NCBI GenBank assembly: GCA_031262035.1
Contig: JAISIL010000078.1
Span: 1-35,665 of the forward strand
DNA length: 35,665 bases
Source of the DNA: Spirochaetaceae bacterium
GTDB lineage: Bacteria > Spirochaetota > Spirochaetia > Treponematales > Breznakiellaceae
Reading direction: 5' to 3'
Position numbers and translations under genes: made by a program. Of the stretch, positions 1 to 35,665 are shown one piece after another. The stretch's first letter is position 1. Each line of letters starts with the position of its first letter. Below the pieces are notes generated by a model that searched no databases, was not told the origin of the DNA, and saw nothing but the letters and a program-made list of their open reading frames with translations.

Positions 1-4
1 ATAT

Positions 5-80
5 ACACGAATCGGCTTCGCCGACACGAATAATCTATGTTAAGTAAGCAAAAATTCGTGTGGCCGAAGGCCATTCGTGT
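5..80. repeat. Palindromic repeat, ACACGAAT type
   Basis: Two 26-base arms (5-30 and 55-80) are inverted copies of each other, differing mainly in the central parts CGGCTTCGCCG and GGCCGAAGGCC. Each central part can itself fold, so the element is a nested hairpin. It lies upstream of the sigma-factor gene and looks like one of several dispersed palindromic families in this window. No coding sequence is seen in it. Confidence 0.75.
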
Positions 81-128
81 TATTCGTGGTTACTATAAAG
101 TTAAATGATTTTGCCCTGGCGTGCTTTT

Positions 129-179
129 ACCTGTGATTTTCACAGGTGACAGGAGGATATTTCGCCCTTATATTAAGGG
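129..179. promoter_or_regulatory. Two short palindromes upstream of the ECF sigma gene
   Basis: ACCTGTGA-TTT-TCACAGGT (129-147) is a perfect inverted repeat. CCCTTA-TAT-TAAGGG (165-179) is a second one. Both lie in the leader or promoter region of the sigma-factor gene and have the size of operators. The promoter itself could not be placed with confidence. Binding by a regulator is inference. Confidence 0.4.
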
Positions 180-214
180 AAGTTGATGAGTAACTTTCAA
201 AAGGAGGAAAGAGT

Positions 215-787
215 ATGAAGTCAATTTACCATATAGATGATGAAACAAATCGCTGGTTAACAGCGCTTGACCTGGAGTTTCATCCTAAAATCCTCGCCTG
301 GTTTGCCAAGAGGCTGAATAATCGGGAAGAAGCGGAAGACCTTGCGCAGCAGGTCTTTGTGGTAGCAGCAAAATCATGTATACATTACCAGGAAGACTTA
401 GGCAGCAAGAGCGCCTGGATTTTCGGTATTGCTCACTGGCTTCTTAAATGCTACTTTCGGGACCTTTACCGGCATCGGGAGATAGAAAGTAAGATTCAAG
501 TGGAAACCAAGTATGAGGAAAGAGAGTTTGATACGATAGTAGAGTCGGATGCGCTAGTCTCGGCATTGAAGGAACTGAGCCAAAAAAGGCGGGATGTCAT
601 TATGTTACACTTTTATTACGACCTAAGGCCTGACGAGATAGCTAAACGCATGGGTCTTTCCTATGACAATGTCTGTGCCATAAAATCGCGGGCGCTCAAA
701 GAACTGCGTGGAATTTTGGAAAGACATTGTAAGATAAGAGCAACTGGTGACAATACATCCATATATGGCAGCGAATCCATTAGATAA
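215..787 (+). CDS. ECF-type RNA polymerase sigma-70 family sigma factor
   Basis: This 190-residue protein has the two-domain layout of extracytoplasmic-function sigma factors. Region 2 spans about residues 22-92 (EEAEDLAQQVFV, then the aromatic SAWIFGIAHWLL segment that binds the -10 element). Region 4 spans about 115-170 (LSQKRRDVIMLHF followed by the helix-turn-helix PDEIAKRMGLSYDNVCAIKSR). It would direct core polymerase to a small regulon. The start is set by an AAGGAGG ribosome site 8 bases upstream. No classical anti-sigma gene with a zinc-binding or membrane domain follows. A small ORF overlaps its 3' end instead. Two palindromes lie just upstream. The family is clear; the inducing signal is unknown. 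Confidence 0.93.
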   Translation: MKSIYHIDDETNRWLTALDLEFHPKILAWFAKRLNNREEAEDLAQQVFVVAAKSCIHYQEDLGSKSAWIFGIAHWLLKCYFRDLYRHREIESKIQVETKYEEREFDTIVESDALVSALKELSQKRRDVIMLHFYYDLRPDEIAKRMGLSYDNVCAIKSRALKELRGILERHCKIRATGDNTSIYGSESIR

Positions 788-956
788 GACATTACGGACA
801 CTGTTTAGGTATTATCGGGATATAGAACCCGATAGCCGTCTTTTGGCACTTGCTCAGGAAACAGCGCAGCGCTACGGCCTGCCGGATGACGAGCCTTGGA
901 ATAGAATACCGGAGGCAAAGACGTCTAGCAATAATAAAGAAATAATAAAGAAATAA
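747..956 (+). CDS. Small hypothetical protein overlapping the sigma gene
   Basis: This is a 69-residue ORF starting at GTG 747, or 63 residues from ATG 765. It overlaps the last 41 bases of the sigma-factor gene, as expected for translational coupling. The product is soluble and charged (RYYRDIEPDSRLL, YGLPDDEPWNRIPEA) with a Lys/Asn-rich tail and no membrane segment. No family is recognised and no clear ribosome site is visible. Its position suggests a sigma partner or regulator, but this is inference from location only. Protein-like composition is the main reason to keep it. Confidence 0.45.
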   Translation: MTIHPYMAANPLDKTLRTLFRYYRDIEPDSRLLALAQETAQRYGLPDDEPWNRIPEAKTSSNNKEIIKK

Positions 957-965
957 TAAAAAATA

Positions 966-1012
966 TCCGGCGGGATTACGCAAAACAGGCTGTTTGGAGA
1001 CAGCCTGGGGAG
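966..1012 (+). promoter_or_regulatory. Repeated lipoprotein leader with hairpin (copy 1)
   Basis: This sequence lies directly before a lipoprotein start codon. Its first 27 bases (966-992) are identical to 3468-3494, in front of the second small lipoprotein. A stem CAGGCTGT (986-993) / ACAGCCTG (1000-1007) is followed at once by the GGGGAG ribosome site. Such a layout could control ribosome access or mRNA stability. It could also simply be a repeated 5' module carried with paralogous genes. Confidence 0.6.
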
Positions 1013-1019
1013 TTTTATT

Positions 1020-1376
1020 ATGAAAAGGACAAAGATTCTTTTTACGGCAATTGCAGTGCTGGCAATCATCAGTACAATGGTGTTCACCAGTTGCGCCCCC
1101 GACGGTGGCGGTGGCGGCGGTGGCCCACTGATTGGTACATGGGTAGCTAGCGGGTATGAAATTACTTTCAAAGCAGATGGAACCATGAGGTTCATTAGAG
1201 AAGGAGAAAATTGGGATCATACTTATGATATAGAAATCACTGATACAGAAATTCTTATAACAGACGAACCTAGCAATGGTTTTACCTACACCCTCGAAGG
1301 TGGCATTCTCACTCTTAACGGTAGAGGCGTCCAGTGGGGGTATTTTTATAAAAATTTAAAGCTAACGAAAAGATAG
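1020..1376 (+). CDS. Small lipoprotein with lipocalin-like beta domain
   Basis: This 118-residue precursor starts MKRTKILFTA, followed by a hydrophobic stretch and the lipobox FTSC, giving a lipidated Cys25. A seven-glycine linker follows. The mature domain reads LIGTWVASGYEITFKADGTM, a pattern typical of small lipocalin-like or META-like beta-barrels ('GTW...ITF..DGTM'). The role is unknown; a surface or periplasmic lipoprotein is expected. The ribosome site GGGGAG sits right behind the leader hairpin. A rho-independent terminator lies at 1505-1539. The leader is shared with the lipoprotein gene at 3524, but the mature parts are unrelated. Confidence 0.8.
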   Translation: MKRTKILFTAIAVLAIISTMVFTSCAPDGGGGGGGPLIGTWVASGYEITFKADGTMRFIREGENWDHTYDIEITDTEILITDEPSNGFTYTLEGGILTLNGRGVQWGYFYKNLKLTKR

Positions 1377-1425
1377 TAGAAGCCCTTTCCCCAGGCGCAG
1401 GAAGACTTTGACCAAGGAAGAATAG

Positions 1426-1493
1426 CCTCACACGGAGAGCCACGGAGTTTTGATACGACAACTCTGTGGTTCTCTGTGGTGCTTGGTGTGAGG
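1426..1493. repeat. Palindromic repeat, CACGGAG type (intergenic copy)
   Basis: A 68-base imperfect palindrome runs from CCTCACAC to GTGTGAGG. The inner arms are built from short units (CACGGAG, GCCACGGAG against CTCTGTGG, TTCTCTGTGG). It belongs to the same style as the element inside the MAF gene at 8824-8904. It lies between the lipoprotein and its terminator. Confidence 0.75.
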
Positions 1494-1504
1494 TAATTAA
1501 AGCG

Positions 1505-1539
1505 GGCATTGCGTCTTCTAAAGGCGCAACGCCTTTTTT
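1505..1539 (+). terminator. Rho-independent terminator
   Basis: GGCATTGCGTC (1505-1515) pairs with GGCGCAACGCC (1523-1533) with one mismatch and one G-U pair. A run of six T follows (1534-1539). It would end transcription from the lipoprotein gene, before the convergent protease gene. Confidence 0.8.
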
Positions 1540-1547
1540 GTGTCCCA

Positions 1548-1973
1548 TTACCCAACGGTAAATGTCAGCACGGAGTCAGAGCCGTTGCGGTCCCAGTGGA
1601 AGTTGCCGCGGTTGATTACATTCATGCCAATGAGGATGTCGAATTTGCTTTGGTCGGTAATACCTGCGATTGGCACGGAGGGCACGACAAAGCCTTCTGC
1701 CAGCAGCAGGTCCACATCGAAGAGGGGCACATCAGAGCGGGCGTCGATTGAGCCGAGTGAGCCGTCGCTTGCCTTGATAAGTTGCAACTGTTTTGCCAGC
1801 GTGTGGGTGATACAGGTAACGTTGGAACCGGTGTCCCAAAAGGCGCGGGCCGCCAGCGTCACCTGCTTGACCATATAGAAGTCGCACACGGCAAAAGCTT
1901 GTCGCACGGTGATGGGAACTATTATCTTCTGCGGCAGACCTGAGAAGGGGACAGTGAGTGTCAATCTTGCCAT
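1548..1973 (-). CDS. Retropepsin-like aspartic protease
   Basis: This 141-residue protein has the single-lobed retropepsin pattern. The catalytic motif is AFWDTGSNVTCIT (Asp-Thr-Gly). The second hallmark is the hydrophobic-hydrophobic-Gly motif FDILIGMNVI near the C-terminus. Retropepsins act as homodimers, each subunit giving one Asp. No signal peptide or membrane segment is seen, so a cytoplasmic enzyme is expected. The chosen ATG at 1973 has GGGAG 7 bases upstream; a longer ORF from 2018 lacks such a site. The gene overlaps the preceding small gene by 13 bases, so the two are probably translated together. The substrate is unknown; the partner protein is an obvious candidate. Confidence 0.85.
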   Translation of the reverse strand: MARLTLTVPFSGLPQKIIVPITVRQAFAVCDFYMVKQVTLAARAFWDTGSNVTCITHTLAKQLQLIKASDGSLGSIDARSDVPLFDVDLLLAEGFVVPSVPIAGITDQSKFDILIGMNVINRGNFHWDRNGSDSVLTFTVG

Positions 1974-2233
1974 TCGGTGTCTCCCTTCAGTTCCAGAAAC
2001 CCCAAGTGTCCCATCCACTCATCATCGGGCATGCAATGCACCACATTGAAGGTAAGGCGTTCATAGCCTTTACCCTTCACCATCGCCCAAAATGCTTCCA
2101 TGAAGTCGTCGTAATAGCCCTCTACCTTGTCATCTTTGATGGCCACATACTTACCCAAGTGGCCCGCGTTAATTTCTTTCTGATGCGCATAATAATAGTC
2201 AAGCGCCTGCGTTGAACCGGTCATCGTTCTCAT
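1961..2233 (-). CDS. DUF5678-like small protein, partner of the protease
   Basis: This is a 90-residue soluble protein. The core HLGKYVAIKDDKVEGYYDDF followed by MEAFWAMVKGKG resembles the DUF5678 domain ('kYVAi.d.kV...d..eA'). Such short proteins often precede retropepsin-like genes, as seen here. The start at ATG 2233 is supported by GGAGG 7 bases upstream and a promoter at 2255-2283. A longer ORF to 2305 would begin upstream of that promoter and is rejected. Function is unknown. A substrate, activator or antitoxin-like partner of the protease is possible but unproven. Confidence 0.75.
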   Translation of the reverse strand: MRTMTGSTQALDYYYAHQKEINAGHLGKYVAIKDDKVEGYYDDFMEAFWAMVKGKGYERLTFNVVHCMPDDEWMGHLGFLELKGDTEWQD

Positions 2234-2254
2234 AGCGTAACCTCCATCGTATAC

Positions 2255-2283
2255 AGTATAGCGAATTACCGGGAAAAAATCAA
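2255..2283 (-). promoter_or_regulatory. Sigma-70 type promoter of the DUF5678-protease pair
   Basis: On the minus strand, -35 TTGATT (2278-2283) and -10 TATACT (2255-2260) are separated by 17 bases. The mRNA would start about 15 bases before the ATG at 2233 and include its GGAGG ribosome site. Confidence 0.75.
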
Positions 2284-2342
2284 GAGCACGAATTGCTGAA
2301 CCCACTGTGGTGAAATTTAGTGCCCGGTTTTCTTCGTTTTAT

Positions 2343-2372
2343 GTGTAAGAAAAAACGGTCTGGGGACAATAC
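2343..2372 (+). repeat. 30-base direct repeat, copy 1 (GGTCTGGGGACAATAC)
   Basis: This copy matches 3408-3437 with one mismatch in 30 bases. The shared core reads AAAAAACGGTCTGGGGACAA. The two copies flank the gyrase-domain gene as direct repeats. This could mark a mobile or duplicated segment. Similar 'TGTCCCC' units occur in REP-like repeats, but no transposase is present here. Confidence 0.7.
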
Positions 2373-2524
2373 TATAAATAGATGGTTGTTAAATGGGTTT
2401 AAAAATGGTGAAGCAATTAGCACTTGAGATTCCTCCTATAAATCTTAGTCAAAGTCAGTTGGTTTTTTCGGCATTTAAAACTCCTTGAGGCATAAAAGTT
2501 GGGTAAAGACGTCTACGCGAAAAT

Positions 2525-2612
2525 GCTCCCGCAATTCTTGAATCGATGCTTTCAAAGGTTGCGGGAGCTAAGTAGCAAAAATTCTTTTTAAAATATACCG
2601 GTATGACCGGTA
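2525..2612. promoter_or_regulatory. Hairpin and ACCGGT palindrome upstream of the gyrase-domain gene
   Basis: GCTCCCGCAA (2525-2534) and TTGCGGGAGC (2559-2568) form a perfect 10-bp stem with a 24-base loop. Then TACCGGT-ATG-ACCGGTA (2596-2612) gives a 17-base operator-like palindrome. It lies 8 bases before the GAGAGGTG ribosome site of the next gene. A repressor site or a supercoiling-sensitive promoter element is possible; neither is shown. Confidence 0.45.
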
Positions 2613-2633
2613 AAAAATAAGAGAGGTGATTAT

Positions 2634-3377
2634 ATGAAAAATGAGAACAGTATGTTGTTTTCCAACATTGGCAAGGCATACGGGCTTAAAATCCCGGGTG
2701 AAAACAGCAAAAGTGAGCTTAATCTTGCGCCGGGCGAGGAGATTGTGGCTACTGTCAGTTCGAGCGATGCTGATTCTGACAAGTGTATCCTTTTGGCGAC
2801 AAACCAGGGCACGCTGAAAAAGACGGCTGTCAAGGAATTTGCCAACGCCAAAACACTTGGCATTATTGCCATCAAACTGGACAAGGGTGAGTCGCTTGTG
2901 GCTGCAATGCTCACCGGCGGCAAAGACGAACTGATGCTTGTCAGCAAGGGCGGTAAGGTGCTGCGGACAAGCGGAGAAGCGCTGCGTGTCATGGGTAGGG
3001 CTAGCCATGGCGTCAGGGGTATGAAGCTCGGCAAGGATGATACCCTGCTTACTGTGCTGCCTGTGAAAAAAGGCGCATCAATGCTGTTTGTGTCAAAGAA
3101 TGGTATTGGCAAGCGTTGCGCCTTTGATACTTTTAGTCCGCATGGCCGTGGCACGAGTGGACAGCGGGCTTATGGCGTGAATGAGCGCACGGGTGCGCTT
3201 GCTGCCGCAGTGTCGGTGCGGGATGATGATGAGGTGATACTGCTGACAAGTGAGAATAAATCAATTCCGTTGATAGCAAAAGATGTGCCTGTATATGGCG
3301 CAAGTGCAAGTGGCGTTCATGTTGGCAAAATTGCTAACTCTGATTTTGTGATAGGGCTTGATGGCGGCAACACCTAA
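2634..3377 (+). CDS. Stand-alone DNA gyrase A C-terminal beta-pinwheel protein
   Basis: This 247-residue protein matches only the C-terminal DNA-wrapping domain of gyrase/topoisomerase IV subunit A. Blade repeats of the type 'hydrophobic-T/S-x-x-G-x-x-K' are visible: LLATNQGTLKKT (53-64), MLVSKGGKVLRT (101-112), LFVSKNGIGKR (151-161) and ILLTSENKSI (202-211). The strand SHGVRGMKL (124-132) is also GyrA-like. The breakage-reunion domain with its Tyr is absent. The stretch after FSNIGKAYGLK that normally holds the GyrA box of blade 1 is shortened, and only a degenerate GRGTSGQR is seen at 171-178. It probably binds or bends DNA without cutting it. A GAGAGGTG ribosome site precedes the ATG. Borrelia is known to make a free GyrA C-terminal DNA-binding protein from within gyrA; here it is a separate gene. 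Confidence 0.88.
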   Translation: MKNENSMLFSNIGKAYGLKIPGENSKSELNLAPGEEIVATVSSSDADSDKCILLATNQGTLKKTAVKEFANAKTLGIIAIKLDKGESLVAAMLTGGKDELMLVSKGGKVLRTSGEALRVMGRASHGVRGMKLGKDDTLLTVLPVKKGASMLFVSKNGIGKRCAFDTFSPHGRGTSGQRAYGVNERTGALAAAVSVRDDDEVILLTSENKSIPLIAKDVPVYGASASGVHVGKIANSDFVIGLDGGNT

Positions 3378-3407
3378 ACACCCTCTGGAACGATTTTTTT
3401 ATTTTTT

Positions 3408-3437
3408 GTGTCAGAAAAAACGGTCTGGGGACAATAC
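3408..3437 (+). repeat. 30-base direct repeat, copy 2
   Basis: This is the second copy of the repeat at 2343-2372, with one base different. It follows the gyrase-domain gene and precedes the second lipoprotein leader. The 3' end runs into ACAATACAATAATG, which could supply a -10 element, but no matching -35 is clear. Confidence 0.7.
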
Positions 3438-3467
3438 AATAATGACAGAGTTATGATGCATAAAATT

Positions 3468-3516
3468 TCCGGCGGGATTACGCAAAACAGGCTGCTTTAG
3501 GAAACAGCCTGAGAGG
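3468..3516 (+). promoter_or_regulatory. Repeated lipoprotein leader with hairpin (copy 2)
   Basis: The first 27 bases (3468-3494) are identical to 966-992. The stem CAGGCTG (3488-3494) / CAGCCTG (3505-3511) is kept although the loop differs from copy 1 in both length and sequence. An inner TTT/AAA pairing replaces the copy 1 loop. The ribosome site AGAGGAG follows directly. Conservation of the stem with a changed loop suggests that RNA structure matters. Confidence 0.6.
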
Positions 3517-3523
3517 AGTCTTT

Positions 3524-3859
3524 ATGAAAAGGACTAAGCTATTAGGTCTGGCCGCAGTAGTGGCCGTGGTTGTGTCGGCGGCACTATTCGCCAGCTGTTC
3601 TACATTCCCCACTGTTGGGGTGACGCAGGGTGGCATGAATTACGAACTTCTCGGTTACATCGGTGACGGGTATGCCAGCTATGCTGCGGCTTTAGAAGCT
3701 GGGAAAGCGAAATATCCTGACTGTGAAGCTGTGGTAAAGCTTACAGGAACAACCAACGATAACATCATCCCAGGCTCAATTGTTTATGGATACTACGCAG
3801 CGAAATTTAAAGAAGGTGAAGGCGGCGCAGCAGGCGGCATTCTGGGCAAAGTATTCTAG
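3524..3859 (+). CDS. Small hypothetical lipoprotein
   Basis: This is a 111-residue precursor. The signal peptide MKRTKLLGLAAVVAVVVSAA ends in the lipobox LFASC with Cys25. The mature part (YELLGYIGDGYASYAAALEA, then KYPDCEAVVKLTGTT) looks like a small alpha/beta fold. It ends in a Gly/Ala-rich tail GGAAGGILGKVF that may touch a membrane. No family was recognised with confidence. The signal peptide and leader closely match those of the lipoprotein at 1020, but the mature sequences do not. A strong terminator follows at 3874-3933, so it is a single-gene transcript. Confidence 0.78.
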   Translation: MKRTKLLGLAAVVAVVVSAALFASCSTFPTVGVTQGGMNYELLGYIGDGYASYAAALEAGKAKYPDCEAVVKLTGTTNDNIIPGSIVYGYYAAKFKEGEGGAAGGILGKVF

Positions 3860-3873
3860 AGACTTGAGGCTGT

Positions 3874-3933
3874 TCCCCGTCCGGGTTTCCCCCCCTGTCT
3901 TCCTCAGGGGGAGCTCGGACGGGGACTTTTTTT
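3874..3933 (+). terminator. Rho-independent terminator
   Basis: TCCCCGTCCG (3874-3883) pairs with CGGACGGGGA (3916-3925). An inner stem CCCCCTG/CAGGGGG lies inside it. Seven T follow (3927-3933). It ends the lipoprotein transcript. Confidence 0.85.
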
Positions 3934-3950
3934 AGTAACTTGGAGGATAT

Positions 3951-4070
3951 ATGACAAGATTAAGAATACACGACGGCAATATCTGGCCTTTCACGCCGGC
4001 AGGAACAACAGCCCTTGTTACAGCAATTGTGGCAATTTTCTCCCTACTGTTAATTACAATGTGGCCCTAA
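3951..4070 (+). CDS. 39-residue single-pass membrane peptide
   Basis: The ORF starts at ATG 3951 with a GGAGG ribosome site 4 bases upstream. It encodes a polar N-terminus (MTRLRIHDGNIWPFTPAG) followed by one hydrophobic helix (ALVTAIVAIFSLLLITMW) and a stop. It lies just behind a terminator and ends 6 bases before the convergent membrane-protein gene. Small membrane peptides of this kind can be regulators or toxins; nothing here decides between them. Confidence 0.5.
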   Translation: MTRLRIHDGNIWPFTPAGTTALVTAIVAIFSLLLITMWP

Positions 4071-4075
4071 AGGTT

Positions 4076-4555
4076 CTATTCGATTTTCTTTATAACAAAA
4101 ACAGAACCTATACATAAAGCCAGAAATTCCATACACCCCACAATATAATAAGCTGAACTACCCAGCCAGGCAACAATAGCGGTAAATGCTATACCCTGAA
4201 CGATTCCAATAATAATTAAGGGGATGAGCCATTTATATTTATGCCGGACAATTATATCAATTACTATCCCAATATATATTGCTACCGATGCAAGATAATT
4301 ATGTATGATAACATACTCCACAAAATAGGAATTGAATGTTGCTACCAGTATAAATCCAATGCCCGTAAACCATTTATTATAAAGAAGCCAGCAGCCTATC
4401 GTCATTAAAAAGAAAGTATAAAAATAAACCCTGTTTATATCTTTTGCCATTATTGATGAATAAGTCATTTCACCCTGCAGTAAAAAGTCCAGGAATCCGA
4501 TGATAATAAATGTAAACAACAGAATACCTGTTACCAGTTTTTTAATCATTTTCAT
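4076..4555 (-). CDS. Hypothetical integral membrane protein
   Basis: This 159-residue protein is almost entirely hydrophobic, with about five predicted membrane helices (for example LLFTFIIIGFLDFLL and WLIPLIIIGIVQGIAF). No family is recognised. The start was placed at ATG 4555 (MKMIKKLVTG), which overlaps the end of the ATPase gene by 14 bases. An ORF up to 4591 exists but would overlap by 50 bases. No strong ribosome site is seen, so translational coupling to the ATPase gene is likely. The base composition is noticeably more AT-rich than in neighbouring genes, which could mean recent acquisition. Confidence 0.65.
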   Translation of the reverse strand: MKMIKKLVTGILLFTFIIIGFLDFLLQGEMTYSSIMAKDINRVYFYTFFLMTIGCWLLYNKWFTGIGFILVATFNSYFVEYVIIHNYLASVAIYIGIVIDIIVRHKYKWLIPLIIIGIVQGIAFTAIVAWLGSSAYYIVGCMEFLALCIGSVFVIKKIE

Positions 4556-6146
4556 TATACGCAACCACTTCCTCATAAATAGTGTAGCCATCCTGTTCTA
4601 TCACCTGGCTTTCTTTGGGAGATGTCTTGTTACTTGCAAAACTCAAGAGATAGCCTTCCTTTGTGTCCCGTGTTTTAAGGTATTCAATTAGTTGGTTGAT
4701 AGCATTATCGTTGTGTTTTTCACCGTGCCAGATTTTTAGTTCCAGCACATATTCCTTGCCCTGAAAAAAAACCACGATATCCATGCGCTGGAAATTCCTG
4801 GTTTCAGGTTCAATGGCATAGTTTCCCTGTCCGTTGATGATGGGTTTAAGGAATGCAAGAAACACCAAGCGGGCTTCGCGTTCGATAAACTTGGAATCAC
4901 GGTCCCGGTATTCACTTTTCATAAATACATTGAAGCGCTGCAGAATAAATTTTAGGTTGAGTTCGCCGTTTTCGATAAAATGAGATTGCGCCTCACTGCT
5001 TTTTTCAGACATCCAGTTTGGCTTGGTGAGCATTTGGGCAATAAAATAGTTGGCTATTCGTGTTTCATAAACTTTATTTGAAACGGTTACATTTTGATGC
5101 TCGTCTTCCGTGAAAATATTCAGAATGAGCCCCCGTTCAATGCTGGGATTGTTCCCATTATTATTTATTATAACACCATCTAAAACAAGATTTTTGGCCA
5201 CAGATGCAAATTCACTGTCCCGTTGTAGATTCGCTACCAAAGAACCAAAAAGGGTGTTTCGTTCGGCAACAAAATTCTTTGCAGTCTCATCAACAGCCTC
5301 TATAGTCCATGGTTTTCCGGTTTCGTCTATTGCCTTGCAGATAGCGCTTACCATAAAGGGATAGCCCGAGGTGTAATAGTAAATTCGTTCTGCAATGGCC
5401 ATCTGGTCCATGCCGGTGGGGTTTCCTTCGGAAATCCGATCTGCTTCATAGTCTGCAAGCATGGTTACAATTTCCGGTGGTGCAAAACGCATATCCACAG
5501 TAAAAGGAACGGCAATATTCCAGGGACTCCGAATAGTATGCTCTGATTCCGGGCGGATACGACTTTTCAGTTTCTGAAGGTCGGTAACCCCGGCGAAAAT
5601 AACGCTTTGGAAAGTGGGAGTATTGCGTTTGGAACGTTCAATAAACTTATCGCGCAACATGCCCAAAAAATTGAAAAACGCATCAAAATCCGGTGCCACA
5701 TCTATCTCATCAATAAATAAGATGACCGGTTTGGGGCTTGTGCCGCATAATTCTTCAATGCGTTTTCTGAAATCCCGATTTGGGTATTTCTCGGGGGTTT
5801 CATTTTCAAAAACAGATGTATAATCAGAACCTTGGTCTAGCAATTTATCAAAAAACAAGAGCCTCAAGCCTTCATAGAAGGTGTATTCGTCCTTGAACAT
5901 ATCGGTGCCGACACCTTCAAAAGAGAAGTCAAGCACAATATGCGTGTCTTTAAGGCGCTGATAGAGCAGTTCCAGCGTGGTGGTTTTGCCATATTGCCGC
6001 CCGCGGTTAATGACAAAGTAATCGCCCTCTTCGATGTAATCGTGGACGATGGTCTCAATTTTGGCAGAGGTATCTACCATATAGTCCCTGCCGCGAATGC
6101 AGGGGCCGGTGATATTGAACTTCTTTTTCCTTTGCGTCTGCGTCAT
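4542..6146 (-). CDS. AAA-family ATPase with C-terminal PD-(D/E)XK nuclease-like domain
   Basis: This 534-residue protein has a P-loop near residues 48-56 (GRQYGKTTT) and a Walker B at about 141-149 (VILFIDEID). Helical regions follow (IAERIYYYTSGYPFMVSAIC). The C-terminal domain has a nuclease-like core around 455-471: MDIVVFFQGK, then VLELKIWHG, that is Asp...Glu-x-Lys. This is the architecture of the AAA-ATPase_like/PDDEXK_9 (DUF1703) proteins, which are widespread and often multicopy in anaerobes. Their role is not settled; defence or mobile-element functions have been suggested. The ATG at 6146 is 6 bases behind a -10 TATACT, so the mRNA may be leaderless. An alternative ATG at 6164 lies upstream of that -10. 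Confidence 0.85.
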   Translation of the reverse strand: MTQTQRKKKFNITGPCIRGRDYMVDTSAKIETIVHDYIEEGDYFVINRGRQYGKTTTLELLYQRLKDTHIVLDFSFEGVGTDMFKDEYTFYEGLRLLFFDKLLDQGSDYTSVFENETPEKYPNRDFRKRIEELCGTSPKPVILFIDEIDVAPDFDAFFNFLGMLRDKFIERSKRNTPTFQSVIFAGVTDLQKLKSRIRPESEHTIRSPWNIAVPFTVDMRFAPPEIVTMLADYEADRISEGNPTGMDQMAIAERIYYYTSGYPFMVSAICKAIDETGKPWTIEAVDETAKNFVAERNTLFGSLVANLQRDSEFASVAKNLVLDGVIINNNGNNPSIERGLILNIFTEDEHQNVTVSNKVYETRIANYFIAQMLTKPNWMSEKSSEAQSHFIENGELNLKFILQRFNVFMKSEYRDRDSKFIEREARLVFLAFLKPIINGQGNYAIEPETRNFQRMDIVVFFQGKEYVLELKIWHGEKHNDNAINQLIEYLKTRDTKEGYLLSFASNKTSPKESQVIEQDGYTIYEEVVAYNEND

Positions 6147-6152
6147 ACTCCC

Positions 6153-6181
6153 AGTATAACACATTTTTCCCCTGCTGTCTA
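6153..6181 (-). promoter_or_regulatory. Promoter of the AAA-ATPase gene, predicted leaderless
   Basis: On the minus strand, -35 TAGACA (6176-6181) and -10 TATACT (6153-6158) are 17 bases apart. Only GGGAGT separates the -10 from the ATG at 6146. The transcript would therefore start at or next to the start codon. Confidence 0.65.
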
Positions 6182-6212
6182 GTGCAGAATCAGCCCCCTC
6201 GTACGCATACTC

Positions 6213-6241
6213 TTGACAGTTTTTTGCATTTTTGCTACAAT
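6213..6241 (+). promoter_or_regulatory. Consensus promoter of the foldase-MAF operon, predicted leaderless
   Basis: -35 TTGACA (6213-6218), a 17-base spacer and -10 TACAAT (6236-6241). The ATG at 6248 is 6 bases after the -10, exactly where transcription should start. The GGAGG in between would not be in the mRNA and would in any case be only one base from the ATG. Confidence 0.8.
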
Positions 6242-6247
6242 GGAGGT

Positions 6248-7786
6248 ATGAAAGATGAAAAGAAAAAGTCTGCGGAAGAGCAGTCTGAGTTTAAAAGAAG
6301 GTTCAAGCAAAACCCTGTGCTTATTATCGGGGCCTTTGTTATTGCTATCCTTTCGGTTTTATCCTTTGTTTTATTCCCTGCGATAGTTCCGCAGGCGGCC
6401 GGGGCCTTTTCCAACGAGCTGGTCTTCGGTTCCTACGATGGCACTACTATTCAGTATGTGCCGGGGAACAATTTTGCCAATACCGTGCGCTACTACGCAA
6501 GCATGTATGGCAAGGACATCAATACCATGTCCGGCAGCGATTATAACACGATGCAAATATGGAACAGCGCCTATAAGGATGCTGCCACCCGGGTTGCCAT
6601 GTTAAAAGAGATGCAGGCTGCCGACTATGTGGCTCCCGATTCTCTTGTCGATAAAGAAGTAGCGGGCAATTCTCAGTTTCATGAAAATGGCAGGTTCTCG
6701 CCTGCGCTGTATCGTTCTCTTGATAATGCTACGCGGCTTGCCTTGTGGCGCGATACCCGCGATAGTCTTGCCGTTGGCAAGTATCTTGAAGATTTAACTT
6801 CGATTAAATCAAGCGATGCGGAAAAGAAATTTTTGGGCGAGATGGCCCGGAAGGTTCGTTCCTTTCAGATGGCCGCCTTCCCCCTTAGCTCATACCCTGA
6901 TAGCGAGGCCTTAAAGTTTGCAGCGGTAAACCCGGCGCTTTTTATGCAGGTGCATTTGTCGCAAATAACGGTAGCCGACAAGGCCGCCGCCGACAGCCTT
7001 TTGAACGAAATAAAGGCCGGCACACAAACCTTTGAAGACGCCGCCAAGGCAAGCTCCTCCGACCGCTATGCACAGCAGGGTGGTGACATGGGCACCATGA
7101 CGGCCTATGGTTTTGATACAATCATAACCGACGAAACAGAGCGAAAGGCCGTGCTTGCATTAAAGGACGGCGAATACAGTGCTGTTGTCACGGTGCCTGG
7201 TGGTTTTGCCTTCTACCGCTGTGAAGAAGACGCCAGGCCTTTAGACACAAGCAAGCCTGAACAGATTGCCATTGCCCGTGCCTACATGCAGGGCTTTGAA
7301 CGCGGCCAAATGGAAGACTATATTATTACTGCGGCACAGAAGATTGCAAGCGACACCCCAAGCCTTGGTTTCGAAGAAGCCTCAAAGGCAGTTGCCAATA
7401 CTCTTTTTTGGCCGGCAGATGCGCCTTTTAGTGTGCAAAGTTTTGGCCCGGTTCCGCTGAACTTTGGCGGGGACAGCCTTTTAAAGACACTGGATACTTC
7501 CAGTATTAGCTCTTTGGTAAGTGCTTCGAACAACGAAAACTTCTGGGAAAATGCCTTCGCTACACCGGTGAACAGCGCCTCAAAGCCCTTTGTTATGGGT
7601 GATTATATTGTCTCATTGTATCCTACCGAAGAAACAACAGACGAGGAAGGGGTGAGCAGTGTTGATACCCAATTGTCCTATTGGTTCAGCTATTCGGTGC
7701 AGCAGAGTATCAGCAACTTCTTCTTTAATAGCCCAAAAATGAAAGACAATTTCTGGGATGCCTTTTCCAGACTGTATGGTGGATGA
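6248..7786 (+). CDS. Membrane-anchored parvulin-type peptidyl-prolyl isomerase (SurA/PpiD-like)
   Basis: This is a 512-residue protein. After a charged N-terminus (MKDEKKKSAEEQ) comes one membrane helix (about 23-46, PVLIIGAFVIAILSVLSFVL). A large extracytoplasmic part follows. The parvulin-like rotamase core lies around residues 235-350: QVHLSQITV, FEDAAKASSSD, GGDMGTMTAYGF. SurA-like helical segments lie on both sides. It probably acts as a periplasmic foldase for exported proteins. The start at ATG 6248 fits the promoter; an upstream extension to 6182 would precede the promoter. Its stop overlaps the next ATG (ATGA), so it is co-translated with the MAF gene. The C-terminal 130 residues are not recognised. 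Confidence 0.8.
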   Translation: MKDEKKKSAEEQSEFKRRFKQNPVLIIGAFVIAILSVLSFVLFPAIVPQAAGAFSNELVFGSYDGTTIQYVPGNNFANTVRYYASMYGKDINTMSGSDYNTMQIWNSAYKDAATRVAMLKEMQAADYVAPDSLVDKEVAGNSQFHENGRFSPALYRSLDNATRLALWRDTRDSLAVGKYLEDLTSIKSSDAEKKFLGEMARKVRSFQMAAFPLSSYPDSEALKFAAVNPALFMQVHLSQITVADKAAADSLLNEIKAGTQTFEDAAKASSSDRYAQQGGDMGTMTAYGFDTIITDETERKAVLALKDGEYSAVVTVPGGFAFYRCEEDARPLDTSKPEQIAIARAYMQGFERGQMEDYIITAAQKIASDTPSLGFEEASKAVANTLFWPADAPFSVQSFGPVPLNFGGDSLLKTLDTSSISSLVSASNNENFWENAFATPVNSASKPFVMGDYIVSLYPTEETTDEEGVSSVDTQLSYWFSYSVQQSISNFFFNSPKMKDNFWDAFSRLYGG

Positions 7787-9156
7787 GCCCTTCCAAGACA
7801 ATCTACCTTTTACCGCCTCCGTTTAGTGACAAACAAACGGAGGCATTATTATCTCACCTTTCCGCCGATTCTGCATTGTTAAAACTGTCCCCCGGCGATG
7901 ATGTTTCCGGCCTTGTTCAGCAAAATTGGGGCGAAAGGGCCTTTGCCCATGTTGAAATAATCAAAATAAATGCCGCCTATAAAGAACACAAGGCCTATTA
8001 CGATGCCGCCGCCGAAAGCCTGCAAACAATGTTTGCCCGCGAATGGGCCAATGCCCTCACCCTTATCAATTTAGGCAGACGCTACGCATTAAACTTCATA
8101 AAAAACCTGGGTCTGGGACTGCGGTGGTCAGCGTTACCCCGGTGGTCGAGCTTGTCGAGACCACAAGATCTGGGAAGCCTTTCCTGGGGAGACGCAACGG
8201 TATTAGTCTGTGGAGCAGGGCCTTCCCTCGATGTATTCCTGAAAGATTTTAAGCGTCAGGCAAACGAAAAGATTATTTGTGTTGATACCGCTATTGGGGC
8301 ATTACAGGCACGGGGAATACAGCCTGATTTAGTGCTCGCCCTGGAATGCCAGCATTGGAATTTACGCGACTTCGTTGGGGTAGGGAAGGATTTACCTATT
8401 GCAATGGACATGAGTGCCCTGCCCCAAACCGCAGAGTTTGCAGGCGGAGGAGATGAGGAACGGAGCAGCTTATACCTGTTCTTCACACCTTGGACAAGGC
8501 TGCGGATTTTCGACCGCTTAGGAGAAGCAGGCTTCTTACCGGTGGCCTTTCCGCCAATGGGCTCGGTGGGGGTTTGTGCCCTGTATGCCGCACAGTGTTT
8601 AAGCACAGGGCCTATAAGAACAGCCGGCCTCGATTTTGCCTATTCGCTCGACGCCTACCATGCAAAAGGAACCCCCGGCTCAAAAGATCTCTACCGAAAA
8701 ACCACCCGCCTAAAAAGCCTTTACAATGCCGCCGCCGCATACCGCCCCGGTAGTGAAGCAATCAAAGGCAGCCAATCCCGCACCGACCCGGGCATGCGGG
8801 CTTATCGTAATTTGTTTCAAGAGCTCACGCGGAGGCGCAGAGGCGCAGAGGGTTTTGATATGATTACAAACAACAACCCCGCGTCCTCCGCGTCTCCGCG
8901 TGAGATATTTATTATTGAAAGCAATCGCGTCAAGAAATTGAAGAACATCTTGACCGGCGAAAATCCCGACACATCACAATTAGACACATTACTTGACGAA
9001 TGCGACTACCTCTATGCCCATTTTCCGGAATGTGCTGCTCGTATAGGCCCTGATGGCTTTATTCTTCGGCCGCCGGCAAGTGATTTGAGTTTTTTAAACA
9101 GGGTTCGTGCCGAATTAGAATTCTTTGATAAAGCCTGGGGGCAGGTGCTCGCGTAG
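7783..9156 (+). CDS. MAF-type flagellin glycosylation protein (DUF115)
   Basis: This 457-residue cytoplasmic protein has the DUF115/MAF signature VLVCGAGPSLD (about 139-149). It continues with IICVDTAIGALQARGIQPDLV, read here as ICVDTAIGAL plus IQPDLVLALE. Motility accessory factors of this family transfer nonulosonic-type sugars to flagellin. Treponemal periplasmic flagellins are known to be glycosylated. The gene starts inside the stop codon of the foldase gene (ATGA) and ends with a 42-base tail-to-tail overlap with the kinase gene. Two palindromic repeats lie in frame within it (8141-8164 and 8824-8904). They encode WSSLSRP and an Arg-rich loop RRRRGAEGF, so the protein carries two repeat-derived insertions. 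Confidence 0.8.
   Translation: MSPSKTIYLLPPPFSDKQTEALLSHLSADSALLKLSPGDDVSGLVQQNWGERAFAHVEIIKINAAYKEHKAYYDAAAESLQTMFAREWANALTLINLGRRYALNFIKNLGLGLRWSALPRWSSLSRPQDLGSLSWGDATVLVCGAGPSLDVFLKDFKRQANEKIICVDTAIGALQARGIQPDLVLALECQHWNLRDFVGVGKDLPIAMDMSALPQTAEFAGGGDEERSSLYLFFTPWTRLRIFDRLGEAGFLPVAFPPMGSVGVCALYAAQCLSTGPIRTAGLDFAYSLDAYHAKGTPGSKDLYRKTTRLKSLYNAAAAYRPGSEAIKGSQSRTDPGMRAYRNLFQELTRRRRGAEGFDMITNNNPASSASPREIFIIESNRVKKLKNILTGENPDTSQLDTLLDECDYLYAHFPECAARIGPDGFILRPPASDLSFLNRVRAELEFFDKAWGQVLA
8141..8164 (-). repeat. Palindromic repeat family A, in frame in the MAF gene
   Basis: These 24 bases are the exact reverse complement of 33029-33052, in the gap behind deoD, and closely match 16942-16966 inside another gene. 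The copy sits just before the DUF115 signature and adds RWSSLSRP to the protein without breaking the frame. The upstream piece GGTGGTCAGCGTTACC (8123-8138) may belong to the same insertion. Confidence 0.8.
8824..8904. repeat. 81-base palindromic repeat, in frame in the MAF gene
   Basis: The arms begin CTCACGCGGAG (8824) and end CTCCGCGTGAG (to 8904). They pair over about 28 bases, with GGCGCAGAGG units against CCTCCGCG units. The length is exactly 27 codons. It encodes LTRRRRGAEGFDM and then NNNPASSASPRE, low-complexity peptide unlike the surrounding protein. It belongs to the CACGGAG style also seen at 1426-1493. Confidence 0.8.
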
Positions 9157-10776
9157 GATCTTGTTCAAGGTGGCAAATTCAATAGGCTTGGGCAGGAAGC
9201 CGTTGAATTTATTTGCTTTAAACAGATTTTGGGCGTCGTTCACCACATTGGCAGTTAATGCAATAATGGGCACTATTTCCAGGTAGCCGCCCATGTCACG
9301 TAATTGCAGAGTTGCTTCAATGCCGTCCATGCCGGGCATCATGTGGTCCATAAAGACAAGCTGATACGGTTTGTTATTGTTTAATGAATTGTGTGCCAGT
9401 TGCAGGGCCTCTGCACCACTGCTTGCAAGGTCGGGCTTTATTGCAAAACTTTCCAGCATGGCGGCACATACTTCAAGGTTTATATCAATGTCATCTACCA
9501 CGAGGATTCTTGCTTCGTTTGCGCTAAAACCTTTCAGCTCTTCGACCTGTATTTCCTCGATATTTTCCGAGGCAAGTTTGTAGGGGATAGTTACCGTGAA
9601 TGTAGAGCCCTGTCCATAGGTGCTGCTCAATTGAATATCACCACCGAGTATTTTACAGAGGCGGTAAGAGATTGCAAGCCCCAGGCCGGTACCCACTACA
9701 TTCCGGTTACGGCGTATATCAAGCTGTTCAAAGGGCTGAAAAAGCTTATCGGTGTCTTCAGGTTTTATCCCAATGCCGCTGTCTTTTACAACAAACTTCA
9801 GGAAGGAGCCGTTTTCCGTCCTCATAAGGCTTGAATTAAAATCGACGCCGCCATTTTGGGTATACTTGAGGGCATTGGAAAGCAGGTTTGTCAAAATTTG
9901 CCGCACCCGGTTTTCATCGCCTAAAACAGTATGGGGAAGCTCTTCATCGATATACATATTAAAGTCGAGCTCCTTGCTTTCAAAAAGGCTGGTGAACATC
10001 GACTTTAGGTTATCCAAAAGGGCCAAAAGATTGTAGTTCGATTCAATAATCTCCAGTTTTCCGGCTTCAATCTTGGAGAAATCCAGTATATCATTGATGA
10101 TGGCAAGAAGGGACTGGGCGCTCTTTCGAATATCACCAAGATGTTTATGCTGAGTTACAGTCATATCCATCTTGGAAAGAACTTCATTAAGGCCAAGGAT
10201 TGCATTCATCGGCGTGCGGATTTCGTGGCTCATTGTCGCAAGGAACTCAGATTTTGCCCGGTTTGCCTTCTCGGCCTCCAGGCGGGTTTCAACAAGCTGG
10301 GTAATATCGATAATGTGAATGAAGGTTCCCCGGCTTTTTCCTACCATAACGTCCGAAATAATCTTGAAATACCGTTCCTCACCATCGACATTGATTTCTT
10401 TTTCGTCTTCAAAGTAACTTTTTGTCTTTAAAATACCGCCTATCATCAGTTTGACATTCATATCGCCAAAAAGGTCGAGGATAGGCCGTCCTATACAGAT
10501 ATCAGGGCGCGAAATATGGGCAAAACTGGCCAATTGGCGGCTAATATAGAGGACACAGTTCAATTCATCAACAACGGCAAGCATGTTAGGCAGGGTTTCC
10601 ATCAAACTTAAGAAGGTATCTTCCGCCTTAATCGATTGCTTTGTTCGCCGTGTGGCATAGGAAACAATCAGAACCAGCGCCAGGGCGGCGGTGGCAAGGA
10701 TAAAAATCCAGAGCAGAATCATCATCCATAATTCGCCGGTCTCGTTTATCTGGTCTATATGCAGGAAATTTTTCAT
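9115..10776 (-). CDS. Hybrid sensor histidine kinase/response regulator
   Basis: This is a 553-residue membrane protein. A single helix (about 16-41, MILLWIFILATAALALVLIV) is followed by a PAS-like domain (about 55-165). The HisKA domain contains SHEIRTPMNAILGL with the phospho-His at about 184. The ATPase domain shows NLLSNALKY, DSGIGI and GTGLGLAIS. A C-terminal receiver has the acidic pair VVDD, the phospho-Asp in VFMDHMMPG and the Lys in LPKP. No output domain is present, so the phosphate probably passes to a partner encoded elsewhere. Start ATG 10776 has GGGAG 8 bases upstream and overlaps the lipid-kinase stop (ATGA). The last 42 bases overlap the MAF gene tail to tail. Confidence 0.92.
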   Translation of the reverse strand: MKNFLHIDQINETGELWMMILLWIFILATAALALVLIVSYATRRTKQSIKAEDTFLSLMETLPNMLAVVDELNCVLYISRQLASFAHISRPDICIGRPILDLFGDMNVKLMIGGILKTKSYFEDEKEINVDGEERYFKIISDVMVGKSRGTFIHIIDITQLVETRLEAEKANRAKSEFLATMSHEIRTPMNAILGLNEVLSKMDMTVTQHKHLGDIRKSAQSLLAIINDILDFSKIEAGKLEIIESNYNLLALLDNLKSMFTSLFESKELDFNMYIDEELPHTVLGDENRVRQILTNLLSNALKYTQNGGVDFNSSLMRTENGSFLKFVVKDSGIGIKPEDTDKLFQPFEQLDIRRNRNVVGTGLGLAISYRLCKILGGDIQLSSTYGQGSTFTVTIPYKLASENIEEIQVEELKGFSANEARILVVDDIDINLEVCAAMLESFAIKPDLASSGAEALQLAHNSLNNNKPYQLVFMDHMMPGMDGIEATLQLRDMGGYLEIVPIIALTANVVNDAQNLFKANKFNGFLPKPIEFATLNKILREHLPPGFIKEF

Positions 10777-11801
10777 TTTACCGGCTCCCATCTGCGATAC
10801 ACAGCGCCGCCCGGGCAGGTAATATTGATTGCGCCGGGCAGAACTTCTACCGTTGATTGCAGGTCAAAAAAGGCTTCACCGTCAAGGTTTACCATCAATT
10901 GAGGCGATTCCGGTTTAATTTCTATCTTTTTTACCCTTCGCAGGGTAAAAATCTTTGTGTTTTTACAGAATTTACCCGATAAATAGCCGGTAAAGACAGG
11001 TAAAAGCTGCCAGGGGCTCATCCCCTTGGTGGTAAGCATATCAAGGCAGCCATCGGTAGGGCAGGCAGTGATGACCGGATTCTTATCGCCCCCATAACAG
11101 GGTATATTGGAAATATTGATTGTTGCATAGGCGCCCGAAATATCTTCTCCGTCTGCAATTATCTTGTATTTTTCGTGAATAACCGAATGGTCGAACACAG
11201 CCTGAAGGCCGCCATAGGTATACATCAGGTTCTTGCCAAATTTACGCAGAAAAGAGGGGAGGGCAGCCGACTTCTTTTGCAGGCTCGCAATATTATAAGC
11301 CGCAGCAGCCTCTACTCCAAAAAGGCAGTCGCAAAGGGAATATATAGTAGACTGTTGGTTAGAGCACTTGACAACATCCGTTGCAATAAGGTCCGCCTCG
11401 GCCTGAAGCTTTAGATTGCGAAAAACAGTGGTAACAGAAGCGCCAATCTCGCCATTTATCGTAAAATTCCGGACAAAATCGTTGGAGGAACCATAGGGGA
11501 CCAGGGCAAGTTCCACATTGGGAAGGCCTACCATCCCGTTGACGCAGTCGAAGGCAATCCCATCGCCACCACAGGCATACACACGAAGCGTATCGGCGCT
11601 GTCTATTTTGGCAACATAATCCCGTATAAGAACAATTGCTTCCCGTGGATAAGTTGATATCTGTATTTCGTATTCTTCTTTAGGAAGCCCATCGGCATCT
11701 CGCATCTTAAAATAATCCGCAATATCTGCCTTCATTCGCTCTAAAGCACCGGGCAGCGGAAAAGACCGCGGATTAAGAATATAAAGATGCCGTCTTGACA
11801 T
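10773..11801 (-). CDS. Diacylglycerol kinase-like lipid kinase
   Basis: This 342-residue protein belongs to the DagK/sphingosine-kinase-like catalytic family. The nucleotide-binding motif CGGDGIAFDCVNG lies at about 77-89, and the second motif VPYGSSNDFVR at about 101-111. A C-terminal beta-sandwich follows (MVNLDGEAFFDL, as in YegS/DgkB). It would phosphorylate a diacylglycerol or related lipid at the inner membrane. ATG 11801 has AAGGAG just upstream; an in-frame TTG at 11813 is less likely. It is coupled by ATGA to the hybrid kinase. A link between lipid state and signalling is inference. Confidence 0.85.
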   Translation of the reverse strand: MSRRHLYILNPRSFPLPGALERMKADIADYFKMRDADGLPKEEYEIQISTYPREAIVLIRDYVAKIDSADTLRVYACGGDGIAFDCVNGMVGLPNVELALVPYGSSNDFVRNFTINGEIGASVTTVFRNLKLQAEADLIATDVVKCSNQQSTIYSLCDCLFGVEAAAAYNIASLQKKSAALPSFLRKFGKNLMYTYGGLQAVFDHSVIHEKYKIIADGEDISGAYATINISNIPCYGGDKNPVITACPTDGCLDMLTTKGMSPWQLLPVFTGYLSGKFCKNTKIFTLRRVKKIEIKPESPQLMVNLDGEAFFDLQSTVEVLPGAINITCPGGAVYRRWEPVK

Positions 11802-11812
11802 AAACTCCTTCA

Positions 11813-11841
11813 AGCATACACCTTTTGTAATGAAATGTCAA
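11813..11841 (-). promoter_or_regulatory. Promoter of the lipid kinase-histidine kinase operon
   Basis: On the minus strand, -35 TTGACA (11836-11841) and -10 TATGCT (11813-11818) are 17 bases apart. The ATG at 11801 lies 11 bases behind the -10, so the leader would be only a few bases long. Confidence 0.6.
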
Positions 11842-11870
11842 GCAGGATTAAACTGAAGAAAATAAATCGT

Positions 11871-11969
11871 AAACCCTCCCCCAACCCCTCCCAAAGGGAG
11901 GGGAGGAATTGGTTTAAAGTGCTGGTTCCAATCACTCCTCCCCCTCTGGGGGAGGTTGGGTGGGGGCTT
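11871..11969. repeat. C/G-rich palindromic repeat abutting the gguB stop
   Basis: The outer arms are AAACCCTCCCCCAACCCC... (from 11871) and ...GGTTGGGTGGGGGCTT (to 11969). Each arm holds a small hairpin (CCCTCCCAAAGGGAGGGG and CCTCCCCCTCTGGGGGAGG). One end coincides with the stop codon of the permease gene (11968-11970). The repeat may therefore supply that stop, and it could serve as a transcript end. Confidence 0.75.
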
Positions 11970-13152
11970 ACTTCCCGCTTCTCGCTTTGCTGGTCAAGTC
12001 GAATGCGACAGCGGCCAGAAGGACGATGCCTTTGATAACCTGCTGCCAGTAGGTAGAAACGCCAAGGATGGACATACCGTTATTCAGAACACCGATAAAC
12101 AAACCGCCGACTACTGCCCCAATGACGGTGCCGACACCGCCTGTAACGGCAGAACCGCCGACATAACAGGCTGCAATGGCGTCCATTTCGAAGTTGGTGC
12201 CTGCCATAGGTGTTGCAGAATTAAGGCGTGCAGTAAAGATAACCGCCGCAACTGCCGACAAAATGGCCATGTTGGTGTAAATCCAGACCATAACCCAGTC
12301 GGTTTTGATACCGCTTAATTTTGCCGCCTTAATATTGCCGCCCAGCGCATAAATGTGCCGGCCGGGAACTGTTTTAGAAGCAACAAACTGATAACCGACT
12401 ATTACAACACCCAGCACAATCAGAATATTGGGGAAGCCGCGGTAAGATGCAAACACCAGGGTAAATGCCATAAGCACTACGGCAATGGCAATAACCTTTG
12501 CAAGCCAGGCCGTATCGGAACCGGAATCAAAGCCGTAAGACTTTTGCTTTTTCCGCCCGTTCACCTGCCCGATAATAATGGCAACGGTTATAATAAGGCC
12601 GATAACAATAGTAAGAATATGCCAGTGGGGAGCATCGCCAAAAATGGCCCCACCAATGGGGTCTGCAATGTAGCCGGTAGAAATAAGGTTATAGGACTGG
12701 GGGAAGGGCGCACGGGTTTTACCCTGCAAAATAGCCTGCCCAAGGCCGCGATACATAAGCATACCTGCCAATGTTGCAATAAAAGGCGGCACATGGACGA
12801 ATGCAATCCAGAAACCCTGGAAGGCTCCAATGGCGGCGCCTACTGCAAGGGCTGCAATAACGGTAATTACCGGGTTCATCTGCAAATCGACCATCATAAT
12901 ACCAATGATAGCGCCGACAAAACAGACGATTGAGCCGACAGAAAGGTCAACATTCCCGGTGAGTGTGCACAGGAGCATACCAACGGCCAAAACCAGAACA
13001 TAAGAGTTCTGCAGAACCAGGTTGGTAAGGTTTACCGGCCGGAAGAAAATGCCCCCGGTGATAATGCCGAAAACAAGCATCGCCGCGACAAGGGCGATAA
13101 CCATCATGTATTGCCGGACATTTTTCCGCAATGCATCAAATATAGTTCCCAT
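11968..13152 (-). CDS. gguB: Multiple-monosaccharide ABC transporter permease (GguB-like)
   Basis: This 394-residue protein is very hydrophobic, with about ten membrane helices. It belongs to the BPD_transp_2 family that includes XylH, MglC and GguB. The conserved block TLTGNVDLSVGSIVCFVGA and the C-terminal AACYVGGSAVTGGVGTVIGA are typical. It forms the membrane channel for monosaccharides with GguA and ChvE. A long cytoplasmic or loop segment (NGRKKQKSYGFDSGSDTA, about 199-216) is characteristic of the GguB/XylH subgroup. An AAGGAG site precedes the ATG. It is the last gene of the three-gene operon. Confidence 0.9.
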   Translation of the reverse strand: MGTIFDALRKNVRQYMMVIALVAAMLVFGIITGGIFFRPVNLTNLVLQNSYVLVLAVGMLLCTLTGNVDLSVGSIVCFVGAIIGIMMVDLQMNPVITVIAALAVGAAIGAFQGFWIAFVHVPPFIATLAGMLMYRGLGQAILQGKTRAPFPQSYNLISTGYIADPIGGAIFGDAPHWHILTIVIGLIITVAIIIGQVNGRKKQKSYGFDSGSDTAWLAKVIAIAVVLMAFTLVFASYRGFPNILIVLGVVIVGYQFVASKTVPGRHIYALGGNIKAAKLSGIKTDWVMVWIYTNMAILSAVAAVIFTARLNSATPMAGTNFEMDAIAACYVGGSAVTGGVGTVIGAVVGGLFIGVLNNGMSILGVSTYWQQVIKGIVLLAAVAFDLTSKARSGK

Positions 13153-13189
13153 ATTGTAAACTCCTTTGGGCAGGAAAACCCAGCCCCTA

Positions 13190-14731
13190 CTAATTGCCTA
13201 AAATATTACGCATAATTTCTTCCTGGGTGGCTGTTTTCCCGGGAAGTTCCGCCGTAATCTTTCCTTCACTCATAACATAAATCCGGTCGCTCATCCCGAT
13301 AACCTCGGGCATTTCGCTGGAAATCATGATACAAGCCATTCCCTGTGCGGCAAGCTGATTGATAATCGTATAGATTTCATGCTTTGCTCCAACATCAATA
13401 CCCCGTGTCGGCTCATCAAGGATGAGGATTTTCGGGTCGGAGAAAAGCCACTTGGAAAGAACTACCTTCTGCTGATTTCCCCCCGAAAGGTTCCCCGTCT
13501 TTTGCATAATAGTCGGGGTCTTTGTGTTCATCAACTTCCGGTATTTTTCAGCGGCCATAATTTCTTCATGGTCATTGATAACGCCGTTATGGACCAGTTT
13601 TTTCAACTTTGCCATACTGGTATTATCTTTGATGCTTTGAATAAGAACAAGCCCATATTCCTTGCGGTCCTCGGATACATAGGAAAGCCCTGCTTCAATT
13701 GCTTTTGGAATAGAATCAAGGTTTACCTCTTTGCCCTTAATAAGGGTTTGACCGCTGATGTTCACTCCATAGAACTTCCCAAAAATACTTGTGGCAAGCT
13801 CTGTGCGCCCCGCCCCGACAAGGCCGGCAATTCCGACAACCTCGCCTGCACGAACCTTGATGTTGATGTCGTCAAGTTTCTTCCGCTCCGGGTCATCGGG
13901 ATTGTAGACTGTCCAGTTTTTCACTTCGAAAAGAACATCGCCGATGGGGTTATCCCGTGCCGGGAAACGGTCGGTTATTTCCCGTCCGACCATTCCTTTA
14001 ATGATACGGTCTTCGGAAATATCGGCCTGTCCCTTTTCGTCCCGATGCACATCGAGTGTTTCAATGGTCTGTCCGTCACGCACAATGGTAATGGTGTCGG
14101 CCACATAGGCAACCTCGTTGAGTTTATGCGAGATAATAACAGAAGAAATATTGATTTTGTCCCGCAGTTCTTTCAGAATATCCAGAAGGTGCTGGCTGTC
14201 CGTCTCGTTTAAGGCTGATGTCGGTTCATCAAGGATGAGAACCTTACAATCTTTGGCAAGAGCCTTGCAGATTTCGACCAGTTGCTGCTTTCCGACACCA
14301 AGTTTGTTGATTTTGGTATCGGGATTTTCATTGAGGCCCAGCCTTTTCATATAGGTAAGCGCATCTTCACGCGTTTTATCCCAATTAATAATGCCATTCT
14401 TTGCCCTTTCATCGCCGATAAACATATTTTCTGCAATAGAAAGGTTCGGCGAAAGGGTCAATTCCTGGTGAATAATGACAATTCCGGCCTTTTCCGATGA
14501 TTTTATATCGGTAAACTTACAAGTTTGGCCGTCAAAAATGATGTCCCCGGTGTATGTTCCAAAAGGATAGACCCCGGAAAGGACATTCATCAGGGTAGAC
14601 TTTCCCGCACCGTTTTCCCCAACCAGTGCATGCACCTCATTGGGCTTCACCTTAAGGTTCACATTATCCAGAGCCTTAACCCCGGGAAAAGTCTTGGTGA
14701 TGTTTTTCATCTCGAGCAATGTTTCGCTCAT
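13190..14731 (-). CDS. gguA: Multiple-monosaccharide ABC transporter ATP-binding protein (GguA-like)
   Basis: This 513-residue protein has two fused ABC domains. The first has Walker [10 protein letters not shown] (about 38-46) and Walker [12 protein letters not shown]. Its signature is degenerate ([11 protein letters not shown]). The second has a non-canonical P-loop (GLVGAGRTE), a full signature [14 protein letters not shown] and Walker [13 protein letters not shown]. This asymmetry is normal for XylG/MglA/GguA. It powers import of monosaccharides such as xylose, galactose, glucose or arabinose through GguB. It lies between the chvE and gguB genes on the same strand. Confidence 0.92.
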
Positions 14732-14750
14732 GATTGCTCCTTATTTTAAG

Positions 14751-14834
14751 GTAGCAAGTAGCAGGTAGCAGGTAGCACATCAAAATTGCTACTTGCTCCT
14801 TGCTACCTGCTACTTTGAGGCGGCTTTAGCCGCC
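14751..14834. repeat. GTAGCA-type palindromic repeat plus small hairpin between chvE and gguA
   Basis: Two 27-base arms (14751-14777, 14787-14813) are made of GTAGCA/GGTAGCA units and their inverse copies. They can fold into a long hairpin. A second perfect hairpin GGCGGC-TTTA-GCCGCC (14819-14834) follows at once, next to the chvE stop. Hairpins at this place in binding-protein operons commonly protect the upstream mRNA and keep the binding protein in excess. That function is inferred here. Confidence 0.7.
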
Positions 14835-14836
14835 GA

Positions 14837-15934
14837 TTAGAATCCGCACTCGGCTGCTGTGTGGTAACCGGTGTCTACTACTGCTGATTTCAGGTTTGCC
14901 TTTGTTACAATGGTGTCTTCAAGAAGAAGTGAAGGAACAACATGTGTATCAGTGGACTTATACTGTGCCATATCAAGACCGGCAGGTGTTTTGCCCGAAA
15001 GGACTTCGTCTACCAATTTTACTGTGGCTGCGCCCAGTTGGCGTGTATCCTTGAGGATTGTTGCATACTGTTCGCCGTCATTGATTGATTTGCAGGATGC
15101 TACGATGCAGTCCTGTCCGCCGGCGACCGGGAGCGGCTTTGTAGCGCTGCCCTTTGCATAGCCCAGGCCCTTTGCTGATTCAAGAATGGCAAGGCTGATG
15201 GGGTCATAGGGAGAAAGAACGCCGTCAAGATTCTTGTCGGTATAGAAAGCGCTGAAGAGGTTTTCCATTCTCTTCTGGGCTTCGGCTGCATCCCAGCGCA
15301 TGGTGGCGATGGTCTGGAAGTCTGTCTGGCCTGAAGGAACGGTGATGACGCCTTTGTCGAAATAGGGCTTCAGGATTTCCATTGCGCCATTGTAGACTAC
15401 TACTGCGTTGTTATCATCGGGGCTGCCGCCGAAGAGCTCGATATTGTAGGTCTTGCCTGCCGGAGCCTGGTCCAGTTTAAGGCCGTCTACAACAATCTTA
15501 CCCATGTGCTGGCCGACTTTGTAATTATCAAATGTGACATAGTAGTCAACATTGGGGCTGTTGGTCAGAAGGCGGTCATAAGCAATGGTGATGCACTTTG
15601 CATCAGCGCACTTCTGCAGAACATCGCCAAGGGCAGAACCATCGATTGAGCCGATAACAATGGCTTTTGCGCCCTTTAATAGCATGGCTTCAATCTGGGA
15701 CACCTGTGTGGGGATGTCGTTGTTCGAGAACTGAAGGTCAGTCTGATAACCCAGTTTGTCGAAGCCTTCTTTGACAGAATTACCGTCAATGTTCCAGCGT
15801 TCCTCGGCGCTTGTCGGCATAACGATACCGATAAGGCCCTTACCGCCTGCCGAACCGCCACCCTGCTGGCCGTTGGCAAACACGCTTCCCAGTGCTACTG
15901 AGAGCACGAGAAGAACTAAAAGAAACTTCTTCAT
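14837..15934 (-). CDS. chvE: Periplasmic multiple-monosaccharide binding protein (ChvE-like)
   Basis: This 365-residue protein starts with a Sec signal peptide (MKKFLLVLLVLSVALGSVFA) followed by NGQQGGGS. The mature part is a periplasmic-binding-protein type 1 fold close to ChvE: IGIVMPTSAEERWNIDG, KAIVIGSIDGSALGD, CITIAYDRLL and VAGGQDCIVAS. ChvE proteins bind several aldoses, and specificity cannot be read from sequence alone. AAGGAGG stands before the ATG. Expression is driven by a consensus promoter with an operator-like spacer and a second palindrome in the leader, so it is probably repressed until a sugar is present. Confidence 0.92.
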   Translation of the reverse strand: MKKFLLVLLVLSVALGSVFANGQQGGGSAGGKGLIGIVMPTSAEERWNIDGNSVKEGFDKLGYQTDLQFSNNDIPTQVSQIEAMLLKGAKAIVIGSIDGSALGDVLQKCADAKCITIAYDRLLTNSPNVDYYVTFDNYKVGQHMGKIVVDGLKLDQAPAGKTYNIELFGGSPDDNNAVVVYNGAMEILKPYFDKGVITVPSGQTDFQTIATMRWDAAEAQKRMENLFSAFYTDKNLDGVLSPYDPISLAILESAKGLGYAKGSATKPLPVAGGQDCIVASCKSINDGEQYATILKDTRQLGAATVKLVDEVLSGKTPAGLDMAQYKSTDTHVVPSLLLEDTIVTKANLKSAVVDTGYHTAAECGF

Positions 15935-15997
15935 AAGTTTCCTCCTTCGAAAATTTTGGCCTGCCCAATAAAAGTAAAGAGCCGAACAGGCCGTTTT

Positions 15998-16062
15998 TTA
16001 CACCAACTGGTGTAAGCTCCTTCTTCGTCAGCAATTATAGTGCATTTTTATGCACTTGTCAA
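15998..16062 (-). promoter_or_regulatory. chvE operon promoter with two operator-like palindromes
   Basis: On the minus strand, -35 TTGACA (16057-16062) and -10 TATAAT (16034-16039) are both perfect and 17 bases apart. The spacer is itself a palindrome, GTGCAT-AAAA-ATGCAC (16040-16055). About 12 bases after the predicted start lies TTACACCA-GT-TGGTGTAA (15998-16015), a perfect 18-base palindrome. Either or both could be repressor sites. A later stem GGCCTG/CAGGCC may fold in the leader. Confidence 0.8.
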
Positions 16063-16165
16063 GAGGAATTATTATTTTATTTTTTTTATTTATTTTTGTC
16101 AATTAATTGCATTAAATATCACAAATTCTCTCCGCTGGTCTTCTGTCTTTTCCCCAAAAAACCTA

Positions 16166-16195
16166 TTGACAAAATTATGATTTTTTATGTATAAT
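16166..16195 (+). promoter_or_regulatory. Consensus promoter of the carbohydrate operon, predicted leaderless
   Basis: -35 TTGACA (16166-16171), an 18-base spacer and -10 TATAAT (16190-16195). The ATG at 16202 follows after only 6 bases (AACCGG). No ribosome site is available. The mRNA should begin at the start codon. Confidence 0.8.
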
Positions 16196-16201
16196 AACCG
16201 G

Positions 16202-19132
16202 ATGCTTGTAGATGCCTTGGCTAAATTAAAGGGAGTATTAATACTCCTTGCTGTTTGTATCGGTTTAGTTGTGTATTTTACCTTTCGGGGAAATTCAGAA
16301 CAAAATTACAGCGCTGAATACGAAGGACAGAACCTTCAGGTAAGAGTTGGCGGGCGGCAAAACACCTACAGCTCTTATCTCGAAAATCATGCCGGCGACC
16401 CTTTGGGGGCAGCTCTTGTTCCGGTCGACCTTTTTTCGTATACGGAAAATTCAAGCGGTGTTTCCCCGTTGAGTAACTACGAAGGCGAAGCCCGCTCTCT
16501 GCGTGCCGAAGAAGTAAGTTTTCTTCAATATAATATAAACATTCCTGCCGAGGGCATGTATAATATCTACATTGAATACTTTCCGGCCGAGGCACGGGGC
16601 ATTGCTATCGAGCGTTCTTTTACTATCAATGGCGGCTCGCCCTTCCTTGGTTCCGAGCAATTGTCTTTTCAGAGGGTCTGGGGCGATGCACCCGGCGGCA
16701 TCCGCTATGATAATCAGGGGAATATGATTCGCCCTACCCAGGTTGAAAAGCCCCGCTGGGAATCAAGCTATTTTAAAGATTACATGGGCTATTATACCGA
16801 CCCCTACCGCTTTTACTTTAAGGCCGGCCGCAATACAATAGAGCTTACCGGCATTAACGAACCGCTGGTTATTCGCAAAATGGAAATCCGGCCTGTCGAC
16901 CATGTTCCTTCGTATAAGGAATATATTGAATATAGTGGCGCGGTGGTTTCGACAAGCTCAACCACCGTGGTCACCGCGGTCTCTGGGGCTCCGCGTGAGC
17001 CTATTAAAATACAGGGCGAAGATTCTACGACACGCAGCGACCCATCGCTCTATGCTGTCTATGACCGCTCAAGCGGCGCTACCGAACCTTCAAGTGTTGC
17101 AAAAATCGTTCTGAATATGATTGGCGGCAACGCCTGGCGTGTTCCCGGCCAGTGGATTGAGTGGGAATTTGATGTGGGTGCCGATGATTACTATGCCCTT
17201 TCTATCAAGGCAAGGCAGAATTACAATCGCGGCTTTGTTTCAAACCGTTCGGTGATGATAGACGGCGCTATCCCCTGTGCAGAGCTTTCCGCTGTGCCCT
17301 TCCGTTTTTCCAACACCTGGGAACTTGTCACCTTGAATGATGGCTCAGGCGCTTCGGGCAAGGGCGAGCCGCTTTACTTCCCTCTCAAAAAGGGCAAGCA
17401 TACGATTCGTATGGAGGTAAGCCTTGGCGACCTTGGCGTATTGCTGAATACTATGGAAGAAAGTGTCTTCCGCTTGAATGAAATCTACCGGAAAATCCTT
17501 GTGCTTACCGGCCCGGAGCCGGACCCCTATCGCGATTATCGTGTCGATTTTGTCTATCCCGAAGTAATAAGGGCAATGCAGCTTGAAAGCAAGATTCTCT
17601 ATAAGCTTGTTGATGATTTAACCGCCTATGCAGGCGAAAGGGGCAGTCAGACAGCGGTAGCCCTCACTCTTGCCAAGCAGTGTCAGCTTCTGGCGCGGCG
17701 CCCCGACAGGATTCCCCGCACGCTATCAAACTTTAAATCGAATATATCTTCACTTGGGGACAGCTTGAATGCGCTCTCTCAATCGCAGCTTGATATCGAT
17801 TGGCTGATGCTTTCAACAGAAGATGCTGCGCTGCCCCGTGTGCACGAAAATTTCCTTCAGGCCGCCGCTCACGAAGTCCAGTCCTTCGGTGCATCCTTCG
17901 TAGTCGATTATAACAATCTTGGTGATGTATACGATGGCAGCGATGTTGTGGAAGTCTGGATTCTTTCAGGCCGCGACCAGAGCACTATCTTAAAGTCGAT
18001 GATAGACGATACCTTTACCCCGAATACCGGCATCAAGGTCAATGTAAAACTGGTTGCAGCCGATGCGGTTATGCCTGCTGTCGTTGCCGGAACGGGGCCG
18101 GATATTGGTTTAACCATTTTACAGGGCGACCCGGTAAACTATGCCTTACGCAGTGCCGCAGTCGACTTAAGCCAGTTCCCCGATTTTGATAAGGTGATAC
18201 AGGCTTTTACCCTCAGTGCAATGGTTCCCTTCTATTTTGAAGACGGCTGTTATGCCCTGCCTGAAACCCAGTATTTCCATGTAATGTTCTATCGAAGCGA
18301 TATTCTGGAACAGCTTGGTGTAGACCCGCCGCAAACCTGGGAGGACCTGATTAAAATTCTGCCTGTTATACAAAAGAGCAATATGAATGTTGGTATTCCC
18401 AGTCTTGCAACAGCCAGCGACTTCTCGGGCTTTTTGGCGCAGTTGTATCAGCGGAGCGGCAAACTGTATAATGCAGACGGTTCCCGCACCCTGCTCGATA
18501 GCGAGGTTTCTATAGAAGCTTTTGATGCCTACACCAAGTTTTATACCCATTATAAAACACCTACCGTCTTCGATTTTGTTAACCGTTTCCGCACCGGCGA
18601 AATGCCCCTTGGTTTTGCAGACTACACTACCTTTAATACCCTGGAAGTTTTTGCCCCCGAAATCCGCGGCTTGTGGGACTTTGGTTTATTGCCCGGCATT
18701 AGGCAGTCCGATGGCAGCATAAAAAGGACAATTCCTACCGGCAGCACAGCGGCTATGATTTATACGGGAAGCAAGGTTCAGGATAAGGCCTGGGAATTCC
18801 TTAAATGGTGGGTGTCCGACCCCATTCAATTGCGTTTTGGCCGTGAACTGGAAAGTGTTATGGGCGCTGCAGGCCGCTATCCTACAAGCAATGTGGCTGC
18901 CTCCAAGGGTTTAAGCTGGGGGGCAAAAGAAATGCAGGTATTAACTGCCATGCGGGAATGGACACAGGGAACGCCCGAAGTCCCCGGTGGCTATTATGTA
19001 AACAGGCACATCGTTAATGCCACACGAAAGGTTTTGAACGAAGGCGCCGACACCCGTGAAACCCTTTTGGATTATTCACGCACCATAAACGATGAGTTAA
19101 TCAAAAAACGAAAAGAATTTGGTTTGGAATAG
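16202..19132 (+). CDS. Membrane-anchored fusion: two CBM-like domains plus extracellular solute-binding domain
   Basis: This is a 976-residue protein. An N-terminal helix (about 10-30, GVLILLAVCIGLVVYFTF) acts as anchor or signal. Two beta-sandwich modules follow, about 40-245 (YNINIPAEGMYNIYIEYFPA) and 270-430 (WIEWEFDVGADDYYALSI). They resemble carbohydrate-binding modules of the CBM6/35 type. A helical linker (435-575) leads to a family 1 solute-binding domain (about 580-976): VVEVWILSGRDQST, TGIKVNVKLV, AGTGPDIGL, then TFNTLEVFAPEIRG. It would capture a glycan at the surface and hand it to the permeases behind it. A family A palindromic repeat (16942-16966) encodes the linker VVSTSSTTV between the two modules. 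The start is dictated by the promoter. Confidence 0.82.
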   Translation: MLVDALAKLKGVLILLAVCIGLVVYFTFRGNSEQNYSAEYEGQNLQVRVGGRQNTYSSYLENHAGDPLGAALVPVDLFSYTENSSGVSPLSNYEGEARSLRAEEVSFLQYNINIPAEGMYNIYIEYFPAEARGIAIERSFTINGGSPFLGSEQLSFQRVWGDAPGGIRYDNQGNMIRPTQVEKPRWESSYFKDYMGYYTDPYRFYFKAGRNTIELTGINEPLVIRKMEIRPVDHVPSYKEYIEYSGAVVSTSSTTVVTAVSGAPREPIKIQGEDSTTRSDPSLYAVYDRSSGATEPSSVAKIVLNMIGGNAWRVPGQWIEWEFDVGADDYYALSIKARQNYNRGFVSNRSVMIDGAIPCAELSAVPFRFSNTWELVTLNDGSGASGKGEPLYFPLKKGKHTIRMEVSLGDLGVLLNTMEESVFRLNEIYRKILVLTGPEPDPYRDYRVDFVYPEVIRAMQLESKILYKLVDDLTAYAGERGSQTAVALTLAKQCQLLARRPDRIPRTLSNFKSNISSLGDSLNALSQSQLDIDWLMLSTEDAALPRVHENFLQAAAHEVQSFGASFVVDYNNLGDVYDGSDVVEVWILSGRDQSTILKSMIDDTFTPNTGIKVNVKLVAADAVMPAVVAGTGPDIGLTILQGDPVNYALRSAAVDLSQFPDFDKVIQAFTLSAMVPFYFEDGCYALPETQYFHVMFYRSDILEQLGVDPPQTWEDLIKILPVIQKSNMNVGIPSLATASDFSGFLAQLYQRSGKLYNADGSRTLLDSEVSIEAFDAYTKFYTHYKTPTVFDFVNRFRTGEMPLGFADYTTFNTLEVFAPEIRGLWDFGLLPGIRQSDGSIKRTIPTGSTAAMIYTGSKVQDKAWEFLKWWVSDPIQLRFGRELESVMGAAGRYPTSNVAASKGLSWGAKEMQVLTAMREWTQGTPEVPGGYYVNRHIVNATRKVLNEGADTRETLLDYSRTINDELIKKRKEFGLE
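16942..16966 (+). repeat. Palindromic repeat family A, in frame in the binding-protein fusion
   Basis: The 25 bases begin GGTGGTTTCGAC and end GCTCAACCACC. They match the inverted right arm of the repeat at 33087-33112 and differ slightly from 8141-8164. They encode VVSTSSTTV between the two CBM-like modules. The next bases (GTGGTCACCGCGG...CTCCGCGTGAG, to about 16999) resemble the end of the 8824-8904 element, so two repeat types may be joined here. Confidence 0.78.
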
Positions 19133-19140
19133 GGGGAAGG

Positions 19141-20073
19141 ATGAGTTTAGCAAGATATGTCGAAAAGAAAAAAGGCGCAGGTAAAAATCTTTTGCACGAA
19201 ATTGTAAAAAGCAAGGTTTGCTATCTGTTCCTTGCACCGTATGCCATTGTGTTTGCACTTTTTGTGGTAGCCCCTTTGATTGTCTCCATTTTTTATAGCT
19301 TTACCTATTATAACATTCTCGAGCCGCCAAAGTTTATCGGTTTACAGAATTATATCAATCTTCTTTTGGCAGATGATGTATTTTTAATTGCAGTAAAAAA
19401 CACCTTTATCATGGCGGCAATTACCGGGCCTATTGGCTATTTAATGAGCTTCCTTTTTGCCTGGTTTATCCATGAATTGCCCCGCTATGTTCGTGCCTTT
19501 GTAACGCTTGTGTTTTATGCCCCTTCTATTTCGGGTGCTGTGTATGTTATTTGGGCAATTATTTTTTCCGGTGACGCTTACGGTTATATTAACGGCCTTT
19601 TAATGCAGTTTGGTTTAATCGACGGCCCTATTCTCTGGCTTACCGACCCAAAGTATATGATGCCAGTTGTCCTGGTGGTTATTGTATGGCTGTCTTTGGG
19701 TTCAGGCTTTCTTTCTTTTGTTGCCGGCCTAAACACCGTCGATGAAACACTTTACGAAGCAGGCTTAATTGACGGCATTAAAAACCGCTGGCAGGAATTG
19801 TGGTATATCACTCTTCCTAACATGAAAGGGATGCTGCTCTTTGGCGCCGTTATGGCCATTACGCAGAGTTTTGGTGTAGCCGATGTTACCACAGCCCTTT
19901 GCGGCTTCCCCAGCACCGATTATGCAGTGCATACGGTAGTGAACCATCTGGTGGACTATGGTTCAATCCGATTCGAAATGGGCTATGCCTCGGCAATTGC
20001 CACATTGCTCTTTTTCATAATGATTCTTTGCAATAAACTGGTTCAGAAAGCATTAAGCAAGGTTGGGGATTAG
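19141..20073 (+). CDS. Carbohydrate ABC transporter permease (MalF/UgpA type)
   Basis: This 310-residue protein has six predicted membrane helices and the BPD_transp_1 coupling motif EAGLIDGIKNRWQELW, which contacts the ATPase subunit. The first helix lies in CYLFLAPYAIVFALFVVAP. It pairs with the permease gene that follows. A GGGGGAAGG ribosome site lies directly before the ATG, 8 bases behind the binding-protein gene. No ATP-binding gene occurs in this operon. Confidence 0.9.
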   Translation: MSLARYVEKKKGAGKNLLHEIVKSKVCYLFLAPYAIVFALFVVAPLIVSIFYSFTYYNILEPPKFIGLQNYINLLLADDVFLIAVKNTFIMAAITGPIGYLMSFLFAWFIHELPRYVRAFVTLVFYAPSISGAVYVIWAIIFSGDAYGYINGLLMQFGLIDGPILWLTDPKYMMPVVLVVIVWLSLGSGFLSFVAGLNTVDETLYEAGLIDGIKNRWQELWYITLPNMKGMLLFGAVMAITQSFGVADVTTALCGFPSTDYAVHTVVNHLVDYGSIRFEMGYASAIATLLFFIMILCNKLVQKALSKVGD

Positions 20074-20109
20074 GTAAGTAGGAAGTAGGAAGGAGGAAGT
20101 AGGAAGAGG
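20074..20109 (+). repeat. GTAGGAAG purine-rich repeat in a permease gap
   Basis: The gap between the two permease genes is made of GTAGGAA/GGAGGAA units. It looks like a single arm of a dispersed repeat and supplies the GAAGAGG ribosome site for the next gene. No inverse arm is seen nearby. Confidence 0.45.
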
Positions 20110-20111
20110 TT

Positions 20112-20963
20112 ATGGCTAGGAAGCGTTTGGCGAATAGGTCGAGGGGTGGCGACTTTTTTATTTATTTTATTCTCGTGGTGTTTGGGATGTTTTTTGCGTA
20201 TCCGCTTGTGTATGCCATAAACAATGCTTTTAAGCCCTTGAATGAAATCTTTTTGTTTCCGCCTAAGTTGTTTGTGCAGCAGCCGACATTGGATAACTTT
20301 CAGGATTTGTTTATCATAATGAGTAAGTCCTGGGTTACTTTTTCTCGGTATATTTTTAATACAGTATTTATAACAGTTGTCGGCACACTGGGCTGCATTA
20401 TTTTTGCCTCAATGGGGGCCTTTGTTGTTTCAAAATACCGCTTTCCCGGCAACAAGGTTTTCTTTACCATTGTAGTAACAACACTGATGTTTTCAGGCTA
20501 TGTAACAGCAATTCCCAACTATCTTATTATGACCAAGCTCGGCTGGGTCGATACCTATCTTTCGGTAATAGTGCCTGCCTTTGCAATGCCGATGGGCTTT
20601 TTTCTTTTAAAGCAGTTTATCGATACTATTCCCAACACCCTTCTTGAAGCAATGAAGATTGACGGGGCCCACGAAGGCCGCATCTTTATGCAGCTTATTC
20701 TTCCGATGATTCGTCCTGCATGGCTTACCGTAATGATTTTTAGTGTGCAAGGTTTGTGGAATACCCGTGCATCAAACTTTATTTATTCAGAAGAATTAAA
20801 AACACTGCCCTATGCATTAAGCCAGATAGTAGCAGGCGGCGTCGCCCGTGCCGGAGCCGGAGCGGCAGTAACCCTCTTTATAATGATAGTCCCCCTTGTC
20901 ATGTTCATTGTAACCCAAAGCAATGTAATAAGCACAATGGCCTATTCAGGAATTAAGGAGTAA
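20112..20963 (+). CDS. Carbohydrate ABC transporter permease (MalG/UgpE type)
   Basis: This 283-residue protein has six predicted membrane helices and the coupling motif EAMKIDGAHEGRIFMQLILP. It follows the MalF-type gene and forms the heterodimeric channel with it. The usual MalG features are present: an N-terminal helix after a basic start (MARKRLANRSRGGD) and an ANNAFKPLNEIF-like periplasmic segment, here INNAFKPLNEIF. The ribosome site lies inside the GGAAG repeat just upstream. Confidence 0.9.
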   Translation: MARKRLANRSRGGDFFIYFILVVFGMFFAYPLVYAINNAFKPLNEIFLFPPKLFVQQPTLDNFQDLFIIMSKSWVTFSRYIFNTVFITVVGTLGCIIFASMGAFVVSKYRFPGNKVFFTIVVTTLMFSGYVTAIPNYLIMTKLGWVDTYLSVIVPAFAMPMGFFLLKQFIDTIPNTLLEAMKIDGAHEGRIFMQLILPMIRPAWLTVMIFSVQGLWNTRASNFIYSEELKTLPYALSQIVAGGVARAGAGAAVTLFIMIVPLVMFIVTQSNVISTMAYSGIKE

Positions 20964-20969
20964 TAGGCA

Positions 20970-22433
20970 ATGAGAAATAAAAAAATCAAATTATCTATTA
21001 TACTGTGTATCATGTTCGCGTGGTCGGCGTGGTTCGCGGTTAATCTTTTTGCAGAACCTACAAACTATACATACAATTACGATTATTGGAATGAACAGGT
21101 GGAAAGCCCTGATGCCTATAGGGTAAGCGCTTATTTGCTTGGGTCGCAATTTGGGATAGGGAACTTTGTTGATCCGCAGGGGCTTTTTGTGCGGGATAAC
21201 AGAATTTATATCTGCGATAGCGGGAACAACAGAATTGTTGTTTTTTCTACGGATAATCGTGGCAACTATGCAGTGTCAGAGATAATTGACCATCTTGTTA
21301 TAAATGGCGCAGAAGAAACATTTAATTATCCCAGTGATATATACGAAACGCTCAGTGGTCATCTGTATATTTGTGACACAAACAATAACCGGGTTTTGCA
21401 TATTGATGCACAGGGAAACTATCTTGATATGATTACAAAACCTGTCGACCAGAGTATTGATGCAGGCTTTGTGTTCCTGCCGGTAAAGGCCGTAGTCGAT
21501 TCGGCAAACAGGATTTATATACAGGCAAAGAATGTAAACAAAGGCCTTATGGAATTCGATAACCGTGGTGAGTTTATCGGCTACATGGGCGCCAATCGGG
21601 TGCAGGTAAAGATTGTCGATTATATATGGAAGTTGCTTTCCAGCCAGGCACAGCGTGCACAGATGGACCTCTTTGTTCCCACTGAATACAATAACCTTGC
21701 ACTTGATAACGAAGGTTTTATCTATGTTACCAATTCTACCGGGCAAACCTATGCGGTGCGGCGTCTAAACCCCATGGGACAGGATATTCTTTTGCGAAAC
21801 GGCTACAAGGATCCGGTTGGCGATGTGGTATTTGGCAATGCAGGCGGTATTCAGGGGCCTTCAAAGTTTATAGATGTAACAGCTCTTGCAAATGAATCTT
21901 ATGCCTGTTTTGACCGAACCCGCGGTCGTATCTTTGTCTACGATTTTCAGGGGAATCTTCTGTATGCCTTTGGCGGTGTTGGCAATCGGGAAGGCTATTT
22001 TATGCTGCCTGTTGCTCTTGACAGCATGGGCGACAGCCTTTTTGCCCTCGATTCCCGAACTGCAACACTGACCCGTTTCGATTTAACTGAATACGGCCTC
22101 CTTGTTCGCGATGCATTAAACGAATATAAACTGGGCCGCTATGAAGAATCAGCCGCTATTTGGCAGGAAGTGCTTAAACGCAATGGCAATTATGATATGG
22201 CCTATATCGGCATTGGGCGTGCGGCATTACGGCAGGGCAAGTATGAAGAAGCAATGGAGTATTACCGTTTAAAATATTACGATGAAGGTTACGGAAAGGC
22301 ATTCCAATATTATCGTAAAGAGTGGGTTGAAGCAAATTTATGGTGGATGATGCTGGTTATTGTGCTGCTTATTATAGGGCCATGGGCAGTTAAAACAATT
22401 ATTAGGGTCCGCAAGGAGATAATTGAAGCATGA
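20970..22433 (+). CDS. Membrane-anchored NHL-repeat/TPR protein
   Basis: This is a 487-residue protein. An N-terminal signal or anchor (IILCIMFAWSAWFAVNLFA) is followed by NHL beta-propeller repeats over about 55-370. Repeats read FVDPQGLFVRDNRIYICDSG, NYPSDIYETLSGHLYICDT and FMLPVALDSMGDSLFALDS. A TPR-like helical part (about 385-440, LGRYEESAAIWQEVLKRN) precedes a C-terminal membrane helix (LWWMMLVIVLLIIGPWAV) and a short basic tail. It probably exposes the propeller outside the membrane, perhaps as a scaffold or sugar-binding platform for the importer. It overlaps the next gene by ATGA. Confidence 0.82.
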   Translation: MRNKKIKLSIILCIMFAWSAWFAVNLFAEPTNYTYNYDYWNEQVESPDAYRVSAYLLGSQFGIGNFVDPQGLFVRDNRIYICDSGNNRIVVFSTDNRGNYAVSEIIDHLVINGAEETFNYPSDIYETLSGHLYICDTNNNRVLHIDAQGNYLDMITKPVDQSIDAGFVFLPVKAVVDSANRIYIQAKNVNKGLMEFDNRGEFIGYMGANRVQVKIVDYIWKLLSSQAQRAQMDLFVPTEYNNLALDNEGFIYVTNSTGQTYAVRRLNPMGQDILLRNGYKDPVGDVVFGNAGGIQGPSKFIDVTALANESYACFDRTRGRIFVYDFQGNLLYAFGGVGNREGYFMLPVALDSMGDSLFALDSRTATLTRFDLTEYGLLVRDALNEYKLGRYEESAAIWQEVLKRNGNYDMAYIGIGRAALRQGKYEEAMEYYRLKYYDEGYGKAFQYYRKEWVEANLWWMMLVIVLLIIGPWAVKTIIRVRKEIIEA

Positions 22434-23080
22434 AAGGCATGAAAAAACTTGACAATCACTTTCTCGATAGCCTCAGGTTTGCCCTGTATATACCGACACA
22501 TCCTTTTGATGGTTTCTGGGATTTAACACACGAAGGCCGGGGCAGTGTAATGGCAGCAAATATCATTACATTGGCAATGATACTGGTAGAAATAATGCGC
22601 CTGACGCTAACTAATTTTCAGTTTTTAATAATCAACCTTGAAAAATTTAATATTATAACAGTATTCTTGCGCATTATTCTTCCGCTGGGTTTATGGACGG
22701 TGGCCAATTGGTCGCTTACCACCTTGATGGACGGTAAGGGCAAGTTAAAAGATATATACATGGCAACTTCCTATGCACTGGTTCCCTATATTATAGTTAA
22801 TTTTTTAATGATAGTGCTATCGCAATTTATTACTGCACAGGAAGGTTCTGTGTATCATGTGCTGATTGCTTTTTCTACTATATGGTCCGTGCTGCTTGTC
22901 CTTGCCGGCATGATGATGATACATGACTATTCTGCAAGCAAGGCAATACTTTCGAGCCTTTTAACAATAGTCGGCGTAGGAATTATGGTGTTTCTATTTT
23001 TGATGTTCTTCAGTCTAATCAGCGACGCCATAGCATATTTTATCTCGCTATATAAAGAAATAGTATTCAGAGTGAGCTAA
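22430..23080 (+). CDS. Yip1-family integral membrane protein
   Basis: This 216-residue protein has a polar N-terminus containing YIPTHPFDGFWDLTHEGRGS, the entry motif of bacterial YIP1-family proteins ('P.....f..lk.e..gs'). Five or so hydrophobic helices follow. No catalytic motif is seen. In many bacteria such genes sit next to NHL and DUF5696 genes in carbohydrate ABC operons, as here, but their role is not known. A membrane-assembly factor for the uptake complex is a reasonable guess. The start codon overlaps the stop of the NHL gene. Confidence 0.75.
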   Translation: MKGMKKLDNHFLDSLRFALYIPTHPFDGFWDLTHEGRGSVMAANIITLAMILVEIMRLTLTNFQFLIINLEKFNIITVFLRIILPLGLWTVANWSLTTLMDGKGKLKDIYMATSYALVPYIIVNFLMIVLSQFITAQEGSVYHVLIAFSTIWSVLLVLAGMMMIHDYSASKAILSSLLTIVGVGIMVFLFLMFFSLISDAIAYFISLYKEIVFRVS

Positions 23081-23085
23081 GGAGA

Positions 23086-25734
23086 ATGAAGGTGAGTAGA
23101 TACAGTATAATACATTCCGGCAAGGCGCTTCAGCGCCTTGGTAGGGGCATAGCGCGCTATGCCCTTACAACCATTCTCTGCGTGCTTTGCGTTCTTGGCG
23201 GTTTCGTGTCCTGCAAGGCGGAGCGTATTAATGAAAAACCGGTTTCCTGGTATCAGTGGAGCGAAGACACGAAAGAATTAAGCCTTGAAAATAGTGCATT
23301 ACATTTACGCTTTTTACCTACAACTGCAGAAATTATTCTCACAGAAAAATCAAGCGGAGTAGAATGGCGAAGCAATCCGATAAATGCGGCAAATGATAGC
23401 GGTGCAGACTTTGTAACAAAACAATTATTGCAATCACAGTTTTCTTTATTGTATGGCGATAAAACCGGTGTCGGTCAAACCCTGGCATCGTATCAATATT
23501 CTATTCAAAAAACTACCTACGATTATGAGCTTGTGGATAATGGCATCAATGTCTACTATACGGTAAGTGATGCAGCCCGTAACTATTATTTCCCGGCCTG
23601 CCTTCCTGAAGAAGAAATGCTGGCCTGGCTTGAAAAAATGCCTGTTGCAGAACGGTCCCTGGTGGAAAGTTCTTTCCGTATTGCCGACTTAAAAAACCTG
23701 CGAAAAGATGATAACCGTGATTTACTTATTACCTATTATCCTGATATAGAACATGGTCCGGTGTATATTCTAAGGGATACCATTCGTGATTTTATGAAAG
23801 AGTCGGTTGAAAAGACATTTCATGAAGCCGGTTATACAATGGATAATTATCTTGAAGATTCGGCGCGTTATACCCTGCCTGAATCGGATAAGCCTGCTTT
23901 CAGTTTAACAATTCGCTATACCTTGGATAACAATGCACTTGTGGTAACTGTTCCCTTTGATGAGATTGCATACCGAAGCAGCTATCCTGTTACCCGCATT
24001 AATTTACTGCCCTTCTTTGGTGCAGGCGGAAAAGATGAAAATGGGTATATTTTTGTTCCCGATGGTTCCGGAGCAATTATCAATTTTAATAATGGCAAGC
24101 AAAACCAGATTGCCTATGTAAACAATATGTATGGCTGGGATACCGGAATGTTCCGTGCCGCTGTTATTAACGACAACAAGGCGCCCTATCCGGTTTTTGG
24201 GCTGCATAATGATGGTGCAGATAATGGGAATGGCGCCTCTTTAATGGGTATAATTGATGAAGGTTCAAGTTATGCACAGGTGCGTGCCGATGTTTCGGGG
24301 CGTAATTGTTCATATAACAGTGTCTCTGCACAGTTCACTATTGTGCATGGCGCTACTATGGCTATTTCTAACCGTTCCGATAAAGCAGTATTTATGTATG
24401 AAGGTGGTTTACCACCCGGCGAAAAGATTGTTGTTCGCTATTATCCTTTAAGCAAGAATAATGCAGCGAATCAGAATACCGGTTATACCGGAATGGCGAA
24501 GCTGTATCGTTCTTATTTACAAAATAAATATCCTGAATTGCAGGCAAGCCCTGCCTCATTACAAAATGTGCCTATTGCTGTAGAACTGGTTGGGGCGGTA
24601 AATAAAATTCAGCACCGCTTGGGCATTCCTATGGACCTGCCTTTAAAACTTACCACCTATAAAGAATCTACCGAAATGGTGCAAAAATTTGCAGAACTTG
24701 GCTGGAAGTCACCACAGGTAAAACTGCTTGGCTGGTTTAACAAGGCTTATGACCACGATGTTCCCCGAACAGTAAAGCTGATTGGCCCTCTGGGAAACAA
24801 AAAGGACTTTAGCCAATTGCAAAAAGCAGTTGATGATGCAGGCGGAACCTTTTACGGCGAGGCCGATTTCCTTTATATGCACAGCAATACTGCTACCGAT
24901 GGCTTAAACCTGTATCGTGATATAGCACGTTATGTAACTCGTGAAAGGATGGAAGCTTATCCCTATAGTTATGTGTGGTTTGGTGAACGGAAACAGTGGG
25001 GCAAGATGTTTTACCAGGCACGCCCTGCCTATATGATGCAGCTCATTGATAGCTTTAATAAAAATGCCGGTAAACTGGGTGTGCAAAACATTGCATTCAG
25101 GACAATTGGTTCCAAGCTTGGCGCCGATTACAATGAAAGGCGGCCGGTAAGCCGTGAAGAAAACATGAATATGCAGGCGGAAAAACTGGCAAGCCTGAAA
25201 GAACAGGGGAAGAAGCTTCTTGTTGCCGCAGGCTTTCAATACTCGGTGCCCTATGCAAGTATCATTACCGATATGGCGGAAAGTGATCAGGGTTATGGCA
25301 TTACCGATTATTCAGTGCCTTTTTACCAGATTGCCCTTCATGGCCTGGTTCCTTTTACCGGCAAGGCAATCAACCTTGCAGAAGATTATACAGATAATAT
25401 TTTGAATAGTGTCGAAGGCGGAGCCGGTTTGTATTTTTCCTTTATGAAAGAAGATGTATCGATTTTGCAGGAAACCCGTTACCGGCAATTTTATGCAAAT
25501 ACCTTTGATAAATGGATAAACGATGCAGATGTTTTGTATAAAAAATTTGCAGATGATTTTTCAGGGCTCTATGATAAAACCATTGAAGCCCATCAGTTTT
25601 TAGCGCCGGATGTAACAGTTACCCTGTATTCCGATGGCACAGAGGTTATGGTTAATAGCAGCCTGGATTCATTTCAATACAAGGGGCGCGATGTAGCAGC
25701 AAAATCCTACACAGTGTTTAGAGGGGGCAAATGA
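23086..25734 (+). CDS. DUF5696-type surface lipoprotein, possible glycoside hydrolase
   Basis: This 882-residue precursor has a lipobox GGFVSC (Cys at about 43). The N-terminal half is a beta-rich domain (LHLRFLPTTAEIILTEKSSG, LLPFFGAGGKDENGYIFVPD). The C-terminal half looks like a TIM-barrel: YKESTEMVQKFAELGWKSP, GGTFYGEADFLYMH, YSYVWFGERKQWG, KKLLVAAGFQYSVPYA. It ends in a beta segment. The whole resembles the DUF5696 family, which I recall near carbohydrate importers. Enzyme activity is inferred, not shown. AAGGAG lies 1 base before ATG 23086 but 7 bases before GTG 23092, so GTG 23092 may be the true start. The signal peptide carries an in-frame palindromic repeat (23122-23164). Confidence 0.75.
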   Translation: MKVSRYSIIHSGKALQRLGRGIARYALTTILCVLCVLGGFVSCKAERINEKPVSWYQWSEDTKELSLENSALHLRFLPTTAEIILTEKSSGVEWRSNPINAANDSGADFVTKQLLQSQFSLLYGDKTGVGQTLASYQYSIQKTTYDYELVDNGINVYYTVSDAARNYYFPACLPEEEMLAWLEKMPVAERSLVESSFRIADLKNLRKDDNRDLLITYYPDIEHGPVYILRDTIRDFMKESVEKTFHEAGYTMDNYLEDSARYTLPESDKPAFSLTIRYTLDNNALVVTVPFDEIAYRSSYPVTRINLLPFFGAGGKDENGYIFVPDGSGAIINFNNGKQNQIAYVNNMYGWDTGMFRAAVINDNKAPYPVFGLHNDGADNGNGASLMGIIDEGSSYAQVRADVSGRNCSYNSVSAQFTIVHGATMAISNRSDKAVFMYEGGLPPGEKIVVRYYPLSKNNAANQNTGYTGMAKLYRSYLQNKYPELQASPASLQNVPIAVELVGAVNKIQHRLGIPMDLPLKLTTYKESTEMVQKFAELGWKSPQVKLLGWFNKAYDHDVPRTVKLIGPLGNKKDFSQLQKAVDDAGGTFYGEADFLYMHSNTATDGLNLYRDIARYVTRERMEAYPYSYVWFGERKQWGKMFYQARPAYMMQLIDSFNKNAGKLGVQNIAFRTIGSKLGADYNERRPVSREENMNMQAEKLASLKEQGKKLLVAAGFQYSVPYASIITDMAESDQGYGITDYSVPFYQIALHGLVPFTGKAINLAEDYTDNILNSVEGGAGLYFSFMKEDVSILQETRYRQFYANTFDKWINDADVLYKKFADDFSGLYDKTIEAHQFLAPDVTVTLYSDGTEVMVNSSLDSFQYKGRDVAAKSYTVFRGGK
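23122..23164. repeat. Double palindrome in the signal-peptide coding region
   Basis: AAGGCGC-TTCA-GCGCCTT (23122-23139) is followed by the perfect 20-base palindrome GGGCATAGCGCGCTATGCCC (23145-23164). Together they encode KALQRLGRGIARYA, the unusually long basic region before the hydrophobic core. They look like an inserted repeat that kept the frame. Confidence 0.7.
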
Positions 25735-26705
25735 TGAAGAAGCCAATAAAAATAAACAGCGATTATTTTAAGAGAAGAAGTAATGGAAAAGTTGCCTTAA
25801 CTCTGAGTGGGAAAAACGCACGGGCCGGTTATCTTTTTATACTTCCCTTTCTTATTGGCTTTTTAGCCTTTATGCTTATACCTGTTCTTGAATCTTTACG
25901 CATGGTGTTTAGTGAAGTCGTTATAGACACTACAAACCATGGCTTTAAAATGAATTTTATCGGCTTTACCAACCTGTATAGAGTATTTGTTGTTGACCCG
26001 GAATTTAACCGGATGCTTACAGAAGAAATTGCAAAAATGGTGCTGCGGGTTCCTGCAGAAATTATATTTGCTATTTTTATTGCACTGCTTTTAAACCAGG
26101 ACTTTAAGGGCCGTGCCTTTATGCGTGTTGTCTTTTTCCTGCCGGTTATTTTGTCTTCCGGTGTGTTGATAGGACTTGAAACAAATAATACCCTTTTAAG
26201 CGGTATGGCAGAAATTATCAGGCGGGGTAATGCAATGAAGACATCGGTTACCGGTGTTCTGGAAAATATTCTTGTTGCAAGCGAAGGAACCCAGCGGAAT
26301 TTTGCCACAACTTTTATGCGCTATGTTTTTGACATTGTAAACCAGGTTTACGATATTGCAATGGCCTCCGGTATTCAGATTATTATCTTCCTTTCTGCAT
26401 TACAGACAATAAGCCCCAGCATGTTTGAGGCTGCAGAAATGGAAGGGGCCACCAAGTGGGAATGCTTCTGGAAAATAACCTTCCCGATGATTAGCCCCTT
26501 GATTATGGTCTGTCTTGTGTATAGTGTTGTAGATTATTTCTTGCGGACGGATAATACCGTTATGGCAAAGATACGGGTTACCTTGTTGCAGCAAATGGAT
26601 TATGGATATTCAACCGCTATGGCCTGGGTATACTTTGTCATAGTTATTGTAATCTTGGGTATTGCTGCTGCAATTGTATCAAAGAGGGTGTATTATTATG
26701 AGTGA
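25731..26705 (+). CDS. Carbohydrate ABC transporter permease, second pair (MalF type)
   Basis: This is a 324-residue BPD_transp_1 permease with the coupling motif EAAEMEGATKWECFWKITFP. The first helix is in GYLFILPFLIGFLAFMLIPV. A long extracytoplasmic loop between helices 3 and 4 (about 145-200, NTLLSGMAEIIRRGN through LVASEGTQRNF) is larger than usual. The ATG overlaps the stop of the DUF5696 gene (ATGATG), so translation is coupled. It pairs with the permease at 26698. Confidence 0.88.
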   Translation: MMKKPIKINSDYFKRRSNGKVALTLSGKNARAGYLFILPFLIGFLAFMLIPVLESLRMVFSEVVIDTTNHGFKMNFIGFTNLYRVFVVDPEFNRMLTEEIAKMVLRVPAEIIFAIFIALLLNQDFKGRAFMRVVFFLPVILSSGVLIGLETNNTLLSGMAEIIRRGNAMKTSVTGVLENILVASEGTQRNFATTFMRYVFDIVNQVYDIAMASGIQIIIFLSALQTISPSMFEAAEMEGATKWECFWKITFPMISPLIMVCLVYSVVDYFLRTDNTVMAKIRVTLLQQMDYGYSTAMAWVYFVIVIVILGIAAAIVSKRVYYYE

Positions 26706-27702
26706 TATAAGGAACGCAAGCAATTTGCATAATTTCTGGGAAAGAAACCGGCTTTCGGGCGGCTATCTTTTAAAGGCAAGAACGGGTGAAATAAGTTACA
26801 AAATATGCCGTGCTCTTTTACTTTTTGGTTTGTGCTTTTTGATTTTGCAGCCATTGGCAGACAAAATTTCCGTGGCCTTTATGAAAGAAGCCGACTTGTA
26901 TGATGCAACGGTTATCAGCATACCAAGGCATTTTACCACAGACAATTTTGAACTGGTAAACCGGCTTATAGACTATTGGGGTTCGCTTTTTCAGACACTC
27001 TTAATAGTTATATCGGCAGCTATTCTGCAGATTACCTCCTGCACACTTGCCGGCTATGGTTTTGCACGCTTCAAGTTTCCTTTAAGGAATATCCTTTTTG
27101 CCTGTGTTATGTTGATTATTGTTGTGCCGCCGCAAACCATTATGGCTTCTCTTTACCTGAACTTCAGGTTCTTTGATATTTTTGGTTTGTTTAAATTAAT
27201 AACAGGTGCTAATATTAATATGCTGAGCAATGTCGGCGCCTATTTAATTTTGTGTGCTACTGCAATGGGTTTAAAGAGCGGTTTGTATATCTTTATGCTG
27301 CGTCAATACTTTAGGGGCGTTCCCAAGGAGCTTGAAGAAGCGGCACTGGTTGACGGCTGTGGGCGTTTCCGCACCTTTGTCCAGATACTGCTTCCCGATG
27401 CAATGCCGATGATTGTATCCTGCTTCCTCTTTAGTTTTGTGTGGCAGTGGACAGATACGGTGTATACCAGTTTGTTCCTGTCTAACTTTAAGATGATGGC
27501 GGTAGGAATTGGAAGCCTTGCCGATAAACTTCGTGCGTATTATATTTTGATTTATGGCGCAGGTAATATTCCCAGTCAAGGCTATACACAGGCAATTAAC
27601 GCAACCGGTGTGTTGATGTGCCTTGTGCCATTAATCGTGTTGTATCTTGTAGCACAAAAATCATTTGTGCAGTCGCTATCACAAACGGGCATTAAGATGT
27701 AG
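26698..27702 (+). CDS. Carbohydrate ABC transporter permease, second pair (MalG type)
   Basis: This 334-residue permease has the coupling motif EAALVDGCGRFRTFVQILLP and six predicted helices. The start is ATG 26698 (MSDIRNASNLH), with GAGGG 9 bases upstream and an 8-base overlap with the preceding gene. A longer reading frame from 26662 would overlap by 44 bases and is rejected. It completes the second permease pair. The nearest matching binding protein is encoded at 28893. Confidence 0.88.
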   Translation: MSDIRNASNLHNFWERNRLSGGYLLKARTGEISYKICRALLLFGLCFLILQPLADKISVAFMKEADLYDATVISIPRHFTTDNFELVNRLIDYWGSLFQTLLIVISAAILQITSCTLAGYGFARFKFPLRNILFACVMLIIVVPPQTIMASLYLNFRFFDIFGLFKLITGANINMLSNVGAYLILCATAMGLKSGLYIFMLRQYFRGVPKELEEAALVDGCGRFRTFVQILLPDAMPMIVSCFLFSFVWQWTDTVYTSLFLSNFKMMAVGIGSLADKLRAYYILIYGAGNIPSQGYTQAINATGVLMCLVPLIVLYLVAQKSFVQSLSQTGIKM

Positions 27703-27741
27703 ATAAATCGTTGATGTATGTAATAGTTGTAGGAGTTTAAG

Positions 27742-28812
27742 ATGAGAAAGATGATGTTTTGTATCATGATTATGTTTATAACATGTATTACGGAGGTGTT
27801 TTGTATGGATATTGGCTGGAATTTAGGAAATACCTTTGATGCCTGGAATAATGAAAAATCCGGGGAAACAGTCTGGGGGAATCCACGGACTACCAAAGCG
27901 CTTATCGATGCAGTAAAAGAAGCCGGTTTTACCTCGGTGCGTATTCCTGTTACCTGGATGGGGCAATTTGGCAAGGGGCCTGAGTATAAAATTAAACAGT
28001 CCTGGCTTGACAGGATTGCAGAAGTAGTCGGCTGGGTGCGCGATGCCGGAATGACCTGCATCATCAATATACATCACGATGGGTCAGACAGCAAGCATTG
28101 GTTAGATATCAATAAGGCTGCAGCAAGTGCAGAGGGTAAAAAGGAAGTAGAAGAAATTTATATTGCACTATGGTTGCAGATTGCTACTTACTTTAAGGAC
28201 TACGGCGATTTTCTGATGTTTGAGCCCTTTAATGAATTGCATGACGGCAGCTGGGGGAATGGCCGGCCTGCGCTTTATGCCATTGTTAATGACCTGAATC
28301 AAATTTTTGTTGATACGGTGCGTGCTACAGGCGGGAATAACACAAAGCGCTATCTTCTTGCCATAGGCTATGTTACACGGCCAAGCCTTACTATGCAGTA
28401 TTTAAAGCTACCGAAAGACCAGACACCAGGGAGGACGATTGTTTCGGTGCATTGCTATGACCCTTACAATTTTGCTATTCAAGATCAGATTCATGTATGG
28501 GGGACACAAGCCGAGGCTGATTATTTTACCCGGCTTGTCGCAGAGCTGAAATCGACCTATATTGATAAGGGTATTCCGGTCTTTGTAGATGAGTATGGGG
28601 CGGTAAAACGAAAAGACCCGGCAAACGAAAAGTATCGGATTAATTACATGAAATTTGTAACCAAGATCTTTAGGGATGCAGGAATTGTGCCTTATTATTG
28701 GGATAATGGTTCTACTTCATCGGCAAACGAGCCCTTTGCAATATTTGACCGCCGTCGTGCCGCATTGAGTGCAAACGGAAAACTGGTGGTAGACGCCATG
28801 ATGGGAAGATAA
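27742..28812 (+). CDS. Glycoside hydrolase family 5 endo-beta-glucanase
   Basis: This 356-residue protein is a single GH5 domain. It starts GWNLGNTFDAW (25-35), then SVRIPVTWMG and IINIHHDG. The acid/base is Glu165 in FEPFNELHDG and the nucleophile is Glu284 in VFVDEYGAV. Such enzymes cut internal beta-1,4 links of cellulose, xyloglucan or mannan; the exact substrate cannot be read here. Residues 1-21 (MRKMMFCIMIMFITCITEVF) could be a signal peptide, and AGGAG lies 6 bases before this ATG. A second, better ribosome site GGAGG (27792-27796) stands 8 bases before an internal ATG (27805, Met22). That start gives an enzyme without export signal. Both forms may be made. Confidence 0.9.
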   Translation: MRKMMFCIMIMFITCITEVFCMDIGWNLGNTFDAWNNEKSGETVWGNPRTTKALIDAVKEAGFTSVRIPVTWMGQFGKGPEYKIKQSWLDRIAEVVGWVRDAGMTCIINIHHDGSDSKHWLDINKAAASAEGKKEVEEIYIALWLQIATYFKDYGDFLMFEPFNELHDGSWGNGRPALYAIVNDLNQIFVDTVRATGGNNTKRYLLAIGYVTRPSLTMQYLKLPKDQTPGRTIVSVHCYDPYNFAIQDQIHVWGTQAEADYFTRLVAELKSTYIDKGIPVFVDEYGAVKRKDPANEKYRINYMKFVTKIFRDAGIVPYYWDNGSTSSANEPFAIFDRRRAALSANGKLVVDAMMGR

Positions 28813-28821
28813 TTGAAATGG

Positions 28822-28862
28822 ATAATATAACTCTTGACAAATCTGTTCAAGAGTTATATTAT
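28822..28862 (+). promoter_or_regulatory. Promoter inside a perfect 16-bp inverted repeat
   Basis: ATAATATAACTCTTGA (28822-28837) and TCAAGAGTTATATTAT (28847-28862) are perfect inverted copies with a 9-base centre. Within it, -35 TTGACA (28834-28839) and -10 TATTAT (28857-28862) are 17 bases apart. They drive the following binding-protein gene. The hairpin may also slow or end readthrough from the GH5 gene. Confidence 0.75.
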
Positions 28863-28892
28863 ATAAGAAATCTAATTTCATAGGAGGAAATT

Positions 28893-30290
28893 ATGAAGAA
28901 ATTCGGATTAGGGCTTTTAATGAGCCTTATCGCAGTTTCACTGGTCTTCGCTAACGGTCAGCAAGGCGGTGGAAAATCGGGCGGCGCCGGAAGCAAGGGC
29001 GACATGCATGGTATGGAAGTTATCATTGGTAACTGGTGGGAAAATTATGACACCAACGATGAAGCTGCATTAAAAGCAGCAAACCTGCTTGACACCACCA
29101 TTGCAGAGAACAACTTCGAGTGGCGGAAGGAGATTCAGAAAGACTACAATGTTCATATTGTGAACAAGAATATTGCATCTTGGGAAGAGTATTTTGTGCT
29201 TGCTTCACAGAGTATTATGGCCGGGGAGCCCAATGCATCTATTTATCAGATGCAACCTGACTGGGCAGCTTCGATGAGGAAGCAAAATCTTCTGTATCCC
29301 ATTGGAAAGACTACCAGTATAGATTTTAGCCAGAAAGTTGGTGACCAGGATTGGAATGCAGCAGCGACAGATGCATTTACATTTGGCGGAGTTCCCTATG
29401 GCGTGTCATTGGGTATTGGGCAGTCGGCACATGTTATCGGTTTATTCTTTAACAAGAGGCTTTTAACGGAAGCAGGGATTAACCCCGAAGCTCCCTATGA
29501 TATGCAGAAAGCAGGCACCTGGACTTGGGACGCTTTCCTTGATATGTTGAAAAAGACCACTCGTGACACAGATAATGACGGTGTTATGGATACTTACGGC
29601 CTTGTCGGGCGTGGCAATGCGCATGACCTGATTACAGGTATTATATTCAGCAATGATGCAAGTTTTGTTACAAAAGATGCAAGCGGTAAGTTTGTAAACA
29701 ACACCGGCACACCGGAATTCCTTGAAGCCCTGCAGTTCTGCATGAAAATTGCTGAGGAAAAGGTTTGTAAGGAACAACCGTCACCGGATTCTGCATGGAA
29801 CTGGTGGATGGATGATTTCCGTGCAGGCGCCGGAGCCTTTGTTCCCTATGAGGAATGGTGGAGAAACGACCTTAAGGATATGAAAGACGACTGGGGATTT
29901 GTTCTTATGCCGAAGGGCCCCAAGGCACAGGATTATGCTTGTGTTGACTATCCAAACTATCTGGTTATTCCTTCGACGGTCAGTGATGAGGATGCAAATA
30001 ACATTATTCTTGCCTATGCACTCTTTAACACCCCTTCTCCGAAGAATGGCGACCAGGCGCAGGCATGGAAAACAGACTTGTATCCTCGGTATCGTGACAG
30101 AAGGGCTGTTGATGAAACAATTGCCATGATTCGCGATCCGAAATATGCTGGTATTGCATACTACAAGTTCATTCCCGGCCTTGAAAAAGGTGATATCACC
30201 TGGAGCCTTATGTGGGATGGCGTTGATCCTGCACAGTTAATTGAAAGCGTTTCCCAGAAGTGGAATGCTACAATTGCAGCAGCGAACTAA
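28893..30290 (+). CDS. Extracellular solute-binding protein, family 1 (oligosaccharide)
   Basis: This 465-residue protein has a Sec signal peptide (MKKFGLGLLMSLIAVSLVFA) followed by NGQQGGGK, nearly the same start as the ChvE-like protein. The mature part is a family 1 binding fold: EVIIGNWWENYDTND, YDMQKAGTWTWDAFLDMLKK and TDNDGVMDTYGL, typical of binding proteins for plant oligosaccharides. The C-terminal half contains FVPYEEWWRND and WSLMWDGVDPAQLIE. It has its own promoter and an AGGAGG ribosome site, so it can be made in excess of the permeases. It probably serves the permease pair at 25731-27702. Confidence 0.88.
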   Translation: MKKFGLGLLMSLIAVSLVFANGQQGGGKSGGAGSKGDMHGMEVIIGNWWENYDTNDEAALKAANLLDTTIAENNFEWRKEIQKDYNVHIVNKNIASWEEYFVLASQSIMAGEPNASIYQMQPDWAASMRKQNLLYPIGKTTSIDFSQKVGDQDWNAAATDAFTFGGVPYGVSLGIGQSAHVIGLFFNKRLLTEAGINPEAPYDMQKAGTWTWDAFLDMLKKTTRDTDNDGVMDTYGLVGRGNAHDLITGIIFSNDASFVTKDASGKFVNNTGTPEFLEALQFCMKIAEEKVCKEQPSPDSAWNWWMDDFRAGAGAFVPYEEWWRNDLKDMKDDWGFVLMPKGPKAQDYACVDYPNYLVIPSTVSDEDANNIILAYALFNTPSPKNGDQAQAWKTDLYPRYRDRRAVDETIAMIRDPKYAGIAYYKFIPGLEKGDITWSLMWDGVDPAQLIESVSQKWNATIAAAN

Positions 30291-30306
30291 ACGCCTGAAG
30301 TGAATT

Positions 30307-30400
30307 AACCACGAAGGACACCAAGGACACAAAGAAGATATAATAATTGTATTATACTTAGTGTCCTTAGTGTCCTTAGTGTCCTTTGTGGTTTTTTTTT
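30307..30400 (+). repeat. CACGAAGGACAC-type palindromic repeat acting as terminator
   Basis: The left arm AACCACGAAGGACACC... (30307-30334) pairs with the right arm ...GTGTCCTTTGTGGTT (30361-30393). The run of T up to 30400 makes the element look like a rho-independent terminator behind the binding-protein gene. Its loop contains TATAAT-like sequence (30339-30345) that might start the next transcript. Confidence 0.72.
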
Positions 30401-30409
30401 GGAAAAATT

Positions 30410-31738
30410 ATGAAAACAAAAAATACTTGTTGTTTGCGCCCACCTATGGGCTGGAATTCCTGGGATTGTTATGCGGCAAATGTTACCGAAGAACAATTAT
30501 TGGCACATGCAGAATATATGGCAAAAAACCTAAAACAATATGGCTGGGAGTATATTGTCTGTGATATTCAATGGGCATGCGAGCGGAAAGAAGACAGTGA
30601 TGAAGTGTATATTCCCTTTGCAGACCTTTGTATGGATGAATATTCACGGCTAATCCCTGCGCCCAACCGTTTTCCGTCTTCGATAAACGGGAAGGGTTTT
30701 GCCCCCATTGCAGAAAAGGTCCATGCACTGGGTTTAAAGTTTGGCATACATATTATGCGTGGCATTCCCCGGCAGGCGGTGCACCAATACGGGAAAATAA
30801 AATCGGTAAAAGAGAAGGGGCAAGCCCGTTTGGCACGGGAAGTAGCCAACCCATTTTCGGTTTCCCGTTGGCAGCCTGATATGTATGGCGTAGATAGAAC
30901 AAAAGCAGGTGCACAGGATTATTATGATTCCCTTTTTGAGATCTATGCAAGCTGGGGTGTCGATTATGTAAAGGTTGATGATATATGCAACACCAACATG
31001 TGGCCCCACAAACCCTACAGTGGCAAAGATGAAATAGAAATGATTCGCCTGGCAATTGATAAATGCGGAAGGCCAATGGTTTTAAGCCTTTCCCCCGGGC
31101 CTGCAATTATTACCGAGGCATGGCACCTGGGCGAGTATGCAAACATGTGGCGCATTACCGATGATTTCTGGGATTCCTGGCCTTTATTGCTGGACATGTT
31201 TACAAGGTGCGAAATCTGGCAGGACCATGTTAAACCGGGGAACTGGCCTGATTGTGATATGCTCCCTCTGGGGCAAATTGGTGTAGGTTTTATTGAAAGC
31301 GGCAAGAGCGCAGCCCGTAATACCAAGTTCACAAAGGATGAGCAGATAACACTGATGACATTGTGGAGCATTTTCCGTGCACCTTTAATGCTTGGCGCCG
31401 TTTTAAGCGAACCGAAATTGGGCTTTGAAATAGACGATTGGACACTGTCGTTAATCACAAACCCTGAAGTCCTTGCTGTTGGCCAGCTTGGGAAAGAACC
31501 ACATCAAATACGGCGTAGTGCTTTTGATGCAGTCTGGGTAAACAAGGCCTGTGATGAGGCCGGTAATGAAACAGGCGAAACAAACCTTGCCCTTTTTAAC
31601 CTGAGTGATGAGGCAAGAGAAGTGCCTCTTGACATGCCTGTATCTAAAATGCGTGATTTATGGGAACAAAAAGACATTACAACAAAACCATCGTTTCATA
31701 TTCCTGCTCATGGTTCTGTTCTATTGAGAATAAAATGA
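30410..31738 (+). CDS. Alpha-galactosidase, glycoside hydrolase family 27
   Basis: This 442-residue protein is a GH27 enzyme. The N-terminal hallmark is PPMGWNSWDCY (11-21). The nucleophile is expected at Asp190 in YVKVDDICN. The acid/base is expected at Asp252 in WRITDDFWDSW, with Arg248 spaced as in the family. A C-terminal beta-sandwich ends the protein. No signal peptide is present, so it should act in the cytoplasm on imported galactosides. This agrees with the upstream importer. The start was set at ATG 30410, with a weak GGA site 6 bases upstream. A longer frame from 30386 lies inside the repeat and is rejected. Confidence 0.9.
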   Translation: MKTKNTCCLRPPMGWNSWDCYAANVTEEQLLAHAEYMAKNLKQYGWEYIVCDIQWACERKEDSDEVYIPFADLCMDEYSRLIPAPNRFPSSINGKGFAPIAEKVHALGLKFGIHIMRGIPRQAVHQYGKIKSVKEKGQARLAREVANPFSVSRWQPDMYGVDRTKAGAQDYYDSLFEIYASWGVDYVKVDDICNTNMWPHKPYSGKDEIEMIRLAIDKCGRPMVLSLSPGPAIITEAWHLGEYANMWRITDDFWDSWPLLLDMFTRCEIWQDHVKPGNWPDCDMLPLGQIGVGFIESGKSAARNTKFTKDEQITLMTLWSIFRAPLMLGAVLSEPKLGFEIDDWTLSLITNPEVLAVGQLGKEPHQIRRSAFDAVWVNKACDEAGNETGETNLALFNLSDEAREVPLDMPVSKMRDLWEQKDITTKPSFHIPAHGSVLLRIK

Positions 31739-31740
31739 TG

Positions 31741-31793
31741 TATAATTAACCGTCCACCTTTCGCATCTTTTGCGTGGTTGACGGTTAATTATA
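31741..31793. terminator. Bidirectional terminator between convergent genes
   Basis: TATAATTAACCGTC (31741-31754) and GACGGTTAATTATA (31780-31793) are perfect 14-base inverted arms. An inner CGCA/TGCG stem lies within. It separates the alpha-galactosidase gene from the convergent EIIA gene and ends exactly at the EIIA stop codon. Confidence 0.75.
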
Positions 31794-32240
31794 TTACTCG
31801 GATAAGGCCTTTAACACTTCATCTGCATTCGTTGCCTTAAGGATTTCGGCCCTCTTTTCGGAGCTCTTAAAGAGCAGGCTGATTTCCGCAAGGAACTGAA
31901 GATGCGGGCCGGTTTTTTCGACCGGGGAAAGCGTCATGATGAAAATCCTGCAAGGTTCATGGTCGAGCGAGTCGAAGTCCACCGGACTGTCCGAAATGCC
32001 GATACATGCAACCAGGTCTTTCAACGCAGAACTCTTTCCGTGGGGAATAGCAATTCCGTGTTTCATGCCGGTTGACATCTTTTGTTCGCGTTCCATAACG
32101 GCCTTCAGAGCATCATCTCTGTCCTGAATCTTGCCTGCTGCCACCAGAATATCGAGTAATTCACCGATGATTTCGTTCTTGGTGGTCCCGTTCAAATGAA
32201 GGTTAATTGTTTCCTTTGTTAATACTGTCTTGAGGTTCAT
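31794..32240 (-). CDS. PTS system EIIA component, fructose/nitrogen type
   Basis: This 148-residue single-domain protein belongs to the PTS EIIA-2 family (fructose, mannitol and PtsN type). The phospho-His is His67 in GIAIPHGKS. Other family blocks are MKHGIAIPHG, VDFDSLDHEPCRIFIMTLSP and HLQFLAEISLLFKS. No EIIB or EIIC is encoded nearby, so a regulatory PtsN-like role is more likely than sugar transport. The ATG at 32240 stands 8 bases behind the -10, while another ATG at 32246 stands only 2 bases behind it. The mRNA is probably leaderless or nearly so, since no ribosome site exists. Confidence 0.88.
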   Translation of the reverse strand: MNLKTVLTKETINLHLNGTTKNEIIGELLDILVAAGKIQDRDDALKAVMEREQKMSTGMKHGIAIPHGKSSALKDLVACIGISDSPVDFDSLDHEPCRIFIMTLSPVEKTGPHLQFLAEISLLFKSSEKRAEILKATNADEVLKALSE

Positions 32241-32248
32241 ATGCATTT

Positions 32249-32277
32249 ATTATATAATATAATTGTAATTTTGTCAA
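32249..32277 (-). promoter_or_regulatory. Consensus promoter of the EIIA gene
   Basis: On the minus strand, -35 TTGACA (32272-32277) and -10 TATAAT (32249-32254) are both perfect and 17 bases apart. The start codon follows after 8 bases. Confidence 0.8.
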
Positions 32278-32318
32278 GTACAAAAAATATTTTTTGAAAA
32301 AATTACGAGGAGGATAAT

Positions 32319-33026
32319 ATGTCAACACATATTGCTGCAAAGAAGGGACAGATTGCCGATGCGGTTTTGCTTCCCGGTGATCCTTTGCGTGCCAAGTTTA
32401 TTGCGGAAACCTATCTGGAAAAGGCTGTTTGCTATTCGGAAGTCCGCAATATGTTCGGTTTTACCGGCTATTACAAGGGTAAAAAGGTTTCCGTGCAGGG
32501 AACAGGGATGGGAGTGCCTTCGATTTCTATCTATGTAAATGAGCTTTTTCAATTTTATGGGGTAAAAAAGGCTATTCGGATTGGCACAGCAGGTGCAATT
32601 CAGAAAGATATTAAGCTAAAAGATATTGTTTTGGCGATGACCGCCTCTAGCGACAATGGCGCCAATGCGATAAGGCTGGGGCCTGGCCGTGTTTTTGCGC
32701 CGCCTGCCAGTTTTAGCCTTTTAAAAAAGGCCTGGGATGCCGCAGAGGCAAAAAAGTATCCGGTGAAGGTCGGTTCTGTTGTTACATCGGATATGTTTTA
32801 CACCGAAGACCCCAATGAATGGAAGAATTGGGCCAAATGGGGCTGCCTTGCCATTGAAATGGAATGCGCCGAGCTTTATACCCTGGCCGCCAAGTATAAG
32901 CGCGAAGCGCTGGGCATCCTCACTATCTCCGATAGTATGATTACCGGTGAGCAGACCAGCGCCGAAGAACGTCAGAAGACCTTCACCAAGATGATGGAAA
33001 TAGCGCTAGAGACGGTTGCCTGTTAG
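32319..33026 (+). CDS. deoD: Purine nucleoside phosphorylase, DeoD type
   Basis: This 235-residue protein has the length and motifs of hexameric DeoD enzymes: [15 protein letters not shown] (phosphate binding), [34 protein letters not shown] and [10 protein letters not shown] with the catalytic Asp. It splits purine (deoxy)ribonucleosides with phosphate to base and sugar 1-phosphate in the cytoplasm, for purine salvage. A GAGGAGG ribosome site precedes the ATG. It is divergent from the EIIA gene and followed by a large palindromic repeat instead of a typical terminator. Confidence 0.95.
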
Positions 33027-33028
33027 TT

Positions 33029-33112
33029 GTGGTCTCGACAAGCTCGACCACCGGAGGTTTGCTGGACACCGGAGGTTTGCTGGACACCGGTGGTTGAGCT
33101 TGTCGAAACCAC
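33029..33112. repeat. Palindromic repeat family A with internal tandem repeat
   Basis: The arms 33029-33054 and 33087-33112 are inverted copies with 24 of 26 bases matching (GTGGT..TCGACAAGCTC..). Between them an 18-base unit (AGGTTTGCTGGACACCGG) occurs twice in tandem (33055-33072, 33073-33090). The left arm is repeated in reverse inside the MAF gene, and the right arm inside the binding-protein fusion. It sits between two convergent genes, 2 bases behind the deoD stop. Confidence 0.85.
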
Positions 33113-33115
33113 ATC

Positions 33116-34081
33116 TTACTGATATATAATCAAGTTTGGTTTGGGGTCGAGGGCGAGAACTTCTTCCGGGCTGAGTATCGGGTTATCATAGCCGGCGCCG
33201 GGGATGTTGAAGTTGTAGAAAAGCTTGAAGCCTTTGACCGGCATGTTCTTTGCCTGGGCAAGGTAGGCATAGGTGTCTCGTTTAAGGCGCGGCGGACCGA
33301 AGCCGTCGGCGCAGTGAACGAGGCAGACGCCCGGATAGTCGGTCTCGACTGCTTTGCGATCTTTTATCATCTTGGCATCAAACTGATGAATAACAAGGAG
33401 GCGCTCGCCGGGAAGGCGGTGCTCTGCAAGATAGTCGGAGATAACTTTCTGGGCTTCGTTAATTTCCTCGCCGGTGACAGAACCGATTTCCTTCATGGGC
33501 TTTGCTGTTCGCCATTCAGGGTCGAGAGCCAGGTGGACATTGGGGTATCTTAAATAGGGTAGCATCGTTTTAAGGGAGTCGATGGGGTCATATTTGCCAA
33601 TTTGATGGTCGATAAACACAATAATATCATTTTCCTGGCAGAATTCAATGTAGCTGGTGAGGGTTTTTTTGTTGATATAACCAATTTCGCCTTCCGGCCA
33701 GACCGTTCCAAAAATCAGATAGAAGGCTTTGATGACTCCGCGGTCGCCATTGGCAGCATCGTATTCGCCGGCAAGCTCGGTAAGCTGCTGGTTTAGGGAT
33801 TCCTTGCTGTAGCGGCCGAGGATTCCCATGTTTGTTGAACTGGGATGGCCGTAAAAGGCAAGAATATCATTATTTTCCATGATATTTTGGTTCACAAGAA
33901 CTTCTTCCTTGATAGTTTCTTCTTCCGAAGGAACGCTATAGGGGAGGGAATCGAGGCTTGCCTGTTGAGCAATAATGTAATCTTTTAGATACATCTGCCG
34001 GATTTCGGCGGAAACAAGCTGCGGTTCAATCGTCACAAAGGCAACAAGTGCGATAATGAAGCGTAAAGTATGTCTTTTCAT
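33116..34081 (-). CDS. Secreted conserved hypothetical protein, TIM-barrel-like
   Basis: This is a 321-residue protein with a signal peptide (MKRHTLRFIIALVAFVTIEP, likely cleavage after VSA). The mature part alternates strands and helices as in a TIM barrel: ILAFYGHPSSTNMGILGRYS, GVIKAFYLIFGTVWPEGE, DIIVFIDHQIGK, NVHLALDPEWRT, RLLVIHQFDAKMI, VCLVHCADGFGPPRLK and VKGFKLFYNF. Acidic residues sit at strand ends (FIDH, LDPEW), as in glycosidases, but no family is recognised. No ribosome site precedes the ATG; GATAAT lies 9 bases upstream. It may be a cell-wall or polysaccharide enzyme; this is a guess. Confidence 0.7.
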   Translation of the reverse strand: MKRHTLRFIIALVAFVTIEPQLVSAEIRQMYLKDYIIAQQASLDSLPYSVPSEEETIKEEVLVNQNIMENNDILAFYGHPSSTNMGILGRYSKESLNQQLTELAGEYDAANGDRGVIKAFYLIFGTVWPEGEIGYINKKTLTSYIEFCQENDIIVFIDHQIGKYDPIDSLKTMLPYLRYPNVHLALDPEWRTAKPMKEIGSVTGEEINEAQKVISDYLAEHRLPGERLLVIHQFDAKMIKDRKAVETDYPGVCLVHCADGFGPPRLKRDTYAYLAQAKNMPVKGFKLFYNFNIPGAGYDNPILSPEEVLALDPKPNLIIYQ

Positions 34082-34146
34082 CGTATCTATATTATCGGAA
34101 AAATGTTCGCTAAATATAAGGATTATTTATTGAGTCGGCGCTAAAA

Positions 34147-34896
34147 TTACAAGAGAATTTCGCCCGAGATGTATGCCTTGCCTGCAATGATGATTTCGCC
34201 ATTGGCTGCAACACCGTCGAGGCGGCCTTGGACGAGGCCCTGCGGTGTTTGGAAACTGATTGTTTTGCCCTGCATAAAGAGCCTTTTGTTAATAGCTTCG
34301 GGTTTAAGGTCATTGATATTCAGTAAATACGATTGAATATTTTGGGTAAGAGCCTGTATTGTTTGTGTTTTTTCATCGGGGCCGGCATTTTCCGGCAGGA
34401 TACCGTTTAAGGCAAGGCTTGAAGCCAGGGGAAGGCTGTCGGGGAAGCTGCTTTGCCAAAGATTAATGCCAATGCCGACAATAACTGTGGCTGCATCAGC
34501 GGTGATTGTGGCTTCGGTAAGGATGCCGGAGATTTTGCCCCCCCCCAAGCCCCCCCCGCATTTATCATCAATAATGTAGACATCATTTGGCCACTTGATT
34601 TGGAGCCTTTGGTTTAGGCTGGGGAAGGTTGCTTCCAGGGTTTGCAGGACGGCGAGGCCGGTTTTTAGGGTAATGGCCTGGGGTATGCCGCCGGGAGTAT
34701 AGCGGAGGACGATGGCACACATCAGATTGTCGTCGGGATTGCTGTTCCAGGAGCGGCCCTTGCTTCCACGGCCATGGGTTTGGTAGCCTGCGATGATGGC
34801 AGTGCCATGGGGGCAGTGTTCATGACCCAAAGCGGCTTGTTTTGCCGCTTCGTCCATGGCGCTTGTAAGGGTTTTATGGTAAATAATTGGCAACAC
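34147..34896 (-). CDS. birA: Biotin--[acetyl-CoA-carboxylase] ligase
   Basis: This 249-residue protein is a BirA catalytic domain without the N-terminal DNA-binding domain, so it is an enzyme and not a repressor. Motifs are GYQTHGRGSKGRSWNS (biotin/adenylate loop), LQIKWPNDVYI, KISGILTE and VIVGIGINL. It joins biotin to the carrier protein of biotin-dependent enzymes. The start is GTG 34896, overlapping the stop of the lipoprotein gene (TAGTG). A longer ORF to 35013 would run through that gene. An insert CGGGLGGG between the WPND and KISGIL motifs is encoded by two long G runs and is not usual for the family. Confidence 0.88.
   Translation of the reverse strand: MLPIIYHKTLTSAMDEAAKQAALGHEHCPHGTAIIAGYQTHGRGSKGRSWNSNPDDNLMCAIVLRYTPGGIPQAITLKTGLAVLQTLEATFPSLNQRLQIKWPNDVYIIDDKCGGGLGGGKISGILTEATITADAATVIVGIGINLWQSSFPDSLPLASSLALNGILPENAGPDEKTQTIQALTQNIQSYLLNINDLKPEAINKRLFMQGKTISFQTPQGLVQGRLDGVAANGEIIIAGKAYISGEILL
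34538..34557. repeat. Twin homopolymer C runs (G runs in birA sense)
   Basis: C9 (34538-34546), AAG, then C8 (34550-34557). In the birA coding sense this is G8-CTT-G9, encoding GGG-L-GGG. Such tracts are prone to slippage. They may also be the remains of a C-rich palindromic repeat like that at 11871-11969. Confidence 0.7.
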
Positions 34897-35516
34897 TATT
34901 CGTAAGTTTGCTTTACGGTATTCCAACGGGTCAACATCATGAGGTAGGGTTTGTCTACACCGGCATAGAAGACTCCGTATTGCTCTGAACCATAGATTAA
35001 AGACCCACGGCAATTATCACGGTCTGATGTAGGCTGTGTATCGTAGACAAGGTAAAAGAGTTCAGGGTTCGGCATTTGCCCATCCTGAAAAGTGAGCACC
35101 TTTGAGGGGTCTTGCGAGTTAAAATAGACCGTTAAGGTAATATTTCCGGTGCTTATATCGGATACAATTTTACGGGCAAGGCCGGGAGTCCAGTTTTTGC
35201 CTTCATCGTTTCCTTTTATCGAAACAATTCTGTTTATTTCATTGTCGGTAAAATCAATGCCTCTGCTTGTTGTCATAAGGGGGAAGGCAGTAATACCGGC
35301 AGTGCTTCTTTCTAAAGTGATATTGCTTGATACAAAAAAGTCAAAATTTTCGAGCCCGATACCATTCTGTCTGATAATGTTCAGATTAGTGCGCGTCAAA
35401 GGCGCCATCTCGACTTCACCACGAATTATCTGGCCGCTTGCACAGCCGTTTACAGTAATTGCCAATAAAAATAAAGCGGATAAACTGGCGGCTGTAAGTA
35501 ATTTTTTTCTTTTCAT
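34896..35516 (-). CDS. Hypothetical lipoprotein
   Basis: This is a 206-residue precursor. The signal peptide MKRKKLLTAASLSALFLLAI ends in TVNGC, giving lipidated Cys25. The mature protein is beta-rich and soluble (LENFDFFVSSNITLERST, GNITLTVYFNSQDPSKVLTF, LFYLVYDTQPTSDRDNC). No family is recognised. It contains two further regions rich in Asp/Asn but no clear catalytic motif. The stop codon overlaps the birA start by one base, so the two are co-translated. No ribosome site is visible; GATAAT lies 6 bases before the ATG. Confidence 0.75.
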   Translation of the reverse strand: MKRKKLLTAASLSALFLLAITVNGCASGQIIRGEVEMAPLTRTNLNIIRQNGIGLENFDFFVSSNITLERSTAGITAFPLMTTSRGIDFTDNEINRIVSIKGNDEGKNWTPGLARKIVSDISTGNITLTVYFNSQDPSKVLTFQDGQMPNPELFYLVYDTQPTSDRDNCRGSLIYGSEQYGVFYAGVDKPYLMMLTRWNTVKQTYE

Positions 35517-35522
35517 ACGGTA

Positions 35523-35528
35523 ATTATC
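35523..35528 (-). promoter_or_regulatory. Possible -10 element, leaderless spacing
   Basis: On the minus strand GATAAT is separated from the ATG at 35516 by six bases (TACCGT), the same spacing as at 6248 and 16202. No good -35 is found 16-18 bases further up, so this is weak. Confidence 0.35.
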
Positions 35529-35559
35529 GGCAGGTAGGGGGGAAAAATAAAGAAAAAAA

Positions 35560-35620
35560 GGCGGGGGTGGGTGTTGGGGTTATGCATGCCTTACCCCCAC
35601 ACCCCCCCAAACAAACCCCA
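35560..35620. repeat. G/C-rich imperfect palindrome
   Basis: GGCGGGGGTGGGTGTTGGGG (from 35560) faces CCCCCACACCCCCCC (35593-35607) across TATGCATG. The arms pair only roughly. It resembles the C-rich repeat at 11871-11969. No gene is seen from here to the window end. Confidence 0.5.
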
Positions 35621-35665
35621 TAAAAATTAAAACCGGCGTCGCTTTCGTCAAATTATGCGTAGGGT

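Follow-up and report, generated by a model that had tools for sequence, protein, structure and literature searches.

Protein-coding palindromes have mostly been regarded as a curiosity of the intracellular Rickettsiales. The window analysed here, by which we mean the whole 35,665-nucleotide stretch of spirochaete DNA, contains at positions 33029-33112 a palindromic repeat whose arms recur inside two protein genes. An earlier note on this DNA had proposed a mobile palindrome that adds peptide segments to proteins, with the Rickettsia palindromic elements (RPEs) as the only comparable case it knew. As detailed below, the repeat is a protein-coding, REP-like palindrome of cross-phylum distribution whose behaviour resembles that of the RPEs and of intragenic REPs.

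The intergenic locus is a tag-inward dimer of two 25-nt units separated by a 34-nt spacer, with the following layout:

32319-33026, plus strand: upstream gene, a PNP_UDP_1 phosphorylase, with 2 nt between its stop codon and the dimer
33027-33114, plus strand: whole dimer, one long hairpin (DNA z -6.9, RNA z -7.8) occupying the entire gap between two convergent genes
33029-33053, minus strand: unit 1 of the dimer, 25 nt, CG tag at 33052-33053
33054-33087, no strand assigned: spacer of 34 nt, crossed by an 18-bp tandem duplication (33049-33066 and 33067-33084)
33088-33112, plus strand: unit 2 of the dimer, 25 nt, CG tag at 33088-33089
33116-34081, minus strand: convergent gene across the dimer, with no Pfam match

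The 23-mer core of the repeat, GTGGTYGAGCYTGTCGARACCAC, lies at 8142-8164 (plus strand), 16943-16965 (minus), 33029-33051 (minus) and 33090-33112 (plus) of the window, and a 19-mer core yields four matches without mismatch, against 0.02 expected from shuffled sequence. The interval 33029-33052 is indeed the exact reverse complement of 8141-8164, as had been noted, and the other arm does match the binding-protein gene, at 16943-16967 rather than at 16942-16966. Codon scoring bears out that both genes read through their copies in frame and without frameshift. The genic copies and their hosts are:

7783-9156, plus strand: host gene of a MAF-type protein, Pfam MptE-like domain (PF01973) at residues 136-288, element at about residues 120-128
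8122-8139, plus strand: degenerate half unit (CGGTGGTC...) adjoining the MAF copy, assigned by eye, part of the net gain of about 12 residues
8140-8164, plus strand: unit in the MAF-type gene, read as RWSSLSRP, phase S1
16187-19132, plus strand: host gene of a large protein, extracellular solute-binding domain (PF01547) at residues 600-881, element at residues 253-261, outside the domain
16943-16967, minus strand: unit in the binding-protein gene, antisense reading VVSTSSTTV, phase A0

A second MAF-type gene, from a rumen Treponema (L104:3435-4988), has an in-frame VVEPVETT unit of its own, at another position.

The anatomy of the element was defined from 123 copies in 86 clusters of the same genome. 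Each 25-nt unit consists of a CG, a 6-bp stem, the fixed loop GAGCYTGTCGA and the returning stem strand. The CG tag stands 5′ of the stem in 109 of the 110 units whose stem is 5 bp or longer, and the opposite side is not fixed. While the 11-nt centre is constant, the arms vary jointly, the observed pairs being GTGGTT/AACCAC, GTGGTC/GACCAC, GAGGTT/AACCTC, GGGGTC/GACCCC, GTCATT/AATGAC and GTCCCT/AGGGTC. Across all occurrences of the centre in the examined loci, a sample drawn without stem-based selection, complementarity at pairs 2-6 reaches 64-92% among distinct units, versus 43-63% expected for independent arms. The folding energy of a single DNA unit is only weakly better than that of shuffles (z -1.5 to -1.7), so it is covariation, not energy, that carries the structural claim; such covariation can also come from template-switch correction of palindromes and is by itself no proof of function. 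The loop could be read as tandem G·A pairs closed by a G-C pair, which would leave a loop of 5 nt instead of 11. Two or more units, mostly inverted, are found in 36 of the 86 clusters, where the commonest tag-inward spacings are -2 (a shared CG) and 9 nt, and single units show a weak base preference alongside, with C at -3 in 31/50 and C at +1 in 27/50. The same layout with other stems occurs in actinobacterial and Bacteroidales loci. One member of the same repeat family, in Propionicicella superfundia (L082:5257-5843), forms an unusual head-to-tail array of eleven same-strand units with GTCCTT stems.

Of the two findings that the earlier note named as refuting it, neither was made: orthologues from other genera lack the peptide, as described below, and the repeat is abundant in this genome. 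When up to 2 mismatches are allowed, 133 copies of the 23-mer core are present, and the reversed control sequence has no match in the same 3.07-Mb assembly (215 contigs, 99.2% complete, 0.2% contaminated). In the classification of the 86 mapped clusters, which takes in all but about 30 of the 133 copies, 48 clusters lie inside genes with the reading frame kept, as judged by codon scoring without the element, and about half lie outside genes. The non-coding copies mostly fall within tens of bases of 3′ gene ends, in convergent (13), same-strand (15) and, once, divergent gene pairs. The DNA flanking the units is mutually unrelated, and a search beside them for a recurrent gene, as would be left by an autonomous parent, returned only common housekeeping and transporter families.

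The proteins that harbor the element include housekeeping ones. Host families were named by NCBIfam, many above curated cut-offs, and for most of them the family match extends to either side of the insert; they include GyrA, PolA (two copies), LeuB (two copies), IleRS, ValRS, CysRS, MutS, PurA, MiaB, DusB, QueA, LipA, threonine synthase, pyrimidine-nucleoside phosphorylase, V-ATPase subunit A, GcvPB, DapL, CheA and HemW. The statistics exclude copies that fall within the first 30 codons, among them those of the CysRS, enoyl-CoA hydratase and PstA frames, as the start codon cannot be placed with certainty there. Comparison with orthologues from other genera of the family shows what the element adds: the peptide is absent from 19 MAF sequences (net gain about 12 residues), 4 binding-protein sequences (about 9) and 29 PolA sequences (about 9), and the net gain varies with the alignment, at 24-27 nt for clean single units and about 36 nt in MAF. 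The first PolA copy corresponds to an exact 9-residue gap relative to the solved structure of Taq polymerase and the second falls in a gapped stretch; the LeuB, ValRS and nucleoside phosphorylase inserts likewise appear as gaps relative to solved structures. In AlphaFold models built from the orthologue alignments, pLDDT drops below 50 at residues 116-125 of MAF, between a helix (70-113) and a strand (139-143), and at residues 54-59 and 758-760 of PolA, in disordered loops of otherwise confident folds. The MAF peptide and both PolA peptides are thus predicted to form low-confidence loops between intact secondary structure elements. Copies in essential genes are evidence, at the level of sequence, only that these genes stay open, and the host proteins would seem to tolerate the added peptides.

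Beyond mere openness of the frame, the units obey a reading-phase rule. Among the units in genes, 52 of 69 are in the phase in which the stem's first GTG is a codon (p 1e-12 against one third), so that the two strands read as VVE(P/L)VETT and VVST(S/G)STT, respectively; RWSSLSRP of the MAF copy represents a minority phase. The bias persists when counted by cluster (38/48 in this phase 0, p 1e-10) or over single units (23/27), and it recurs in Treponema bryantii (20 of 24 coding units, p 7e-7) and in the actinobacterial coding copies (5/5). Stop codons do not explain it, because all three frames are open in 33 of the 34 antisense units, yet these split 26:1:7. Purifying selection against the peptides of the other phases is the probable source of the bias. 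Given the siting of the non-coding copies at 3′ ends and of the coding copies in loops and in a tolerated phase, selection therefore seems to leave the element two refuges.

The phylogenetic distribution is patchy. The exact 23-mer occurs in 44 of 394 genomes of the order, these belonging to 3 of 92 genera, with 101 exact copies in the genome under study, 0-79 per genome in a rumen Treponema genus and none in every other surveyed genome of the host's own family. The cultured T. bryantii XBD1002 has 132 copies at up to 1 mismatch, and 22 of its 82 clusters are coding. Outside the order, the exact motif is found, among the matches listed, in Nocardioides, Marmoricola, Promicromonosporaceae, Arthrobacter, Cryobacterium and Bacteroidales, so that the repeat is no spirochaete speciality. 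When T. bryantii was compared with an 89%-identical relative, 7 of 8 alignable sites were empty in the relative, and the remaining one, in an nnrD-like gene, had a partial, possibly eroded look-alike. None of these empty sites is clean enough to reveal exact insertion ends or a target duplication, for even at 89% identity the loops flanking the units have themselves diverged too far. On sequence comparison, the pattern fits patchy acquisition and recent multiplication of the repeat, and the distribution together with the empty sites points to mobility. In two relatives of T. bryantii (L370 and L382), at the site orthologous to L346:4678, the same protein loop holds other palindromes, one of which fits a TGTC-tagged CGTC-type REP (ATTGTCGGGTCAAGCCCGACAATGACA); this loop has therefore been hit repeatedly by unrelated elements.

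Taken together, the abundance and structure of the repeat, its patchy distribution and in-frame siting, the gaps in orthologues and the phase bias are probably those of a non-autonomous REP-like hairpin that was patchily acquired, recently multiplied, and kept either 3′ of genes or in frame in loops. The repeat would have been acquired patchily by several bacterial phyla and would have multiplied recently in the present genome and, independently, in T. bryantii. New units may arrive through transposition of a single-stranded hairpin by a putative enzyme acting in trans; we know of no mobiliser for the RPEs or for the protein-coding palindromes of Wolbachia either. Copies would survive just 3′ of genes, or within genes where the net gain keeps the frame and lands in a loop, and one codon phase would become over-represented because both strands then read as flexible Val/Ser/Thr/Glu peptides (VVEPVETT, VVSTSSTT). 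The outcome would be a set of housekeeping proteins with added loops.

Several other readings have to be weighed against this one. Were the repeat a classical REP or REPIN that a RAYT (Y1 HUH) transposase mobilises within this genome, its small tagged hairpins, frequent inverted clusters and preference for 3′ gene ends would all be in character. We nonetheless consider this unlikely: Y1_Tnp (PF01797) is absent from both this genome and T. bryantii, the two richest genomes; Y1 carriage does not track the repeat (4/11 repeat-bearing versus 5/11 repeat-free genomes); 0 of 16 examined Y1 loci have a unit nearby; and the stem's GTGG, being base-paired and changing together with its partner, is no GTAG tag. 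On the first three of these grounds, a Y1/RAYT mobiliser was rejected for these genomes. It is scarcely credible that we are dealing with ordinary intergenic REP DNA whose in-gene copies are spurious or sit in mis-called ORFs, as the half of clusters outside genes might suggest, when GyrA, PolA, IleRS, ValRS and MutS are among the hosts, family matches mostly flank the insert on both sides, orthologues and PDB relatives show gaps, and the coding score supports the frames without the insert.

An invariant loop on a covarying stem would also suit recognition by a factor, and the unit could then have arisen where it stands, as a site under selection for protein binding or as an RNA site. Net codons gained relative to orthologues, unrelated flanks and the empty sites in a relative speak against an origin in place, and patchy presence across phyla fits transfer better, which makes this account very improbable. 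The phase bias in turn might reflect a phase-specific insertion target and not selection on the peptide, a reading that could draw on the weak base preference beside single units; we find it doubtful, however, as the same phase dominates in either orientation, for which two distinct target phases would be required, and prevails across genomes that differ greatly in composition. The preferred reading, a non-autonomous hairpin filtered after insertion, admits a bolder and quite tentative extension: the repeat might be a selfish palindrome, present in at least three phyla and shaped for coding compatibility, such that the same phase on either strand yields a tolerated linker, genes serve as insertion space, and loops are repeatedly added to core proteins.

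How does the element relate to known systems? The RPEs (RPE-1, RPE-4, RPE-6) and the Wolbachia palindromes, a protein-coding precedent according to the mention in PMC2229807, are similarly dispersed, occur both intergenically and in frame in conserved genes, and add peptides absent from orthologues. RPE-1, set apart by its published size of about 105-146 bp (PMC2229807), is much longer than the 25-nt unit, and the present element differs from the Rickettsia and Wolbachia palindromes in its CG tag, fixed GAGCYTGTCGA loop and presence in several phyla, and apparently in sequence. Rickettsia is not the sole comparable case, since the Wolbachia repeats, so far as that mention goes, and intragenic GTAG and CGTC REPs in Opitutus terrae, R. 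conorii and others (Di Nocera 2013, PMC3733652) precede this work. CGTC-REPs, which include RPE-4 and RPE-6 and were noted in Spirochaetes without link to a transposase (PMC3733652), are likewise short tagged hairpins that form inverted dimers and are in part intragenic. However, they have an unpaired CGTC, TGTC or CCTC tag, an 8-9 bp stem starting with A-T, a loop of 4-5 nt and an unpaired CCA tail, whereas here CG is followed by a paired G (109/110), the stem of 6 bp opens with G-C, the loop has 11 nt unless tandem G·A pairs shorten it to 5, and the 3′ flank is variable beyond the preferred C at +1. GTAG-REPs and REPINs share small hairpins, dimers, 3′-of-gene sites, covarying stems and intragenic copies (theirs in Opitutus terrae), but their GTAG/GTGG tag is unpaired, whereas GTGG here pairs with CCAC and covaries (GAGG, GGGG, GTCA, GTCC), and the two richest carriers tested lack their transposase. 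PARCELs are also palindromic coding repeats of distant taxa; they are tandem 25-residue repeats that build whole domains (Roske 2010, PMC2996958), whereas here units of 25 nt, alone or in pairs, are set into proteins that have nothing to do with one another. MITEs are marked by terminal inverted repeats, a target-site duplication and a parental transposase; here there is no recurrent neighbouring gene, and diverged flanks obscure any target-site duplication.

Since the defining features of the CGTC and GTAG groups were tested and are lacking, the repeat is not filed in a known REP superfamily. Rfam returned only sub-threshold hairpin look-alikes of the unit, the DNA string turned up only in papers that seem unrelated by title and abstract, and the peptide strings in no paper of the searched literature. 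The class of phenomenon is already known, because PMC3733652 describes intragenic REPs, and CGTC repeats in Spirochaetes without a transposase; as far as the searched literature shows, the novelty lies in the element as such, in its occurrence in at least three phyla, in its load in spirochaete housekeeping genes and in its shared reading phase. The original idea of a dispersed palindrome that adds in-frame peptides thus gains genome-wide support from orthologue gaps and codon-phase bias, and its mobility appears probable.

The wider significance is that a 25-nt element does in several phyla what had seemed peculiar to Rickettsiales, at high load and following a reading-phase rule that can be measured; one of its carriers, T. 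bryantii, is in culture. Two questions thereby become open to testing: by what route REP-like elements spread when no transposase is known for them, and how mobile DNA furnishes proteins with new loops. Annotation is affected as well, since dozens of unrelated proteins bear the same peptide tag.

The window holds further repeats in its own right. The stretches 960-1034 and 3462-3538 are similar (94% over 36 nt, 76% over the next 42), a probable duplication, and precede small ORFs at 1020-1376 and 3524-3859. A tandem array of the 9-bp unit TAGTGTCCT, with three exact copies and one degenerate copy, occupies 30350-30385, just upstream of the ORF at 30386. Positions 14756-14815, between two minus-strand genes, contain a 22-nt inverted repeat built on AAGTAGCAGGTAGCAGGTAGCA, a different palindrome class. 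Lastly, an 18-bp inverted repeat at 31741-31793 immediately follows the stop of an ORF that ends at 31738 and precedes the convergent ORF 31794-32246; it has the look of a bidirectional terminator.
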